Positions 1 to 64,000 of a DNA stretch of 64,000 nt are shown piece after piece (within the stretch, counting starts at the first letter, position 1; each line of letters starts with the position of its first letter). The stretch comes from Pseudohongiella spirulinae (GTDB lineage: Bacteria > Pseudomonadota > Gammaproteobacteria > Pseudomonadales > Pseudohongiellaceae). The translations under genes were made by a program, and so were the position numbers. Where the stretch lies: contig NZ_CP013189.1 in assembly GCF_001444425.1 (NCBI RefSeq), positions 682,001-746,000 of the forward strand. Direction: 5' to 3'. A model generated the notes under the pieces. The model did not search any database and had not been told where the DNA came from. It saw nothing but the letters and a program-made list of their open reading frames with translations.

Positions 1-269
1 TGTCGGTCGTCAAAATTGACCGCTCATTTGTGAAAGATCTGCAGATCGGCGCGACTCAGACATCGCTGGTTGAGACCATTTTGCTGATGGCAGGTAAGCT
101 GAATATATTTGTGGTTGCCGAAGGTGTTGAGACTCATGAACAGGCGACGTTTCTACGAGATAACCACTGCCATTATCTGCAGGGTTTCCATATAGCGCCG
201 CCTATGTCAGCGGAAGAGTTCAGCGTGTTCGTCAGACAAAATAAGACTTTAATGGCGGAAAGCCGTTAA
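1..269 (+). CDS. EAL-domain cyclic-di-GMP phosphodiesterase, C-terminal fragment (5' end outside window)
   Basis: An open frame runs in from the left edge (first whole codon at position 3) and ends at TAA 267-269. The residues KIDRSFVKD, VVAEGVE and the ending LQGFHIAPPM match the last third of an EAL domain: the KxD segment, the AEGVE loop and the YLQGF-xxxPP C-terminus. Such domains hydrolyse cyclic-di-GMP to pGpG in the cytoplasm. The catalytic EAL motif and any GGDEF or sensor domain lie upstream of the window, so activity cannot be judged. The last 38 bases overlap the end of the convergent decarboxylase gene. Confidence 0.9.
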   Translation, partial: SVVKIDRSFVKDLQIGATQTSLVETILLMAGKLNIFVVAEGVETHEQATFLRDNHCHYLQGFHIAPPMSAEEFSVFVRQNKTLMAESR

Positions 270-1404
270 ATTCCACTGAGCTGTAACTGGTGGTGTAAGC
301 ACCTGTGGAGAACCAGTACAGCCGGTCACCGGTTGCCAGATTCAGTGGCAGCTCGTATTTGTACTGCTCGTACATGATATCAGCGCTGTCGCAGGTTGGA
401 CCGGCCAGCACCACTTCTTCAGTTTCACCGGTTTTCTCAGTATAAATTGGAAACTTGATGGCTTCGTCCAGGGTTTCAATCAATCCTGAGAATTTACCCA
501 CATCGGTGAAAATCCAGCGGTGCAGTGCGGTGTGAGATTTGCGGGAGATCAACACAATTTCTGAAACCAGAATCCCGGAATTGGAGATCAATGAACGACC
601 CGGCTCCAGAATGATCTGAGGAAAGTCGTCACCGAAATCTTCCTGAATGAAACGGGTGATTTCCTCGGCGTATGTTGGCAGAGTATTGGCCCGGGTGATG
701 TAATTGGCCGGGAATCCGCCGCCGAGGTTGATCATTTTGAGTACAATGCCGTCTTCTTCTTTCAATCGCTCAAAAATCACTTTGACTTTGGCAATGGCCG
801 CGTCCCAGACACCGATATCACGCTGCTGAGATCCTACATGGAAGGAAATGCCATGGGGCTCCAGTCCAAGGTCGCGGGCCAGAATCAGCAGATCGATCGC
901 CATGTCTGTGTGGCAGCCAAATTTGCGTGACAGTGGCCAGTCAGCCGTGTGACTTCCTTCGGTCAATATGCGCACGTACACGCGTGATCCGGGTGCAGCA
1001 CGGGCAATATTGCGTAAATCGGCTTCTGAGTCGGTGGCAAACATACGCACACCTTTTTCATAGAAGTAGCGGATATCTTTACTCTTTTTGATGGTGTTGC
1101 CATAACTGCAGCGCTCCGCGGCAACGTTCAGCCCCAGCAATTTGTCCAGCTCGTAAATTGAGGCAACATCAAAGTTGGAGCCTTTGTCGCGGAGCAGTGT
1201 CAGGATCTCCGGCGCGGGATTGGCTTTTACCGCATAATAAACGCTGGCATACGGAAAATACTCAACCAGGGTGTCGTAATGCTCACTGATTGTTTCAAGA
1301 TCAATGACAACAAAAGGAGTTTCCTTGGTGTCTGCCAGGTCTTTGAGTCGCTTGAACGTGGCGGGCGGGTAAAAGTCTTCAACCTTGATTAATTCAGTGC
1401 TCAT
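232..1404 (-). CDS. speC: ornithine decarboxylase, PLP fold type III (alanine-racemase fold)
   Basis: 390 residues, the usual length of the short Pseudomonas-type ornithine decarboxylases. The PLP lysine is K60 in YYAVKANP. FHVGSQ, the glycine-rich NLGGGFP, EPGRSLI (phosphate binding) and the catalytic cysteine C338 in GPTCDSAD appear in the expected order. It would convert L-ornithine to putrescine, the first step of polyamine synthesis, in the cytoplasm. Lysine could also be a substrate, because some relatives are dual lysine/ornithine enzymes. The ATG at 1404 is preceded by AAGGAGA at good spacing. The 3' end overlaps the convergent EAL gene by 38 bases. No other polyamine gene is in the window. 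Confidence 0.93.
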   Translation of the reverse strand: MSTELIKVEDFYPPATFKRLKDLADTKETPFVVIDLETISEHYDTLVEYFPYASVYYAVKANPAPEILTLLRDKGSNFDVASIYELDKLLGLNVAAERCSYGNTIKKSKDIRYFYEKGVRMFATDSEADLRNIARAAPGSRVYVRILTEGSHTADWPLSRKFGCHTDMAIDLLILARDLGLEPHGISFHVGSQQRDIGVWDAAIAKVKVIFERLKEEDGIVLKMINLGGGFPANYITRANTLPTYAEEITRFIQEDFGDDFPQIILEPGRSLISNSGILVSEIVLISRKSHTALHRWIFTDVGKFSGLIETLDEAIKFPIYTEKTGETEEVVLAGPTCDSADIMYEQYKYELPLNLATGDRLYWFSTGAYTTSYSSVEFNGFPPLKSYFV

Positions 1405-1578
1405 GCTGGATTAGTTCTCCTTCAGCAGTGGCATGGTGATGATGGTTCTCGGCCGCATTGTAACAAAGCGGGGTCAGCGGTAAAACGAAGATTTTTGCAA
1501 ACCTCTTAAATCGAGCTGGCATTTTCCTGGTGACTGACAATAATAGGGACTTCCCGGGGGACAGCAGCGTCAAATCTG

Positions 1579-3327
1579 ATGGATATATTTCTTAAATTGG
1601 GCTGGTATTTCAGGCAGCAGTGGCGTCGTTATGCCGTTGCCGGCGCGTTGCTTGTGCTTGTTGATCTGCTGGAGCTGAGTATTCCCTGGCTGGTCGGACG
1701 TCTGGTTGATCAAGTAGTACAGCAGACATTGGACATGCGGCAGTTGTGGACCTATGTGCTGGCAGTGGCTGTACTGGGTGTGCTGATCTATGTGATGCGG
1801 TTCTTGTGGCGTATGTTTCTGTTCAGCGCCTCGTTTCAGCTTGCCGAGCTGCTGCGTCAGAAAGTTTACCGGCAGCTTACCCTGATGGCTCCGGGCTTTT
1901 ATAACCAGCATCGTACCGGCGACCTGATGGCGCGTGCGACCAATGATGTGACAGCTGTGGAAATGACTGCGGGGGAAGGTGTGCTGTCTGGATTGGACGG
2001 TGTGGTGACGGGTGTGCTGGTGCTCGCCGTGATGATGCTGTTTATCAGTTGGGAACTGACCCTGGTGGCGCTGTTGCCTTTTCCGCTGATGGCATGGTTT
2101 TTTTATGTTATTGGCACTCGGCTGCACGATGGTTTTCGAGACGCTCAGGAGCGTTTCTCTGACCTGAATGATCGGGTTCAGGAGAGTGTTTCCGGGGTGC
2201 GTATGATCCGGGCTTTCGGACGCGAAACACGCGAGGATGAAGACTTCATGCAGGTTGCGGACCGGGCGGCTGAGGCTAATATGCGTGTTGCGGCTACAGA
2301 TTCGCTATACGATCCGGCTATTTTTATAACGGTAGGCGCCTCGTTCATACTGTCGGTGGGTATGGGAGCCTGGCTGATCCAGCAACAGGAATTGACACTG
2401 GGGCAACTGACCAGTTTCACCATGTATCTGGGTTACCTGATCTGGCCCATGTTTGCCTACGGCTGGCTGCTGAACCTGGTTGAGCGCGGCAGCGCGGCTT
2501 ATGCGCGCATCAGCGCACTGTTGGACGCGCAGTCGCCCGTCAAAGATAACGGTGATGTAACGGCAGCAGACAATCACGGCCTGTCGTGGCATGTCGCGCA
2601 GTTCTGTTATCCCGGAACTCAACAGGCCGTTCTCAAGGATATCGACATACATTTGCCCGCCGGCGAGACACTGGGCATTGTTGGTGCCACCGGTGCTGGC
2701 AAGTCTTCGCTGATTTCTTTGCTGCTTCGTTACTACGATGCCGGACCGGATGATGTGGTCAGTGTTGGGGGTACACCCGTCGCTGACTTTTCCCTGCATG
2801 CGCTGCGCAGCATGATTGCTGTGGTTCCGCAGGATGCCTTTCTGTTTACTGCCACCATAGCTGAAAATATTGCTCTGGGGAGACCTGGCGCTTCTCTTGA
2901 TGAGGTTCGGGAAGTGGCGCGGCTGGCATCGGTGGAACAGGATATTCTGAGATTTCCCGCAGCCTATGACACCGTCGTGGGTGAGCGAGGTGTAACCTTG
3001 TCTGGCGGGCAGAAACAGCGCATCGCAATTGCGCGCGCCTTGCTGCTCGATGCACCGGTGTTGGTGCTGGACGACGCGCTTTCTGCTGTCGACGTAGATA
3101 CAGAGCGTCGCATCCTGGCGCACTTGAATGATGCCCGCAAAGGACGAACCACGGTCATTCTGTGTCACCGTCTGTCGGCGGTTGAAAAGGCTCAACAGAT
3201 TGTTGTGCTGAGTCACGGTGAGATTATTGAGCGCGGAACTCACCAGCAGTTACTGAGTGCACGCGGCTGGTATGCCCGTATGTTTGACTATCAGAAACTG
3301 GAGCAGGCCGTTGTATCAGGACGATGA
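1579..3327 (+). CDS. ABC exporter half-transporter (MdlA/SmdA-like)
   Basis: 582 residues: six transmembrane segments (about residues 15-310) followed by an ABC ATPase domain. Walker A is GATGAGKSS, the signature is LSGGQKQR and Walker B is VLVLDDALSAVD. The residue after the Walker B aspartate is D rather than the catalytic glutamate, a hallmark of the degenerate site in heterodimeric exporters such as E. coli MdlA. The next gene, which overlaps it, encodes the partner with a canonical glutamate. It probably sits in the inner membrane and exports a small hydrophobic compound, possibly a drug; the substrate cannot be read from sequence. Confidence 0.9.
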   Translation: MDIFLKLGWYFRQQWRRYAVAGALLVLVDLLELSIPWLVGRLVDQVVQQTLDMRQLWTYVLAVAVLGVLIYVMRFLWRMFLFSASFQLAELLRQKVYRQLTLMAPGFYNQHRTGDLMARATNDVTAVEMTAGEGVLSGLDGVVTGVLVLAVMMLFISWELTLVALLPFPLMAWFFYVIGTRLHDGFRDAQERFSDLNDRVQESVSGVRMIRAFGRETREDEDFMQVADRAAEANMRVAATDSLYDPAIFITVGASFILSVGMGAWLIQQQELTLGQLTSFTMYLGYLIWPMFAYGWLLNLVERGSAAYARISALLDAQSPVKDNGDVTAADNHGLSWHVAQFCYPGTQQAVLKDIDIHLPAGETLGIVGATGAGKSSLISLLLRYYDAGPDDVVSVGGTPVADFSLHALRSMIAVVPQDAFLFTATIAENIALGRPGASLDEVREVARLASVEQDILRFPAAYDTVVGERGVTLSGGQKQRIAIARALLLDAPVLVLDDALSAVDVDTERRILAHLNDARKGRTTVILCHRLSAVEKAQQIVVLSHGEIIERGTHQQLLSARGWYARMFDYQKLEQAVVSGR

Positions 3328-5068
3328 TCTTCCCGCCCGCGTCAACCGCGGCGCACTCTGGCGGTTGCTGAAATATGCGCTGGCGTATCCGCGCTTGCTA
3401 AAGGAGGCGGCTGTATTGTTGCTGTTGACCACGCTTGGGCAGGTGCTGGGGCCGGTGCTGATCAAGATCTTTCTGGATGATCATGTCACGCAGAACAATT
3501 ACCCGGTTTCTGACATTGTCTGGCTGGCGGGCGCATACATTCTGCTATATGGCGTGTCGGCCTGGGCCGGATACTGGCAGGCCATGCGTCTGAACGAGGT
3601 AGCCTTTTCAGTGGTGCGTAGTATCCGCCGTCAGGTATTCAGCACGGTTATGCGCAAACCGCTCAGCTATTTTGATCATCGTCCCACCGGCAAGCTGGTG
3701 TCGCGCATAACCAATGATACTGAGGCCATCAAGGATCTGTTTCTGCATGTGCTGGCGACATTTGTGCAGGGCATTACCCTGATTGTCGCTGTATTTATTG
3801 CGATGGCCATTCTGGATCTGCGCCTGATGCTGATCTGCCTGATTATTATGCCAGTCATGATTCTTGTGATGGTTAACTACCAGCGCTTGAGTGCTCCGCG
3901 CTACCACCGGGCACGCAGCATACTCAGTCAGATTAATGCCTCACTGAGTGAATCCATCTCGGGTATGCGAGTGGTGCAGTTGATTAATCAGCAAAGCCGA
4001 TTTATGCAACGATTTACCGACACCAGCCAGAGCCATTTTCAGGCCCGAATGCGCAATCTGAAACTGGATGCCTTACTGCTGCGTCCCATGCCGGATCTGT
4101 TGCGGACGCTGACCCTGGCTGGGGTGTTGCTGTATTTTGGCAGTCAGTCCCTGTCCACAGCGGTCGAAGTGGGTGTCATCTATGCGTTTATCAATTATCT
4201 GTCGCGCATTACCGAGCCTGTGCTGCAGATGACGCAGCGGCTGAGTATGTTGCAACAGGCTGTAGTGGCGGGTGAGCGGGTATTCGAGATCCTTGACGAA
4301 GGGCAGGAAGAGCACTCATCGGCCAGCCTGCTGGTAGGTCGGGGTGAGGTTGAGTTTCGTGATGTTTCCTTCAGCTATGATGGTGAACATCCGGTGCTTC
4401 AGCGCATTGATTTCAAAGTGGCGCCGGGGGAGTTCTACGCTATTGTTGGTCATACCGGCAGCGGTAAAAGTACCCTGATGAGCCTGTTGATGCGTTTTTA
4501 CGCCCCTCAGTCGGGAGAGATTCTGCTGGATGGTCATCATTTGCACGAAATCAATCAGGATAGCCTGCGCAACGGTGTCGGTGTGGTGATGCAGGATCCG
4601 TTTATCACCACGGGCTCGGTGCGTGAAAATATTACCCTGGGTCGGGATATGTCGGATGATCGCGTGGTGGCTGCGGCGAGGGCTGCGCAGCTTCACGACT
4701 TTGTCATGAGTCTGCCGCAGGCTTATGACACCCCCATGCAGGAGCGGGGTGGCAATTTCTCAACCGGCCAACGGCAGTTATTGTCATTGGCACGCACGCT
4801 GGCGCATGAGCCAAAGGTACTTATTCTGGATGAAGCGACGGCGAATATCGACAGTCACACTGAAGCGATTATTCAGCAGGCGCTGATGAGCATGAAAGGC
4901 AAATCCAGTATCATTGCTATTGCCCATCGGCTGAGTACCATTACAAATGCTGATCAGATTCTGGTCTTGCATCAGGGTTGTATCGCACAGCGCGGCACGC
5001 ACAATGAACTTGTGTCGCAGGATGGTCTGTATCGCAACATGTATTTATTGCAGCAGCGCGAAGGCTGA
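3311..5068 (+). CDS. ABC exporter half-transporter (MdlB/SmdB-like)
   Basis: Second half of the heterodimeric exporter: a six-helix membrane domain, then an ATPase with Walker A GHTGSGKST, a variant signature FSTGQRQ and Walker B VLILDEATANID carrying the catalytic glutamate. The start is uncertain. The frame is open from a GTG at 3257, but that extension only reads through the tail of the previous gene. TTG at 3311 has GGAG seven bases upstream and gives 585 residues beginning near YQDDDLPARVNRG, so it is preferred. The genes overlap by 17 bases on this choice, which implies translational coupling and a 1:1 partnership with the upstream half-transporter. Confidence 0.88.
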   Translation: MYQDDDLPARVNRGALWRLLKYALAYPRLLKEAAVLLLLTTLGQVLGPVLIKIFLDDHVTQNNYPVSDIVWLAGAYILLYGVSAWAGYWQAMRLNEVAFSVVRSIRRQVFSTVMRKPLSYFDHRPTGKLVSRITNDTEAIKDLFLHVLATFVQGITLIVAVFIAMAILDLRLMLICLIIMPVMILVMVNYQRLSAPRYHRARSILSQINASLSESISGMRVVQLINQQSRFMQRFTDTSQSHFQARMRNLKLDALLLRPMPDLLRTLTLAGVLLYFGSQSLSTAVEVGVIYAFINYLSRITEPVLQMTQRLSMLQQAVVAGERVFEILDEGQEEHSSASLLVGRGEVEFRDVSFSYDGEHPVLQRIDFKVAPGEFYAIVGHTGSGKSTLMSLLMRFYAPQSGEILLDGHHLHEINQDSLRNGVGVVMQDPFITTGSVRENITLGRDMSDDRVVAAARAAQLHDFVMSLPQAYDTPMQERGGNFSTGQRQLLSLARTLAHEPKVLILDEATANIDSHTEAIIQQALMSMKGKSSIIAIAHRLSTITNADQILVLHQGCIAQRGTHNELVSQDGLYRNMYLLQQREG

Positions 5069-5094
5069 TAAAGCCGGATAACGAGGATCAGGAT

Positions 5095-6021
5095 GTGCAG
5101 TTAATAGATCGTTTCGGCCAATGGCTCTGGCGCAATCACGCTGCCCGGAAAACAGTCATAAGGCCTATCTTTAAACGTCTTTCCAGGCGCCCTGCAGCCG
5201 ATTACCCGTTCGAATGCGAGTTTTTTGGACTGCGTTATCAAGGAAACCTGAACAATAATATTGATTTTGCTGTTTATTTTTTCGGTGCATTTGAAAAGCC
5301 TGTGTTGTTCTTTCTGCGTGACACCCTGCAAAAATTGGTACCGGATCGCAGCGGAATATTTGTGGATATTGGAGCGAATGTCGGGCAGCACAGTCTGTTC
5401 ATGTCGCAATTCTCCGCTAGCGTTCACGCGTTCGAACCGTACCCGCCAGTTCGCGAAGTGTTTGAGCGCAGACGTGCACGGAACCAGCTTGAGAATATCG
5501 AAATTTACCCGGTTGGGCTCAGTGATCATAAGGCAGTACTGCCTTTCTACGCGCCGATCGGGCGAAACAAAGGTGCTGGCTCTTTCGACAAGTCGTCTTT
5601 GGCCAAGGGAAATGTGGCGAGTGACGAGCTGCAATTGGAGCGAGGAGACGAGCACTCCGCACTTCTGGGACTCTCAGATTTACACCTGATAAAAATTGAT
5701 GTTGAGGGTTTCGAAAAGCCGGCTCTGCTGGGCTTGTCTGGCGTACTCACCAAACACAGGCCGGTGCTGGTGTTTGAACTCACTTACAACTGCTCAAATT
5801 CCGTCGAATCTCTGGATGAATTACGGGCGCTGTTTCCTCCGCATTACGAGTTTCGTGTATTCAAACGTCGGGATGCCAAAGGACGTCTGACCCGCAGGCA
5901 GAATGCCCGTGCCCGTTTCACTGGTGAGTATAGAACTGAGCCGTTGGTTCGGCTGTTGGCTTCCGGCCAGGATGACATCATTGCCATCCCGGCCGAAAAA
6001 ATCAGTGCACTGGGTCTGTGA
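5095..6021 (+). CDS. FkbM-family SAM-dependent methyltransferase
   Basis: 308 residues. The SAM-binding motif I is FVDIGANVGQHS (about residues 89-100), followed by HAFEPYP, the NIEIYPVGLSD stretch and the IKIDVEGFE motif that typifies FkbM methyltransferases. Members O-methylate sugars or polyketides; the acceptor here is unknown. The start is GTG (5095); the overlapping ATG at 5093 runs straight into a stop. It lies 26 bases after the exporter genes on the same strand, so co-transcription is likely and the exported compound might be its product, but this is inference. Confidence 0.85.
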   Translation: MQLIDRFGQWLWRNHAARKTVIRPIFKRLSRRPAADYPFECEFFGLRYQGNLNNNIDFAVYFFGAFEKPVLFFLRDTLQKLVPDRSGIFVDIGANVGQHSLFMSQFSASVHAFEPYPPVREVFERRRARNQLENIEIYPVGLSDHKAVLPFYAPIGRNKGAGSFDKSSLAKGNVASDELQLERGDEHSALLGLSDLHLIKIDVEGFEKPALLGLSGVLTKHRPVLVFELTYNCSNSVESLDELRALFPPHYEFRVFKRRDAKGRLTRRQNARARFTGEYRTEPLVRLLASGQDDIIAIPAEKISALGL

Positions 6022-6043
6022 GGTCCTGACCGCTACGTCCGAT

Positions 6044-8782
6044 TCATGAGCGCAGGGCAGCTTGCGCTGCCGCCAGTCTCGCTATCGGAACGCGCGGCGG
6101 TGAGCAGCTAACGTACTGCAGTCCCAGCTTGTGACAGAAGTCGATTGAGTCGGGATCGCCGGCATGCTCGCCACAAATACCCAGCTTAAGATCCTTGCGA
6201 GTACGCAAACCATTATCGACAGCAAACTGCATCAGTTTGCCAACGCCGGTTTTGTCCAGGCTGGCAAAGGGATTTTTGCTGTAGATTTCTTTTTGCTGGT
6301 ATTCGTCGTAGAACATGCCCATATCATCACGGCTCAGGCCGAGCGTAGTCTGCGTCAGATCGTTAGTTCCAAAGCTGAAGAACTCGGCCTGTTCGGCGAT
6401 CTCATCGGCCGTAATGGCAGCCCGTGGCACTTCCACCATGGTGCCGACCATGTACTTGATCTTGACGCCTTTCTTGTTCATGACTTCATCAGCAATTCGA
6501 CGCACGATAGCAAGTTGATCAGCCAGTTCGGCTTTAAAGCCAACCAGCGGGATCATGATCTCAGGCTGAACCTTGATTGGATTTTTTCCACCCATGACCT
6601 CGGCAGCTGCTTCAAAGATGGCCTGTGCCTGCATCTCGGTGATTTCCGGATACAGAATGCCCAGGCGACATCCGCGACAACCCAGCATGGGATTTTCTTC
6701 ATGCAGGGCTTTGATGCGGTCGATTACGAACTCCAGCGGCAGACCCAGCTTGTCCGCCAGTTGCCGACGCACAGCATCGTCCTGTGGCAGGAATTCGTGC
6801 AGCGGTGGATCCAGCAGACGGATGGTGACCGGGCGGTCACCCATGGCGCGGAACAGGCCAACAAAGTCTTTGCGCTGCATGGGCAGCAGTTTCTTGAGAG
6901 CTTCGCGACGCTGCACACCATCAATGGCCAGAATCATCTGGCGCATGTCGTCAATTCGGCTGCCTTCGAAGAACATGTGCTCAGTGCGGCACAGGCCAAT
7001 GCCCTCGGCGCCGAACTGTACGGCCGACTGAGCCATTGCCGGCGTATCAGCATTGGTGCGGATGCGCAATTTTCGGTGCTTGTCTGACCACTCCATGATG
7101 GTCTGGAACAACTGGTAGGTGTAGCTGTCTTCCGGCTTCATGGTGCCTTCAAGTACGCGCTTGACTTCAGAATCGGCGCTTTCAATCAGGCCCTTGTAAA
7201 CTGAACCGGTGGTGCCGTTAATCGAAATGTAGTCACCTTCTTTCAAGGTGATGCCATGCGCTGTCAGCGTTTTCTTTTCGTAATTGATGGTGATATCGCC
7301 AGCGCCGCATATGCAGACCTTGCCTAACTGACGTGCAACCAGTGCTGCGTGTGAAGATACGCCGCCTCGGGTGGTCAGGATGCCCTGGGAATGCAGCATG
7401 CCTTTGAGGTCATCCGGTGATGTTTCTGAGCGGCACAAAATGACCTTGTTGCCTTTGCGTGCTTCGATCTCCGCCTGGGCGGCCGTGAAGGCAATACGCC
7501 CTGTCGCTGCGCCGGGGCCTGCCGGCAGGCCCTTGCAGATCAATTCGGCAACTTTCTGCGCCTTGAGATCAAATACCGGAACCAGCAGGGTATCCACGGA
7601 TTCGGCAGGAATTTTCAGCAAAGCAGTTTTTTGATCGATCAACTTTTCTTTGTTCATCTCGACGGCGATACGAATAGCGGCCAGACCGGTGCGCTTGCCA
7701 TTTCGCGTCTGCAGTATAAACAGGCGGCCGTTTTCGATAGTAAACTCAAAGTCCTGCATGTCCTTGAAGTGTTTTTCCAGGCGCGAGCGGACCTTCTCCA
7801 GGTCGGCGAAATTTTTCGGCAATTCCTGGGCCATGGCAGAAATAGGCTTGGGTGTTCGCACGCCGGCGACAACATCTTCGCCCTGGGCATTGGTGAGGTA
7901 TTCACCATAAAATACTTTTTCACCGCTGGCCGGGTCGCGGGTAAAGGCAACGCCGGTGCCACTGTCGTCGCCTGCATTGCCGAAGACCATGGCCTGGATG
8001 TTGACGGCCGTTCCCCACTCAGCGGGTATGCCGTACTGCTGGCGATACAGGATGGCGCGATCGTTTTTCCATGAACCGAAGACAGCCCCAATGGCACCCC
8101 AGAGCTGCTGGAAAACATCCTGCGGGAACTCATCGCCGGTTTCTTTTTTGATCAGAAGCTTGTAGCGGCTGACCAGCTCCTGCAGTTCTTCCGCTGTCAG
8201 CTCGTTGTCGAGCTCTTTGCCGAGTGACTTTTTCATATCATCCAGCAGGGCATGGAAAGGCTCTTCAGATTCGTCGTTGGCCGCCTGCACGCCCATCACG
8301 ACATCGCCATACATCTGAATGAAACGACGGTAGCAATCCCATGCAAATCGGGGGTTGCCGGAAATATTGGACAAGCCCTGTACCGTTTCGTCATTCAGGC
8401 CCAGGTTCAGGATGGTATCCATCATGCCCGGCATGGAGTCACGGGCACCGGATCGCACTGAGACAAGCAAGGGGTTGTCACGGCTGCCGAATTCGCGGCC
8501 CATTTGGTCCTCAACCAGCTTGATGGCTTTTTCGACATCTTTGCTCAGCGTTTTGGGGTAGCTGCGTGAGTGTTCGTAAAAGTAGGTACACACTTCGGTG
8601 CTGATGGTGAAGCCCGGTGGGACGGGCAGGCCTATCGCGGCCATCTCGGCCAGGTTGGCGCCTTTGCCGCCCAGCAATTCGCGCATGGTGGCATTGCCAT
8701 CAGTCTGGCGACCAAAGTTGAAGACGAACTTGTTGGATGTGGTGGTATTCTTTGTTTTGCTGGTATCAGATGTCTGTTTCAT
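6044..8782 (-). CDS. ppdK: pyruvate, phosphate dikinase
   Basis: 912 residues, typical of bacterial PPDK. The N-terminal nucleotide-binding domain begins after FNFGRQTDG and contains [11 protein letters not shown] and [16 protein letters not shown]. The phosphohistidine domain has the motif [16 protein letters not shown] with the catalytic histidine near residue 477. The C-terminal TIM barrel ends with [10 protein letters not shown], which holds the catalytic cysteine. It interconverts pyruvate + ATP + Pi and phosphoenolpyruvate + AMP + PPi in the cytoplasm, working in gluconeogenesis or PPi-linked glycolysis. No PPDK regulatory protein (DUF299) gene is adjacent. It converges on the FkbM gene with a 22-base gap. 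Confidence 0.97.
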
Positions 8783-8839
8783 GGTTCCCGGTTCTTAATC
8801 AGCGTCCAGTGTAGCGAGGTGCGGAAGAATATAGTAAAC

Positions 8840-8880
8840 GGCCGTTAAAATCCAGCGCAGCTGCGGGGGCAGTTGCGCTG
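8840..8880 (-). terminator. probable intrinsic terminator of the nfeD-slipin operon
   Basis: A 12-bp stem (8853-8864 with 8869-8880, one G-T pair) closes on a GGGG loop. Read on the minus strand it is followed by GGATTTTAA, a short T-run. It lies about 90 bases past the slipin stop and before ppdK, so it would end nfeD-slipin transcription. Confidence 0.55.
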
Positions 8881-8966
8881 AATATGCTCATAATTGTTGC
8901 TATCTGGCGGGGATTTCTCTGGATCTGCGAAGTAATGTAGTTTTACTACAAAGCGCTTGCCCGGCC

Positions 8967-9746
8967 TTAATTCTCTGGTTTGTCGGGCATTTTCGCGGGT
9001 GTTGAGCTCATTCGGGAAAGACCTTCGATCAGGTTCATCGGCAAGGGGAAAACAATTGTTGAATTCTGCTCGCCGGCAATTTCGGTCAAGGTCTGCAAAT
9101 ATCTGAGTTGTATAGACTCTGGCTGGGTGGCGAGTTGACGGGCGGCTTCGACCAGTTTTTGGGAGGCTTCGAACTCGCCGGCCGCGTGGATAATTTTGGC
9201 GCGTCGTGATCGTTCAGCTTCCGCCTGCTGAGCAATCGCCCGGATCATGCTCTCGTCGATGTCGACATGCTTGATTTCAACATTGCTGACCTTGATGCCC
9301 CAGTCGTCAGTCTGCTGATCCAGAATGTCCTGCACGTCTGTATTCAGGCGCTCGCGCTCCGATAACAGTTCATCCAGCTCATGTTGTCCCAGCACTGAAC
9401 GGAGGGTGGTCTGAGCCAGCTGACCGGTGGCTTCCATGAAGTTTTCAACATTGATGATGGCTTTTTGTGGGTCAACCACCCGGAAATATAGCACTGCATT
9501 TACTTTTACCGAGACATTGTCGCGGGTGATCAGATCCTGCGACGGTATGTCCCAGACGGCTGTTCGCAGGCTCACTTTCTCCATTTGCTGGAGGACCGGG
9601 ATCACAATGATCAGTCCTGGTCCCTTGACCTTGTGATAGCGGCCAAGCATAAAGATGACGCCGCGCTCATACTCTTTCAGTATTCTGAAAGTGCTGAACA
9701 GCAGGCCAAGAAATATGGCGGTAAGCGCGAGAGTAAAGACTTCCAT
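8967..9746 (-). CDS. slipin / stomatin-like SPFH-domain membrane protein
   Basis: 259 residues: one N-terminal hydrophobic segment (about 3-20), then the SPFH (band 7) domain with [21 protein letters not shown] and the [18 protein letters not shown] motif. An Ala/Glu-rich coiled-coil-like part (about 195-230) and a C-terminal tail follow. Prokaryotic slipins form oligomeric scaffolds at membrane microdomains. The gene follows nfeD by 99 bases on the same strand, the conserved NfeD-slipin pairing, in which the NfeD protease cleaves the slipin C-terminus. It is probably involved in membrane quality control or stress tolerance. Confidence 0.93.
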
Positions 9747-9845
9747 AGGTGTTCTCCCCGTAGACTGGAAATGATGGTTTTGACCCGGTCCGGGCTATCG
9801 ACACTGAGCTTTCTGCTCTCGACAGTCCGGACTGTGCTAAGAATA

Positions 9846-11159
9846 TTACTCGTTGTTATCGGGTGTAACGTGTAGCGTCAGTCCGTCAACCCGGCTGACG
9901 CGGAGCCGGTCGCCTTTTTTGACCTGTGCTGGTGTTGTAGCACGCCAGATCTCGCCGTGCATGTGCACATGTCCTTCGCCGGTAAAATCCTCTCTGGCAA
10001 TGGCGAGTTGCCCCGGCATGGCTTCTACGCCAGTGGTGATGCGTGCCTGGCGGGCTTTCAGGGCGGCCCCCAGAACCAGCAGAACCAGTGCCGCTGTGCT
10101 GACGGCAATCGCGGCGATAAGTGCAAATGAAATCTGCCAGGCCGGTTCGTTGGTGTCCATTAACATGACTGACCCCAGTATGAACGCGACCAGACCGCCA
10201 AGCCCGAAAATGCCGAAACTGGGGGTTGTCACCTCGAATACCATAAGCCCCAGTCCTAATACAATAAGCGAAAGGCCGACGTAACTGATTGGCAGCATCT
10301 GCAATGCATAAGCGCCGACCAGCAGGCTGATCACGCCCACAATGCCGGGAATGCCCATTCCCGGGTTGTAAAACTCCAATATCAGGCCATAAACGCCGAC
10401 CATTAACAGTAGATAGGCAATGTTGGGGTTGGTGATGATGCTGAGGAAATCGTGTCGCCAGTCGCTTTCGATCATCGTCACTGAAGCGTTGGCGGTGTCC
10501 AGGGTGCGGCTACTGTTATCGTCCAGCACAACTGTGCGTCCGTGCAGGGCGGTCAGTAATTCGCTGATATTGCTGGCGACTATGTCTATTACGTTAGCAT
10601 CCAGGGCGTCGTTGGCGGACAGATTGGCGGCATTGATGACGGTGTCACGAGCCCAGTCCTGATTTCGCCCGCGCAATTCGGCAAGGCCCTGCAGATAAGC
10701 GACGGCGTCATTCAGTACTTTCTCATTGGTCTCGCCAGATCCTAAGGCTACAGGTGTTGAGGAGCCCACATTTGTGGCTGGTGCCATGGCGGCAATATGG
10801 CTGGCGGTCAGGATATAAGTGCCGGCGCTGGCGGCGCGCGCGCCAGACGGCGCCACCCAGACAACAACAGGTACCGGGGATGCCAGTATGGCGCTGACGA
10901 TGTCTCGCATGGCAGCGTCCAGGCCGCCGGGTGTATCCATGCGGATGATCAGCAATTGCATGTTTTCAGCGCGCTCCAGAGCGCGTATGATATGGTCCGC
11001 GCTGGCTGGACCTATAGGGCCTGTCAGATCGGTCAATGCGATCGATTCACTGTCCGAAGCAGGTGGCTGGGAGTATACTTGTGGTGCAAATGACAGGCAG
11101 CTCAAGGCAACAAGCAAAGTCAGGCAGACGAGTCGGACGGGCCTGTGCAGTCGGTTCAT
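9846..11159 (-). CDS. NfeD-family membrane-bound serine protease (ClpP class)
   Basis: 437 residues from the chosen start. A signal peptide (about 1-28) is followed by a ClpP-like protease domain with RMDTPGGLD and GARAASAGTYI, the serine being in SAGTY. Four or five transmembrane helices (about 225-350) come next, then a soluble NfeD OB-fold C-terminus with MPGQLAIAREDFTGEG. The frame is open up to 11414, but the ATG at 11159 has GGAGG five bases upstream on the minus strand, so longer starts are rejected. It would work with the downstream slipin at the inner membrane. Confidence 0.93.
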   Translation of the reverse strand: MNRLHRPVRLVCLTLLVALSCLSFAPQVYSQPPASDSESIALTDLTGPIGPASADHIIRALERAENMQLLIIRMDTPGGLDAAMRDIVSAILASPVPVVVWVAPSGARAASAGTYILTASHIAAMAPATNVGSSTPVALGSGETNEKVLNDAVAYLQGLAELRGRNQDWARDTVINAANLSANDALDANVIDIVASNISELLTALHGRTVVLDDNSSRTLDTANASVTMIESDWRHDFLSIITNPNIAYLLLMVGVYGLILEFYNPGMGIPGIVGVISLLVGAYALQMLPISYVGLSLIVLGLGLMVFEVTTPSFGIFGLGGLVAFILGSVMLMDTNEPAWQISFALIAAIAVSTAALVLLVLGAALKARQARITTGVEAMPGQLAIAREDFTGEGHVHMHGEIWRATTPAQVKKGDRLRVSRVDGLTLHVTPDNNE

Positions 11160-11470
11160 GGCAGCCTCCGTTGACATGGGATGGAACCATATTACATAGC
11201 TGGCGATAAGTTGTCGACTTGCCCGGAAATGCTTGATTGACAAGGCATGTAGCCAAATTACAAGGGTGTGAACCGACACACTTTGTTGCAAAAATACAGC
11301 ACACAGCATTGTACTGTTTCGAGAACTTGGTTTAGCATCGATTTCAATGCTCACAGCTGCAATCGATGCAGTTTGCAGAAATAAGACAGACAGAAAGTAT
11401 GGCGGCAGTTGCAATCGGGAATGGTCCCGGAAGTGAGGAAAGCCGCTTGAACCTGCGGGAGGAATTCCAC
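11160..11470 (+). other. divergent intergenic region between nfeD and the first copper monooxygenase-like gene
   Basis: 311 bases without a supportable gene, holding the 5' signals for both flanking genes. A weak sigma70-like pair facing the monooxygenase gene is TTGCAA (11286-11291) and TGTACT (11310-11315) with an 18-base spacer, each 4 of 6 matches. A strong Shine-Dalgarno stretch GGGAGGAATTCC lies just before the ATG at 11471. No known operator was recognised. Confidence 0.35.
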
Positions 11471-12427
11471 ATGAAAAAATTGAGTTTAGCAGCTCTGGTT
11501 GCGGCGGCGTCAGTCGTCAGCTTTCAGGCGAATGCACAAGGTGTTGACCCACTGACTCAGGTTGAGCCGGTTGATGCTGAGTGGTTCTACAATGGTACAG
11601 AGCCTGATTACGTTGTTGACGTACCCAGCTTCACAGTACCTGCTACTGGCGTAATCGACTACATCGACTCCGTAATTCCGCTGGAATTCGGCGAAGACAA
11701 GTGGGTTAAAGCCGTTCAGTTCATTCCGGGTGACAAGCGCGTTCTGCACCACCTGCTGTCCTACGTTGTTGCTGATACGCCAGACGCTGGTGAAGGCATG
11801 CTGGACGAAACTGTGAACGATCCGCGTCGTGAATTCCTGGAAGGTTATGCGCCGGGTAAAGAGTACGCCACAGAGTTCCCCGAAAACACTGGTATCTACG
11901 TACCGACCGGTTCAGCTCTGCGTATGAGCATTCACTACACTTCTTTCGGCCAGGAAACTACTGACAGCACCCGTGTTGGTCTGTGGTTCGCCGATGAGAA
12001 CAATGAGCCTCAGTACCAGTACCACACATACTCAGTCGCCACACCGATGAATCAGATCCAGATTCCGGCCGGCGCCATGGAGTATGAGTCAGCTGCAAGC
12101 CACGTCTTCAACGAAGACATCACTCTGTACGGTTTCCGTGCTCACATGCACTACCGTGGCAAGTCTATGGCTGCACGTGTGATCTATCCTGACAACACTC
12201 AGGAAGAAATCATCAACATTCCTGACTACAACTTTGCCTGGCAGCCCACCTACCGCATGGATGAGCCGATGCAGATTCCTGCTGGTTCACGTGTAGTGGT
12301 AGAAGGTCTGTTTGACAACTCTCAGTATAACCTGGGTAACCCGGATCCGACCGTGGATGCCATGGGTGGTCTGCAGAGCTGGGAAGAAATGTTTATCGGT
12401 TACTTCTCTTACACTGCTAACGATTAA
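11471..12427 (+). CDS. secreted PHM-like type II copper monooxygenase family protein, copy 1
   Basis: 318 residues with a signal peptide ending at ANA (20-22). All six copper ligands of peptidylglycine alpha-hydroxylating/dopamine beta-monooxygenase can be placed: HH 93-94 in VLHHLLSY, H155 in MSIHYTSFG, H225 and H227 in AHMHYRG, and M307 in EEMFIGYF. The spacings (61, 70, 80) are close to those of mammalian PHM (H108-H172-H242 and H244-M314: 64, 70, 70). There is no cysteine, whereas animal PHM is disulfide-rich. These enzymes hydroxylate C-H bonds using O2, two uncoupled coppers and an external reductant; substrate and activity here are unknown. The start is set by GGGAGGAATTCC before the ATG; longer upstream frames lack a signal peptide. 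Confidence 0.8.
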   Translation: MKKLSLAALVAAASVVSFQANAQGVDPLTQVEPVDAEWFYNGTEPDYVVDVPSFTVPATGVIDYIDSVIPLEFGEDKWVKAVQFIPGDKRVLHHLLSYVVADTPDAGEGMLDETVNDPRREFLEGYAPGKEYATEFPENTGIYVPTGSALRMSIHYTSFGQETTDSTRVGLWFADENNEPQYQYHTYSVATPMNQIQIPAGAMEYESAASHVFNEDITLYGFRAHMHYRGKSMAARVIYPDNTQEEIINIPDYNFAWQPTYRMDEPMQIPAGSRVVVEGLFDNSQYNLGNPDPTVDAMGGLQSWEEMFIGYFSYTAND

Positions 12428-12467
12428 TAGTGTGTTAGAAGCTCGATAAAGCAGCACAACAACACCA

Positions 12468-12499
12468 GGGGCTGCTTCTCCTGAGAAGCAGCCCCTTTT
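12468..12499 (+). terminator. intrinsic terminator after PHM-like copy 1
   Basis: A perfect 13-bp inverted repeat (12468-12480 with 12483-12495, GGGGCTGCTTCTC arm) is followed by TTTTG. It separates copy 1 from the redoxin-cytochrome gene. The arm is nearly identical to the terminator after copy 4. Confidence 0.88.
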
Positions 12500-12586
12500 G
12501 TTTGCCAGTCTTATCTGGTTTGCGGTAAATCAATCTGCCTTAAGTTTGCGCCAGATTAAGATTCAGGCGAGATGGCTATAGTAGTC

Positions 12587-12614
12587 TTGCTTGTCTGCAA
12601 TCGTGTAGTATTGT
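12587..12614 (+). promoter_or_regulatory. candidate sigma70 promoter for the redoxin-cytochrome c gene
   Basis: TTGCTT (12587-12592) and TATTGT (12609-12614) are separated by 16 bases, about 100 bases before the ATG at 12716 and after the preceding terminator. The matches are moderate (4 of 6 each), so this is a candidate only. The rest of 12500-12715 shows no gene. Confidence 0.3.
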
Positions 12615-12715
12615 GATCGTTCAAAAAACAAAACAATAATATGTCGCAGAGCGTTTCGTTTCAGACGTAAGTGTTCCGCAGAAATATCCAGAGAGAGAAT
12701 GAGGGTTTGTTCACC

Positions 12716-13579
12716 ATGAAAAAATCAAAATTGCTGGCGCTATTCACTGTAGCAGCCGCTATGAGTTTTAATGCCTTTGCAGGCGACCGTGTTGGCGACT
12801 TCACGTTGATCGACAACAACGGTAAAGCACACCAGCTCAGCAAATATGCTTTCAACAAGGCTGTCGTGATCGTTTCTCAACAGGCTGGCTGTACCAATAA
12901 CCGTGAAAACATTGCTCGCTACAAGCAACTGCGTACCAACTGGGATCACCGCGGCGTCAGCTTCCTGATGCTGAATTCTTCTCCGGACTACGGTCGTGAC
13001 GGCATCCGCGCTGAAGAAGCTGTCTGGAACTATGATTTCCCCATCATGGATGATGAAACTCAACTGGTTGCAGATGCACTGGGTGTTACCAAGGCTGGTC
13101 AGGTGATTGTTGTTGATCCTGTGCGTATGCAGGTGATCTATCGTGGACCGATGCCGGTTCAGCCAGCTCGTGCGCCGCTGGGTGAAGTACTGGAGGCAAT
13201 CGTTGCTGACGGTGCAGACAGCCGTTCAATGGATGTTGTCAACGTCGATTTCGAGGTGGCTGAAGGTTGTGAAATGACCTTCCCAGCCAAAGAGCGTTAC
13301 ATGGCAGAAGCGCCTGACTATGAAACAGAAATCGCTCCGATCCTGATCGAGCGCTGTGTTGGCTGTCACGTTGAAGGTGGTATCGGACCGTTTGCCATGA
13401 ACAGCCACATGATGATTCAGGGCTGGAGCCCGATGATCCGCGAGGTAATCATGACTGGCCGTATGCCTCCGATGCAGGTTGACCCCACAGTTCGTCACTG
13501 GACCAACTCAGGCAACATTCCTGTTGAAGAGCGTCAGAAGCTGATTCACTGGATTAACGCTGGTTCGCCGCGTAATTGA
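12716..13579 (+). CDS. secreted redoxin-cytochrome c protein
   Basis: 287 residues. The signal peptide ends at AFA (20-22). Residues 24-165 form a thioredoxin/peroxiredoxin-like domain with a single reactive-type cysteine, C59, in QAGCTNNRE; the resolving cysteine of a CxxC pair is absent. Residues 200-287 form a small c-type cytochrome module: heme site CVGCH (214-218), a likely axial methionine in GRMPPMQ (M250 or M253) and the ending LIHWINAGSP. As recalled, redoxin, this cytochrome module and a PHM-like domain occur fused in that order in other bacteria. Here the third domain is encoded separately by the four flanking genes, so a periplasmic electron-transfer partner role is inferred. The ATG at 12716 begins the signal peptide. 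Confidence 0.85.
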   Translation: MKKSKLLALFTVAAAMSFNAFAGDRVGDFTLIDNNGKAHQLSKYAFNKAVVIVSQQAGCTNNRENIARYKQLRTNWDHRGVSFLMLNSSPDYGRDGIRAEEAVWNYDFPIMDDETQLVADALGVTKAGQVIVVDPVRMQVIYRGPMPVQPARAPLGEVLEAIVADGADSRSMDVVNVDFEVAEGCEMTFPAKERYMAEAPDYETEIAPILIERCVGCHVEGGIGPFAMNSHMMIQGWSPMIREVIMTGRMPPMQVDPTVRHWTNSGNIPVEERQKLIHWINAGSPRN

Positions 13580-13633
13580 TTAACTTGCTGACGGTGCCTG
13601 ATTTCTCAGGTGCCGATCGGTAATCGCAAGAAT

Positions 13634-13664
13634 GCCGCCACTGTTCGCAGTTGGCGGCTTTTTT
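13634..13664 (+). terminator. intrinsic terminator after the redoxin-cytochrome c gene
   Basis: The stem GCCGCCACTG pairs with CAG(T)TGGCGGC around a TTCG tetraloop, followed by six T residues (13659-13664). It is a strong, well-formed terminator 55 bases past the stop. Confidence 0.9.
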
Positions 13665-13729
13665 GTTGAAAGATATTTGCTTGTCTTATCCCCGATGCTG
13701 GTTTACGATTCTTGCACTGCAAGGCAGTT

Positions 13730-13744
13730 TGTGTGCAGCACACA
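13730..13744. promoter_or_regulatory. 15-bp perfect palindrome upstream of PHM-like copy 2
   Basis: TGTGTGC-A-GCACACA is a perfect 7-1-7 palindrome ending 26 bases before the ATG of copy 2. A smaller inverted repeat, ACTGC-AAG-GCAGT, lies just before it. It may be an operator or a 5' UTR hairpin. No known regulator motif was recognised, and the other copies do not carry the same sequence. Confidence 0.35.
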
Positions 13745-13770
13745 CATTCCCGCTCGAGGAGAAAACTATA

Positions 13771-14727
13771 ATGAAAAGAACAAGTTTGACTGCTGCACTT
13801 GCGCTGGCGTTTGCCTGGGGAGCCCAGGCACAGACAGGTGTTGACCCACTTACCCAGATCCAGCCCCCTACCAGCGAGTGGACCTATGATGGATCTGCTC
13901 CTGATCATATTGTTGAAGTGCCCAGTTTTACTGTGCCTGCCACCGGTGTTATTGACTACATCAATTCTGTGATCCCACTGGAATTTGAAGATGAAAAATG
14001 GGTCAAGGCGGTGCAATTCATACCGGGTGACAAGCGGGTCCTGCATCATCTGCTGTCATATGTGGTGGCCGATGATGGACAGAATGAAGGCATGATAGAT
14101 GAGGCCTCCAATGACCCGCGCCGCGAATTCCTGGAAGGGTATGCGCCCGGTAAGGAATATGCGACAGAGTTTCCTCAGGGTACTGGCATCAAGGTGCCGA
14201 CCGGCTCTGCGTTGCGTATGAGCATCCACTACACCTCTTTTGGTCAGGAAACCATGGACAACACCCGTGTTGGCCTGTGGTTCTATGACGAAGGCGCTGA
14301 GCCTGATCTGGAGTATCACACGTATTCAGTCTCTGCCAACGGACGTGACACACTGCATATTCCGCCGGGTGCCATGGAGCATGAAATGGCCGCGAGCCAT
14401 GTTTTTGACAAAGATATCGTGCTGCACGGCTTCCGTGCTCATATGCACTATCGTGGCAAGTCCATGGCCGCCCGCGTGATCTATCCCGATAATACCTCCG
14501 AGCCGATTATCAACGTGGCCGACTATAACTTTGCCTGGCAGCCGACTTATCGTATGTCGGAACCCATGGTATTGCCGGCCGGATCTCGGGTCGTAGTTGA
14601 AGGACTGTTTGATAACTCGCAGTATAATCCCGGCAATCCGGATCCGACCGTGCCGGCGGTTGGTGGGCCACAAAGCTGGGAGGAGATGTTTATCGGATAT
14701 TTCTCCTATACAGACCTCCCACAGTAA
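13771..14727 (+). CDS. secreted PHM-like type II copper monooxygenase family protein, copy 2
   Basis: 318 residues, the same length as copies 1, 3 and 4. The signal peptide ends at AQA before QTGVDPLTQ. All six predicted copper ligands are kept: VLHHLLSY, MSIHYTSFG, AHMHYRG and EEMFIGYF. By eye it resembles copy 4 most (shared AMEHEMAA, MIDEA, FYDEGAEPDLEYHTYS), with differences concentrated in the segment after YSV and at both termini. The ATG at 13771 follows GAGGAGAAAACTATA, a clear ribosome binding site; a longer frame from 13651 is rejected because it would bury the signal peptide. It is flanked by terminators on both sides, so it is probably monocistronic. Function as for copy 1; substrate unknown. 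Confidence 0.8.
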   Translation: MKRTSLTAALALAFAWGAQAQTGVDPLTQIQPPTSEWTYDGSAPDHIVEVPSFTVPATGVIDYINSVIPLEFEDEKWVKAVQFIPGDKRVLHHLLSYVVADDGQNEGMIDEASNDPRREFLEGYAPGKEYATEFPQGTGIKVPTGSALRMSIHYTSFGQETMDNTRVGLWFYDEGAEPDLEYHTYSVSANGRDTLHIPPGAMEHEMAASHVFDKDIVLHGFRAHMHYRGKSMAARVIYPDNTSEPIINVADYNFAWQPTYRMSEPMVLPAGSRVVVEGLFDNSQYNPGNPDPTVPAVGGPQSWEEMFIGYFSYTDLPQ

Positions 14728-14764
14728 GCATTGCCTTACAAATCGCTTCCAAAGACTAAACAAG

Positions 14765-14797
14765 AAGCCGTTACTATCGAGTGACGGCTTTTTGTTT
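14765..14797 (+). terminator. intrinsic terminator after PHM-like copy 2
   Basis: An 11-bp stem with one G-T pair (AAGCCGTTACT, 14765-14775, with 14780-14790) closes on ATCG and is followed by TTTGTTT. Confidence 0.85.
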
Positions 14798-14889
14798 GAG
14801 CTGTGTCAATGATTCCAGATCTGCCATGACCCACAATGTAACCCTGAAACATCACTATCAGGTTGATTACCTTCGGGGAGGCAGGTCGT

Positions 14890-15846
14890 ATGAAAAAATT
14901 GGCAATTGGTACCTCGCTGGCTGTTGCTGCTGCATTTGCCATGCACGCACAGGCGGGAGTTGATCCTTTGACGCAAATACAGCCGCCGCAAAGCGAGTGG
15001 GTGTATGACGGCAGTAATCCGGACTATGTTGTTGAAGTGCCATCATTCACGGTACCTGCTACAGGCATCATCGATTACATAGACTCGGTTGTGCCACTGG
15101 AGTTTGGTGAGGAGCGCTGGGTCAAGGCCGTGCAATTTATTCCCGGTGATAAGCGTGTTCTGCACCACCTGCTGTCTTATGTTGTGGCTGACACGCCAGA
15201 CGCCGGTGAGGGCATGCTGGACGAAACGGTCAACGATCCGCGCCGTGAATTCCTGGAGGGTTATGCGCCGGGCAAGGAGTACGCCACCGAGTTCCCGGCT
15301 GGAACCGGTATCAAGGTGCCTGAAGGTTCTGCGCTGCGCATGAGTATTCACTACACTTCCTTCGGGCAGGAAGCTGTGGACAGTACCCGTGTCGGGCTTT
15401 GGTTCTATGACAAGGACAAAGAGCCTGACCTGCAATACCATACCTATTCTGTGTCTACGCCGATGAATCAGATCGCGATTCCGCCGGGCGCCATGGAGTA
15501 TGAGTCAGCAGCTACTCACGTGTTCGATAAAGATATCGTGTTGCATGGCTTCCGCTCACATATGCATTATCGCGGCAAGCAGATGTCGGCGCGTGTTGTT
15601 TATCCGGACAATACGGTAGAGGACATTATCAATATCCCTGACTATAACTTTGCCTGGCAGCCGACTTACCGTATGTCAGAACCGATGATTCTGCCGGCAG
15701 GTTCGCGGGTAATTGTGGAAGGGCTGTTTGATAACTCTGAGTACAATACGGGCAATCCGGATCCGACTGTCACGTCGATAGGTGGTCTCCAGAGTTGGGA
15801 AGAAATGTTTATCGGTTACTTCTCTTATACTGATTTACCTCAGTAA
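14890..15846 (+). CDS. secreted PHM-like type II copper monooxygenase family protein, copy 3
   Basis: 318 residues. The signal peptide ends at AQA before GVDPLTQ. The copper-ligand motifs VLHHLLSY, MSIHYTSFG, SHMHYRG and EEMFIGYF are intact; the residue before HMH is serine instead of alanine. It pairs with copy 1 in several blocks (TPDAGEGMLDETVNDP, TPMNQI, AMEYESAA) but with copies 2 and 4 in others (HVFDKDIVLHGF, FSYTDLP), which makes it a mosaic. The ATG at 14890 follows GGGGAGGCAGG, a strong ribosome binding site. It has its own downstream hairpin. The role is inferred to match copy 1: a periplasmic copper- and O2-dependent hydroxylase of unknown substrate. Confidence 0.8.
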   Translation: MKKLAIGTSLAVAAAFAMHAQAGVDPLTQIQPPQSEWVYDGSNPDYVVEVPSFTVPATGIIDYIDSVVPLEFGEERWVKAVQFIPGDKRVLHHLLSYVVADTPDAGEGMLDETVNDPRREFLEGYAPGKEYATEFPAGTGIKVPEGSALRMSIHYTSFGQEAVDSTRVGLWFYDKDKEPDLQYHTYSVSTPMNQIAIPPGAMEYESAATHVFDKDIVLHGFRSHMHYRGKQMSARVVYPDNTVEDIINIPDYNFAWQPTYRMSEPMILPAGSRVIVEGLFDNSEYNTGNPDPTVTSIGGLQSWEEMFIGYFSYTDLPQ

Positions 15847-15866
15847 ATCAATGTTATAACTGTAAG

Positions 15867-15900
15867 CAGGCCGCTCTGTAAACCAGGGCGGCCTGTTTGT
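15867..15900 (+). terminator. intrinsic terminator after PHM-like copy 3
   Basis: A 12-bp stem (15867-15878 with 15884-15895, one G-T pair) closes on a five-base loop and is followed by TTTGT. The T-run is short, so the terminator may be leaky. Confidence 0.75.
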
Positions 15901-15904
15901 GTGC

Positions 15905-15919
15905 GTAACATAATGTTAC
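15905..15919. promoter_or_regulatory. 15-bp perfect palindrome, candidate operator upstream of PHM-like copy 4
   Basis: GTAACAT-A-ATGTTAC is a perfect 7-1-7 palindrome lying just past the copy 3 terminator. It is 20 bases upstream of a weak promoter-like pair, TTGAGC (15939-15944) and TACGCT (15962-15967) with a 17-base spacer. This position would suit an activator or repressor. A degenerate relative (ATGTAACCCTGAAACAT) is seen upstream of copy 3. The regulator is unknown. Confidence 0.4.
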
Positions 15920-15960
15920 AAAAGTCGGCTTGCCGGGCTTGAGCTTATTTGGTGCCTGAT

Positions 15961-15999
15961 CTACGCTCAGCAGTGTTTTATTAACTCAGATGAGCGTAG
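15961..15999 (+). promoter_or_regulatory. 5' UTR stem-loop abutting the ribosome binding site of PHM-like copy 4
   Basis: A perfect 9-bp inverted repeat, CTACGCTCA (15961-15969) and TGAGCGTAG (15991-15999), encloses a 21-base A/T-rich loop. The Shine-Dalgarno AGAGGAG starts at its last bases and the ATG is at 16013. It could stabilise the mRNA 5' end or gate translation. It may alternatively be partly upstream of the transcription start, because it overlaps the weak -10 candidate. Confidence 0.4.
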
Positions 16000-16012
16000 A
16001 GGAGCAGTAATA

Positions 16013-16969
16013 ATGAAAAAAACCACCTTAACTGCTGCAATGCTGTTAACTGCAGGCTGGATGGTTGGTGCGCAGGCCGGGGTAGATCCCCTGACTCAGA
16101 TAGAAGCCCCCTCCAGTGAGTGGATCTATAACGGAACCGAGCCGGATTATATCGTAGATGTACCCTCATTCACTGTACCGGCAACAGGCGTGATCGATTA
16201 TATCGACTCTGTGATTCCGCTGGAATTCGGAGAAGAGAAGTGGGTCAAGGCTGTTCAGTTTATTCCCGGTGACAAGCGGGTGCTTCACCACTTGCTCTCT
16301 TACGTCGTAGCCGACACGGAAAAAAGTGAAGGCATGATCGATGAGGCGGTCAATGATCCGCGTCGTGAATTCCTGGAAGGTTATGCCCCGGGTAAAGAGT
16401 ATGCAACCGAGTTCCCCGCCGGAACGGGCATCAAGGTGCCGGAAGGCTCTGCACTGCGCATGAGCATTCACTACACCTCGTTCGGTCAAGAGTCCGTGGA
16501 CAATACCCGGGTTGGTCTGTGGTTCTATGACGAAGGTCAGGAGCCGGATCTGGAGTACCACACATACTCTGTGTCTCCGGGCAACCGCACCGAGAACATC
16601 ATCATTCCGCCGGGTGCCATGGAGCACGAAATGGCCGCCACACATGTCTTCGATAAAGACATCGTACTGCACGGTTTCCGTGCTCACATGCACTACCGTG
16701 GCAAGTCCATGGCGGCGCGTGTGATCTACCCGGATAACACCCAGGAAAAGATTATCAATATCCCTGATTACAACTTCGCATGGCAGCCGACTTACCGTAT
16801 GGATGAGCCAATGGTGATTCCGGCCGGTTCGCGCGTGGTTGTTGAGGGTCTGTTTGATAACTCCGAGTACAACCCCGGCAACCCCGATCCGACCGTGCCA
16901 GCGCTGGGTGGACTGCAGAGTTGGGAGGAAATGTTTATCGGTTACTTCTCATACACCGATCTGCCATAA
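16013..16969 (+). CDS. secreted PHM-like type II copper monooxygenase family protein, copy 4
   Basis: 318 residues. The signal peptide ends at AQA before GVDPLTQ. All six predicted copper ligands are present (VLHHLLSY, MSIHYTSFG, AHMHYRG, EEMFIGYF). Over the mature part it is about four-fifths identical to copy 1 by eye, with long identical blocks such as VPATGVIDYIDSVIPLEF and FIPGDKRVLHHLLSYVVAD. The ATG at 16013 is preceded by AGAGGAGCAGTAATA. Its 5' region carries the palindrome and stem-loop listed separately, and a terminator follows. Its position before the Old Yellow Enzyme and BCCT genes might indicate a shared pathway, but the terminator argues against simple co-transcription. Confidence 0.8.
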   Translation: MKKTTLTAAMLLTAGWMVGAQAGVDPLTQIEAPSSEWIYNGTEPDYIVDVPSFTVPATGVIDYIDSVIPLEFGEEKWVKAVQFIPGDKRVLHHLLSYVVADTEKSEGMIDEAVNDPRREFLEGYAPGKEYATEFPAGTGIKVPEGSALRMSIHYTSFGQESVDNTRVGLWFYDEGQEPDLEYHTYSVSPGNRTENIIIPPGAMEHEMAATHVFDKDIVLHGFRAHMHYRGKSMAARVIYPDNTQEKIINIPDYNFAWQPTYRMDEPMVIPAGSRVVVEGLFDNSEYNPGNPDPTVPALGGLQSWEEMFIGYFSYTDLP

Positions 16970-16995
16970 TACCTGACTGCATAAGCAGTACACGC

Positions 16996-17032
16996 AAAAA
17001 GGGCTGCTTCCCGCAAGAAGCGGCCCTTTTTT
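16996..17032. terminator. intrinsic, probably bidirectional terminator after PHM-like copy 4
   Basis: AAAAAGGGCTGCTTC pairs with GAAGCGGCCCTTTTT (10-bp GC-rich core with one G-T pair, six-base loop), flanked by A- and T-runs. The core GGGCTGCTTC matches the arm of the copy 1 terminator. Confidence 0.88.
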
Positions 17033-17068
17033 ATTGTCCGATGAACGGCAACAGGATGAGACAGAGAT

Positions 17069-18178
17069 ATGACGCAGAACGCTTCACTGGCAGCTTTGCT
17101 GTCGCCATTTGAATCCCCCAAACTGCAGCTTAAAAATCGAGTGCTGATGGCGCCCATGACGCGCCAGTTTTCGCCTGACGGGGTGCCCGGTCAGAATGTG
17201 GTTGATTACTATCGCCGACGCGCCGAGGGGGATGTAGGGCTGATTATCACTGAAGGTACGACGGTCAATCACAAGGCCGCGTCATTTGACAGCAAGATTC
17301 CCAACTTCTATGCCGAAGAAGCGCTGGAAGGCTGGAGTAAAGTAGTCGAGGCCGTGCACAAGGCAGGTGGAAAAATTGCACCGCAGCTGTGGCATGTTGG
17401 CTGTGCTCGTAAACCGGGTACGGGGCCTTTTCCGGATTACCCCAGTGCAATGCCTTCCGGTCTGGCTCTACCGGGCAAAAAAGTGGGTGAGCCGCTGACA
17501 ACACAGGAGATTAATGACATTGTCCGCGCCTTCGGCGAAGCAGGTGGCAATGCCAAAAAACTGGGATTCGATGCGCTGGAAGTACACGGAGCACATGGCT
17601 ATCTGGTGGATGACTTTTTGTGGGAAGGACTGAATCAGCGAGAGGACAAATACGGTGGTTCACGTGCACGTCGCAGTCAGTTTGCGGTTGAGATTGTGCA
17701 GGCTATCCGCAGCGAAGTCGGTGAAGATTTTCCCATTATTTTCCGCTTCTCGCAGTGGAAACAGCAGGATTATAGTGCACGCCTTGCGACATCGCCGGAC
17801 GAACTGGCAGAGGTGCTCACACCCATTTCTGAAGCGGGCGTCGACATTTTCCACTGCAGTACTCGTCGATTCTGGGAGCCGGAGTTTGAAGGATCGGAGC
17901 TGAATCTGGCGGGCTGGACGCGTAAACTGCTGAATAAGCCAACTATCACTGTTGGCAGTGTCAGTCTGAACGAGGAGTTCATCACAACTTTCCAGGGCGG
18001 GCAGGCTGATGCGGCAGACATTAACGAACTTCTGCAGCGTCTGGCTGCTAATGAGTTTGACCTGGTTGCGGTGGGGCGCGCCCTGATTGCCAACCCGGAC
18101 TGGGTTAAACTTGTGACGTCTGATCATGCAGATCAATTAAAGACTTACGACCGGTCAATTTTGGCCGAACTGGTTTAA
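17069..18178 (+). CDS. Old Yellow Enzyme family FMN-dependent ene-reductase
   Basis: 369 residues of the NADH:flavin oxidoreductase TIM barrel. Visible motifs are VLMAPMTRQF near the N-terminus (flavin contact), DVGLIITEGTTV, the substrate-binding pair in EVHGAHGYLVDDFL, the NQREDKYGGS signature and the FMN-phosphate region VGRALIANPDWV. It would reduce activated C=C bonds or nitro compounds with NAD(P)H in the cytoplasm. The ATG at 17069 lies 37 bases after the preceding terminator. A BCCT carrier follows after 21 bases, so the two likely form an operon; uptake of a substrate that is then reduced or demethylated is possible. Trimethylamine- or dimethylglycine-type dehydrogenases are larger, so this is not one of them. 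Confidence 0.9.
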   Translation: MTQNASLAALLSPFESPKLQLKNRVLMAPMTRQFSPDGVPGQNVVDYYRRRAEGDVGLIITEGTTVNHKAASFDSKIPNFYAEEALEGWSKVVEAVHKAGGKIAPQLWHVGCARKPGTGPFPDYPSAMPSGLALPGKKVGEPLTTQEINDIVRAFGEAGGNAKKLGFDALEVHGAHGYLVDDFLWEGLNQREDKYGGSRARRSQFAVEIVQAIRSEVGEDFPIIFRFSQWKQQDYSARLATSPDELAEVLTPISEAGVDIFHCSTRRFWEPEFEGSELNLAGWTRKLLNKPTITVGSVSLNEEFITTFQGGQADAADINELLQRLAANEFDLVAVGRALIANPDWVKLVTSDHADQLKTYDRSILAELV

Positions 18179-18199
18179 AACCAACGATGGAGGGAAGGG

Positions 18200-19729
18200 A
18201 TGTTTGAACGACTGGGAAACAGGCTGGGAATCAGCGCCATTCCGCAAATATTTATCTCGGCGGCAATTATTGCGATTCTCTTTGTTGCGTTCGCCATCCC
18301 TTTCAATAGTCAGTTCGCTGCGTTTTTTGAAGCGATCGGGGACTTCACCTTTCAGTACTTCGGCTGGTTTTATGTGGCGAGTGTTTCCGGTTTGCTGCTG
18401 TTCCTGATCTGGGTGGCATTCAGCCGCTATGGGGCAATCCGCCTGGGTCAGGATGATGAAACGGCGCAATACAGTGCAGAAACCTGGTTTGCCATGCTGT
18501 TTGCGGCGGGTATCGGCACCATTCTGATGTTCTGGGGAGTTGCTGAGCCCCTGTCGCACTTCGCCAATCCGCCGTTGGCGGAAATCGAACCGCAAACGGT
18601 GGAAGCGGCCAAGCATGCGATGAATATCGCACTTTATCATTTTGGTCTGCATACCTGGACCATCTTCACCATGCCCGCCCTGGCGATCGCTTATTTTGCC
18701 TATCGTAAAAACTTGCCGATGCGTATCAGCAGTGTTTTTTACCCGGTACTTGGTGACAGAATCTTTGGGCCGCTGGGCTGGACGATCGATATTATTGCGT
18801 TGCTGGGCACTCTGTTTGGTGTTGCAGTGTCGGTAGGTCTGGGAACACTGCAATTGAACAGTGGTCTGAATGCGGTTTTTGATGTGCCGGTCGGTCAGAC
18901 CTCACAACTTGTTCTGGTGGCCGTGATCACACTGATTGCGACAATATCGGTGGCGCTTGGGCTGGACCGTGGCATCAAGCGCCTGTCGGAATTCAATATT
19001 ATTCTCGCTTTACTGGTCATGCTGTTTGTCTGGATAGCCGGACCAACGTTGTTCATTACCTCGGGCATTGTGCAGAACTTCGGCAACTACATGCAAAATC
19101 TGCCCTGGATGTCATTCTGGACCGAGGCCTATCAAGCGACCAGTTGGCAGCAGAGCTGGACCGTATTTTATTGGGCGTGGACTATCTCGTGGGCGCCGTA
19201 CGTGGGGATTTTTATTGCCCGGATTTCCAGAGGCAGAACGATCAAGGAATTTGTGCTTGGTGCGCTACTGGCGCCTCTGGCCTTTACCATTTTATGGTTC
19301 TCGGTATTCGGCCTGGCAGCGATTGACCAGGAGCTGAATCAGGGCATGGATCTGGTGACTCAGGTGCAGGCGGATGTGTCAGTCGCTTTGTTCGATTTTC
19401 TGGCGACCTTTCCGGTTCCGACTTTGATGTCTGCTGTCAGCCTGGTGGTCATCATCGTTTTTCTGACCACCTCTGCAGATTCTGCTGCCCTGGTTGTGGA
19501 TCAATTGTCCAGAAACGACCTGCAGCCTAGCCGAACCCGCCAGCGGGTTTTCTGGACCATTCTGCTTGGCTGCATAGCAGGCTCTCTGCTGCTGGGTGGT
19601 GGTCTGGATGCCCTGCAGAATGTCATTACCGCACTGGGTTTTCCTTTCTGTGTGCTGCTGGTGTTTATGGCCTACTCTTTACACCGTTCCCTGCACAATG
19701 ATTATCTGGCGCAGATTAACCAGGTCTGA
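18200..19729 (+). CDS. BCCT-family secondary transporter
   Basis: 509 residues with about twelve hydrophobic segments. The family signature region reads FYWAWTISWAPYVGIFIARISRGRT (residues about 325-350, the variable W-W position being T). It also has AGIGTILMFWGVAEP and LTTSADSAALVVDQL. BCCT carriers import quaternary ammonium compounds (betaine, choline, carnitine, DMSP), driven by Na+ or H+. The long cytoplasmic C-terminus of osmosensing BetP-type members is absent, so catabolic uptake is as likely as osmoprotection. The ATG at 18200 follows GGAGGGAAGGG. The stop overlaps the end of convergent rlmKL by 28 bases. Confidence 0.93.
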   Translation: MFERLGNRLGISAIPQIFISAAIIAILFVAFAIPFNSQFAAFFEAIGDFTFQYFGWFYVASVSGLLLFLIWVAFSRYGAIRLGQDDETAQYSAETWFAMLFAAGIGTILMFWGVAEPLSHFANPPLAEIEPQTVEAAKHAMNIALYHFGLHTWTIFTMPALAIAYFAYRKNLPMRISSVFYPVLGDRIFGPLGWTIDIIALLGTLFGVAVSVGLGTLQLNSGLNAVFDVPVGQTSQLVLVAVITLIATISVALGLDRGIKRLSEFNIILALLVMLFVWIAGPTLFITSGIVQNFGNYMQNLPWMSFWTEAYQATSWQQSWTVFYWAWTISWAPYVGIFIARISRGRTIKEFVLGALLAPLAFTILWFSVFGLAAIDQELNQGMDLVTQVQADVSVALFDFLATFPVPTLMSAVSLVVIIVFLTTSADSAALVVDQLSRNDLQPSRTRQRVFWTILLGCIAGSLLLGGGLDALQNVITALGFPFCVLLVFMAYSLHRSLHNDYLAQINQV

Positions 19730-21885
19730 TGAATGCGCGCATTGCGCTGAAAATCTTTGTCGATACTGGCTGTGCTGTGGTCAGTGACCCGGAATTTATC
19801 AGCCAATGACGAGTCCAGTCTAAAGCGACGCATATTGGTGGAGAATATAAGCAGACCGCCAGGTCGCAGATGTTGCATGCAAAGCTCAATCAGCATGACA
19901 TGATCTCTTTGAATATCCAGTACGTTCTCCGTGCTTTTTGAGTTGGAAAACGTCGGTGGATCCAGAAAGATCAGGTCAAATTGCTGTTGGCATTTCTGCA
20001 GGTAAGTCTGGCAGTCCATGGCAACCAGCTCATTCTGGCGTAGATTGAGTCTGTTCAGGGCCAGGTTGCGTTTGGCCCAGTTCAGATAGGTATTAGACAA
20101 ATCCACACTGACCGTTCTTTTTGCGCCGCCCAAAGCCGCCTGAACGCTGACCGAGCCGGTGTAGCAAAACAGGTTCAGGAATTCTTTATCACGGGCGTGG
20201 GCATGCACGTAGCGGCGAATGGGGCGATGATCCAGAAACAGGCCGGTGTCCAGGTAACGCTGCAGATTGACAATCAGCCGGGCATCACCTTCCTGTACAA
20301 CAATGTCCTCGCCTTCGGCATCAAGAGCCTGATATTGCTGTTTGCCTTTTTGTCGTTCGCGTACCTTGATGCTGACCCGGTGCGCCGAAAGTTCAAATAC
20401 ATGCTGCACGGCCAGAACGGTCTGGCGGCGCCGTACAGCGGCATCTGATTCATTGACTGTGGCGGGTGGTTTGTATTCCTGCAAATGGGCGTGAAGCTGT
20501 CCATCAAGATCGGTGTACAGATCAATAGCAAAGGCAAACTCAGGAATATCCGCATCATAAACGCGGTAACAGGTTATGCCGTTCTGGCGTGCCCAGCGGC
20601 CCAGATTTTTCAAATTTTTGCGCAGGCGATTGGCCAGCATCTGGCCGCCATCATCCAGCGCCGCCGCAGTGATCTGCTGATTATCCACCGCTGTTTTGCG
20701 ACGCTGGTAAACCGTGTCTTCATTGACAGTAAACAACAGAAGTTTAGCGGGCAGTTGGCCGTTGAACAGCGCGTATTGCCGATCACTGTGAATGCCCAGC
20801 AATTTGCCCCACTCCGGACGGGCGGTGAACACGGCGGCCTGCGCGCCCAGCGCTTCACGCCTGATCAGGTCGCCCAGTTGTTGATACAGCTCCATCACTT
20901 CGGCGTCCTCTCCCAAACGCTCTGCATAGGGAGGGTTGGTGATCAGCAGCGTGACGGCTTGCCCGGCGCTCGCTTCTGAAATCAGGGCCGACGTGAACTC
21001 AATATGATCCCAGACACCAGCGCGCTCGGCGTTGCGGCGGGCCATGCCCAGGGCGCGCAGATCCTGATCGCTGCCCAGCGCCTTGCCGTTCCAGTCTGCA
21101 CCCTGCTCGCGCCTGGCTTCAGCTTCGGTCTGTATCTGCTCGATCATTGCTTTGTTGTGATGCAGCCAGCTGGAAAATCCGCCGCTTCTCAGCAAGCCTG
21201 GTGCCACATCCATAGCCATCAAAACGGCCTCGATCAACAGCGTACCGGCGCCGCACATCGGATCAAAAATGACGGGTTGATCCGTTTGCGACAGGGACGG
21301 CCAGTTGGCGCGAGTCAGCAGTGCTGCCGCCAGCGTTTCCTTCATGGGTGCGTCACCCTGCTCCAGGCGATAACCTCTGCGGTGCAGGCTGCCCTTGGCC
21401 AGTTCGATGCCCAGCAGTACGCGATTTTTTTTGATCACGGCGTGTATGCGGATATCGGGGTCCTGCTTAACAACGTCCGGTCGTTGCAGGCCATCGGCAC
21501 GGAACTGATCAACAATCGCATCTTTGACGCGTTGAGCAATAAACTGCGTATGGCGCAATTGCGGTGTGCTGCCTGATGCCACAATGGAAAACCCATCGCT
21601 GGCGCGCATATGCTGCTGCCAGTCAACACTGTCGGCGGCCTGATACAGTTCGTTTGCATCAGCGGCTGGTTGCTCTGCCAGTATCACAATGATGCGATTA
21701 GCCATCCGTGAGAACATGACGGCCCGATAGGCTGTCAGCAGATCACCGGAGAAATAAACGCCTGCCACAGTCTGGCGGATGTCCTGCGCATTGAGCTGAC
21801 GCAGCTCGTCCTCAAGCAGTGATTCAAGACTTTTGGCGCAAGTGGCGAAGAATGTGTACGAGCTGGATTGAGATGCGTGAGTCAT
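19702..21885 (-). CDS. rlmL: bifunctional 23S rRNA methyltransferase RlmKL
   Basis: 727 residues from the ATG at 21885, near the E. coli length of 702. A THUMP domain (about 50-160) is followed by an N-terminal RlmL-type methyltransferase with FDPMCGAGTLLIEA and the catalytic TNPPYAERLG. The C-terminal RlmK-type methyltransferase has FLNLFCYTGSVSVQAA and IFLDPPTFSNSK. It makes m2G2445 and m7G2069 in 23S rRNA. The frame is open upstream to 22125, but the extension has no start with support and would overlap rlmJ, so the start before THASQSSSYTFFATC is chosen. Divergent from rlmJ. Confidence 0.95.
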   Translation of the reverse strand: MTHASQSSSYTFFATCAKSLESLLEDELRQLNAQDIRQTVAGVYFSGDLLTAYRAVMFSRMANRIIVILAEQPAADANELYQAADSVDWQQHMRASDGFSIVASGSTPQLRHTQFIAQRVKDAIVDQFRADGLQRPDVVKQDPDIRIHAVIKKNRVLLGIELAKGSLHRRGYRLEQGDAPMKETLAAALLTRANWPSLSQTDQPVIFDPMCGAGTLLIEAVLMAMDVAPGLLRSGGFSSWLHHNKAMIEQIQTEAEARREQGADWNGKALGSDQDLRALGMARRNAERAGVWDHIEFTSALISEASAGQAVTLLITNPPYAERLGEDAEVMELYQQLGDLIRREALGAQAAVFTARPEWGKLLGIHSDRQYALFNGQLPAKLLLFTVNEDTVYQRRKTAVDNQQITAAALDDGGQMLANRLRKNLKNLGRWARQNGITCYRVYDADIPEFAFAIDLYTDLDGQLHAHLQEYKPPATVNESDAAVRRRQTVLAVQHVFELSAHRVSIKVRERQKGKQQYQALDAEGEDIVVQEGDARLIVNLQRYLDTGLFLDHRPIRRYVHAHARDKEFLNLFCYTGSVSVQAALGGAKRTVSVDLSNTYLNWAKRNLALNRLNLRQNELVAMDCQTYLQKCQQQFDLIFLDPPTFSNSKSTENVLDIQRDHVMLIELCMQHLRPGGLLIFSTNMRRFRLDSSLADKFRVTDHSTASIDKDFQRNARIHQTWLICAR

Positions 21886-21954
21886 AGCGCGGCATGATAC
21901 TACGAAACCACGATGATTTACTCTATCATGCCGGTTTTGACGACGGACAATTCC

Positions 21955-22797
21955 ATGTTGAGTTATCGCCACGGTTTTCATGCCGGCAACCACGCCGATG
22001 TGCTTAAGCATGTCGTTTTGCTGGGTCTTTTGCAGCACCTGCGCAAAAAAGACAAGCCCTTTGTCTGCATTGATACGCACAGCGGACCTGGTTTTTATCG
22101 GCTGGACAGCGGGCAGGCGCGGCAAACGGCAGAAGCGGATGGCGGGATTATGCCGCTATGGCAGCGCTGGCGTGATCAACAAACATTGGCGCCACTGCTG
22201 CAGGATTATATGGCTATGGTTGCCAGCTTCAATCCTGAGGATGCCGGCGCTCGGCCGGTCTGCTATCCGGGCTCTCCTGCCATCATGCAGTCCCAGCTCC
22301 GGGAATCGGATCGCATGCATTTAATGGAGCTGCACAGCACAGAAATTGCTGTGCTTAAAGATAATTTTCGTCGCGATTCACGTGTGCATGTACATCATCG
22401 GGACGGTTTCGAAGGGGCGGTTGGCATCGTGCCGCCTGAACCGCGTCGGGGCCTGATGTTGATTGATCCGGCCTATGAGGACAAAGCAGACTACCGACGT
22501 GCGGCCGATACGGTGTTGGCTGTGCATCGGCGTTGGCAAGTGGGTATGATAGCGCTGTGGTATCCGCTGTTGGGTAAGGCCCGTGATCAGGGCGAGTGGT
22601 TGTCGCATAAATTGATTCATGCGCTGCCCTGCCTGAATGTTCAGCTTGAAATATCCCCGCAGACAGAAGAGTTTGGTATGCACGGTTCAGGCATGCTGAT
22701 CGTCAATCCGCCGTGGCAGTTTGATACACTTTTGCAGCCGGTTTTGACTCAGTTGCATGCTATGCTTTCAGAAACAACTCAATCGGAGAATGACTGA
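21955..22797 (+). CDS. rlmJ: 23S rRNA (adenine2030-N6)-methyltransferase
   Basis: 280 residues from the ATG at 21955, the same length as E. coli RlmJ. The conserved beginning LSYRHGFHAGNHADVLKH fixes the start; a 14-codon extension to 21913 is rejected. SAM and adenine binding motifs are CIDTHSGPGFY and LIDPAYE (the DPPY-like motif, here DPAY). It methylates A2030 of 23S rRNA. It diverges from rlmKL across a 69-base gap, and the next small exported-protein gene starts 2 bases after its stop, implying coupling. Confidence 0.95.
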   Translation: MLSYRHGFHAGNHADVLKHVVLLGLLQHLRKKDKPFVCIDTHSGPGFYRLDSGQARQTAEADGGIMPLWQRWRDQQTLAPLLQDYMAMVASFNPEDAGARPVCYPGSPAIMQSQLRESDRMHLMELHSTEIAVLKDNFRRDSRVHVHHRDGFEGAVGIVPPEPRRGLMLIDPAYEDKADYRRAADTVLAVHRRWQVGMIALWYPLLGKARDQGEWLSHKLIHALPCLNVQLEISPQTEEFGMHGSGMLIVNPPWQFDTLLQPVLTQLHAMLSETTQSEND

Positions 22798-22799
22798 AC

Positions 22800-23288
22800 A
22801 TGGCCTTATCAGGTTTCTCGAAATTGACGGGCGGTATGGCGGTCTGTTTGCTGCTTTATAGTCCGCTGTCAATGACTCAGAACGCAGCTGACTGGCAGGA
22901 AGATGTGGAGCTGCAGCCCGCCACGCCGGGTGTGAATTTCAGTGGCACGGGGCTGGTGATGGGTGAGCTGTTGAATGGCGAGTTACACGATCAATATCCG
23001 CAAATGGGTGACGGCACCTTTGCCGATTGCTTTCAGTTTGAAGCCACTGAGGGTCAGAGTTATCGTTTCACGCTGCGCTCGGATGAGTTCGACAGCTATC
23101 TGCTGATTGGTGTCGGATTCTGCCAGGATGTGCTTTTGCAGCATGAGAACGATGACTTTGAGCAGGGGTCTGGCGATTCGCGCATTGAATTGACAGCCGA
23201 ATATCCATTCTACGCAGTTTATGTCAACACATTTGAACCGGGCGCAGTAGGTGCTTACACCTTGCTGGTGGAGCAGGCCAGCGATTAA
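22800..23288 (+). CDS. small exported protein with a PPC-like beta domain
   Basis: 162 residues with a signal peptide (hydrophobic 11-23). The mature part reads GELLNGELHD...FADCFQFEATEGQSYRFTLRSDEFDSYLLIG, ending in YAVYVNTFEPGAVGAYTLLVE. This is the pattern of the bacterial pre-peptidase C-terminal (PPC) beta-sandwich, here as a stand-alone domain with two cysteines that could pair. Function is unknown; it is probably periplasmic. The ATG follows the rlmJ stop by 2 bases, with CGGAG in the end of rlmJ as a ribosome binding site. Confidence 0.75.
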   Translation: MALSGFSKLTGGMAVCLLLYSPLSMTQNAADWQEDVELQPATPGVNFSGTGLVMGELLNGELHDQYPQMGDGTFADCFQFEATEGQSYRFTLRSDEFDSYLLIGVGFCQDVLLQHENDDFEQGSGDSRIELTAEYPFYAVYVNTFEPGAVGAYTLLVEQASD

Positions 23289-23314
23289 AGGCGCGTACTG
23301 CTGTTGCCCACGCC

Positions 23315-24859
23315 TCAGTTTTTGTCGCCCAGCCAGCGGACTTCATACAAGTCCAGTCGCTGATCCTTGGCGTTGGTGACCGAGCCTTCATGGCGGACCT
23401 GCACCAGTTTGTCCAGGTCCAGATCCACGACCAGCGCCATTTCAGTATTGGGAGTGCTTTCCGCCATCACCGCGTCGTGCGGGAAGGCAAAATCCGAGGG
23501 TGAGTAAACAGCTGATTCAGCATATTGAATATCCACGTTATGCACTTGCGGCAGATTGCCGACGCTGCCACTGATGGCGACATAGCATTCGTTTTCGATA
23601 GCACGCGCCTGAGCGCAGCGTTGCACACGCAGAAAGCCATTTTTGGTGTCAGTCCAGAAGGGCACAAAGAGAATATCCATGCCCTGTTTGGCCAGCAGCC
23701 GCGACAGTTCCGGAAATTCGACGTCGTAACAGATCAGAATACCCACGCGTCCGGCATCCGTATCAAATACTTTTAACTGGTCGCCGCCATCAATCACCCA
23801 GTCGCGGCGTTCATGTGGTGTGATATGCAGTTTGGCCTGCGAGTCGACTGTGCCATCGCGCCGGCACAGATAGGCCTTGTTAAGCAGTTTGTCACCTTCC
23901 ATAACAGGGATGCTGCCGGCGATGATGTTAATGTTGTAGGTGATGGCAAACTCCGAGAGCGCTTCGATGGTCTTGTCGGCAAAAGTCGACAGAAAGCGAA
24001 TGGCTTCGAATTGATTGGTCTGATCACCCAGACCCATCAGTGGTGCGTTAAAAAATTCCGGGAACAAAACAAAGTCGGCCTGGTAATCGGCAAAGGTGTC
24101 CACAAAATATTCAACCTGCGACAGCCACTCCTCGAATGAACCGCTCATACGCATCTGCCATTGTTGAATGCCGATGCGCACCACTGTCTTGCGTCGCTCA
24201 CTGAGGTCGCTGGTTTCCGGCTCATACAGGATATTGTTCCATTCCAGCAGCGTGGCGTAACCCTGGGATTTTTCATCCTGCGGGTTGTAGTCCTTGAGCA
24301 GTCGCTTTACTTCGAAATCATTTGCCAGTTGAAAACTCAGAATGGGGTCGTGAATGTCCCGGTGATCTACTGCTTCGATGTACTCCATGGGAGACATCTC
24401 TTCTGCGTATTTGTGGTAGTTGGTAATGCGGCCGCCGGCCAGTATGGCGCGCAGGTTCAGGTCGCGGCAGATATCTTTGCGGGCGTCATAGAGACGTCGG
24501 CCCAGGCGCAGGTCCCGGTACTCCGGGTCAACAAACAGGTCCATGCCGTACATGGCGTCACCTTCCGGATCGTGCTTCATCTGCTCACGCCTGCCAATCA
24601 GATCGTCATAGGTGTGCTGACGGCTGAAGCGGTCATAGTCGCAGCAGATGGTCAGTGCGGCTGCCACCAGGCGCCCTGAGTCTTCGATGACAATCTGACC
24701 CTCCGGAAACTCCTTGATTAGCCGTTTAATGGATGACTCAGGCCAGGCACCACCGATATCCGGGTATACCGCCTCCATCAATATGGCTATTTGCGGGTAG
24801 TCCTCTAATGTCAGATTGCGCAGTTTAAGGTGGACATCCGAGGGTGTAGCTGGACTCAT
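23315..24859 (-). CDS. fused GNAT N-acetyltransferase - carbon-nitrogen hydrolase
   Basis: 514 residues. Residues about 10-180 form a GNAT domain (LFVDPEYRDLRLGRRLYDAR is the acetyl-CoA pyrophosphate loop). Residues about 225-500 form a nitrilase-superfamily amidase with the Glu-Lys-Cys triad: E in FPEFFNAP, K in AKLHITPHER, and C near residue 375 in ILICYDVEFPE. This architecture recurs in gammaproteobacteria, but the reaction is not established; amide hydrolysis and N-acylation on a shared amine metabolite is a reasonable inference. Cytoplasmic, apparently monocistronic. It converges on the small PPC-like gene. Confidence 0.9.
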   Translation of the reverse strand: MSPATPSDVHLKLRNLTLEDYPQIAILMEAVYPDIGGAWPESSIKRLIKEFPEGQIVIEDSGRLVAAALTICCDYDRFSRQHTYDDLIGRREQMKHDPEGDAMYGMDLFVDPEYRDLRLGRRLYDARKDICRDLNLRAILAGGRITNYHKYAEEMSPMEYIEAVDHRDIHDPILSFQLANDFEVKRLLKDYNPQDEKSQGYATLLEWNNILYEPETSDLSERRKTVVRIGIQQWQMRMSGSFEEWLSQVEYFVDTFADYQADFVLFPEFFNAPLMGLGDQTNQFEAIRFLSTFADKTIEALSEFAITYNINIIAGSIPVMEGDKLLNKAYLCRRDGTVDSQAKLHITPHERRDWVIDGGDQLKVFDTDAGRVGILICYDVEFPELSRLLAKQGMDILFVPFWTDTKNGFLRVQRCAQARAIENECYVAISGSVGNLPQVHNVDIQYAESAVYSPSDFAFPHDAVMAESTPNTEMALVVDLDLDKLVQVRHEGSVTNAKDQRLDLYEVRWLGDKN

Positions 24860-25155
24860 GAAGGTTTTTCCTGAAAGTGTAGAGGTCTGTTAAGTTAGCA
24901 AATCGACCTGCTGAAATCCATGCGAGGCTGATGCCCTCTGCGCTTGTGGACTTGTTGGCAACTCTGCGGTATTCTCAGAAGTCCTTTCCTGTCAGTGATA
25001 ACTGCAAGAGTGATACGTCGCTCTTTAAGCCTTAAGAAGGGGGGCTTGATGGCTGTCAATCTGACCCTGCACGGGAAGGCTCCGGTGACCAACGGTGACA
25101 ACAAGAAAACCACAAAAGCCAGAATCCTGTTTTCGGCTTGATGAGGAGAGTGCAA
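24860..25155 (+). other. intergenic leader region before the PQQ dehydrogenase
   Basis: 296 bases between divergent genes. It contains the short frame listed separately at 25049-25141 and must hold the promoter of the dehydrogenase. No convincing -35/-10 pair, operator or riboswitch was recognised. Confidence 0.35.
25049..25141 (+). CDS. possible 30-residue leader peptide upstream of the PQQ dehydrogenase
   Basis: An ATG at 25049 sits 6 bases after the purine-rich AAGAAGGGGGG and opens a 30-codon frame beginning MAVNLTLHGKAP and ending at TGA 25139-25141, where the TGA overlaps the ATG at 25141 in the dehydrogenase frame. The ribosome binding site is the best in this region. The product has no cleavable signal and is not PqqA (no conserved E-x3-Y). 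It may be a translated leader or chance. Confidence 0.25.
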   Translation: MAVNLTLHGKAPVTNGDNKKTTKARILFSA

Positions 25156-27177
25156 GTGAAGATAAACAATACACGAATGGCAGGTGGACTGCTGTCGGTT
25201 GCCGTGAGTGCGGCCATGGCAGTTCCGGCGCTGGTATCGGCTCAGGAGTCCATTGAATGGCTGACTCTGGGTTCAGACTACGCGCACACACGTTTTATCC
25301 CCGCCAGCCAGATCAATGCTGACAATTTCGAATCCCTTCAGACGGCATGGGTCTGGGACGGCGCCAGCTTCCAGGCCAGCAGTGGCCGCTCAACCCCCAG
25401 CTATATTGACGGCATCCTGTACACAGTCGCTGGTGATCGTCGCCACGTTGTGGCCATCGATCCGGAAACCGGCGAGACCATCTGGTCATACCGCGAGCCC
25501 CACACTTTCCGTCACGAATACTCCATGCGTAAAGACTACGGCAAAGGCGTTGCCTATGGCGAGGTCAATGGTCGTGGCGTGATCTACAACATCAGCCCAG
25601 GTTTCTTCCTTACAGCGCTGGACGCCAAAACTGGCGCGCCGCTGGAAGGCTTTGGTCATGAAATTGGTGTTGAGGGCTTCCCGGAAACAGGCGTTGTCGA
25701 CCTGCAGAAAGTCATTGCCGACTACATGGGTTACGAATTTGATCCGTATTACGGTATTCCGCTGGAAGAGGGCTATATTACCTCGTCGTCGCCCGCCATC
25801 GTTGTAAACGATACCGTGGTAGTGGGTAATTCTGCGGAGCAGGGCTATAACCAGACTCGCATTGAGAACATTCCAGGCGATATTCTCGGTTTTGATATAG
25901 CAACCGGTGAGTTCAAGTGGAAATTCAATATCATCCCGGATAAGGGCGAGTTTGGTTGGGATACCTGGCAGGATGGTGATGGTAATCAGATTGATGATCC
26001 ACGAGCCTATACTGGCGAAAACTCTTCCTGGGCGCCCATGGCGGCTGACCCTGACCTGAATATGGTCTATGTTAATACCAACAGTGCGTCCATCGACTTT
26101 TATCGTGGGCACACACAGGGTGATAACCTCTATGGCTCAAGCGTTATAGCGCTGGACGCCTCTACTGGTGAGCGTAAATGGCACTTCCAGTTGGTTCACA
26201 AGGATGTCTGGAACTATGATACGCCGACAGCGCCAGTGCTGCTGGATGTCCAGCAGAATGGTCGGACTGTGCCAATATTGGCCCAGGTCAGCAAACAGTC
26301 CTTCACCTACGTGTTCAACCGGGAAACCGGCGAGCCGATCTGGCCGATTGAAGAGCGTCCCGTTCCTCAGTCCAAGATCCCGGGTGAAGTACTCGCCGCT
26401 ACGCAGCCTTTCCCGACCAAACCGGCCCCCTATGACATGCAGGGTCTGACTCACGACGATCTGATCGACTTTACTCCGGAGTTGCGTCAGCAGGCCATCG
26501 AAGCGATCTCCAGCTTTGAGATTGGTCCTCTGTTCCATCCGCCTCTGCACCGAGACAACGATCTGGGTTACCAGGGTTCTCTTTGGTGTCCGGGTGATAT
26601 CGGTGGTGTAAACATCGATGGTCCGGCAGCGGCCGATCCGACGACAGGTACGCTGTTTGTCACATCGCGCAAGGGTTGTACCAACCGTATCATCGCCCCT
26701 GCTCAGGAGCGGGATGCCATGCTGGAGCTGCCTACGGGCACAACCTTTGCCCGTTACGCACCGCTGCGTGCAGCGTTGGTGCGTGGTCCGCAGGGCCTGC
26801 CCCTGTTCAAGCCGCCCTTTAGCCGTATCACTGCAATCGATCTGAACACCGGTGATCACAAATGGTGGATCCCTGTCGGTGAAACGCCTGATCGTGTGAA
26901 GAATCACCCGGCTCTGGCTGGCGTTGATGTGGGCAACACCGGTTCCGGTACCGTGGCTCCGATGACTGTTACGTCAACCATGTTGATGTATGCCAGCACC
27001 TTTGGTGACGGCACACCTGCGCTTTACGCGGTAGATAAAGAGACCGGTGAAGAGATCGGTCGTGTTGAAGTACCTGGCGTCAGCCGTTACGGCATGATGA
27101 ACTTCCAGCATGAAGGCAAGCAGTACGTTGTGCTGCAGACAGGCAGCACCCTGACTGCATTGGCTCTGCCGGATTGA
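25156..27177 (+). CDS. secreted PQQ-dependent dehydrogenase (quinoprotein beta-propeller)
   Basis: About 673 residues. The signal peptide ends at VSA before QESIEWL. Repeated blade signatures are visible: AIDPETGETIWSYR, ALDASTGERKWHFQ, FNRETGEPIWPI, AIDLNTGDHKWWI and AVDKETGEEIGRV, consistent with an eight-bladed PQQ propeller of the glucose/alcohol dehydrogenase superfamily. The long insert and WCPGDIGGVNIDGPAA resemble soluble versions of membrane quinoprotein glucose dehydrogenase without the membrane anchor. No heme motif is present, so a separate cytochrome would take the electrons. Starts at TTG 25138, ATG 25141 and GTG 25156 share the frame; GTG 25156 has AGGAG seven bases upstream and gives a normal signal peptide. 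No pqq synthesis genes are nearby. Confidence 0.87.
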   Translation: MKINNTRMAGGLLSVAVSAAMAVPALVSAQESIEWLTLGSDYAHTRFIPASQINADNFESLQTAWVWDGASFQASSGRSTPSYIDGILYTVAGDRRHVVAIDPETGETIWSYREPHTFRHEYSMRKDYGKGVAYGEVNGRGVIYNISPGFFLTALDAKTGAPLEGFGHEIGVEGFPETGVVDLQKVIADYMGYEFDPYYGIPLEEGYITSSSPAIVVNDTVVVGNSAEQGYNQTRIENIPGDILGFDIATGEFKWKFNIIPDKGEFGWDTWQDGDGNQIDDPRAYTGENSSWAPMAADPDLNMVYVNTNSASIDFYRGHTQGDNLYGSSVIALDASTGERKWHFQLVHKDVWNYDTPTAPVLLDVQQNGRTVPILAQVSKQSFTYVFNRETGEPIWPIEERPVPQSKIPGEVLAATQPFPTKPAPYDMQGLTHDDLIDFTPELRQQAIEAISSFEIGPLFHPPLHRDNDLGYQGSLWCPGDIGGVNIDGPAAADPTTGTLFVTSRKGCTNRIIAPAQERDAMLELPTGTTFARYAPLRAALVRGPQGLPLFKPPFSRITAIDLNTGDHKWWIPVGETPDRVKNHPALAGVDVGNTGSGTVAPMTVTSTMLMYASTFGDGTPALYAVDKETGEEIGRVEVPGVSRYGMMNFQHEGKQYVVLQTGSTLTALALPD

Positions 27178-27221
27178 AGGAACTGAATGTCCGGCGCTCT
27201 GAACCGGACTGATGATCGACA

Positions 27222-27260
27222 AAGCCCACTGCAGCGAAAGCTCCAGTGGGTTTTTTGTTT
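27222..27260 (+). terminator. intrinsic terminator between the PQQ dehydrogenase and the amidohydrolase
   Basis: AAGCCCACTG (27222-27231) pairs with CAGTGGGTTT (27244-27253) around a 12-base loop and runs into a T-rich tract. It separates two otherwise adjacent same-strand genes, so the second gene may depend on read-through or have its own promoter. Confidence 0.8.
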
Positions 27261-27288
27261 TCACAACAACAATAATGAGGTGACTGTC

Positions 27289-28755
27289 ATGAAACACCAG
27301 ATCGATCAGGATGGCCTGCGATTGCCGATAAAACTCGACACCACGTCCAACGGCGAATACGCACCCATGCCGCTGTCCAGAGCCAATCTTTTGGCTAACG
27401 AAATGGCTCATACCAGTGCCTCGTCTAATGCCAAACGGTGTGGCCTGGATCGGCGCAGTTTTCTGATAGGTAGTTGTGGGGCAGCTAGTACCCTCTTGGC
27501 GTTTAACGCCGCCAACGCAGCTGCCGGAAAAACTGGCGGTTTCTATCAGATCAGTGATGATGCGGCTGTTGACCTGCAGCTGGCGCAGGCAGAAGTGGGC
27601 GGCAATGAATTCATTTTTGATGTGCAGGGGCATTACGTGAATCCCAACGGTGCCTGGCTGCAGCTGGTGCCGGAGAATTCCCGGCCATATTCAACCTTGC
27701 CCAAGGCAAGTTGTGAGATGGCCGATGATCCCGGTAATCGCAGTTATCTCAACTGTCTGAGCGCAGATGAATTTATAAAGGATGTTTTCTTTGACAGTGA
27801 CACCAGCATTATGGTGCTGAGCTTTGTACCTTCAACCCGCGAGACAGAACCTGTCACTATTGAAGACGCGCACGAAACCCGTAACATCGTCGCTCAGTTA
27901 GACGGTAGCAAACGGCTGATGATCCATGGGCGCGTCAACCCCAACCAGGATGGCGATCTGGAAGGCATGGATGAGCTGGCTGAACGCTGGGACATTTGTG
28001 CATTCAAGACCTACACCCAGTTTGGCCCGGGCGGTGTTGGTTTCTGGCTGCATGACGACCCGGGGCTGGCCATGATCGAACGTGCGCGCTCCCTGGGTGT
28101 CAAAAATATCTGTGTACACAAAGGCCTGCCGTTTGGGCCGATTTCTCTGGAGCACAGCCGCTGCGATGATGTTGGCATAGTCGCAAAAATGTACCCCGAT
28201 ATGAATTTCCTGATTTACCACTCAGGTTACGATAATTCGGTGACTGAACAGGCCTTTGCTGAAGGGCAGGGCAGAATGGGCATAGACAGCCTTATCCAGT
28301 CTCTGCTGGACAATGAAGTTGCTCCCAACAGTAATGTCTATGCCGAACTGGGCAGTACCTGGCGTCTGCTGATGCGAGATCCGGACAATGCTGCTCATTC
28401 TCTGGGCAAACTGCTCAGGTATGTGGGCGAAAACAATGTCCTGTGGGGCACAGACTCCATCTGGTACGGTTCACCGCAGGACCAGATTCAGGCGTTCCGT
28501 ACTTTCCAGATCTCAACGGCTTTTCAGGAACAATTCGGATACCCTGAAATAACGCCGGAACTGCGACGTAAAGTATTTGGTTTGAACGCGGCCAGACCCT
28601 ATGAAATCTCAGCTGAGGAGATTAACCGTTTTGTGGCTGCCGATCAGATCAGTCAGCGCAAACTCGCCTATCTCGAAAATCCTCAACCACACTTTCGTAC
28701 TTACGGACCCAAAACGCGGCGCGAATTCATGAATTTCCTCAGCCTTGGTGGATGA
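27289..28755 (+). CDS. Tat-exported amidohydrolase-family metal-dependent hydrolase
   Basis: 488 residues. After an unusually long N-region (about 53 residues) a twin-arginine motif DRRSFLIG is followed by a hydrophobic stretch ending ANAAAG, suggesting export of a folded metalloprotein by Tat. The body resembles the amidohydrolase_2 (PF04909) TIM barrel: FIFDVQGHYVNP (a metal histidine, with the usual H-x-H reduced to Q-G-H), ICVHKGLPFG, FLIYHSGYD and the catalytic Asp in LWGTDSIWYG. Decarboxylases and lactonases of aromatic catabolism belong here; the substrate is unknown. The ATG at 27289 has TGAGGTG upstream; the longer frame from 27187 crosses the terminator and is rejected. Located after the PQQ dehydrogenase. 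Confidence 0.85.
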   Translation: MKHQIDQDGLRLPIKLDTTSNGEYAPMPLSRANLLANEMAHTSASSNAKRCGLDRRSFLIGSCGAASTLLAFNAANAAAGKTGGFYQISDDAAVDLQLAQAEVGGNEFIFDVQGHYVNPNGAWLQLVPENSRPYSTLPKASCEMADDPGNRSYLNCLSADEFIKDVFFDSDTSIMVLSFVPSTRETEPVTIEDAHETRNIVAQLDGSKRLMIHGRVNPNQDGDLEGMDELAERWDICAFKTYTQFGPGGVGFWLHDDPGLAMIERARSLGVKNICVHKGLPFGPISLEHSRCDDVGIVAKMYPDMNFLIYHSGYDNSVTEQAFAEGQGRMGIDSLIQSLLDNEVAPNSNVYAELGSTWRLLMRDPDNAAHSLGKLLRYVGENNVLWGTDSIWYGSPQDQIQAFRTFQISTAFQEQFGYPEITPELRRKVFGLNAARPYEISAEEINRFVAADQISQRKLAYLENPQPHFRTYGPKTRREFMNFLSLGG

Positions 28756-28762
28756 TTAATAT

Positions 28763-28777
28763 TGATAATAGTTATCA
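28763..28777. promoter_or_regulatory. Fur-like box upstream of the DUF2061 gene
   Basis: TGATAATAGTTATCA differs from the 7-1-7 Fur core TGATAATnATTATCA at one position. It sits about 88 bases before the ATG of the DUF2061 gene and 8 bases after the amidohydrolase stop, in an A/T-rich stretch. Iron control of the small membrane protein is suggested. Confidence 0.5.
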
Positions 28778-28864
28778 TTAACATAGAAATTAAGAAATTT
28801 TTATTATGGTCTGACTGACGTATTCTGACACTGTGAGAAGTTTCCGTTACGAGAGGGCGTCATC

Positions 28865-29074
28865 ATGGTACAGGTCAAGAAAACAGCCAGTTTTGCAGTG
28901 CTGCATTTTATTACCGCATTTTCAGTCGCCTGGGCGATGACCGGCAGTTGGCTGATTGGGGGCGCCGTTGCATTGGTCGAGCCGGCGATCAACACGGTGG
29001 TGTATTTTCTGCATGAAAAGCTCTGGCAGCGCCGTGCAGCCAATCAAGCCATAGGGCAGGGCCTGGCAGCCTGA
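28865..29074 (+). CDS. DUF2061 small membrane protein
   Basis: 69 residues with two hydrophobic segments (about 8-28 and 29-48) and the family motif EPAINTVVYFLHEKLW. The role of DUF2061 proteins is not established. The ATG at 28865 is preceded by GAGAGGG. Its upstream region carries a Fur-like palindrome, the only hint on regulation. Confidence 0.85.
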   Translation: MVQVKKTASFAVLHFITAFSVAWAMTGSWLIGGAVALVEPAINTVVYFLHEKLWQRRAANQAIGQGLAA

Positions 29075-29157
29075 CCGTGAATTTATGATTGAGGGTGCAG
29101 GCGAGTCTGTAGTAGGATCTATTTCCCGCGTCTAAACAGGAGAACAACAGACCCTCG

Positions 29158-30186
29158 ATGGGCCTACTACTGATATTTGCCCTGCTTTCAATATGTGTGT
29201 CTTTTATCTGCTCGTTGCTTGAAGCCGCACTGTTGTCACTCACACCCAGCCATATTGTCAGATACCGTGAATCCAATCCGGTTCTGTACAAAAAACTCAG
29301 GCGCCTTAAAGACAGAATTGATCAGCCGCTGGCGGCCATTCTCACTTTGAACACGGTTGCCCATACTTTTGGTGCAGCTGGCGTTGGTGCGCAAGTGGGT
29401 GTTGTATTCGGAGATGGTTATCTTGCTGTCGCTTCTGCAATCATGACTTTCCTGGTTTTGATATTGTCTGAAATCATTCCCAAAACTCTGGGGGCTCGCT
29501 ACTGGCAAACCCTGGTTCCAGTTCTGCCCTCTGTATTGGGCGTGCTGATTGCTCTGCTCAAGCCATTCATCCTGCTATCCGACAAAATTACCCTGTGGAT
29601 GGGTGTCGGCACGCCGGATATCGATCTGCGTGCTGAAATCAAGGCTCTCACCAGCCTGGGTCGTGACACCGACCAGCTTGACGAAGATGAGCGGCGCGTG
29701 ATTGGCAATATTCTGGATCTGCACGAAGTCAAGGTCCGGGACATCATGACGCCGCGAACCGTGTGCGAATATATGAGCCTGAATGACACAGTGGCCGACA
29801 TAATCAATGGCATGCGCAATACGGCATTTTCCCGCTATCCGGTGCTGGATGAAAACGATAACCCGCAAGGCATTGTTTTTCGGGCGGAGGTCCTGGATGC
29901 CGCGCCTGAAACCCGATTGTCTGATTTGATGAAACCCGTCAAGGTCATTACCGAGGACGTGAATGCGGAGTATCTGCTGGGAGTCTTCCTGAATGAGCAT
30001 CAGCATATGGGCCTGGTTTACGATCCTTATGGCACCTGGCTGGGGCTGATCACCATGGAGGATCTGCTGGAAACGGTGCTTGGCCAATCCATCATGGATG
30101 AGACAGACGACATCCCCAATATGCGGCGGCTGGCTCGCAAGCGCTGGGAAAACCGGCTCAAGTACCAGACAGTGCGCGAACGGTAA
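29158..30186 (+). CDS. CNNM/CorB-type transporter with DUF21 and CBS domains
   Basis: 342 residues. A DUF21 transmembrane domain (about 1-180) contains LLEAALLSLTPSHI near the N-terminus and LILSEIIPKTLGARY, both conserved in CNNM/CorB magnesium transporters. It is followed by a CBS pair (DIMTPRTVCEYM; LGVFLNEHQHMGLVYD). The CorC_HlyC C-terminal domain of longer relatives is missing, so this is a short form. Inner membrane; Mg2+ or divalent-cation efflux or homeostasis is inferred from the family. Monocistronic by spacing. Confidence 0.88.
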   Translation: MGLLLIFALLSICVSFICSLLEAALLSLTPSHIVRYRESNPVLYKKLRRLKDRIDQPLAAILTLNTVAHTFGAAGVGAQVGVVFGDGYLAVASAIMTFLVLILSEIIPKTLGARYWQTLVPVLPSVLGVLIALLKPFILLSDKITLWMGVGTPDIDLRAEIKALTSLGRDTDQLDEDERRVIGNILDLHEVKVRDIMTPRTVCEYMSLNDTVADIINGMRNTAFSRYPVLDENDNPQGIVFRAEVLDAAPETRLSDLMKPVKVITEDVNAEYLLGVFLNEHQHMGLVYDPYGTWLGLITMEDLLETVLGQSIMDETDDIPNMRRLARKRWENRLKYQTVRER

Positions 30187-30280
30187 GTACAAAGCACCGG
30201 CTCACCCCTGCTTTTGAGAGGCAGGGGATTGAGCTATAATCCGCGCTTTGCCAACTAACCTCCCGCTCTGGAATCAGACT

Positions 30281-31561
30281 ATGCAATCGCTCACCCTGCA
30301 ACCCATCCGGTCGGTCCGTGGGGCCGTCACCTTGCCGGGCTCCAAGAGTCTTTCCAATCGCATTCTCTTGCTTGCTGCCTTGGCGCAGGGACAGACCCGC
30401 ATCACCAATCTGCTGGATAGCGATGATGTGCGCTATATGCTGGAAGCCTTGCAGCAACTGGGTATCGACCTGGATCTGTCTGCTGATCGGACAGAGTGTG
30501 CGCTGTCAGGTGCCGGCGGCGCCTTTCGGGCCGATGCACAGACGCTCTTTCTGGGAAATGCGGGTACGGCCATGCGGCCCCTGTGTGCGGCCTTGTGCGC
30601 GGGTGTGGGTGAGTACCAGCTGACTGGTGAGCCACGTATGTATGAACGGCCGATTGGTGATCTGGTGGATGCCCTGCGAGCCTGCGGAGCGCAGATCGAT
30701 TACTTGCAGGATGAGAATTATCCACCGCTTTATATTCGCGCCAGCGGATTAAACGGAGGGCTGATCAGCATCCGGGGAAACATCTCCAGTCAATTTCTCA
30801 CGGCCATGTTAATGGCAGCACCGCTGTGCCGTGATGATCTGACGATTGTTGTTGATGGCGAGCTGGTGTCCAAACCGTATATCCATATCACGCTGGATGT
30901 GATGGCGCGTTTTGGTGTGCAGGTTGATAACCACGACTACCAGCGCTTTTTTATAAAATCCGGTCAAAAATATCAGTCCCCGGGCGAAATCATGGTGGAG
31001 GGCGATGCCTCTTCGGCGTCTTATTTTCTGGCTGCGGCAGCGATCGCGGGTGGCCCTGTGCGCGTAATTGGCAGCGGTAAAAACAGTGTGCAGGGTGATG
31101 CACGTTTTGCCGAGGTGCTGGAGCAGATGGGCGCGCAGGTTTTATGGGGCGATGACTGGATAGAGGTCCGACGTGGTGAGCTGCATGGTGTGGATGTTGA
31201 CCTGAATCACATCCCGGATGCTGCGATGACCATTGCCACTACTGCGCTGTTTGCAAAGGGGCCAACTGTCATTCGTAATGTTTATAACTGGCGCGTGAAG
31301 GAGACAGACCGTCTGACTGCCATGGCGACAGAGCTTCGCAAAGTGGGTGCCACGGTAGAAGTGGGTGAGGACTATATTGCCATACAGCCGCCCGAACGTA
31401 TTCAGTCAGCCGCTATTGATACCTACGACGACCATCGTATGGCCATGTGTTTTTCACTGGCCGCGCTGGGTGACAGCCCGATTACCATTAATGACCCGGG
31501 CTGTACGGCCAAAACCTTCCCCGCTTATTTCGATTTGTTTGAGCAGATAGCACAACGCTGA
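30281..31561 (+). CDS. aroA: 3-phosphoshikimate 1-carboxyvinyltransferase (EPSP synthase)
   Basis: 426 residues, as in E. coli (427). Motifs: [20 protein letters not shown] (shikimate-3-phosphate and PEP binding), [11 protein letters not shown] (the class I glyphosate-sensitive type), [15 protein letters not shown] and [10 protein letters not shown]. It condenses phosphoenolpyruvate with shikimate-3-phosphate in aromatic amino acid synthesis. The ATG at 30281 is chosen from the family start QSLTLQPI; an 11-codon upward extension lacks support. It stands apart from the usual serC-aroA-cmk neighbours. Confidence 0.97.
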
Positions 31562-31574
31562 CAGAAATCAGATG

Positions 31575-32456
31575 TTAGCGCAGTACCAGCAGTGAAACTC
31601 GCGTTTTTTTGAGCATGGAGGTGGTGGTGCTGCCCAGGATCAGGTGTCTGATACGTGAGTGCCCATAGGCGCCCATGACCACCAGGTCAATGTTTTCCTG
31701 CGTCTGGTAATCAGCCAGCGCGCTATCGGCCTCGCCGGGGATGATGCGGGCTGTCACGTCGAACCCGGCGTCCAGCAGGATTTTCTCGCCGTCAGCCAGT
31801 TGCGCCCGCGTTGCTTCGGTGTCAGCGCCTGCCATTACCAGGTGGTGTGGAATACCGCGCCCCAGCGGGCTGGCAGCCACAATACGGATACCTTTTTGCA
31901 TGGTGACGCTGCCGTCATAACAGACCATGACTTGTTTTGGGGGAGTGAAGGATTGCTGGGCAATCAATATGGGTTTGCGCACGGCACGGATGGTGCTTTC
32001 CAGATGACTGCCGATATGTCCGTGTTCGGAGGCGTGATCGGCGCCCCGTTTGCCCATCACCAGCATGCGGGTTTCCGGTTGCAGCTCGACCAGGGTGTCG
32101 ACCAGCTCACCGTGGCGCTGGCGTGTCTCAACGTCGCTGATGCTTTTTTCTGCGACCCGCTGCGACGCAGCTTGCAACATCAGTTTGCCGTGCTCCATGG
32201 CGAGTTTGGCGCGCTGTGCGTCCAGGTCAGCCAATTGGTGCAGAAGGTTCTCCTGTGCGTCCATATTCAAGCGGCCGCTCAGATTATGCGGGCTGCCACC
32301 GGCTTCTTCTTTGTTCAGTACATGAATCAGACTCAGCGGTGCCTGCATGCGCTGAGCTGACCAGGCCGCAAAGTCGCAGACCGATTCGGCGTAGCAGGAG
32401 TCGTCGATACAGGCCAGTACCTTGCCAGTCAGTTCGGGAATCGTGATATCAGTCAT
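31575..32456 (-). CDS. tandem-domain universal stress protein (UspE-like)
   Basis: 293 residues made of two UspA folds (about 8-145 and 155-293). The second ends with VMGAYGHSRIRHLILGSTTTSML, the G-2x-G-9x-G(S/T) nucleotide-binding signature; the first has MGKRGADHASEHGHIGSHLES. Cytoplasmic stress protein, probably ATP-binding in the second half. It lies 33 bases downstream of the SulP transporter on the same strand, so the two may be co-transcribed, an arrangement seen with SulP carriers elsewhere. Confidence 0.92.
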   Translation of the reverse strand: MTDITIPELTGKVLACIDDSCYAESVCDFAAWSAQRMQAPLSLIHVLNKEEAGGSPHNLSGRLNMDAQENLLHQLADLDAQRAKLAMEHGKLMLQAASQRVAEKSISDVETRQRHGELVDTLVELQPETRMLVMGKRGADHASEHGHIGSHLESTIRAVRKPILIAQQSFTPPKQVMVCYDGSVTMQKGIRIVAASPLGRGIPHHLVMAGADTEATRAQLADGEKILLDAGFDVTARIIPGEADSALADYQTQENIDLVVMGAYGHSRIRHLILGSTTTSMLKKTRVSLLVLR

Positions 32457-32489
32457 GCAGTATATCCATTGTGTTGAACAGTCAGCGTA

Positions 32490-33974
32490 TTAATGGCCCA
32501 TTAATTTTTCAACGGCATCCGGTTTGTCATGCACGGCGAAGCGGTCCACCAGCGTGGCGCTGGCCTCGTTCAGGCCCAGCAGCTCAACGTCGGCCCCTTC
32601 GCGCCGGAACTTGATCACCACCTTGTCCAGCGAACTGATGGCAGTAATATCCCAGAAATGGGCGCGACTCAGATCGATAGTAACCTTATCCACAGCTTCT
32701 TTGAAATCGAAGCCGCCAATAAATTGCTCGGCAGAGGTGAAAAATACCTGACCGATCACCTGATAGCGACGGTGCATGCCATCGTCGCTGAGTTCAGAGC
32801 CAATATAGAGAATGTCGCCCACCTTGCGGGCAAAGAACAGCGCACTCAGCAGCACGCCCAGTAGAACACCCAGCGCCAGATTGTGAGTCATAACCACCAC
32901 AACGACTGTGGAAATCATGACGATGCTGGAGCTCTTGGGGTGTTTGCGTAGATCCGCGATCGATGACCAGCTGAAGGTGCCTATGGCAACCATGAACATC
33001 ACGGCTACCAGCGCTGCCATGGGAATCCGGGCAACCCAGTCACCCAGAAAGACGACCAGTAACAACAACACCGTACCTGCAGTGAATGACGAGAGCCGCT
33101 TGCGACCGCCCGATTTTACATTGATGACCGATTGTCCAATCATGGCACAGCCTGCCATGCCGCCGATCAGTCCTGTGCCGATGTTCGCGACACCCTGGCC
33201 CACACACTCGCGGTTTTTGTTACTGGGGGTGTCTGTCAGATCGTCAATGATTGTTGCTGTCATCATGGATTCCAGCAGACCCACCACCGCCAGCGTGACA
33301 GAGTAGGGGAAGATTATCTGCAGGGTTTCCAGCGTTAACGGCACATCTGGCCACAGGAAAACCGGCAGACTGTCCGGCAACTCGCCCATATCCCCGACAG
33401 TGCGGACATCGAGCCCCATGAAAATGGCGATGGCCGTCATGACGATGATGCAGATCAGCGGCGAGGGGACTGCTTTGGTGATGTAGGGCAGCCCATAGAT
33501 AATCGCCAGTCCGCCAGCCAGCACGGCGAATACCACCATGTTGGCGTTCTCGCCGGTTATCTCGGGCAACTGGGCTATAAATATCAAAATCGCCAGCGCG
33601 TTTACGAATCCCGTAACGACGGATTTTGATACAAAACGCATCAGCAGACCGAGCTTCATCACGCCAGCGAGAATCTGCAGCAGGCCTGTCAGCAGAGTTG
33701 CGGCCAGCAGATATTCAAGTCCATGGTCGCGCACCAACGTGACCATGACCAGCGCCATCGCGCCGGTGGCTGCGGAAATCATGCCTGGGCGGCCACCGAC
33801 AATGGCTGTAATAACGGCAATCGAGAACGAGGCATACAGGCCAACCTTAGGGTCGACACCAGCGATGATTGAGAACGCAATGGCTTCGGGGATTAACGCC
33901 AGGGCTACGACGATGCCAGCCAGAACATCACCACGGACATTGGAAAACCAGCTCTGTTTGAATGCGCGTAACAT
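32490..33974 (-). CDS. SulP-family anion transporter with STAS domain
   Basis: 494 residues from the ATG at 33974. The membrane part (about 15-390) has [24 protein letters not shown] (core motif), [14 protein letters not shown] and a C-terminal STAS domain (about 400-490). SulP carriers move sulfate, bicarbonate or dicarboxylates; this short form resembles BicA-type bicarbonate carriers, but the substrate cannot be settled by eye. A 27-codon extension to 34055 is rejected because its sequence is atypical and starts in the leader. The universal stress protein follows. Confidence 0.92.
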
Positions 33975-34201
33975 AGGTATATCCGAAAATAAAAATTGAA
34001 GACAATAGAGCAGTGCTGAGCCGATTTCAGAAAATCGCCCACCGATACTGATCAACTGAATGAGCAGTGAATGGTTGCTGGAACTTATGGTGGCGTGATG
34101 GAACGCATGGGTAATGACAGGAACTGCTTTGATTCAAAGGGCGCGCAGTCTAACAGACATAGTGTGAAAAAACAGTGAAATATTCAAAGCCGGGGAGATC
34201 A

Positions 34202-34227
34202 GGTGACCGACAAAGCGGCCGGTCACC
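34202..34227 (-). terminator. possible weak terminator downstream of the CocE-type gene
   Basis: GGTGACCG and CGGTCACC form a perfect 8-bp stem with a 10-base loop just past the stop of the CocE-type gene. No proper T-run follows on the minus strand, so the assignment is tentative. The rest of 33975-34241 has no recognisable gene. Confidence 0.35.
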
Positions 34228-34241
34228 CCAAGATTCCGGTC

Positions 34242-35903
34242 TTAATCACGTGTCTTGCTGACGATCGGTAAGATGATTGCAGACGGCCGTCCGCTGTCAA
34301 AATAAATGGTATTGCTCGCCGTTTTTGCGGGGCTGGTGACATCATCGAGCGCGGCGCCATTATTCGGATTGACCGCAAAACGTGGGTAGTTGCTGGAAGT
34401 GACGTGTACGCCAATGCGGTGACCCTTCTCAAAGGTCTGGGCCGTGCTCCACATATTAATGGTCAGTTTCTCCACAGCACCCGGGGTCATCAGTTTGACA
34501 TCCTCCGGGTTCTGCCCATCGCGGAAGCGCGCACGTATCGGGTAGTCCAGAATCAATGCCTCGTAGCCATCGGGGTAAATATCCACCAGCTTGACAACAA
34601 AGTCTGTGTCCAGCGCATCGGTGGACACATAAAGCTCCATATCGATGTGACCGGCCACGACCACGTCGTCTTCAAGCACGGCGGTTTCAAAGCGCAGGTA
34701 ATCCTGTCGCTCACCGATTTCGCGTTGATCACGTGGTCCGACATCCTGGCCCAGGTTCTGGCCGCCGATGGTTGGCACTGGATTGGCCGGGTCAAACAGA
34801 TAGGTTTTTGATGCATTGGCAGCGGATGGCATGGACGTCGCCAGACTGCCATCAGGCTGCAGGTAAAACCGGGTCAATTGATGTTGCGGTGGCCAACTGT
34901 CCGCATGGATCACCCTATTTTTGGGAGATATGGCACCTTTGCGCGCTGAGGCCATCATGTAGTAGCTGACCGGCGGTTCATCCATGATGCCGTTGTCGAT
35001 GCCTTTCAGCCAGTAATCCCACCATCGGAACTGCTCTTCAATATCGCCGTTGATCAGGCCGCCATTGGGATATTCCAGATCGCCCTGCAGCATGCCGTGA
35101 CCGAACGCGCCCATAAACAGTTTCTGCTTGCCGCGGGCATTGGGGTGACCTTCATTCTGCAGGTACACATAGTTGTACAGCGAGCCCTCTGCGTAGATAT
35201 CATGCCAGCCGCCGACGTTATAGACCGGGATTTGCACATTGTGACGGTGAAACAGGAAGTCGGTAGCGCGCCATTGCTCATCCAGCACGGCGCGTGCCCG
35301 GTAGGCATTGATGACATCCTCACTGACACCCTGGCCTCGCAGCCAGCCACCAGAGTGGCTTTCCTTGAATACGCCGCCCACAAACCGTGAACGGTAAAAC
35401 AGGCTGTCGGGAGCGACGGTGACATAGGCGGCTGTCAAATGAGGTGGTGCCGCGGCGGCTGCCAGATTGGAGGTGATGCCAGGTGCCGAGGTGCCGAAAA
35501 TGCCGATTTTGCCGTTGCTGAAGTCCTGGGCGGCGATCCACTCGATCGTGTCGTAGCCATCTTCAATATCGGTTTCGAAGGGGCGATTTTCACCTTCGGA
35601 TTCGTAGCGGCCTCGCACATCCTGAGAGATCAGTGCATAGCCTCGGTTGTTATACAATTCCGCGCTGCGATCAGCGCCATTCTTGTTGTAGGGCGTGCGT
35701 GTAAGTACAACTGGCCAGGGGCCGTCGCCGTCTGGCAGATAGATATTGGTAGCGAGATTAACGCCATCGCGCATGGGCACCATGACAGAGTCTTGGGTCT
35801 GTGCATAGAGCGATGGAATAAAGGTCAGAATGACGAACAATAACAAAAGTGCTGGATGCGGGCGGAGCGAGAATCCGGGTAATTTAGTTTTAACACCACT
35901 CAT
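34242..35903 (-). CDS. secreted CocE/NonD-family alpha/beta hydrolase (X-Pro dipeptidyl-peptidase-like)
   Basis: 553 residues. A signal peptide (hydrophobic about 14-33, ending YAQ) precedes an alpha/beta hydrolase: MVPMRDGVNLATNIYLP at the domain start, a nucleophile elbow GIFGTSAPG (family usually GxSYxG), and a C-terminal jelly-roll (PepX_C) region from about 340 with GHIDMELYVSTDALDTDFVVKLVDIYPDG. Relatives hydrolyse esters (cocaine esterase), acylated cephalosporins or X-Pro peptides. Probably periplasmic; the substrate is unknown. Single gene between two terminator-like hairpins. Confidence 0.9.
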   Translation of the reverse strand: MSGVKTKLPGFSLRPHPALLLLFVILTFIPSLYAQTQDSVMVPMRDGVNLATNIYLPDGDGPWPVVLTRTPYNKNGADRSAELYNNRGYALISQDVRGRYESEGENRPFETDIEDGYDTIEWIAAQDFSNGKIGIFGTSAPGITSNLAAAAAPPHLTAAYVTVAPDSLFYRSRFVGGVFKESHSGGWLRGQGVSEDVINAYRARAVLDEQWRATDFLFHRHNVQIPVYNVGGWHDIYAEGSLYNYVYLQNEGHPNARGKQKLFMGAFGHGMLQGDLEYPNGGLINGDIEEQFRWWDYWLKGIDNGIMDEPPVSYYMMASARKGAISPKNRVIHADSWPPQHQLTRFYLQPDGSLATSMPSAANASKTYLFDPANPVPTIGGQNLGQDVGPRDQREIGERQDYLRFETAVLEDDVVVAGHIDMELYVSTDALDTDFVVKLVDIYPDGYEALILDYPIRARFRDGQNPEDVKLMTPGAVEKLTINMWSTAQTFEKGHRIGVHVTSSNYPRFAVNPNNGAALDDVTSPAKTASNTIYFDSGRPSAIILPIVSKTRD

Positions 35904-35974
35904 GGGGCAGGCTCTCGTTTGTTGTTGGTTTAAATTTTCATACGGTCAGGTACATGCTCACCTATTTCGAGAGC

Positions 35975-36006
35975 AAAAAAAAGCCCTGCATTGCAGGGCT
36001 TTTTTA
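35975..36006. terminator. intrinsic bidirectional terminator at the end of the MSHA-like operon
   Basis: GCCCTGC-ATT-GCAGGGC lies between an eight-A run and a five-T run, 24 bases past the stop of the pilin gene. It ends minus-strand transcription of the pilus operon. Confidence 0.9.
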
Positions 36007-36029
36007 AACGCTTCGACTACCGGAGGGAC

Positions 36030-36701
36030 CTAGATGCGCAGACACACGGTGTAAAGTGTATCCTGGTCGTAGCCGGTTGCAGCAGGGACAGCAGCGGCGT
36101 TGGCAGTGGCGCCAACGTTGGCGCGGAAAATACCGGAGTCTGTGATGCCATCATCCAATTGCGTATCAAGTGCGATCGCCGCGGAACCAGGCACGTTGTT
36201 CATGCACAGCTTTACTGAGCCAGCCGGCATGCCCTGAATCAGGCTGGAGTTCACGCCAATCAGACCACCAAATGGGTTCTGGGGTAATGCAGCCGCACCA
36301 ATGGTTGCCGGGTTGCCGGGTATGAAACCTGAGGCGCGCAGATGTTGCCAGAAACCCAGAATTTCGACTGTTGGGTTGAATGTTGTTGCGATAGCACCAT
36401 CCAGTACACCGTTAGGTGCCGTAGATGCTGCTGTGATCGTGGCCCATGAACCACCCCGGCCCTGCAGTGTTGCCAGCGGACCATCGTCACCAGGATATCG
36501 GCCATAGCGATCCTGATAGGAGTAGGCTGCAGCAGGAACACCCTGGAAATCATTGACCGCTGCGCGCACTCGCGAGTTCTCGATCAACTGCTGACCCTGC
36601 AGAACACCACCGATCAGCAGGCCGATAATGACCAGTACGATGGCGATTTCGATCAGGGTGAAACCACCCTGTGTTTTTTTGATGCCAGAAATCTGTTTCA
36701 T
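36030..36701 (-). CDS. type IV pilin-like protein (MSHA-type, probable major pilin)
   Basis: 223 residues. The prepilin leader ends at G before FTLIEIAIVLVII (cleavage GG/FTLIE with the conserved E5), followed by the hydrophobic alpha-1 helix. Two C-terminal cysteines (LCMNN and TVCLRI) could form the usual pilin disulfide loop. It would be processed by a PilD-type peptidase not in this window. It is separated from the histidine kinase gene by 118 bases that contain a good promoter, so it may be expressed more strongly than the rest of the operon, fitting a major subunit. GAGAG precedes the ATG. Confidence 0.85.
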   Translation of the reverse strand: MKQISGIKKTQGGFTLIEIAIVLVIIGLLIGGVLQGQQLIENSRVRAAVNDFQGVPAAAYSYQDRYGRYPGDDGPLATLQGRGGSWATITAASTAPNGVLDGAIATTFNPTVEILGFWQHLRASGFIPGNPATIGAAALPQNPFGGLIGVNSSLIQGMPAGSVKLCMNNVPGSAAIALDTQLDDGITDSGIFRANVGATANAAAVPAATGYDQDTLYTVCLRI

Positions 36702-36774
36702 ATGCTTGCTCTCTCAGAGAATTTATATGTCGAGCCGCCGCCTATCGAACTACCTGCCGATATTCAGCATGGCG

Positions 36775-36802
36775 TCAATATAATGACACTTTGAAAGGTC
36801 AA
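36775..36802 (-). promoter_or_regulatory. candidate sigma70 promoter of the terminal pilin gene
   Basis: On the minus strand TTGACC (36797-36802, 5 of 6) and TATTGA (36775-36780) are separated by 16 bases, about 75 bases before the pilin ATG, in the largest gap of the operon. It would let the pilin be transcribed independently. Confidence 0.45.
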
Positions 36803-36819
36803 CAAGATGTAGGTTTTTT

Positions 36820-37899
36820 TTACTCATCTGTATGGGCAGGAAGAGTGAGCAAAAAAAGCAAGGGTCGGTCGGGGTGGGCTACGATGGATAAGTTGCCACC
36901 CAGTCCGATTGCAGATTGCCGTGCCTGGTAAAGCCCGATGCCACGGCCATTGCCGTGCTCACTCCAGAAAGGTTCAAACAAACGCTCCGGCCATGGGCAA
37001 GGGTCTGCATTCTGGTCTGAAAAAGTAATCTGTATGGCGCGCTCTTCAGAGCTTATCTGAATGATGAGACTAACTTCTTCTGGCTGTTTTTTTGCCATAT
37101 CGGCGTAGTTCCCCAACAGATTATCAATGATCGATTGCAATGCAACCTGCCTGGTGGCTATTTGTGCGCGCCCTGAGATCTCAGCCCGCAATTTATAGCT
37201 TTGTGCTGAGTTTCGAATGTAGTCCGACAACTCAATCATCGATGACACTTGCACATTCTTATCTTGACGTAAGCGCTCCAGCATCAATTCAACACGGTCG
37301 CGCAACGCCGGAATACTCACTTGCAATGCAGCGATCAAACGTTGTTGTTGACCAACTGGTGGATCCAGAATCTGCTCCGCAGCGAGGCTGGTGAGCTGCA
37401 GCATATTTTTGATGTCATGCTGCAGAAATACATTCATTTTTGCGGCTTGCGCAAATGTTGAACGGATGGAGCCCAGCTTGATCCAGAAGTCCATTCTCAG
37501 CAGGAGAAAAAAACTTTCAGCCAGGGAGCGGCTGAAGTAGCGCCGCTCCCAACTGCTTTTGGCCGAGAACAGGCTGATTTCCAGTGATATGTCATCAGCA
37601 TACAGTTGTTGCTCATAGGTGTGAGGTGTTTCCTGTCCTTGCATGCCTGAGAGCTTTGTACCAAACCAGTCCAGGTCCCATCGCAGACCGACAAATCCCC
37701 CTTTGTTCAGTAATGGCCAGCAGTCCCGCAGAAAGTCCGGCAGGTCGAAGTTTAGCGACTCATTCAGTTTGATCAGTTCACGCCCACGGTTGTTCTGGGC
37801 GTTCGCCTGCTGCAGCAGCCATGCGGTCACGGCAAGAATCGTTGCCCCGATCAGGATCAGGTAAGGATACAGATCATTCAGTATCACGTTGGATCCCAA
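36820..37899 (-). CDS. membrane-anchored sensor histidine kinase in the pilus operon
   Basis: 359 residues. One N-terminal transmembrane helix (about 11-30), no periplasmic domain, then a linker and a kinase core: H-box FLQHDIKNMLQ (about residue 155), N-box DNLLGNYADMAKK and G2 GNGRGIGLYQARQ. HDIKN instead of HELRT places it with the PrsK-like cytoplasmic-sensing kinases. It overlaps the response regulator gene by 26 bases, so they are a cognate pair. The start codon is TTG at 37899; a GTG four codons later is an alternative. The signal sensed is unknown. Confidence 0.88.
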   Translation of the reverse strand: MGSNVILNDLYPYLILIGATILAVTAWLLQQANAQNNRGRELIKLNESLNFDLPDFLRDCWPLLNKGGFVGLRWDLDWFGTKLSGMQGQETPHTYEQQLYADDISLEISLFSAKSSWERRYFSRSLAESFFLLLRMDFWIKLGSIRSTFAQAAKMNVFLQHDIKNMLQLTSLAAEQILDPPVGQQQRLIAALQVSIPALRDRVELMLERLRQDKNVQVSSMIELSDYIRNSAQSYKLRAEISGRAQIATRQVALQSIIDNLLGNYADMAKKQPEEVSLIIQISSEERAIQITFSDQNADPCPWPERLFEPFWSEHGNGRGIGLYQARQSAIGLGGNLSIVAHPDRPLLFLLTLPAHTDE

Positions 37900-38503
37900 A
37901 CTTCTTCAAGAAGTAATAGACGCTTTCACGTTTGATTCCCAGTCGGGCTGCGCTCTGGTAGACATTGAATTCAGTGTCCTTTAGAACCTGGCGTACCAGC
38001 TTTTCTTCGGCATCTTCGCGCACGGCTTTCAGACCATCGGCTATTCTGGCGTTGATCTGCAGGCGCGTCAGACCGTCGGCAGACATGTTAATTTCCTGCC
38101 TGACAAACAAGAAAGCTCTGCCAAGAGACTGCAGTATCTTTTCGAGTGAGGCGGGTTTGGCCAGAAAATCAAACGCGCCTTCGCGGATGGCGGCCAGAGC
38201 GGCACTTTCCTCATCCTGACCGGTCAGCACGATTATTTTTGCGCTGCTGTTAGATGCCACGATGTTTTTTATCAGGGCGATGCCTTCGTCGGTATTGTGG
38301 GCAGCGGGCGGCAGCCCCAGATCGATCAGCATGACCTGTATGTCAGGATTGTTTTTTAGCTGGGCCAGGGCAGATTCTCTGCAGTCGGCAGCCACCACGG
38401 TGAAATCTCTCATTTCCAGAGAACTCTGCAGCATGCTGCGGAGTGCCTCATCGTCCTCGGCGATCAGTATTTTACGCTCTTCGCGTTCTGCTTCTTCTGT
38501 CAC
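37874..38503 (-). CDS. response regulator with receiver and Fis-type HTH domains
   Basis: 209 residues. The receiver domain (about 10-130) has acidic residues EDD at 16-18, phospho-acceptor D61 in MLIDLGLP, T94 in VLTGQ and K116 in LAKPAS. The C-terminus (about 165-205) is a Fis-like helix-turn-helix, YQSAARLGIKRESVYYFLKKFGI. The AAA+ sigma54-activation domain normally between these parts is missing, so it resembles a truncated NtrC/PrsR-type regulator (as in ActR/RegA) and should act with sigma70. It overlaps the upstream prepilin gene by 4 bases and the kinase by 26. Probable targets are the pilin promoter or the operon. Confidence 0.88.
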   Translation of the reverse strand: MTEEAEREERKILIAEDDEALRSMLQSSLEMRDFTVVAADCRESALAQLKNNPDIQVMLIDLGLPPAAHNTDEGIALIKNIVASNSSAKIIVLTGQDEESAALAAIREGAFDFLAKPASLEKILQSLGRAFLFVRQEINMSADGLTRLQINARIADGLKAVREDAEEKLVRQVLKDTEFNVYQSAARLGIKRESVYYFLKKFGIQRDTE

Positions 38504-39267
38504 GGTAACCTCCCTGCGCTGATCATGCGGCTGAAAAGGATGTTGGGCGATATCCAGATGATCAGATCATCGAATGTTGTTTCGTTGTATTCAGTACTGA
38601 CAAAATCATTGGTGTTGGTCAGACGATAGCCGCCCACTACCACGTTGCCGGCATTAGCCACTTCGTTGGCTGAACTGAAACTTGACCAGTTAGCGCCCAT
38701 GGAGAGGACCACTGCTGGTGCCAGGTCTGTGATGATGTCTACGCAGGGTGCCTGTCGGCAGACACGCAGCATGTTGGTATTGTTCAAAGGCGCGGCAGCA
38801 AAGAGCGCAGTCATGCCGACGCTGGAAGTAAAGGCACGGTTGGCACCCTGAATGCGGTTAGAAACTGAATAGCGGTAGGGGTTGCCCCAGGGGTCGGTCA
38901 GCAGACCATCTGCGTTCACCGCCCCGGTCAATCCAAGGGTGGCAGCTGGCACGAATCCGTGAGTCACTGTGGTCGGGACATTGCATACACCCGTCGCAAC
39001 ATCGACAATCGCTTCCTGACCGGCACTTGTATGACTGGCCGGGCAGGGCAGGCGGCCATTGGCCTGGGCAAAACCCAGCAGTGCTTCTTCAATACGTTTC
39101 AACTGCGCATTGGCGTCGGTACGTCGGGTATTTTCGGTACTCTGGCTGAGAGACACCAGCAGGCCGCTGAGCAGAAAGCCCAGAATCATCAGCACCACGG
39201 CCATTTCAATCAGTGAGAACCCTCTATGACGCAGGTCAAGTTCCCGGTGATTAATGGGAGTCTTCAA
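38500..39267 (-). CDS. prepilin-type minor pilin (MshC/MshO-like)
   Basis: 255 residues. The leader ends RG/FSLIEMAVVLMILG with E5 kept. After the helix comes QLKRIEEALLGFAQANGRLPCPAS, a pattern found in MSHA minor pilins and GspH-like proteins, then a globular part with cysteine pairs (CNVP; CRQAPC). Probably a minor subunit in the tip or priming complex of the pilus. It lies 15 bases after the PilX-like gene and overlaps the regulator gene. Confidence 0.82.
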   Translation of the reverse strand: MKTPINHRELDLRHRGFSLIEMAVVLMILGFLLSGLLVSLSQSTENTRRTDANAQLKRIEEALLGFAQANGRLPCPASHTSAGQEAIVDVATGVCNVPTTVTHGFVPAATLGLTGAVNADGLLTDPWGNPYRYSVSNRIQGANRAFTSSVGMTALFAAAPLNNTNMLRVCRQAPCVDIITDLAPAVVLSMGANWSSFSSANEVANAGNVVVGGYRLTNTNDFVSTEYNETTFDDLIIWISPNILFSRMISAGRLP

Positions 39268-39282
39268 TGTGTGTGCTCCTTG

Positions 39283-40215
39283 TCAGCAGGCGTTTCGATC
39301 CCGCTGTAGTTCAGATGGCGGGAAGTTGATGGAATAGATAATGTTGCAATTCTGGAATTCTATTTCTACTTGGTTGGCTGAGTTAGAAGTGAAGGTGATA
39401 GTGCTCAGCCAATTTTCGGAGTTGAACCATGCCGCTGCGGCCGCCATTGCTGCTTCAAATGTGGGTTGGTCAGTCGGGTATGTGTCGCCATTGGCTGGAT
39501 GGTACGAGTCAATGACGCGCTGTATCTCCAGGGCCGCCTGTCGGGTCATCAGGATCCGCATTTCCTGGCCGGTAATGGCAACAATCCTGTCATTGAACTG
39601 ATCCGGCGTTGGTGAAGACGTGACAAAGGCCGGCCCGGTCTGGTTGCCATTCTCCAGATAATTGGTAGGGTTGTTGTTGATGCGTGTCTGGTTGCCGATT
39701 GCCTCGCCCGGGTCGATGATCAGGGCAACAATGTCCGACTGGCCGTTAAGCAGCAGGTCGCCGTCGGTGGCGGAATTTAGCCCGGTTATAGTCGGATTGA
39801 ACCGAAAGGAGCCAGTTATCACGTACCAAAAGCGGTCATCGTTCTGACGCTCGCTGAAACTGAAGGGTATGCCCAGCGTATATTCGCTTGGCAGCCTGCC
39901 GATGGTGTTGCTGGTGCAATTGGCTTCCGAGATCCTGTCGTTGTTGGTGTCCGGGCATGGGAGTCGGCCGGGACCGGAGTCGTCGTAGTCAGGTTGCAGG
40001 GTGGCAAAAGCCAGTAACGCTTCCTTTACACTGTTCATTTCACTCAGAACGACAGGATTGCTGCTTCTCGCGGATACTCTGTTATTGAGTGCGTTAAGTG
40101 CAACAGCGGCTGCAGCGGAGAACAGCAGGATAAAAAATATCAGTAAGGCCGCGCCGGACTGTCGTTGGCAGACTGTGATATGTGTGGCATTGCTTGTATA
40201 TTTTTTATCGGACAT
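39283..40215 (-). CDS. pilin-like protein of the PilX/MshP/GspK type
   Basis: 310 residues. A long N-terminal leader (about 20 residues) ends at SG before AALLIFFILLFSAAAAVAL, the atypical prepilin motif (no E5) used by PilX, MshP and GspK minor pilins. LLAFATLQPDYDDSGPGRLPCPDTNND resembles the segment in the neighbouring minor pilin. The C-terminus has two cysteines. Probably a tip minor pilin of the MSHA-like fibre. It overlaps its upstream neighbour by 1 base. Confidence 0.75.
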   Translation of the reverse strand: MSDKKYTSNATHITVCQRQSGAALLIFFILLFSAAAAVALNALNNRVSARSSNPVVLSEMNSVKEALLAFATLQPDYDDSGPGRLPCPDTNNDRISEANCTSNTIGRLPSEYTLGIPFSFSERQNDDRFWYVITGSFRFNPTITGLNSATDGDLLLNGQSDIVALIIDPGEAIGNQTRINNNPTNYLENGNQTGPAFVTSSPTPDQFNDRIVAITGQEMRILMTRQAALEIQRVIDSYHPANGDTYPTDQPTFEAAMAAAAAWFNSENWLSTITFTSNSANQVEIEFQNCNIIYSINFPPSELQRDRNAC

Positions 40216-40829
40216 TACAGGTTCTCCTGCAACATTCGCAATGTTTCCAGCATGGACATGATTCCGCCCAGATTTCCGTCGATTGAGTCTATTTCGACAG
40301 CGTCTGGTGCCTGGGTTTGCACACCTACGGCGGGTCGGGTAGATTGGTTCGTGCGCGTGGCGTTGGCCGGAGGCGGTACGAATGCCTGCTCAGTGATACT
40401 GCCATCCATCAGTCTCAACACTTGTCCGGGACGAAGAGTAAACACGCCTCGATTTCCAGCGATACGCAGACTGGTTACCATGCCTGTTGTAACCAGGCTG
40501 TATCCATCGGGGAGATCGCTTTCCGCTACGGCTTCACCATTAAGCCAGATGGTGTGTTGACCATTGCCATGACGCAGGGTGCCGCTCAGATAGAGCTCCA
40601 TGTCAGGCGGCAACGGCACAAAATCGTCGTCGCTGCCGCCGATCAGTTGTATGGATGAGAGTTCTTCGAGCCGGATCTCCTGGAGAAGTTCATCACGCAG
40701 TGCATCCAGCGCAGCCCGCTCGGAAGGTGTGCTGAAGAATCGACCCAGGCTGGCAGTCTGTGCTGTCGCCGATGTTGTTGATATTGCGCTGATCAGCAGT
40801 GTTGATAGAAAGCAGTAGCGTATACTCAT
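40215..40829 (-). CDS. MshK-like periplasmic pilus assembly protein
   Basis: 204 residues with a signal peptide ending ATA. The central part LRHGNGQHTIWLNGEAVAE...LRPGQVLRL resembles MshK/GspB/PilP-type periplasmic domains, which read a short beta module with WLNG. Proline/alanine-rich afterwards, ending in a Leu/Met-rich helix. By position after the MshJ-like gene it should connect the inner-membrane platform to the secretin. Identification is by context more than by strong motifs. Confidence 0.6.
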   Translation of the reverse strand: MSIRYCFLSTLLISAISTTSATAQTASLGRFFSTPSERAALDALRDELLQEIRLEELSSIQLIGGSDDDFVPLPPDMELYLSGTLRHGNGQHTIWLNGEAVAESDLPDGYSLVTTGMVTSLRIAGNRGVFTLRPGQVLRLMDGSITEQAFVPPPANATRTNQSTRPAVGVQTQAPDAVEIDSIDGNLGGIMSMLETLRMLQENL

Positions 40830-41479
40830 CAGAAGCCCCCGCTCAGTTCATCTGCATCGGGATTCAGATTGATGGAATACCAGTTGAAACTGCAGTCAAA
40901 GCGGATGTTCTCGGTAACCTGCGAAAAGCGATCGCCGGGACTCTGCTCCAAAAGGCTGCATTCAATCGGTTGCAGAATGCCTCGGCTTTCACGTAACCCA
41001 TCCATCAATCGTGACAGTTCAAACTCGTGAAGCAGGCCGGTTTGCAGACTGATCGTTGAGCCGCGCAGCGTTAGAGGGGAGCCTGGCAGCGGGTCCTCCG
41101 GCAGGTAAGACAAGGGGATTGAGAACTGCGTGCCCAGTTCTACTGTAATAGGGAAAAGCTGCAGTTGCTCGCGAATACTCGCCATATTTTCCAGAAAGCC
41201 AAGTCTGTCCTCTTCGTCCAGAAAACCCGTTTCCTGCGCATAGAGAAAACGGTCGATATACTGAACGATAGTAGCCTCCTCCTGAGAAATCTGTTCGATC
41301 GACGTTCTGACTCTTTCCAGACTCTGCTGAGCGTCGACAAGTGCGGCAGTGCTCTGCTGATCCAGATATTGCGCGAGAAAATACACGGAAGTCGCCAATA
41401 CGAGTGCTACCAGACTGATGATCGCTGGCCACTTCAGCAGGGCAAGGTCTTTCTCTGGTATCGGCAGATTGATTTTCAC
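40829..41479 (-). CDS. MshJ/PilO-like pilus assembly protein
   Basis: 216 residues. One N-terminal transmembrane helix (about 17-36) is followed by a coiled-coil segment (about 38-90) and a periplasmic alpha/beta domain, the layout of MshJ, PilO and GspM. It overlaps the upstream MshI-like gene by 4 bases and the downstream MshK-like gene by 1 base. Part of the inner-membrane alignment complex. Confidence 0.7.
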   Translation of the reverse strand: MKINLPIPEKDLALLKWPAIISLVALVLATSVYFLAQYLDQQSTAALVDAQQSLERVRTSIEQISQEEATIVQYIDRFLYAQETGFLDEEDRLGFLENMASIREQLQLFPITVELGTQFSIPLSYLPEDPLPGSPLTLRGSTISLQTGLLHEFELSRLMDGLRESRGILQPIECSLLEQSPGDRFSQVTENIRFDCSFNWYSINLNPDADELSGGF

Positions 41480-43008
41480 GGTTGCAGTTCCTGCATCAAT
41501 TCCAGTCGAAACGGTGGATTGATGGTGCTGCCATCCAGACGCATCGTCACGTTGGCGGTGGGGCTTGAGTCGAGCGGCAATTGCAGGGGATTGACCGTGA
41601 ATCCATGCTCATTGCTCAACGCATCAATAAAATTGATGACTTGATCCTGAGCTGACTGATAGCTGGTGATATTTTCAACCCGGCCTTCAACGATGACGTT
41701 GAGTGCGGTCTGTTGATCAATAATAGCCTGGGCCAGGAAGGCTTGTGGCGATATACGTGCGCCAGCCAGCAATTGTTGCTCTGCGGCAGTTTCCCGCTCT
41801 TCAGACATACGGACTGACCAGTCGAATCCAATCAGCCTGATATCAGAGATTCCCCGCATGGCTGAGCTGATCGATGCCATGGCTTGCGCCGGATTCAGCG
41901 TCTGATTTTGTATGGCATCATAGGTTTCGACAACGACTGCCATGGTATTCGAAGCGATGGGTGTTTCAGGGAAACCCAGACGCAGTCGCTCATAGTCCTG
42001 CAGTAAAGGACGCTCCTGAATCCTGAACGATATTGTCCGATCGGTACTATCCACGATATTGAGAAATTTAGGCGTGACCAGCGCAGCAGTCGTGAGCAGG
42101 GTGCTGGCAGATAGCAGAAACAAACCCATTCTGACCTGGTTAATATGAAAGTATCTGCGCAACGCAAACGGCGCATAAAGATTCCGCATGCGGCGTTTTT
42201 TCAGCGCGTCTGTCATGGCCTCCAGCAAGGCACTCTGCGCTGCCATCTCGACTATCTCATACTGCAACTCGTCGGTATCAGAGAATCCATCAGAAAAGTC
42301 AGTCAGCCCGGAGGAAAACACCAGAACCTTTACTGGTTTGTCGAAGGGGACCAGTTTGATCCTCTCGAGATATTTGCGTGTTGGTACAACCTGTTCTGTC
42401 AATCGGTTGGCACTGACCGCCTCTTCCTGTACCCATGGTGCCAGTCGGCTCAACATGACCTTGCCGTTCTTCAGGTAGGTCTGTCGGATGCCGGTGGTTG
42501 GTTCGATCGAGATCAATATCAGATGTTCTTCGTGACGCTTATGCTTTGCCGCATAGGCTTCCATCAGATAGGCAGGGGTGGTTATACCTTTTACCGGGAC
42601 CTGACAGCGCAGCAGGGTATCAGTCCAGGGATCAAGAAGCTCCGGGTTAGAGAGTGCGCTGAACAAAACATTGTCATCACGTCGGCCGCTCTTTTCCCTG
42701 CCTATGATCGTGGCGAGGCGATAAGGTGTGTTGCGGAATTGCAGTTTGAGTTTGCGTTTTAACAATTCCCGACGGTCAGAGCCACCCACATGAGCGATGG
42801 AGTCGTGACGGAAGTCTTCCTCTATGCAGTCGACCAGGATGAAAAAAGGCGTTCTGGCGTCATCCTGAAGTGTCTGCGCCAAGGCTGCGTGACCCTCATG
42901 GTTGGCAGGGTACACATGCGAACGCTCAACGCCCCGGCCTGTCCAGTTGAACAGTTCCGCCGCTGATGCGTGGACCAGAAGTATCCTTAACTTGACGTCT
43001 TTATTCAT
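41476..43008 (-). CDS. MshI-like (PilM/PilN-type) pilus assembly protein
   Basis: 510 residues. An N-terminal cytoplasmic part of about 280 residues has an actin-like PilM/GspL-type pattern (LILISIEPTTGIRQTYLKNGKVMLSR). One transmembrane helix follows (about 296-318), then a PilN-like periplasmic part to the C-terminus (SISSAMRGISDIRLIGFDW). It would recruit the ATPase and link it to the MshJ-like protein. It is larger than Vibrio MshI and probably combines the cytoplasmic and periplasmic roles. Confidence 0.7.
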   Translation of the reverse strand: MNKDVKLRILLVHASAAELFNWTGRGVERSHVYPANHEGHAALAQTLQDDARTPFFILVDCIEEDFRHDSIAHVGGSDRRELLKRKLKLQFRNTPYRLATIIGREKSGRRDDNVLFSALSNPELLDPWTDTLLRCQVPVKGITTPAYLMEAYAAKHKRHEEHLILISIEPTTGIRQTYLKNGKVMLSRLAPWVQEEAVSANRLTEQVVPTRKYLERIKLVPFDKPVKVLVFSSGLTDFSDGFSDTDELQYEIVEMAAQSALLEAMTDALKKRRMRNLYAPFALRRYFHINQVRMGLFLLSASTLLTTAALVTPKFLNIVDSTDRTISFRIQERPLLQDYERLRLGFPETPIASNTMAVVVETYDAIQNQTLNPAQAMASISSAMRGISDIRLIGFDWSVRMSEERETAAEQQLLAGARISPQAFLAQAIIDQQTALNVIVEGRVENITSYQSAQDQVINFIDALSNEHGFTVNPLQLPLDSSPTANVTMRLDGSTINPPFRLELMQELQP

Positions 43009-43031
43009 GCCAGATCGTTCACCCCTGGATA

Positions 43032-44237
43032 TCAGACCTGAATGTTGCTGATTGTGCTGTATATGGGACCCAGTACCGACATCATGACCCAGCCCAGCAG
43101 CAGTCCCAGAACGGCGGTCATGATGGGGCCGATAAGTGCCTGAACCTTTTCAATCGAGTCTTTGATGTCCCGGTCGAAAAAGTAACTTACATTCAATAAC
43201 GCCTTGTCGAGCTGACCAGTCGATTCGCCGACGTTCATCATGCGAATGACCAGTGGAGGAAACAATTCAGTTTCCCGGAAACTTTCTGCTATGGATTCGC
43301 CGTCCTGAATATTGTCATGTGCTTGCATGATGGCTTTCTGGATGACCTTGTTGTCGATGATGCTTTCCGCTATCTCCAGACCTCTCAGTACAGGAATGCC
43401 AGCCGCATAGAGCATCGCGAAAAAATTGGTAAATCTCGACAGCAGGATTTTCTGCATAACCGGACCAACCTGAGGGAAATTCAGTTTGATACGGTCGAAT
43501 TGAAAGCGCGCCGCTTCGTTTTTTTCAATCAGCAATCGAATGGAAAAGAATATTGCCGGTGGTGTGATGATGCACAGGTACCAGTATTTCACCATGAAAT
43601 CGGAAGTGGCGATCAGGGCTCGTGTATGCATGGGTAGTTCTTCACCCATCGATTCGATAAAGCCCACCAATTGCGGCACCAGATAGACCATCAGGAAGAT
43701 GGTGACACCCAGAACCGTCGTGCCGACAATGATGGGTGACATCAGGAGTTTTTTTGTAGACTTCTCCAGCTCATCCTGCCACTTGATGATCTCCACCAGC
43801 GATTGAAATATTTGTGCGAGTTCTCCGCTGAGTTCTCCGGCCTTGATCAGGTTGACAAACAAGACATCAAAGATCTGTGGGTGTTCGGTCAGCGCGTCAG
43901 ACAGACTTCTTCCACCTTCAATTTCGTCGACCAGGTTGGAGACCACCTCCCGAAATCTTGGATGTTCAATGCTGTCCCTCAGATCTTCAAGTCCCTCCAG
44001 CAGAGGCACACCGGCCCTTGTCAGCTGCTCCATGTGGAAGCAGAAGTTGATCAGGTCGGACTTCTCGATTTTGCGCTGACCGATACTGGCGCGTTTTTCT
44101 TCGGTTTCTGAACAACGGATCAAATCCAGGTTCATTCGCGCGAGCCGCTGCTCAAGATCAATGTCGTTAGCGGCGTCAAGGCTGCCCTGCCGCATGCGAC
44201 CTTCTTTGTTCATGGCTTTGTAGCGATACAATGGCAT
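43032..44237 (-). CDS. MshG/GspF-type inner-membrane platform protein
   Basis: 401 residues with two GspF domains (about 65-190 and 270-390). Seen: MPLYRYKAMNKEGR start, FCFHMEQLTRAGVPLLEGL and the matching second-domain FTNFFAMLYAAGIPVLRGLEIAE, plus three transmembrane helices. It anchors the ATPase and guides pilin assembly. It lies five bases after mshE, so strong coupling is expected. Confidence 0.92.
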   Translation of the reverse strand: MPLYRYKAMNKEGRMRQGSLDAANDIDLEQRLARMNLDLIRCSETEEKRASIGQRKIEKSDLINFCFHMEQLTRAGVPLLEGLEDLRDSIEHPRFREVVSNLVDEIEGGRSLSDALTEHPQIFDVLFVNLIKAGELSGELAQIFQSLVEIIKWQDELEKSTKKLLMSPIIVGTTVLGVTIFLMVYLVPQLVGFIESMGEELPMHTRALIATSDFMVKYWYLCIITPPAIFFSIRLLIEKNEAARFQFDRIKLNFPQVGPVMQKILLSRFTNFFAMLYAAGIPVLRGLEIAESIIDNKVIQKAIMQAHDNIQDGESIAESFRETELFPPLVIRMMNVGESTGQLDKALLNVSYFFDRDIKDSIEKVQALIGPIMTAVLGLLLGWVMMSVLGPIYSTISNIQV

Positions 44238-44242
44238 ATGAC

Positions 44243-45952
44243 TTACCCGCTGATTCTGGCGGTCAGATCCAGAACCCTGGTTATTTCTTCCAGACTGGTG
44301 GTGCCGTCGAGCACGCGGCGGCAGCCATCATCAACAATCGGCTGAAAACCTTGCGATTTCGCCAGCTCCAGCATTTCTTTCATGCTGGCGCGTCGGGCGA
44401 TCAGTTCATCCATGTCTGATGAGATTTTCAGAATTTCGATGACTGATGTTCGTCCCTTGTATCCCTGATGATCACACTTGGGGCATCCTTTGGGCCGATG
44501 AATAATGATTTCTTTGTCGCTGTGTGACATGCCAAGCAGTCGTTTTTCAAGGTCGACTGCCGGGTAAGGCTCTTTGCATGCCTGACAAAGGCGCCTGACC
44601 AGTCGTTGGGCAATGACGCCAATGAGATTGCCGGCAATGACGTCCGGCAAAATTCCAATATCAAGAAGGCGCGGAATTGAGCCGACGGCGGAATTGGTGT
44701 GAAGCGTTGAGAATACCTGGTGGCCGGTCATGGCGGCCCGAAAGGCCATTTCGGCGGTAATGTGATCCCTGATCTCACCCACCAGAATCACGTCAGGGTC
44801 CTGACGCATCATTGAGCGAATACCCTCACCAAAGCCCATTTTCACCGACTCGTTGACAGAGGATTGACGAATCATGGCCATCGGGTATTCTACCGGGTCT
44901 TCCATCGTCATGATGTTGACCGCTTCTGTATTGATATTATTGAGAATTGAGTAAAGCGTCGTGGTTTTACCGCTACCCGTTGGGCCCGTGACCAGAATAA
45001 TTCCCTCGGGGCGGGCAAGCATCAGACGTAGCAGTGTCAGATTGTCATCACTCAAACCCAGCTTCTCCATGGCTACGATGCCTTTGTTGCGATCCAGAAT
45101 ACGCAATACAAAGTTCTCGCCCCATGTTGTTGGTTGCGATGCTGCACGGAAGTCGATCTGACGACCGACCAGAGACATTGAAATGCGTCCGTCCTGCGGT
45201 GCACGGGACTCGGCAATATTCATGTTGCTGATAACTTTCAGGCGCACGACCATGGCTGGCCAATAGCTCTTGTGCAGACTTCGCACCTGCCTTAGCACAC
45301 CGTCGATGCGATAGCGGATTCTCAGGAATGCCTCTTCCGGTTCAAAGTGAATATCCGATGCTTCACGCTGCACCGCGTCGGCCAGCAGTGCGTTGATAAG
45401 GCGAACCATTGGGTGGCTATAGGCCTCTTCCCCAAGCTGCAGGCTTTCCATATCCAGTTCACCGGTTTCGATTTCTCGCAGAATGCCGTCGATCGACAGC
45501 TCGAATCCGTAGAACTGCTCAACTATCCGCATAATGTCGGATTCGCCGGCCAGTACGGGTGTAATTCTTAGATCACTGCCGTTTAATGCCATGATCTGGT
45601 CCAGCGCCACCACGTTATATGTATCGGTCATTGCCAGCGTCAGGTGTTTGGCCGTTTTGTCATACGACAGAGGAAGCACTGTGTAGCGGCGAGCGATGTC
45701 CTGTGGGACTATTTTTATCGATTCCGCGTCAATGACAGCGCCGCTCAGGTCGACTGTTCGTTGACCGGTGTTTTCACTGAGAGCTTCACGGACAATGCCG
45801 TCGGTCACGAAGCCGAGATCAATCAGTACCGCACCCAAAGGTTTATTGGTGTTTTTCAGCTCGAGCAGCGCAATGCGTAGCTGGTCTTCGGTGACGGCAC
45901 CGTTTTCCAGCAGTACCTGCCCCAGCTTTCTCTTGGGCGCTGATGTGCTCAT
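44243..45952 (-). CDS. MshE/GspE-type pilus assembly ATPase
   Basis: 569 residues. The N-terminal MshEN domain (about 10-150) begins RKLGQVLLENGAVTEDQL; in Vibrio the equivalent domain binds cyclic-di-GMP, and the repeat-like LxxxLLxxG pattern supports this here. ATPase: Walker A VTGPTGSGKTTTLYS, Asp box and Walker B DPDVILVGEIRD, then the tetracysteine zinc motif CQACKEP...CPKCDHQG. It powers pilus extension. It overlaps the TPR gene by 4 bases. Confidence 0.94.
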   Translation of the reverse strand: MSTSAPKRKLGQVLLENGAVTEDQLRIALLELKNTNKPLGAVLIDLGFVTDGIVREALSENTGQRTVDLSGAVIDAESIKIVPQDIARRYTVLPLSYDKTAKHLTLAMTDTYNVVALDQIMALNGSDLRITPVLAGESDIMRIVEQFYGFELSIDGILREIETGELDMESLQLGEEAYSHPMVRLINALLADAVQREASDIHFEPEEAFLRIRYRIDGVLRQVRSLHKSYWPAMVVRLKVISNMNIAESRAPQDGRISMSLVGRQIDFRAASQPTTWGENFVLRILDRNKGIVAMEKLGLSDDNLTLLRLMLARPEGIILVTGPTGSGKTTTLYSILNNINTEAVNIMTMEDPVEYPMAMIRQSSVNESVKMGFGEGIRSMMRQDPDVILVGEIRDHITAEMAFRAAMTGHQVFSTLHTNSAVGSIPRLLDIGILPDVIAGNLIGVIAQRLVRRLCQACKEPYPAVDLEKRLLGMSHSDKEIIIHRPKGCPKCDHQGYKGRTSVIEILKISSDMDELIARRASMKEMLELAKSQGFQPIVDDGCRRVLDGTTSLEEITRVLDLTARISG

Positions 45953-47655
45953 TGCAGACTCCGTTGTATCGATTGAATGCGATCTTCAAGCGTTCGCATG
46001 TCGAAGCCCGGGGATAAATCTGCAGCCAGCGTCTGTGCCTCACGGTAATAATTCAGGGCGGCACTGGCCTGGTTGATTCGTTCAAGGCTGACAGCCAGAT
46101 TGAAGGCGTAATCCGGGCTCACTGGACCTTCCATTTGGGTGCGGGCCGACAGCAGAGCGTTGTAATAAGCCTGCTGTGCTTCGAACCACCTGTCCTGTTC
46201 GGCGTACAAATGGCCCAGCAAGTAGTGGATGGCAGCCATCTGCGGGTAATCCTGCAACATGGATTTTAGTTCGAGTTCGCGCTGCATCGGATCGGCAAAG
46301 CTGGTTGTACTGATCAATCCAGATCGAGCCTCAGGGTCACGAGGGTTCATCGTTAACAGACGTGAATAATGTTGTCGCGCGGTGAGCATATCGCCCAGTT
46401 GCAGTGCAGAGGCGGCCAGACCCAACAGTGCGTCCCGATTGTCCCGGTCAGTATCCAGAACCTGCGCATACAGGGTGCGAGCGACGCTATAGTTCCCCTG
46501 TTGATACGCCGCCCAGGCAGACAGTAACTGCATGTCAGGATTGCGGACTGGTTGTGACCGACTGACGCGGACAGGCGAGGCCAGCGCGGAATTAGATGGC
46601 TCAGTTGGTGTCGGGGATGCGTCAGGCACTGACTGAATCGCTGCCACGGGGGACTCTGTTTCGTCCCTCGCTTCAGCTGCTTCCGCAGGTATGTCGGCAG
46701 GTTGGTTGTCAATTTGCACGGAAGCGGCTGTTATGTCCACTGCAAGTTCGGCTTCTGGTATGCCTGCTGGTTCAGGCATATCTGCCAAGCCATCGGTCTG
46801 CGCGGAGGCTGCCGACTCTACAATGTCTGCGGGAGTTTCCGGCGTAATGGATTCAACCGCTATCTGTTCAGTAATCGGCTCCTCAAATGTTGGGCGGAAG
46901 TCGGCAGGAATTGTGACATTGTACTGATTGCCTGTTCCGAACAGGTCGAGTTCACTGGCCAGCCATATGACTGCAATGCTTAACGGTAAAAGACCGGACA
47001 AGGACAGCAGCACAAGGCGGCGCCGACCGCTATTCGGGGTTCGGGACTTGGCTGCAAACAATTGCCTTGCGGTGGCTTTGAATTGTTCACGTGCCAGCGC
47101 CGCCTCTTTTTCACGGTCTTCACCATTTTGCGACGCAGCGGACAGCGACTCACTCGTAGTCGGGATCGGCTCTGGCTCTGGTGCAGGAACTGGCTCTGGT
47201 GCAGGAACTGGCTCTGGTGCAGGAACTGGCTCTGGAGCAGAAACTGGTTCTGATTCAGAGGCAGGTTCTGACTCAGGCGCAGGTTGCGGAGCAGTTGTCG
47301 ATGCCTCCAGAAGTTCTTTCGCAGACACCAGACGGAGCTCATCGTCGTCTGGCGAGTTTCCCTGTATCAGCGCGTCTGCAGTGTTACTCTCGCCAACCGG
47401 TTCAATTTCGGCATCTGCCGATTCATAATCGTCGAGAGAAAACGCCAGTGGCGTATGCTGAGGGTCGCCGGTTGCCTCATCAGTGGCCGAAAGCTGCCAA
47501 TCAGATGAATCCGCAATTTTTGTATCTGGCTCTTCGGGCACGCTGTCCGCTTCCTGAGCGGAATCCTTGTGTTCAGGGGCAGGCGGCGTCTCATCGGCTG
47601 CCGCCTTGCGCTTCGCTTCTTCAGCTTTACGAAGCGCTTCCATTAGTAAACTCAT
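45949..47655 (-). CDS. MshN-like TPR protein with Pro/Glu-rich linker
   Basis: 568 residues. It starts SLLMEALRKAEEAKRKAAA, the conserved MshN/PilZ-neighbour N-terminus. Then come an acidic low-complexity region with VPAPEP repeats (about 136-160), one transmembrane helix (about 213-231) and periplasmic tetratricopeptide repeats (about 375-530; YQQGNYSVARTLYAQVLDTD...). It probably stabilises the secretin and platform. The VPAPEP run is encoded by 18-base tandem repeats, listed separately. Confidence 0.85.
   Translation of the reverse strand: MSLLMEALRKAEEAKRKAAADETPPAPEHKDSAQEADSVPEEPDTKIADSSDWQLSATDEATGDPQHTPLAFSLDDYESADAEIEPVGESNTADALIQGNSPDDDELRLVSAKELLEASTTAPQPAPESEPASESEPVSAPEPVPAPEPVPAPEPVPAPEPEPIPTTSESLSAASQNGEDREKEAALAREQFKATARQLFAAKSRTPNSGRRRLVLLSLSGLLPLSIAVIWLASELDLFGTGNQYNVTIPADFRPTFEEPITEQIAVESITPETPADIVESAASAQTDGLADMPEPAGIPEAELAVDITAASVQIDNQPADIPAEAAEARDETESPVAAIQSVPDASPTPTEPSNSALASPVRVSRSQPVRNPDMQLLSAWAAYQQGNYSVARTLYAQVLDTDRDNRDALLGLAASALQLGDMLTARQHYSRLLTMNPRDPEARSGLISTTSFADPMQRELELKSMLQDYPQMAAIHYLLGHLYAEQDRWFEAQQAYYNALLSARTQMEGPVSPDYAFNLAVSLERINQASAALNYYREAQTLAADLSPGFDMRTLEDRIQSIQRSLQ
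47177..47248. repeat. 18-bp tandem repeat, four units, inside the mshN-like gene
   Basis: Three exact units and one diverged unit of TCTGGTGCAGGAACTGGC encode VPAPEP on the minus strand. The unit length is a multiple of three, so copy-number change would keep the frame. It probably acts as a linker spanning the periplasm or cytoplasm side of the membrane helix. Confidence 0.85.
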
Positions 47656-47673
47656 TTCAACGTTGCCTGCCTG

Positions 47674-49350
47674 CTACCTTTGACCTGTTGCCTGGGGTAA
47701 GGGTTGAATATCAAAATGATTGCTGATTGGCAGACCGCTGGTAGGCAGAAATTGCCGATACTCCTGTAGCTCTGCATCCAGCGATGGTTGTCTGATCACG
47801 ACCGGGCGAATGAACACAATTAACTCGGTCTTGCTCGCCTGCTCACGTCGGTAGCTGAAAAGGTTACGTATGCCTGGCAGTCGTGATGCCACTGGCAGAC
47901 CGGCCGAGTTGGACTCCAGCGAGTCCTGCATCAAACCACCTAGCACGGCGACCTGGCCGCTGAATACCTTGAGAATGGATTCGATCTCGCGAATCTGGAT
48001 CTCTGGCACAGCATTGGTCACTCCGGCTTCAGCCAAAGCAGGGTTGGGATCATTGACGAAACGCACTATCCGGGAGATGGTCGGCCGCACGTTGAGCGTA
48101 ACCTGGTCATTGTCGCCAATCTGAGGCGTGACACTCATTACAAAACCTACCGGCACGGTCTGAACCTGGCTAGTGTAAAGTGCTGCGGTTCCCGGTGTGG
48201 TTGCCGTCGCGGGTGTGCCTGGCTCAACTTCTATCGAGAAGTAGACCCGATTGTCCACAACTCTCAGCATGGCAGCCTGATTGTTCAGTGCCATGATTTT
48301 AGGGCTGGACAGCACGCGAAGATCACCGAATTCGGACAACATGCGGATGGTTGCCGCAATCGCATCTGGCGTGCCGGTTCTGTCAATGGTCAGCATGGAG
48401 GCCGGCGGGTCACTCATGTTGATACCGGTCAGGCTCTGGATGAAGTCAATCTGCCCGCTATCGCGACTGATAGCTGCCCAGTCCACACCAGACTGGTTGT
48501 CGTCATTGAGTGACACTTCTACCACAGTGGCTTCTATCAATACCTGGGTCAGAGATCGGCTGCTGACGCTTTCGATGAATGCCGCAATGTCGCGATGCTG
48601 TCGGGCAGAGGCATTGACCGAGATAAGGCCGGACTCCGGGTTTACGGTAACGCTGGTCGATATGCTGCTGCTGCCATCTTCCCCTTCACCAGACCCGCTG
48701 TTAGCAGACTCTCCGAGCAGGCTGAGAATGTTTGCTTCAATAGTCGTCCAAAAATTGTTGCTGGAGCTCTGGCTGATAGAGGCCGTGGAGTTGTTACTGC
48801 CGCCGCTCTGCTGACTTGAAGTGCCGCCAACCTGTACGATTGACGTGGCTATATTGAGCCCGGTGTTGGCCTCGCGTGACACATTCACGTAGTCAAGCCG
48901 ATATGTTCTGAGAAACGGCGTGTCCGGCTCTATGACCAGCGTCGCGTCCTGATCAAAATGCCAGCGGAAATCAACCTGGCGATTAATTCGCTCAATTATC
49001 TGCGGCAATGTCTGATCCACAGCGTTGATGCTGACGTTGCCGGTTACATTGGGGTGTACATCAATATTTGTTGCCGTGTCTCGTGCGATGACAAACAGCA
49101 GTTCGCGAACCGGAGTGTCCTGTACGATCACCGTATACAGCTCCGGCGCTGACCGTGCAGTTGGGGGCGGCAGAACCGGTGCAGGTCTGACGACTTCGGG
49201 AATGCTGCTTGAGTCAATTGTCCGCGCAGGCGCCTCGATGTGCCGCCCCGATGTGGGTCGCTCTGGCAGTGAAGTCTGGCAGGCAGTCAGGGTAACCAAC
49301 GATACAATTAACACCAATTGTCTGCTGATCATATTAAATAGATTGATCAT
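47674..49350 (-). CDS. MshL-type secretin (outer-membrane pilus pore)
   Basis: 558 residues. A lipoprotein-type signal (LVTLTACQ) leads to an N-terminal STN-like domain (ATNIDVHPNVTGNVSINAVDQT), a Ser/Asn/Gly-rich variable loop (about 180-230) and the secretin core with VLIEATVVEVSL and the C-terminal TELIVFIRPVVIRQP. It forms the channel for the pilus fibre. Vibrio MshL is the nearest named homologue. It lies 15 bases downstream of the mshM-like gene. Two starts (residues 1 and 7) are possible. Confidence 0.93.
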   Translation of the reverse strand: MINLFNMISRQLVLIVSLVTLTACQTSLPERPTSGRHIEAPARTIDSSSIPEVVRPAPVLPPPTARSAPELYTVIVQDTPVRELLFVIARDTATNIDVHPNVTGNVSINAVDQTLPQIIERINRQVDFRWHFDQDATLVIEPDTPFLRTYRLDYVNVSREANTGLNIATSIVQVGGTSSQQSGGSNNSTASISQSSSNNFWTTIEANILSLLGESANSGSGEGEDGSSSISTSVTVNPESGLISVNASARQHRDIAAFIESVSSRSLTQVLIEATVVEVSLNDDNQSGVDWAAISRDSGQIDFIQSLTGINMSDPPASMLTIDRTGTPDAIAATIRMLSEFGDLRVLSSPKIMALNNQAAMLRVVDNRVYFSIEVEPGTPATATTPGTAALYTSQVQTVPVGFVMSVTPQIGDNDQVTLNVRPTISRIVRFVNDPNPALAEAGVTNAVPEIQIREIESILKVFSGQVAVLGGLMQDSLESNSAGLPVASRLPGIRNLFSYRREQASKTELIVFIRPVVIRQPSLDAELQEYRQFLPTSGLPISNHFDIQPLPQATGQR

Positions 49351-49365
49351 TTGTCAGCTCCTGGC

Positions 49366-50733
49366 TCAAAGGCAATCAAGCCGGTTTATGTTCTGGACAA
49401 AAGGAGTATTAACCCGGAATGTGCCTGGCAGTGTGAGGGCACCGGATCGCGCTGATTCAACGCTGTCGAAATTGCCGTAGACCAGCCGCCACATTGGGCC
49501 ATTGGCACCAGGCATCAGACATGCAAATGACTCTTCCAGTAGTCCTGCCTGATCAAGGACCTCCAAAGCGTCGGCCAGGTAGGCCGACTCATCGCGGGGC
49601 AAGGATAAAATCTGCAGAGCGAAATCGCCCCGGCCGGTATCATTCAACCAATCGGCGACGGCATCACGCCGCTCGTTCACTATGTCAGGCCATTCCTGTA
49701 AACCCGGATTCGTGTTCGTGCTTGTCAGGCTGCCTGGAGCTTGCGCGTCAGGCGCTACTGGTCGGGGCGATGTCGTGATCTCAATGGTTGGATAAATCAG
49801 TGCTACAGCAAGCCATACTAACAGCCCGATAAACAGAGTTGCCGCTATGCCATATAACCAGCGTCTGGTGTGGGTCGGCTTGTCATAGTCCGAATCCCGG
49901 ATGGCGGCCTTTACGTGATCAACGGTTACAGTCGACGTTAACTGATTGCTCAGTGAGCGTGGCCGGGTCGCAGTGCCAGACTCGCTGTAGGCAACCAGCA
50001 TGGCCTTGTCCGCAAGAATATTAATACGACGAGTCAGCCCGCCGGATGCCTTGGCGATGAGTCGTTCTGCTGCTCGTGTGAACACCTGGGGCGCGGGACA
50101 GCCTGCAGCCTGCAAGCGGTGACGGATATAGTCGGAAACCTCTTCAGGGGTCAGGGGTGACAGATAGAAACTGTGAGTTATGCGTTCTCGTAATTGGCGT
50201 ATGTCACGGCTTTGCAGGTTCTTGTCCAACTCAGGCTGCCCAAACAGGATAATCTGCATTAATTTGTGTTCATGAGTCTCAAGATTGCTGAACAGACGAA
50301 TCTCTTCCAGTGTTTCCACTGGCATGCTTTGAGCTTCCTCGATAATGACCAGAACGGATTTGTTGGCGGCGTGCTGCTGCAGCAGGTAGGCTTGGAGTTG
50401 CTGCATCAAGACAAGTCTGGGCGTCTCCTGGCTGACTGGCAACTCGAGTTCAAAGGCAACCGCGTAGAGGATGTCCTGTGGAGTCAGTTTAGGGTTCGCC
50501 AGATAAACGACCTCCACAGTGTCAGGCAGACGCTGCTCAAGCATGCGGCACAGCATGGTTTTTCCACTGCCGACCTCACCAACCACCTTGAGGATGCCTT
50601 CGCCAGACTGGATGGCATAGAGCAAAGCCTCCAGGACCACGCCGCGGCCTTGAGAACCTCCGTTGTAAAAAAGCGCCGGGTCAGGTGTAATCCTGAATGG
50701 GTGGCGGCTTAATGAATAATACTCAAGATACAA
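49366..50733 (-). CDS. MshM/ExeA-type AAA ATPase, first gene of the pilus operon
   Basis: 455 residues. The N-terminus YLEYYSLSRHPFRITPDPALFYNG is the MshM/ExeA hallmark. Walker A GEVGSGKTMLC, Walker B VLVIIEEAQSM, a transmembrane helix (about 292-314) and a periplasmic SPOR-like end (FALQILSLPRDESAYLADALEVL...RLVYGNFDSVESA). It probably uses peptidoglycan binding to let the secretin assemble. The start codon is TTG at 50733, supported because the family sequence begins at this residue. The upstream 137 bases to the CoA ligase gene lack a clear terminator, so read-through from the PYP operon is possible. Confidence 0.9.
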   Translation of the reverse strand: MYLEYYSLSRHPFRITPDPALFYNGGSQGRGVVLEALLYAIQSGEGILKVVGEVGSGKTMLCRMLEQRLPDTVEVVYLANPKLTPQDILYAVAFELELPVSQETPRLVLMQQLQAYLLQQHAANKSVLVIIEEAQSMPVETLEEIRLFSNLETHEHKLMQIILFGQPELDKNLQSRDIRQLRERITHSFYLSPLTPEEVSDYIRHRLQAAGCPAPQVFTRAAERLIAKASGGLTRRINILADKAMLVAYSESGTATRPRSLSNQLTSTVTVDHVKAAIRDSDYDKPTHTRRWLYGIAATLFIGLLVWLAVALIYPTIEITTSPRPVAPDAQAPGSLTSTNTNPGLQEWPDIVNERRDAVADWLNDTGRGDFALQILSLPRDESAYLADALEVLDQAGLLEESFACLMPGANGPMWRLVYGNFDSVESARSGALTLPGTFRVNTPFVQNINRLDCL

Positions 50734-50870
50734 AAATTCACCGTTTCAGCGGAGGTTACAGTCGATTGTTCAAGTCGTGCGCATGGAATGGAAGCTTACC
50801 GGATACGACAAGTAAAGATTTGTAAAACTCGGGGACTAAATGGGGTAATTTTTGCCCGTCAAATGCCTTT

Positions 50871-52151
50871 TCAGGTGGTGGTATGGAAAACGCCTTTAAT
50901 CCTGGCGTAATCATTGATATTCCAACTGAGTGGTTTGCCCAGTGCTGAGCGCGGTAATTTGTCGGAGATGACCACAGAGGCCGGGGGTGGGACATTGCCC
51001 AGATTTTCCCGTAGCCAGGCAGAAAACCGCTCACACCAGGCGGGCACCTCGCTTGCCTTTGTATTTGGCACCAAAAAATAATGCAAGGTCATGCCTGATT
51101 GATTGTCTGGCATTGCGCGTACCTGAGCTTCTCCTATATCCGGGTGAGCACAGATCATTCGGGCCAGGGTGGGTAGATGCACATTGTGGCCAAGGATTTG
51201 CACTGTGTCATCCATGCGGCCACTGATAGAGATGCGTTGCTTGTCATCTGTCCAGCTGAGGTGATCATTTAGAAAGTGTCGCTTACCCGTCAGCTCATGA
51301 CGTAGCTCGCTCCGGCCATTGGCCTGTTGCAAATTCCAATAGGGTAATAACTCGAATCCCGCGTTGTTGTCATGACGGAAACCGATGCCAGCCGTTTCAG
51401 TGCTGCCATAAACTTCCAGGAAAGTTGCCCCGGGGTACGTCTCGCGCATGCGGCGGCTTTCGGCCTCAGCCATCGGCGCAGTCGAGCTGACGCCGATAAA
51501 CTGCTCTGGTAATTGGATGCCGAGATCCATCAGTAGGTGCCAGATTGGTGGCGTGGCAACCAGAATGTCGTCATTGTTCAAGCATGTCGCCCAATTTGTC
51601 GGCAAGCGTTGACGCGTCTGAATACGAACCACTGGAATCCGGAGTGCAGCTGGCAGAAGCAGCGTCCAGATAAAGCCGTAAATATGGTGAGCGGGCACCA
51701 CTGCTATGATTCGGCGAGGTGTGAGTGAGCTGATCTCGGGAAGCAGCCGTGCGAAGTGACTGGCCTCGAGCTCCAGATCGGAAACAACATGTTGAGTCAG
51801 TACGGGGGAGCCTGTCGTCCCTGATGAGTAGAAGCCGATTTGTTTGTCATCAATCTGCAGGCTTCGGGCAATAACGTCCACCCAGCCCTCAAACGAGCGC
51901 TTTGCCAACAACAGATCTGACAGACCCGTCCGGTCAAGTCCCAGAGAAGCTGCCAGACGGCTGGCCATGCTGAGCATGTCCAATGAGGTGAAGCCAAGCG
52001 CCCGTGGATCGCTCAGCACTTCACGCGTGTCAAACTCCGGGTCAGACAACAACTCGCCAAGTCCCTTGCGCTGCAGAGCGTCGGCCAGAAAATCGGCCAG
52101 CCAGTCTTGCAGCGCATCGGGGCTCGATGGCTGTGACCACCAATGATTCAT
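50871..52151 (-). CDS. pcl: p-hydroxycinnamoyl-CoA ligase for the PYP chromophore (adenylate-forming enzyme)
   Basis: 426 residues of the ANL superfamily. The P-loop is FYSSGTTGSP (A3), then VYGSTETAGIGFR (A5), SGRMDDTVQILGHNV (A7/A8) and the C-terminal lysine in LPRSALGKPL. It is shorter than the typical 4-coumarate:CoA ligase (about 540), as seen for PYP-linked ligases. It lies 2 bases after the photoactive yellow protein gene, which sets the function: activating p-coumarate to the thioester that is transferred to the PYP cysteine. The tyrosine ammonia-lyase needed to make p-coumarate is not in the window. Confidence 0.88.
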   Translation of the reverse strand: MNHWWSQPSSPDALQDWLADFLADALQRKGLGELLSDPEFDTREVLSDPRALGFTSLDMLSMASRLAASLGLDRTGLSDLLLAKRSFEGWVDVIARSLQIDDKQIGFYSSGTTGSPVLTQHVVSDLELEASHFARLLPEISSLTPRRIIAVVPAHHIYGFIWTLLLPAALRIPVVRIQTRQRLPTNWATCLNNDDILVATPPIWHLLMDLGIQLPEQFIGVSSTAPMAEAESRRMRETYPGATFLEVYGSTETAGIGFRHDNNAGFELLPYWNLQQANGRSELRHELTGKRHFLNDHLSWTDDKQRISISGRMDDTVQILGHNVHLPTLARMICAHPDIGEAQVRAMPDNQSGMTLHYFLVPNTKASEVPAWCERFSAWLRENLGNVPPPASVVISDKLPRSALGKPLSWNINDYARIKGVFHTTT

Positions 52152-52153
52152 GA

Positions 52154-52534
52154 TTACAGGCGCTTGACGAAGATCCAGAAGTTACCGCCAACCAAAGCAG
52201 GCTTCATGTGAACTTTCACTTTGGTAGGCGACATTTGATAGTCAAAGGTGTATTCCAGCATGACGCTGCCGCGCTCTGCGACAACCTTGTCAAAGGCGCC
52301 CTTGAACTTGGGCGTGTTGGTGCAGGGAGCAACATCTTTAAAGAAGTTCTTGCCGATTACCTGGGAGGGCGAGCGACCGGTAATGGCGCCTTCCGTTTCG
52401 TTGTATTGAATAATGGTACCGGTGCTATCTAGCTGAATAGCGCCGAAGGCCAGGTCGTCGATTTCAGCGTTACTCATTGTTGCCAGGCGGTTTTCCAGAT
52501 CGTTAGCGCCAAAATCGATTACTTCCAGTGACAT
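52154..52534 (-). CDS. pyp: photoactive yellow protein (PYP), blue-light receptor
   Basis: 126 residues, against 125 in Halorhodospira halophila PYP, and clearly similar throughout: [51 protein letters not shown] and a WIFVKR(L) end. The photochemical residues are present (numbering here, offset +2 from the reference in this part): Y44 and E48 that hydrogen-bond the phenolate, T52 and R54, and C71 that carries the p-coumaryl thioester. PYP absorbs blue light by trans-cis isomerisation of its chromophore and signals by partial unfolding. It is the first gene of a two-gene unit with the ligase, upstream of the MSHA-like operon on the same strand. Confidence 0.97.
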
Positions 52535-52617
52535 ATGCTGCTCCAGTATTCAAGGCGCCAAAGGGCGCGGAAGATTGATTAGTTCAGGTGAGCTTACGTC
52601 AGGATCAGGTAGTCAGA

Positions 52618-53748
52618 TCATTGCGCTTCAGCTTGGCTGGGTGTTGCTGGCTCAAGTTGTTCGGCCAGGGGTTCCTCACGGCGCAGGCGTGCGGAGCCGG
52701 GATTGCGGCGAGCATAGGCAATCATCCAGCGCAGGGCCAGCATTTCAGCCTGCTCAATGGCATCTGCGTCCATTTGCTCTCGCAGTCGGGCAAGGTACTG
52801 AGGCGCCTGTTCATAGCCAAATCGGTAGGATATCTCGTACCACATATGACCAATCACCATGCTTTGCTCAAAGCCCAACCCTTCGGCATGAATGCGGCCA
52901 AGGAAAAATTGCGCCATTGCACTGCCACGGTGGGCCGCTTTATTAAACCAAAAGTGTGCCTGTTCAAAATCGCGCGGGACTTCTTCGCTGCCGGTGGCGT
53001 ATAACATTCCAAGCTGGGTTTGGGCATCGCGAAGATTCTGCTCGGCGGCCATTTCAAAAAAATCTCTGGCTCTGGCGGGACTGCGCGGTACGCCCTGACC
53101 GTTGGCATACATCATGGCAGCATTGTATTGCGCATCAGCGCTGCCATTATCAGCCGCCATCTCGAACCAGGTCAGCGCCACTGTGGGGTTGGCTTCGGTT
53201 CCCAGGCCTGCCAGGTGCATGACACCCAGATTGTACTGGGCATCGCGATGGCCCTGCCGGGCGGCGTCCTGATACCAGCGTATGGCTTCGGCGTAGTTTT
53301 CTGCGCGGCCCTGGCCATAAAAATTCATGGTGCCCACGGCGTACTGACCATCGGCATCACCCTGTTCGGCCGCCTGCAGATACCAGTAATAGGCTTCGCG
53401 ATAGTCCTGCAAAGTGCCCTCGCCGCGGTCATACATCAGGCCCAGATTGAACTGTGCCTGCGCGATACCCTGCTGGGCGGAAAGCGCGTAAAGCTGCATG
53501 GCGCGTTCGAAATCAGGTTCGATACCGATGCCCTGATGGTACATCAGTCCCAGGTTGAATTGGGCCAGCGCGTGGCCGATCATGGCGCCTTCGGTGAAGT
53601 TTTCCAGCGCGGTGTCATAGTCTTCAGACTGGAATGCCTGTAAACCGGGTTCTATAGAATAGTTCTGGTTGGTCTGAGCATGCAGCGCGCCACTTAAGAG
53701 AGGCCCACTCAGAAGTAATAACAGGGTGATGTGTTTGATCAGTCTCAT
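52618..53748 (-). CDS. Sel1-repeat (TPR-like) exported protein
   Basis: 376 residues. The signal peptide ends LHA. From about residue 48 to 320 there are seven or eight Sel1-like repeats of about 36 residues (AQFNLGLMYHQGIGIEPDFERAMQLYALSAQQG is one pattern). The C-terminus is Glu/Ala-rich. Such proteins are periplasmic or outer-membrane scaffolds for protein interactions; the partner is unknown. tRNA-Pro lies directly upstream on the same strand. Confidence 0.9.
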   Translation of the reverse strand: MRLIKHITLLLLLSGPLLSGALHAQTNQNYSIEPGLQAFQSEDYDTALENFTEGAMIGHALAQFNLGLMYHQGIGIEPDFERAMQLYALSAQQGIAQAQFNLGLMYDRGEGTLQDYREAYYWYLQAAEQGDADGQYAVGTMNFYGQGRAENYAEAIRWYQDAARQGHRDAQYNLGVMHLAGLGTEANPTVALTWFEMAADNGSADAQYNAAMMYANGQGVPRSPARARDFFEMAAEQNLRDAQTQLGMLYATGSEEVPRDFEQAHFWFNKAAHRGSAMAQFFLGRIHAEGLGFEQSMVIGHMWYEISYRFGYEQAPQYLARLREQMDADAIEQAEMLALRWMIAYARRNPGSARLRREEPLAEQLEPATPSQAEAQ

Positions 53749-53794
53749 GAACCGATTGTATCCTGAACAGTCGGCTAACGAAACGGGAAATAAA

Positions 53795-53871
53795 TGGTCG
53801 GAGTGAGAGGATTTGAACCTCCGACCCCCGCCTCCCGAAGACGGTGCTCTACCAGGCTGAGCTACACTCCG
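53795..53871 (-). tRNA. tRNA-Pro (anticodon CGG)
   Basis: 77 bases on the minus strand. The acceptor arm CGGAGTG pairs with CACTCCG, followed by A and encoded CCA (53795-53797). The D-arm has AGCTCAGCCTGGTAGAGC, the anticodon arm CCGTC-TTCGGGA-GGCGG with CGG, and the T-arm GGAGGTTCGAATCCTCT. The sequence follows the bacterial proline tRNA consensus. CCG codons are read. Confidence 0.97.
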
Positions 53872-53955
53872 ATGTTGACGGCCTGTGGTCAGGCAGTCGA
53901 GGGGCGCATTATATGTCAGAATGCGCCGTTTTTTCCAAGGTCGGCAGAAAAAGTT

Positions 53956-54384
53956 TTACGCCTGTTGCGAACGGGCATCCAGACTGAATTTTCCTGCGCC
54001 GGCACTGGTCAGTATCAACAGGCCGGCCATGATGCCCATATTCTTGAAGAAGTTTTGGGTTTCGTGGGAGCGCTGCAGGCCTTCTTCCATGGTCCAGAAA
54101 TCATGCATGACCAGGCTGATGATGAATGTCAGCCCGGCCAGCAGAAAGGCCACCACCCGGGTCTGAAACCCCACGAACAAGGCAGCAGCGCCGCCAAGCT
54201 GCATGAGTCCGCTAAGCACCAGGAAAAACGGGATCCAGAACATGCCATGCGAGGCCATGTAGTCCACGTGAGTGTCCCATTGCGTGAATTTCATCAGCCC
54301 GGGTAACAGAAAATAAATAGCCAGAATCATGCGGCCGGCGGGATTGGCGAGGGTGGTAATCAGCTGGTTCAGAGTGTTAAGCAT
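53956..54384 (-). CDS. DoxX-family membrane protein
   Basis: 142 residues with four hydrophobic segments. The family features GRMILAIYFLLPGLMKF, MAGLLILTSAGAGKFSLD and the MQLGGAAALFVGF helix are seen. DoxX/SURF4-type proteins are linked to quinone-coupled oxidation and redox stress, but the function here is not known. The start at 54384 (ATG) is preferred to the TTG four codons upstream. Divergent from the sterol desaturase gene across an 82-base promoter gap. Confidence 0.88.
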   Translation of the reverse strand: MLNTLNQLITTLANPAGRMILAIYFLLPGLMKFTQWDTHVDYMASHGMFWIPFFLVLSGLMQLGGAAALFVGFQTRVVAFLLAGLTFIISLVMHDFWTMEEGLQRSHETQNFFKNMGIMAGLLILTSAGAGKFSLDARSQQA

Positions 54385-54466
54385 ATCAGGTTCCAAAAAT
54401 GAATGAATTCATATTAAGATACCGGCTTCTGGCAAATTTGTCGCATGTGTTTTTGATGAAGAATCA

Positions 54467-55684
54467 ATGAGTCTGATTATTTACGCCATTCCTGCCTTTA
54501 TGGTGCTGTTGTTGATTGAGCTGGCGGTTGATCTGCGGCGTCGCACCGGCTTCTATCGACTTAATGATGCGATTGGTTCTCTGAGTACCGGTCTGCTGAG
54601 CCAGACTATGGGGTTTGCAACCCGCTTTGTGAGCTTTCTGGCCTATGCCACTTTGTGGACTGTTCTGCCGCACGGTGAGTTGAGCATGACACCCTGGTTA
54701 TGGGTGGTCGCATTCGTATTTTATGACTTTTGCTATTACTGGAATCACCGCATGCAGCACACTATCAACGTGCTCTGGGGGATTCACGTGGTTCACCATC
54801 AGAGTGAGGAGTACAATCTGACGACGGCACTGCGCCAGCCGTTTAACGGCTTCCTGATCGGTTCAGTGTTTTACCTGCCGCTGCTGTTTATCGGCTTCCC
54901 ACCAGAGGTTGTAGTGACTGTCGGGTCCTTGAATCTGATCTATCAGTACTGGGTGCATACGCGTTTTATCGGAACGCTGGGCTGGGCTGAAAAAATATTT
55001 GTTACTCCGATGAATCACCGTGTTCACCATGCCATCAATGACCCGTATATTGACCGTAACTTTGGCGGTGTCTTTATCCTGTGGGACCGGGTGTTCGGTA
55101 CGTATCAGGCTGAACTGGATGAGGAGCCCTGCGTCTATGGTGTGCGTAAACCGCTGCATAGCTGGAACCCGTTTTTTGCCAATCTACATGTGCACTGGCA
55201 ACTGTTGAAAGATGCCTGGCATGCCGACAGCTGGTGGGACAAGCTGCGCATCTGGTTTATGCCAACTGGCTGGCGTCCTGCGGATGTGAATGCCCGTTAC
55301 CCGCTGCCGCGCTGCCTGCCAGAGAGCCAACAAAAGTATGATGCCAGACCACCTGCTGCACTGGCGACGCTGGTTCTGATTGTCCATGTCTTGTTAATGG
55401 GATTCACCGTCTGGTTCCTGCTGTTTGTCGACGTAAGCCGCTTCAATATGGCGTTGTTGCACTTTATACCCCTGGGGGGTGGGCTCTGGATGAATGCCAG
55501 GTTGCTGGAGCAAGGTACCGGTGCAATCTGGCAGGCTTGCCTGTTCTGGTTGATCTGTGCGGCCTTGCCGTGGCTGGTCAGCGGCTGGATGCTCCCGGCT
55601 CAATCCACGACGCTGGCATGCCTGCTGATTGCTCTGCTTGTTCCTTTACTGTCAGGACGGCGGTTGCTGAGCCAGACGGTCTGA
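54467..55684 (+). CDS. fatty-acid hydroxylase / sterol desaturase family membrane di-iron enzyme
   Basis: 405 residues with several transmembrane helices. The eight-histidine di-iron motifs are visible: FYDFCYYWNHRMQH (HxxxH), IHVVHHQSEEYN (HxxHH), and further on TPMNHRVHHAIND (HRxHH) plus IDRNFGG. These enzymes hydroxylate or desaturate lipids such as sterols, ornithine lipids or ether lipids with O2 and electrons from a ferredoxin-type donor. The last 85 bases overlap in antisense the end of the glucosylglycerate phosphorylase-like gene. Confidence 0.88.
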   Translation: MSLIIYAIPAFMVLLLIELAVDLRRRTGFYRLNDAIGSLSTGLLSQTMGFATRFVSFLAYATLWTVLPHGELSMTPWLWVVAFVFYDFCYYWNHRMQHTINVLWGIHVVHHQSEEYNLTTALRQPFNGFLIGSVFYLPLLFIGFPPEVVVTVGSLNLIYQYWVHTRFIGTLGWAEKIFVTPMNHRVHHAINDPYIDRNFGGVFILWDRVFGTYQAELDEEPCVYGVRKPLHSWNPFFANLHVHWQLLKDAWHADSWWDKLRIWFMPTGWRPADVNARYPLPRCLPESQQKYDARPPAALATLVLIVHVLLMGFTVWFLLFVDVSRFNMALLHFIPLGGGLWMNARLLEQGTGAIWQACLFWLICAALPWLVSGWMLPAQSTTLACLLIALLVPLLSGRRLLSQTV

Positions 55685-57414
55685 TAGGGCGCCAGAGTCA
55701 GTATCGCCTGACCGAGGTCGATATGTGTGCCACTGATAAGGTCGTACCACTCTTCTGTGTCGATCAGATTGATGTCTGCCAGAGAAATATTCCGTTCCGT
55801 GTCTGAAACATTGTTCAGCGCAAATATGCTCTGATGGCGCTGCAGGCTCTGTCGCCAGAAGGCAAACACCGCGTCGCCCAGGTGCAGGGTGAACTGCGTG
55901 GCATTGGGGTGAAAGGCAGGTTGTTGCTGGCGCAGCTGGATGAGTTGACACAGCCGTGTTAACACCTGTGAATGGTTGCTGTGTTCATTGGCGAGCTGTG
56001 CGTCCAGTTCTGGTTTTGGCCAGCGCTTCCGATTGATATGACGGTTATGCTGAGTCTGATTCAGCCGTTCGTAATCGTTGCTGGTGCCCAGTATGCTGTG
56101 AATGTAAAAGGCTGGCACACCCTCTAATGCCAACAGGATGGCATGTGCACAGATAAAGCGCTGTAGATGCCATTCATCCGCCCCGGCGCGGCTGTGCGTA
56201 ATTGTGCTGGACAGGGCGTCCCACAGACTGATATTGATTTCGTAGGGGCGCCGCGTCAGGCTGGAGGTGGCACGCCAGGATATTCGTCCACCAGCTCTTT
56301 CCATAGCACTCAGCAGATCATGAATCTCATCGTCGCTCAACAGACCTTCTGCCGGCCGTAGCCCGATGCCGTCATGTGAGGCAATAAAGTTGAAATAAAA
56401 TGTGCCCATTTGTGCGGGTGGCATACTCATCAGCCAGTTCTTAAGGTGACGACAGTGACCTGTCAGCAGTGTATACAGCAGTAGCGGTGGTAGTGAAAAA
56501 TTGTAGATGCTGTGAGCTTCATTGGCGTTTCCAAAATAGCTCAGGTTCTCGCGCTTCGGAATATTTGTTTCAGTAATGATGATCGCTTCAGGATCGGCCT
56601 CTTCCAGCAGCGCGCGCAATAGTCTGACTATTTCGTGAGTCTGCGGCAGATTCAGACAGGTGCTGCCAGCTTCCTTCCAGATAAATGCAACTGCATCCAG
56701 TCTGAATACCTTAACCTTGTGATCCAGGTACTCGCGAATAATGCGCACAAACTCCAGTAGAACATTGGGATTGCGAAAGTTGAGGTCAACCTGGTCGTGA
56801 CCGAATGTGCACCAGACATGTTGCAGGCCGCCGGGGGTTTCTGTGGGGCGCAGCAGCTCGCTGGTGCGCGGCCGGATGACCTGGCTGAGATCGTCCGATG
56901 GCGAGGCCGTGAAAAAATAGTCTTTGCCGGGATCTTTACCGTTGCTGAAATTCCTGAACCAGATGTGCTCTGATGAGCAATGATTGATGACCAGGTCGGC
57001 CATTAGCCTGAAATTATCAGCAATCTGTTCAATATGGCCCCAGTGGCCGAATTGTGGTGCCACGCGTGTGTAGTCGCTGACCGCAAAGCCATCGTCAGAA
57101 CTCCAGGGAAAAAATGGCAGAATATGTACGGCGGTAATGCAGTCGGTCAGCCAGGTGTTGAGAAATTCGGACAGGGCTTCCAGGGGCATTTGGAGAGGCT
57201 GCTGATCGGTCTGCGGTAAAACGCTGTCTGCATAGCAGATCAGGTAGACATCCCGTTCACTCCAGTGACCCGGGTGTCTGCCTGGTTGCGGGGCGCTCTG
57301 CGCAAGGCGCATTTCACTGATCAGCTGGCAGGCAAGTTCATCACGCTGCTTATCGCTCAGGTCGTGATAGATGTGAGCCAGGTGGTGACAGACCCGGTCT
57401 TTCAGCTCGCTCAC
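55600..57414 (-). CDS. GH13_18 glycoside phosphorylase, probable glucosylglycerate phosphorylase
   Basis: 604 residues of the sucrose-phosphorylase subfamily: VHILPFFPWSSDDGFAVSDY (loop typical of GH13_18), nucleophile D240 in VFRLDAVAF, acid/base E282 in ITETNIP and the ASHDGIG stretch with the third catalytic aspartate. Four neighbours of glycerate and glucosylglycerate metabolism point to alpha-glucosylglycerate + Pi giving glucose-1-phosphate + D-glycerate, as in E. coli YcjM-type enzymes. It is longer than sucrose phosphorylase (about 490-500). Sucrose or other glucosides cannot be excluded by eye. It overlaps the GpgS-like gene by 4 bases. Confidence 0.82.
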   Translation of the reverse strand: MSELKDRVCHHLAHIYHDLSDKQRDELACQLISEMRLAQSAPQPGRHPGHWSERDVYLICYADSVLPQTDQQPLQMPLEALSEFLNTWLTDCITAVHILPFFPWSSDDGFAVSDYTRVAPQFGHWGHIEQIADNFRLMADLVINHCSSEHIWFRNFSNGKDPGKDYFFTASPSDDLSQVIRPRTSELLRPTETPGGLQHVWCTFGHDQVDLNFRNPNVLLEFVRIIREYLDHKVKVFRLDAVAFIWKEAGSTCLNLPQTHEIVRLLRALLEEADPEAIIITETNIPKRENLSYFGNANEAHSIYNFSLPPLLLYTLLTGHCRHLKNWLMSMPPAQMGTFYFNFIASHDGIGLRPAEGLLSDDEIHDLLSAMERAGGRISWRATSSLTRRPYEINISLWDALSSTITHSRAGADEWHLQRFICAHAILLALEGVPAFYIHSILGTSNDYERLNQTQHNRHINRKRWPKPELDAQLANEHSNHSQVLTRLCQLIQLRQQQPAFHPNATQFTLHLGDAVFAFWRQSLQRHQSIFALNNVSDTERNISLADINLIDTEEWYDLISGTHIDLGQAILTLAPYQTVWLSNRRPDSKGTSRAISRHASVVD

Positions 57415-58640
57415 CGTAGACTCCTGAATTCTTCTGTGTCTGCCTCAACGGCTGCCTTGATGCGCTCCAGAACATCGGGCACTGCGCTGCAAACCCGGTT
57501 CCAGCTTGGAATAAAGGGCGTCTCCATAGGGTTGTCCAGGAAGTGATCACCGGCACGTTTGATGTTCTGGGCAAACAGTTCGACCGCCTGTTCCTCCTTG
57601 TGAATGTCCAGAGTCAGGCCATTGATGATGGCATCATTGCGATAGGTCTCCACAAAATCCAGTGCCACACGAAAATAGGTGGCTTTCAGTGTGCGGAAAG
57701 TTTCACTGGACAAGACAACACCATTGGTTGCCAGTTTGCGGAAAATGGCTTTGGCAATGTCGATAGACATTTTGGAAAGACCGGCATTGGCGTCTTCTGC
57801 CGACAGATCCTGGTGTTTGTGATCGTAGATATCAGCGATATCAACCTGACAGATGCGGTTGGTGGAATAGTTGCGATACATCTCTGACAACAGGCCTATT
57901 TCAAGTCCCCAGTCGCTGGGGATACGCAGATCATGAACAACATCCGTCCGGAACGAAAACTCGCCTGCCAGCGGATAGCGAAAGCTGTCCAGATAGTCCA
58001 GATAATCTATAGAGCCAAGTACCTTTTTTAATGCTCGCAGCAGAGGAGTCACCATCAGCCGACAGACCCGGCCATTAATTTTGCCCTCTGCGACACGTGC
58101 GTAATAACCCTTGCAGAACTGGTAGTTGAAGCCGGGGTTGGCTACCGGGTAAATCAGCCGTGCCAGTAGCTCGCGGCTGTAAGTCAGGATGTCGCAGTCG
58201 TGCAGGGCTATCGCCTGGCTGCGACGTGAAGCCAGCGTGTAGCCCAGGCAGTACCAGACATTGCGCCCCTTGCCAGCCTCTGTCGGCGCTAGCCCCAGGG
58301 TTTTTAACTCTTCATCAATGGCGCGTAGTCGGGGGCCATCGTTCCAGAGTATTCGATGATGCTGGGGCAGGTCGGCAAAAAACTCACGGGCGTGCAGATA
58401 TTGATCCCGGTCAGCGCGATCCAGGCCGATGACTATTTGATTCAGATAGGGCACCTGTTGTAACTCAGAAACGATTCCTGGCAGCGCTGGTCCCTGCAAC
58501 TCTGAGTAAAGCGATGGCAGAATCAACGTCATGGGCCGCATGCGTGAGAAAACCTGCAGCTCGTATTCAATTTCAGGCAGCGGTCGTCGATTCAGGTTGT
58601 GAAGTGTCGTGATGATGCCGTTCTGATGAAAATCGCCCAT
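57411..58640 (-). CDS. gpgS: glucosyl-3-phosphoglycerate synthase (GT81)
   Basis: 409 residues. Features of the GpgS/GT81 family: IVIGLDRADRDQY, the metal-binding ALHDCDILTYSRELLARL (DxD-like DCD), PLAGEFSFRTDV and SDWGLEIGLLSEMYRNY. It would transfer glucose from NDP-glucose to D-3-phosphoglycerate. The next genes provide the phosphatase, glycerate kinase and a phosphorylase, forming a cycle. The phosphatase gene ends 2 bases upstream. The product, glucosylglycerate after dephosphorylation, is a compatible solute made at high salt or low nitrogen. Confidence 0.9.
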   Translation of the reverse strand: MGDFHQNGIITTLHNLNRRPLPEIEYELQVFSRMRPMTLILPSLYSELQGPALPGIVSELQQVPYLNQIVIGLDRADRDQYLHAREFFADLPQHHRILWNDGPRLRAIDEELKTLGLAPTEAGKGRNVWYCLGYTLASRRSQAIALHDCDILTYSRELLARLIYPVANPGFNYQFCKGYYARVAEGKINGRVCRLMVTPLLRALKKVLGSIDYLDYLDSFRYPLAGEFSFRTDVVHDLRIPSDWGLEIGLLSEMYRNYSTNRICQVDIADIYDHKHQDLSAEDANAGLSKMSIDIAKAIFRKLATNGVVLSSETFRTLKATYFRVALDFVETYRNDAIINGLTLDIHKEEQAVELFAQNIKRAGDHFLDNPMETPFIPSWNRVCSAVPDVLERIKAAVEADTEEFRSLR

Positions 58641-58642
58641 GG

Positions 58643-59503
58643 TCAGTTATCTCCTGCGATGAGTCTGATGCACTCACTCCAGCCCTGCGGACCGTTGAGC
58701 GTGCTAATCAGTGGCGGGGTTCTGAAAGAATGTTCAGGCAACGGGTGAGCAGGCGAGCGGATCAGCACCGCGACATCGGCCGCCTGCAACATGGCAAGAT
58801 CGTTGTGGCTGTCGCCCAGCGCAATGGTTCGGAGCTGTGCGTTCCGGTAGGTGGATGTTTTGCTGTAGGCGTCGCGCAGCACACGCAGGGCGAGGCCTTT
58901 GTCGGTTTGCCCCAGCACATGGTAGAAACGACCACCACGAAGCAGAGTGAGTTTATGGCGAGTCAGTCGTTCACCGAAGCGTAGCAGGTTTTCCGGCGAG
59001 TCCTGCCAGAGCAGTGGTTCGCTGTATTGCCGCTGCTGTGCCCTGATGGCCTGCTCGGGTGTCAGGCCGGTTGCCAGACAAATATCTTGCGTGCTGCTGT
59101 TGGTGAGCGACAGAAACCCGAAGGTTTCGGCGAGGGCAGTCACCTGTGTGGCAATATAGTCGTGTTTGGCCCCCAGAACGAAACTGGTGACATGGGCACT
59201 GCTGTCAGTTGTTGAAGGGTAGTCACGCGTCAGTATTGTTATCAACTCTGCGTTACCAGGCGTGTGCGGCAAACAGATGGCGGAACCGTTTTCCACAACA
59301 AAGGGATAGTCCAGTCGCAGTTCGTGCGCCAGGTTCAGGCATTCAGGCAGCGTTTTACTGGTATTGAAAATAAGCGGAATCTGATCTTTGGCGAGTAATT
59401 TCAGCCCCTCACTGGCACCGTCTGTACTGTAGCTGTAATGATCCAGCAAGGTGCCATCAAGGTCGGTAAATACCAACAACTTTATATTTCCAGATGTAGT
59501 CAT
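58643..59503 (-). CDS. HAD-family glucosyl/mannosyl-3-phosphoglycerate phosphatase
   Basis: 286 residues. The HAD motifs are FTDLDGTLLDHYSY (motif I with the nucleophile aspartate), FNTSKT (motif II) and TIALGDSHNDLAMLQAAD (motif IV). The MPGP/YedP subfamily is indicated by FVVENGSAICLP. It removes phosphate from glucosyl-3-phosphoglycerate to release glucosylglycerate. It overlaps the glycerate kinase gene by 4 bases and is followed by gpgS, so the pathway steps are translationally coupled. Confidence 0.88.
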   Translation of the reverse strand: MTTSGNIKLLVFTDLDGTLLDHYSYSTDGASEGLKLLAKDQIPLIFNTSKTLPECLNLAHELRLDYPFVVENGSAICLPHTPGNAELITILTRDYPSTTDSSAHVTSFVLGAKHDYIATQVTALAETFGFLSLTNSSTQDICLATGLTPEQAIRAQQRQYSEPLLWQDSPENLLRFGERLTRHKLTLLRGGRFYHVLGQTDKGLALRVLRDAYSKTSTYRNAQLRTIALGDSHNDLAMLQAADVAVLIRSPAHPLPEHSFRTPPLISTLNGPQGWSECIRLIAGDN

Positions 59504-60432
59504 TGGCTGGCGCTCTCGGCGACAACCCGGTGCAGATTATTCAGCGTGAAAACAACATCAGCGCGCGCCGGGAGCACGCGTAGCGCATGGCGAGTCAGGC
59601 GTTCGTAATGAGCAATAAACCGTCTGATCTGCGAGGCGTTCATGACACGCAGCGTTTCGCCGGGTGGCAGACTGGCGCGCAATTTTTCTTCTTGCAGAAG
59701 TCGCCAGTCGAAAATTGACTCAAAGGCAGGTGCCTGCAACATGATCAACAGATTGAGCTGCTCGAATAAAGCTTGATAGCGTCCGGCCAGAGAGTCGTTG
59801 ACGTAGCGTCGCCAGTGACCATCAGGATCCTCCACGGCTTCCAGCTCATTAACAGGTTTGGGCAGTTGCTCAGATGACTGTGCAGGGATGCCAATGCACC
59901 AGCCCTCAAGAATCAAAACATCGGTGTGTGCTGGGCTGTATTGCCAGTCGGAGCGCGGTACACAGTCGTCTGTGGCTTTGTCAAATCGGGGTAATCTGAC
60001 GGATTCACCGGCGCGCAGGCGTTGAACGGTATCCAGTGCCAGGTCAACGTCGTGAGTACCCGGCACACCCCGGGTTGCCAGAAGCGGGTGAACGGTGCGG
60101 GCCAGATGTTGTCGTTCCTGGTGTGAGTAGTAAAAATCATCCAGTGACATGGCGACAGCGTTTATCTGGTGTTGCTCTTTCAATAGCATAACAAGCAGTT
60201 TTGCCAGCGTGGATTTACCGGTACCCTGTGCACCATTTATGCCAATGCAAAGAAAGTGGCTGGTGGCGCAGCGATCGGCAATGTCGTTCGACAAGGGCAG
60301 GAACCAACGCAGTGCATCCTGCGCCCAGTATTCGGGCAGCGCTTCCTGGTGGCGAAAGCGTTCTATTCGTTCCTTGACGCTAAGTGGCGGTGAATGCACC
60401 AGTATGGTCTCCGTGTCTGTTTGGTGCACCAT
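59500..60432 (-). CDS. D-glycerate kinase (P-loop, GLYK-type)
   Basis: 310 residues from the ATG at 60432 (GAGG seven bases upstream). Walker A is GINGAQGTGKST, followed by MSLDDFYYSHQERQHLARTVHPLLATRGVPGTHD, the signature of plant-type glycerate 3-kinases and bacterial relatives, then ILEGWCIGI and the C-terminal YERLTRH. It phosphorylates D-glycerate released by the phosphorylase, feeding 3-phosphoglycerate back to gpgS or glycolysis. The frame is open to 60711, but the extension would run across the divergent DnaT-like gene and is rejected. First gene of the operon. Confidence 0.9.
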   Translation of the reverse strand: MVHQTDTETILVHSPPLSVKERIERFRHQEALPEYWAQDALRWFLPLSNDIADRCATSHFLCIGINGAQGTGKSTLAKLLVMLLKEQHQINAVAMSLDDFYYSHQERQHLARTVHPLLATRGVPGTHDVDLALDTVQRLRAGESVRLPRFDKATDDCVPRSDWQYSPAHTDVLILEGWCIGIPAQSSEQLPKPVNELEAVEDPDGHWRRYVNDSLAGRYQALFEQLNLLIMLQAPAFESIFDWRLLQEEKLRASLPPGETLRVMNASQIRRFIAHYERLTRHALRVLPARADVVFTLNNLHRVVAESASQ

Positions 60433-60549
60433 TCGGGTGCCTCGTGTTGCATGTCGGCTTGCTGTCTCTGACCGGCCGGGCTGTGATAAGCTGCTCGCTT
60501 GTTTTATAGCGGCCTGATACAACACTGGCAAGCAAACTCTGGTCCATTT

Positions 60550-61686
60550 ATGCAATCGTCCCTGATACCCGAAAGACCTCTGGTGATTTCGCCCACCCTG
60601 GCTGCCACAATCGGCCTGGAAGAGGCGGTGATGCTGCACGTGATGAGTGAGCAGCTGGCATTCCGTGTGACGCAAAGACAGCAGAACCTGGACTGGATTG
60701 AGCTGACTCAACAGGACCTGATGGACCTGATGCCGTACTGGGCATGGATTGATGTCCGGCGAGTACTGCAGAGCCTGCAGGACCTCGGTTTGTTATTGGT
60801 GAACGCAAAAACCGGCCGCGACGACAGTTGGCTGATCGCGATCAATCAGCGTAATCAGGTTGCTGCCAGTGAGCGGCCCCGAGCAGCGGCAGCACCTGAG
60901 TTGCCGAAGCGAGCGGCGCCCGGCAATACTGAAGGTCGGGCCGGTTATATAGCCGGCGACTGGCAGCCCGATCGTGAATGGTTGGCCCTGTGTCGGCAGC
61001 ACGGTATACCAGAGTCTTTTGCACTGTCGCTGGTGCCGGGTTTTGTCATGTATTGGCGGGAGCGGGCGCAATCGCGATTCTCTTGGGGTAATGTTTTTTA
61101 CAAGCATGTGTTGAAAGAATGGCGACATGAGCAGACCCGCCGCGGTGCCAGTGAGTTTGAAACTGATATGGCGCCGGGCTGGCGACCGAGTGGCGAGGCG
61201 GTGAGTATCCTGGTTAATGCCGGGGTCAGTGAGGCGTTTATCGAAGATGCCGTACCTGAGTTTGTTTTATACTGGCGCGAGCGGGGTGCTGGCAAAGGAC
61301 CATGGAATACGCGCTTCATCGAACATATCCGTCGACAGTGGGCCAGGTTCAGTGTTTCATTGAAACATGATGGATTGCCCAGACCGATCCCGGAGGACTG
61401 GCAGCCCAGTGATGAGGTGTTTGATATCCTGAGTCTGGCAGAGATCGATGCCGGTTTTGCCCGCGAAAAAGTACCGGAATTCGTTCTATACTGGCGCGAT
61501 ACAGGGCAGGCACTGGCCTCCTGGAATACCAAGTTTTTACAATTTATAAAATTCAGTTGGGCGCGGCGGCCGGAAGCGGCTGGCACAGGGGTAGTCGATG
61601 CAAGAGATCAACACGCTGCTGAGCGTGGCAGACAAGGACTTGAAGCGACGTTCCGGCGCTTCACAGACCGAAGCTGGGCAGAATAA
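60550..61686 (+). CDS. DnaT-like primosomal protein with three DnaT domains
   Basis: 378 residues from the ATG at 60550. An N-terminal winged-helix-like part (about 15-105) contains LEEAVMLHVMSEQL. Three consecutive DnaT-type ssDNA-binding repeats follow (about 138-195, 205-262, 275-332), each with W-x-P near the start and (P)xFVxYWRERG...W-N-x-x-F in the middle. E. coli DnaT has one such domain. It probably helps reload the replicative helicase at stalled forks. The frame extends to 60499, but the longer start lacks support. The last 89 bases overlap the next gene in another frame. Confidence 0.85.
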   Translation: MQSSLIPERPLVISPTLAATIGLEEAVMLHVMSEQLAFRVTQRQQNLDWIELTQQDLMDLMPYWAWIDVRRVLQSLQDLGLLLVNAKTGRDDSWLIAINQRNQVAASERPRAAAAPELPKRAAPGNTEGRAGYIAGDWQPDREWLALCRQHGIPESFALSLVPGFVMYWRERAQSRFSWGNVFYKHVLKEWRHEQTRRGASEFETDMAPGWRPSGEAVSILVNAGVSEAFIEDAVPEFVLYWRERGAGKGPWNTRFIEHIRRQWARFSVSLKHDGLPRPIPEDWQPSDEVFDILSLAEIDAGFAREKVPEFVLYWRDTGQALASWNTKFLQFIKFSWARRPEAAGTGVVDARDQHAAERGRQGLEATFRRFTDRSWAE

Positions 61687-62275
61687 GCGTGGCAGCCAGT
61701 CTCAGCCGGGCAGGCTTGATCTGATAGATGCAATCAATCAAGTGTTTGCTGAGTTCGAGCTGGCGTATCACAATCAATACCTCAAGGCCTTTGCTGACCC
61801 GGAGCGGTTGATTCTGACCAAGAAATACTGGTTGGAGTGTCTGAGTGAATTTCAACCCCGGCAATTGGTGACTGCTGCGCGTCGGCTGGTCAAGACACAG
61901 CCCTACCTGCCAACCATTTCTGCGATGGTGGCAGCCTGTGAGGAAGGTGGAGAGCTGTTTGGCCTGCCATCGCCACGCGATGCTTATCTGGAAGCCTGCC
62001 GTGCGCCGGCCCCCAAGGCGGCTAACGCGTGGAGTCACCCGGCGGTGTACCACGCCGGCAAGGCAACAGACTGGTTTGTTATGGCCAGTGAGCCAGAGCA
62101 CAAGGTGTATCCGCTGTTTGAGCACAATTACCGGCAATTGTGCGAGCGGGTCATGCGCGGCGAGTCGATAGAGGAACCGGTCACACCGGCGCTGCAGCGC
62201 TCTCTCGGCACGCCGCTCAGTGATGAGCAGAAGGCAGAACGCCTGGATGCGCTGCGCAGAAAACTGCAAGTCTGA
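61598..62275 (+). CDS. replication protein P-like helicase-loader family protein
   Basis: 225 residues. A central region (about 40-125) with FAEFELAYHNQYLKAFADPERL and TKKYWLECLSEFQPRQLVTAARRLVKTQPYLPTISAMVAACE matches the replication-protein-P (phage lambda P-like) pattern found next to DnaT-like genes in several gammaproteobacteria. No P-loop is visible, so it is not DnaC itself. The 5' end overlaps the DnaT-like gene by 89 bases in a different frame, suggesting coupled synthesis of a primosome pair. AGGGG precedes the ATG at a fair distance. Confidence 0.75.
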   Translation: MQEINTLLSVADKDLKRRSGASQTEAGQNKRGSQSQPGRLDLIDAINQVFAEFELAYHNQYLKAFADPERLILTKKYWLECLSEFQPRQLVTAARRLVKTQPYLPTISAMVAACEEGGELFGLPSPRDAYLEACRAPAPKAANAWSHPAVYHAGKATDWFVMASEPEHKVYPLFEHNYRQLCERVMRGESIEEPVTPALQRSLGTPLSDEQKAERLDALRRKLQV

Positions 62276-62309
62276 GCGTATGCTTCCGGGTGCTGAGAAA
62301 AGCCACTGA

Positions 62310-62666
62310 TCAGGTCAGCAGATGCAGTTCTCGCTCCAGCAGAGCTGTGTCGCCGGTATTCAGTTCAACCAGACGGCGCAGATGCGTCATGCTCTCCACA
62401 TCAATGAAATCGCAGGCCAAACCCACCCTGTTATCACGTGTGTTGGCAATGCTGGCTGTCATGCAGATCTGCAAGTCACCACCCAGATGGATACAGACTT
62501 CCACAGGTGTGTTCCCGGCAAGTTTTTGTTCAGGCAGCATTTCAATCAGGATGCCTCGCAGTGATATATCTACCAGCTGCACGATGCAGTCATTGTTGCC
62601 TTGCGACACTATGGTTTCAGCATCAAAGAAGATGCGGGTGAAGGCGCGTTTCTGATCTTTTGTCAT
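62310..62666 (-). CDS. PilZ-domain cyclic-di-GMP effector
   Basis: 118 residues from the ATG at 62666; a GTG at 62690 is an alternative start. The arginine motif is in KDQKRAFTRIFFD (RxxxR: R-AFT-R), then DISLRGILIEM (D/N-x-S-x-x-G) and VGLACDFIDVESMTHLRRLVELN, the typical PilZ end. It would bind cyclic-di-GMP and control a pilus, flagellum or exopolysaccharide function. Single-gene unit between the P-like gene and ettA. Confidence 0.88.
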   Translation of the reverse strand: MTKDQKRAFTRIFFDAETIVSQGNNDCIVQLVDISLRGILIEMLPEQKLAGNTPVEVCIHLGGDLQICMTASIANTRDNRVGLACDFIDVESMTHLRRLVELNTGDTALLERELHLLT

Positions 62667-62759
62667 TGGTAGCGGGCCTGCCGATTGCACTGGTTGCGGA
62701 TTTCTGCGAAACCCGTCTCACATGCTTTATCGGCAGCCCGACCAATTAGTTGAACGCAA

Positions 62760-64000
62760 TCAGGCCAGTTTTCGGTACTTGATACGAGTGGGCTGGTAAT
62801 CGCTGCCCAGCCGCTTCTTGCGATCGGCCTCGTAGTCTGTGTAGTTACCTTCGTGGAAAATCACCTGGCTGTCGCCTTCAAAGGCCAGGATATGCGTGCA
62901 AATGCGGTCCAGGAACCAGCGGTCGTGCGACACTACAATGGCCGTGCCGGGGAAGTTCAGCAGCCCCTCTTCCAGAGCACGCAGGGTCTCCACGTCCAGA
63001 TCGTTGGTTGGTTCGTCAAGCAGCAGAACGTTGGCGCCGCGTTTAAGCAGTTTGGCCAGGTGCAGACGGTTGCGCTCCCCACCCGACAGGTCGCGGATAA
63101 ATTTCTGCTGGTCTCCGCCACGGAAGTTGAAGCGACCGGCGTAGGCGCGCGAAGGAATCTCGTAGCGGCCAATCTGCAGAATGTCCTGACCTTCGGATAA
63201 TTCTTCCCACACGGTTTTGCTGTCATTCAATGAATCGCGGCTCTGATCCACATAGGCCAGATCAACGGTTTCGCCCAGCTCAATGCTGCCGCTGTCCGGT
63301 TGCTCAACGCCGGTCAGCATACGCAGGAAGGTGGTTTTACCGGCACCGTTGCCACCGATAATGCCCACGATTGCGCCTTTGGGTACCGAGAAGGACAGGT
63401 CGTTAATCAGCAGGCGATCACCAAAGCCCTTGGTAAGATGGTTGACTTCAATAACCTTGTCGCCCAGACGTGGCCCCGGCGGAATGTACAGTTCGGTGGT
63501 TTCGTTACGCTTCTGGAATTCCTGGGAGTTCAGCTCCTCAAAGCGGGCGATACGCGCCTTGCTTTTGGCCTGACGGCCTTTGGGATTGCTGCGCACCCAC
63601 TCCAGCTCGGAGCGGATGGTTTTCTCGCGCGCTGCTTCCTGCTTGGCTTCCACTTCCAGGCGCTTCTCCTTGGCTTCCAGCCAGGTGGTGTAGTTGCCCT
63701 CGTACGGGATACCGTGCCCGCGGTCGAGTTCCAGAATCCAGCCGGCGGCGTTGTCCAGGAAGTAACGGTCGTGGGTGATGGCGACTACGGTGCCGGGGAA
63801 TTCCACCAGGAAACGCTCCAGCCAGGCAACACTTTCGGCATCCAGGTGGTTGGTCGGCTCATCCAGCAGCAGCATATCAGGATTGGACAGAAGCAAACGG
63901 CACAGCGCTACACGGCGTTTCTCACCTCCAGACAGTTTGGTGACATCGGCGTCCCATGGCGGCAGGCGCAGCGCGTCTGCCGCGCGCTCCAAAGTCCGCT
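62760..64000 (-). CDS. ettA: energy-dependent translational throttle protein EttA (ABC-F), C-terminal three quarters
   Basis: The gene enters from the right edge; about 413 residues are visible of a family length near 555. First ABC domain: [16 protein letters not shown] and [23 protein letters not shown], then the PtIM linker with [23 protein letters not shown]. Second domain: [31 protein letters not shown] and [20 protein letters not shown]. EttA binds the ribosomal E site and couples the first peptide bond to ATP/ADP ratio. The sequence closely resembles E. coli EttA. The start lies outside the window. Confidence 0.96.

What the first reader, a model, noticed from the sequence alone, without database searches (positions are those of the whole stretch)
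11471..16969. Four near-identical PHM-like copper monooxygenase genes around a split redoxin-cytochrome c partner
Seen: four 957-base genes, each 318 codons with a signal peptide, and a redoxin-cytochrome c gene between copies 1 and 2. Established (from memory): in other bacteria redoxin, a small cytochrome c and a PHM-like (Cu2_monooxygenase) domain occur fused in this order, and the segment preceding the copper HH motif here (W-x-x-x-G-x-x-PD, VPA-x-G, EDKWVKA) matches that layout. Inference: here the oxygenase has been cut loose and amplified fourfold, with the redoxin-cytochrome as shared electron donor in place of ascorbate. A dedicated multi-copy periplasmic C-H hydroxylation system would be new.
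Basis: partly seen in the sequence, partly recalled or inferred. Interest (0 to 1): 0.85.

Follow-up and report, generated by a model that had tools for sequence, protein, structure and literature searches.

The report
Split, multiplied copper oxygenases with heme partner
A marine bacterium carries four separate copies of a secreted protein related to the copper enzyme that finishes animal peptide hormones, next to a heme protein that is fused to the same enzyme in its relatives and probably feeds it electrons; what it acts on is unknown.

Summary
In detail: four 957-base genes and, between copies 1 and 2, a redoxin-cytochrome c gene; but the copies are 76-84% identical, not near-identical. 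All four pass Pfam's cut-off for Cu2_monoox_C. The predicted fold of copy 4 matches PHM/DBH (Z 21; next 9) and all six copper ligands are kept. Relatives' names point to Pseudohongiella. All 15 genomes held for this genus carry the split locus, usually with three PHM copies; four is seen only here. Relatives carry redoxin-cytochrome-PHM as one gene; trees suggest one fission, with the order reversed. Each gene ends in a terminator-like hairpin; copy 1 and the partner have codon bias close to EF-Tu. Most likely these are periplasmic dicopper hydroxylases reduced through the heme: the heme motif is constant, the redoxin Cys is not. The split copies keep an Arg/Tyr pair that in PHM (recalled) holds the substrate's carboxylate; this genome's ten fused paralogs lack it. 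Fused relatives sit beside NHL propellers that may resemble PHM's partner lyase (weak evidence). No activity, electron path or substrate is shown. New variant of a known kind.

The parts
11471..12427 (+). PHM-like copper protein, copy 1 (c1), with an apparent signal peptide
   Evidence: Pfam PF03712 31.2 bits, cut-off 23; ligands HH/H/HxH/M kept; c1-type gene first in the array in 14 of 14 related genus loci; codon bias 99.4th percentile of 169 ORFs
12467..12496 (+). terminator-like hairpin after c1
   Evidence: scan; fold -27.8 kcal/mol, z -5.8
12716..13579 (+). redoxin-cytochrome c partner gene (rc), 287 aa, apparent signal peptide; heme motif CVGCH and Met250
   Evidence: Pfam AhpC-TSA 35 bits; Cytochrome_CBB3 only E 0.037, below its cut-off; CxxCH and Met in 93 of 94 rows. 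A GTG start at 12671 is possible; the ATG is taken because relatives begin there
13625..13672 (+). terminator-like hairpin after rc
   Evidence: fold z -4.9
13771..14727 (+). PHM-like copper protein, copy 2 (c2)
   Evidence: PF03712 26.1 bits (run without the first Met); groups with one later gene of each of five genus loci
14760..14800 (+). terminator-like hairpin after c2
   Evidence: fold z -7.4
14890..15846 (+). PHM-like copper protein, copy 3 (c3); extra copy of this genome, sister to the c1-type clade
   Evidence: PF03712 29.6 bits (run without the first Met); tree; 86-88% identical to c1 in the windows at 240-420 nt of the aligned genes, 56-80% in the others
15862..15902 (+). terminator-like hairpin after c3
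   Evidence: fold z -6.1
16013..16969 (+). PHM-like copper protein, copy 4 (c4); predicted ligands H92 H93 H153 / H225 H227 M307; Arg223 and Tyr311
   Evidence: PF03712 27.9 bits; AlphaFold2 pLDDT 85 pTM 0.80; PHM Z 21.3; residues
16990..17036 (+). terminator-like hairpin after c4
   Evidence: fold z -5.4
17069..18178 (+). flanking Old-Yellow-Enzyme-family oxidoreductase, conserved neighbour, set off by the hairpin before it
   Evidence: Pfam Oxidored_FMN; next to the array in 12 of 14 related genus loci, the other two end before it
18200..19729 (+). flanking BCCT transporter, conserved neighbour
   Evidence: Pfam BCCT; found in 9 of 14 related genus loci as fetched, in one (L029) missing although the stretch goes on

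Best explanation
The four genes encode periplasmic dicopper monooxygenases of the PHM/DBH fold. In the ancestor each was the C-terminal domain of a redoxin-cytochrome c-PHM protein. In the Pseudohongiella lineage and two neighbouring genera the domains became separate genes with the order reversed, plausibly by tandem duplication with loss of opposite halves; in Pseudohongiella the oxygenase was then duplicated to three, here four, separately terminated genes served by one redoxin-cytochrome. Inferred working: the c-type heme (CxxCH, Met) passes electrons one at a time to the two coppers in place of ascorbate, O2 is activated at CuM, and a C-H bond is hydroxylated outside the cytoplasm. The kept Arg223/Tyr311 pair suggests a substrate with a carboxylate next to the attacked carbon, such as an N-acylglycine or glycine-ended peptide. 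Shown by computation: predicted fold, ligands, fused relatives, copy number, codon bias. Inferred: location, electron path, oxygenase activity, substrate, route of the fission.
For: Pfam C-domain over cut-off in 4 of 4 copies, hit in 53 of 55 rows. Foldseek ranks 1-31 are all PHM/DBH; VIA Z 17.9-21.3 for PHM/DBH, next 9.3. Six ligands in 108 of 109 rows. Heme CxxCH + Met in 93 of 94 rows, the other a 30-residue fragment. Of 73 fetched loci 19 are split and 54 have the PHM in a frame of 488 or more codons. In the family 22 genomes have stand-alone and 47 fused genes among 69 of 137 genomes at E<=1e-95. One stand-alone rc in 15 of 15 genus genomes. Split PHMs form one clade (99) beside fused type A; split rc form one clade (98). 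Terminator-like hairpins after 5 of 5 genes. Codon bias: c1 99.4, rc 98.2 percentile; c1 first and rc second of the genes compared in 5 of 5 other Pseudohongiella loci. Arg/Tyr pair together in 95 of 109 rows, never one alone.
Against: No assay, no substrate, no metal or heme shown. No hit to the N-terminal Pfam domain and no profile hit to any PDB chain sequence at E<=0.01. The heme-copper distance could not be measured: model coordinates were not to be had. The redoxin part has no recognised active site. The ten longer paralogs of this genome carry their own heme motifs, so the split rc need not be the only donor. The PHM tree is a quick one (SH-aLRT only, careful search unfinished, long branches, midpoint root); the rc tree leaves the split clade's nearest neighbour open.
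Confidence: 0.6

Rival explanations
1. A bacterial PAM-like two-step pathway: the R/Y-type PHM hydroxylates the alpha carbon of a carboxylate-ended acyl-glycine or peptide, and a secreted NHL propeller encoded elsewhere in the genome splits the product, as PAL does in animals.
For: Arg223/Tyr311 kept in 27 of 27 split rows and 68 of 71 fused relatives. In 34 type A fused loci (list picked by hand) an NHL protein is found in 29, HupE_UreJ_2 in 30, CstA in 32. A >=62% identical NHL ortholog is in 23 of 25 PHM-bearing family genomes and 0 of 10 PHM-less ones, best there 48%. The NHL protein of this genome matches PAL 3fvz at E 6.6e-7; H78 R79 H134 Y205 R267 H349 are the same in 54 of 54 NHL rows.
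Against: Plain NHL domains (thin, TRIM) score better than PAL in each of four searches, and a query from the N-terminal part of one NHL protein found no PAL at E<=1. The mapping to PAL's catalytic residues is recalled, not aligned by a tool. The neighbouring NHL protein L134:17154 lacks the third His in the alignment. No NHL gene in the fetched flanks of 19 split loci. The co-occurrence follows genera, so it may be shared descent.
Confidence: 0.2
2. A copper hydroxylase for a small organic nutrient or pollutant (not a glycine compound), the copies being dosage for a bulk substrate.
For: Very high codon bias of c1 and rc; this genome's longer paralogs vary at the presumed substrate positions; oxygenase-rich metabolism is reported for HTCC2089/Pseudohongiellaceae (PMC8371827, passages read).
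Against: The split copies keep the Arg/Tyr pair that the varied paralogs lack; of the genes next to the array only OYE and BCCT look metabolic, and their relevance is uncertain.
Confidence: 0.3
3. Not an oxygenase in vivo but a copper/heme redox or peroxide-handling system (copper buffering, O2 or H2O2 reduction).
For: Redoxin (AhpC-TSA) fold in the partner; high expected abundance; in loci L068 and L069 a catalase-peroxidase lies just downstream, in L069 with a LysR gene.
Against: Both mononuclear copper sites, including the Met ligand, are kept in 108 of 109 rows; no catalase-peroxidase is apparent among the ORFs of L070 and L072; the redoxin lacks the peroxiredoxin motif (motif recalled).
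Confidence: 0.15

Closest known systems
Peptidylglycine alpha-hydroxylating monooxygenase (PHM; rat, 1phm/1sdw)
   Same: Double jelly-roll fold (Z 21), H-H/H and HxH/M ligand order with similar spacings, Arg/Tyr pair (recalled R240/Y318); Gln258 may stand where PHM has Q272 (inferred from spacing).
   Different: About 18% identity; no Cys after residue 22 in the split copies, so no disulfides like those of PHM (recalled); bacterial protein with a heme c protein as fused or neighbouring partner; substrate unknown.
Dopamine beta-hydroxylase (4zel)
   Same: Same fold (Foldseek best E 8.4e-14) and, recalled, the same copper ligand order.
   Different: The 318-residue copies have no room for DBH's additional DOMON domain (recalled); Arg223 is PHM-like rather than DBH-like (recalled).
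Fused redoxin-cytochrome c-PHM proteins of Pseudohongiellaceae/OM182 (no description found)
   Same: Same three domains; type A is the nearest relative (about 53-63% identity in the PHM part).
   Different: One polypeptide in the order rc-PHM, often a tandem A/B pair beside NHL, HupE-like and CstA genes; here split, reversed, multiplied and elsewhere in the genome.
ResA/TlpA-like thioredoxin-fold proteins
   Same: Fold of the redoxin part of the fused relative (Z 16-19.5).
   Different: One conserved Cys in place of CxxC; followed by a c-type heme motif.

Membership tests
Copper type II monooxygenases (PHM/DBH) | Double jelly-roll fold of PHM | tested here: met
   AlphaFold2 model of c4; Foldseek; VIA Z 21.3, rmsd 3.3, 257 aligned, next unrelated Z 9.3. 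A prediction, not a structure
Copper type II monooxygenases (PHM/DBH) | CuH ligands His-His plus His | tested here: met
   H92, H93, H153 in c4; 108 of 109 rows; PHM ligands H107, H108, H172 per PMC6123673 (passages read)
Copper type II monooxygenases (PHM/DBH) | CuM ligands His-x-His plus Met | tested here: met
   H225, H227, M307 in 109 of 109 rows; that PHM uses H242, H244 and M314 is recalled
Copper type II monooxygenases (PHM/DBH) | Pfam C-terminal domain PF03712 | tested here: met
   4 of 4 copies over the cut-off; 53 of 55 rows at E<=0.01
Copper type II monooxygenases (PHM/DBH) | Pfam N-terminal domain | tested here: inconclusive
   not listed for any copy at E<=1 nor for any of 55 rows at E<=0.01, though the fold covers both halves
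Copper type II monooxygenases (PHM/DBH) | Intradomain disulfides of the animal enzymes (recalled) | tested here: not met
   no Cys after residue 22 in 27 of 27 split rows; 26 have no Cys at all. A trait of the animal members rather than of the fold
Copper type II monooxygenases (PHM/DBH) | O2-dependent hydroxylation with ascorbate or another one-electron donor | not testable with these tools
   needs protein
Peptidylglycine-type substrate binding | Arg/Tyr pair that holds the carboxylate (recalled R240/Y318) | tested here: met
   R223 and Y311 together in 27 of 27 split rows, 95 of 109 in all, never one alone. Their equivalence and role are recalled; no paper found. PHM's third anchor (recalled N316) is Ile309 here
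PAM two-enzyme system | PAL lyase partner | tested here: inconclusive
   NHL proteins beside fused relatives match PAL but plain NHL domains more strongly; a partial query missed PAL
Thiol-disulfide redoxin (ResA/TlpA) | CxxC active site | tested here: not met
   single Cys59 in 33 of 33 rows of A4, no second Cys at +3; Cys59 absent in nine of ten longer paralogs of this genome, one of these a gap
c-type cytochrome | CxxCH heme motif and distal Met | tested here: met
   C214 C217 H218 M250 in 93 of 94 rows. Pfam support is weak (E 0.037; Cytochrome_CBB3 in 14 of 44 fused proteins); heme itself and the Met's role not shown

The most novel reading that the evidence does not exclude
A bacterial counterpart of animal peptide amidation run without ascorbate: heme-reduced PHM-type oxygenases, here cut loose from their cytochrome and multiplied, work with secreted PAL-like NHL lyases to cleave glycine from acyl-glycines or peptides outside the cytoplasm, at bulk expression.
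Probability: 0.2. Interest if true: 0.88.

Novelty: new variant of a known kind. Interest (0 to 1): 0.62.

Why it matters
PHM and DBH are known as ascorbate-driven animal enzymes of hormones and transmitters; I recall no characterised bacterial member with a heme donor, and the searches of the open library listed in Tried and rejected showed none. A cytochrome-coupled form would answer how this chemistry runs without ascorbate. The family is rare elsewhere (5 of 321 class genomes including this one) yet reaches 8-22 matches per genome in the 25 PHM-bearing family genomes looked at, so it probably does something large in these bacteria. The split form offers two small proteins, which makes the donor-acceptor question directly testable.

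Tried and rejected
Recent amplification or assembly artefact: rejected, since 54-63% of comparable fourfold sites differ and 10 of the 14 other genus genomes have three intact copies. In the remaining four the third copy is cut by a contig end (G005, G006) or broken by stops (G004; G010).

A single operon: not favoured; a strong hairpin with a T-rich tail follows each of the five genes. The simple scan listed only the one after c1 at these places on the sense strand. The promoter scan found 7 sites where shuffles give 8.8, so no promoter is claimed.

Redoxin as thiol donor: lowered. Cys59 and Cys185 are both present in 77 of 94 rows, but of this genome's ten longer paralogs eight have A, S or D at 59, one has a gap and one has Cys, while all ten keep the heme motif.

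Simple fission by a stop codon: does not explain the order PHM then rc seen in the genus and in the g5 loci; tandem duplication with opposite losses is inferred, not shown. Descent of rc from the B gene of the A/B tandem was considered; split PHM groups with type A and split rc lies on the side of the tree that holds type A, not B.

Riboswitch or known RNA: none in 11000-17200 at gathering scores. Phage records: no match to c4. Profile search of A3 against PDB sequences: nothing at E<=0.01. Trying to bring PAL to the top of an alignment failed. The careful PHM tree did not finish and the rc tree in that script failed for time; for the later rc tree I dropped partial and near-duplicate rows, 70 of 94 kept. 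The 109 PHM rows hold one gene of this genome twice, once as a fragment.

Literature: ten searches of the open library, the cap. In nine none of the titles and abstract starts shown was about a redoxin-cytochrome-PHM protein; most of these lists were cut to the best 15-25 of many more papers. One search returned no paper. I read passages of PMC8371827, PMC8812541 and PMC6123673; other papers were seen as listings only. Subscription journals and preprints are not covered.
Full report
What is there. The window holds four ORFs of 957 bases on the + strand, c1 11471-12427, c2 13771-14727, c3 14890-15846, c4 16013-16969, and between c1 and c2 a 287-codon redoxin-cytochrome gene, rc, 12716-13579. 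Genes that look like NfeD, slipin and PPDK (named by eye) lie upstream on the other strand; an Old-Yellow-Enzyme-family gene and a BCCT transporter lie downstream. Pairwise identity among the copies is 76-84% in protein and 71-75% in DNA, and 54-63% of comparable fourfold sites differ, so 'near-identical' is too strong: these are old copies kept by selection.

Family. All four copies pass the Pfam cut-off for Cu2_monoox_C; the N-terminal Pfam domain is not listed. In the 55-row alignment A3, 53 rows match the C-terminal domain; a profile of A3 finds no PDB sequence at E<=0.01. The AlphaFold2 model of c4 (pLDDT 85.2, pTM 0.80) matches PHM and DBH in Foldseek ranks 1-31; VIA gives Z 17.9-21.3 for them and 9.3 for the next chain, a peptide:N-glycanase. 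The ligand set H92 H93 H153 / H225 H227 M307 is complete in 108 of 109 PHM rows; the exception is the longer gene in L137. Spacings between ligands are 1, 60, 72, 2, 80 against 1, 64, 70, 2, 70 in PHM (PHM's CuM numbers are recalled). Split PHMs have no Cys after residue 22 in 27 of 27 rows.

Partner. rc matches AhpC-TSA (35 bits) and only weakly a cytochrome family (E 0.037). In the model of the fused relative in L077 (pLDDT 86.7, pTM 0.84) the first part matches thioredoxin-fold proteins at Z 16-19.5 and the last part PHM/DBH at Z 18.6-21.3; the cytochrome part is barely tested by that list. CxxCH and a Met are kept in 93 of 94 rc rows, the remaining one a 30-residue fragment. Cys59 together with Cys185 is kept in 77 of 94; of this genome's ten longer paralogs eight have A, S or D at position 59, one a gap, one Cys. 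So heme is the constant redox element, and a thiol is not needed in general.

Distribution. This genome has 15 matches to c4: the four split copies and eleven more, two of which share one frame, so ten longer genes. These have heme motifs too; in one, L130, the redoxin part does not align well. Among 56 relatives 25 match, all in the same family, with 8-22 matches each; 10 further family genomes and 21 genomes of other families have none. In 137 family genomes 69 have a match at E<=1e-95: 22 have stand-alone genes (15 in this genus, 6 in g5, 1 in g7) and 47, all g4, have fused genes; at least two g5 genomes had none at that cut-off. All 15 genomes held for the genus have exactly one stand-alone rc at E<=1e-100, each beside PHM copies. 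In the class 5 of 321 genomes match, this one included. PF03712 itself is found in 2 of 299 phylum genomes, this one included. The named collection places the split loci in Pseudohongiella (P. nitratireducens SCS-49, Pseudohongiella sp. O18 and others) and LSUCC0112; that the window is itself Pseudohongiella is inferred. In the 14 related genus loci the order is PHM1-rc-PHM2, then PHM3 where the contig goes on, with the c2-like and c4-like genes in swapped order in four of them (L022, L026, L030, L032); in g5 loci it is PHM-rc. Ten of those 14 genomes have three intact copies; this genome has four.

History. In a quick tree of 109 PHM rows the 27 split rows form one clade (support 99) beside fused type A (91), inside fused rows only. 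c1 and the first genes of the genus loci form a clade (97) to which c3 is sister (98); c2 and c4 group with later genes of those loci, without a single clean clade for c4. The 12 split rc rows form one clade (98), nearest neighbour open. One fission, early in the Pseudohongiella-g5-g7 group, is the simplest reading. The root is a midpoint and the careful search did not finish. Windowed identity puts a short stretch of c3 nearer to c1 (86-88%) than the rest (56-80%), as gene conversion might.

Expression. Hairpins with z from -4.9 to -7.4 follow all five genes, so each is probably its own transcription unit. With a small reference set (EF-Tu, L1, L11), c1 ranks at the 99.4th percentile and rc at the 98.2nd of 169 ORFs of 150 codons or more from the window and ten stretches of this genome (two of them overlapping, the reference genes included); c4 94.7, c3 90.5, c2 87.0; one longer paralog (L133) reaches 98.8. 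In five other Pseudohongiella loci, scored with this genome's weights, c1 is first and rc second of the genes compared. This forecasts abundance but does not measure it.

Substrate hints. At c4 positions 223 and 311, Arg and Tyr occur together in 95 of 109 rows and never singly: 27 of 27 split, 68 of 71 fused relatives, 0 of 11 rows (10 genes) of this genome's longer paralogs. From memory these are PHM's R240 and Y318, which hold the substrate's carboxylate together with N316 (Ile309 here); the last paper search found no text for it. So the split copies are the only members in this genome that keep the pair. The pattern also follows the tree, so it is not independent evidence of binding. The fused type A/B pair of OM182-type genomes sits in a cluster with NHL propellers (29 of 34 loci), HupE_UreJ_2 (30 of 34) and CstA (32 of 34); none of these is found in the fetched flanks of 19 split loci. 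The type A list was picked by hand; CstA is named by eye. A close NHL ortholog occurs in 23 of 25 PHM-bearing family genomes and 0 of 10 without PHM, best there 48% identity, though whole genera carry this pattern. The NHL protein hits PAL at E 6.6e-7 but a plain NHL domain at 8.6e-19; three further searches rank the same way and a partial query missed PAL. Residues that I recall as PAL's catalytic set seem present. This is a lead, not a result.

Verdict. A PHM/DBH-fold protein family with intact copper ligands, coupled by fusion history to a c-type cytochrome, split and multiplied in one genus. The most likely job is heme-driven hydroxylation in the periplasm; the substrate is open. In this second version I lowered the PAM-like rival from 0.25 to 0.2, because the partial query that missed PAL is now counted against it.

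Noticed in passing
G000:C1:2675000-2702000 (L134, L135); many of L074-L127: Recurrent cluster of NHL propeller(s), HupE_UreJ_2, fused redoxin-cytochrome-PHM genes and CstA; DUF6644 membrane proteins beside it in this genome. Possibly a PHM plus PAL-like gene cluster in bacteria.
   Followed up: partly
window 25138-27177: PQQ-dependent dehydrogenase (PF01011) with high codon bias (0.683) about 8 kb downstream; a periplasmic alcohol oxidation partner is conceivable but no link was shown.
   Followed up: partly
L137:6476-8113: Longer PHM paralog of this genome that lacks two of three CuH ligands (H-S-R in place of H-H-H) while keeping CuM ligands and the heme motif.
   Followed up: no
L133:7782-9587: One longer paralog has codon bias as strong as rc (98.8th percentile), unlike the other nine.
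   Followed up: no
L068:9989-11656, L069:9484-11712: Catalase-peroxidase just downstream of the split PHM-rc pair in two g5-type loci (with a LysR regulator in L069); none apparent among the ORFs of L070 and L072.
   Followed up: partly
L023 (G004) and L029 (G010), third PHM copy: Third copy broken by stops or frame changes in two related genomes, in which only two intact copies remain.
   Followed up: partly
L067 (CALQJO020000021.1): Contig titled 'Rhodoferax sp. OV413' carries a typical Pseudohongiella locus; the record title is probably wrong.
   Followed up: no
window about 15127-15307 (c3) against about 11711-11890 (c1): c3 is clearly more like c1 over this short stretch than elsewhere, as gene conversion would leave.
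   Followed up: no
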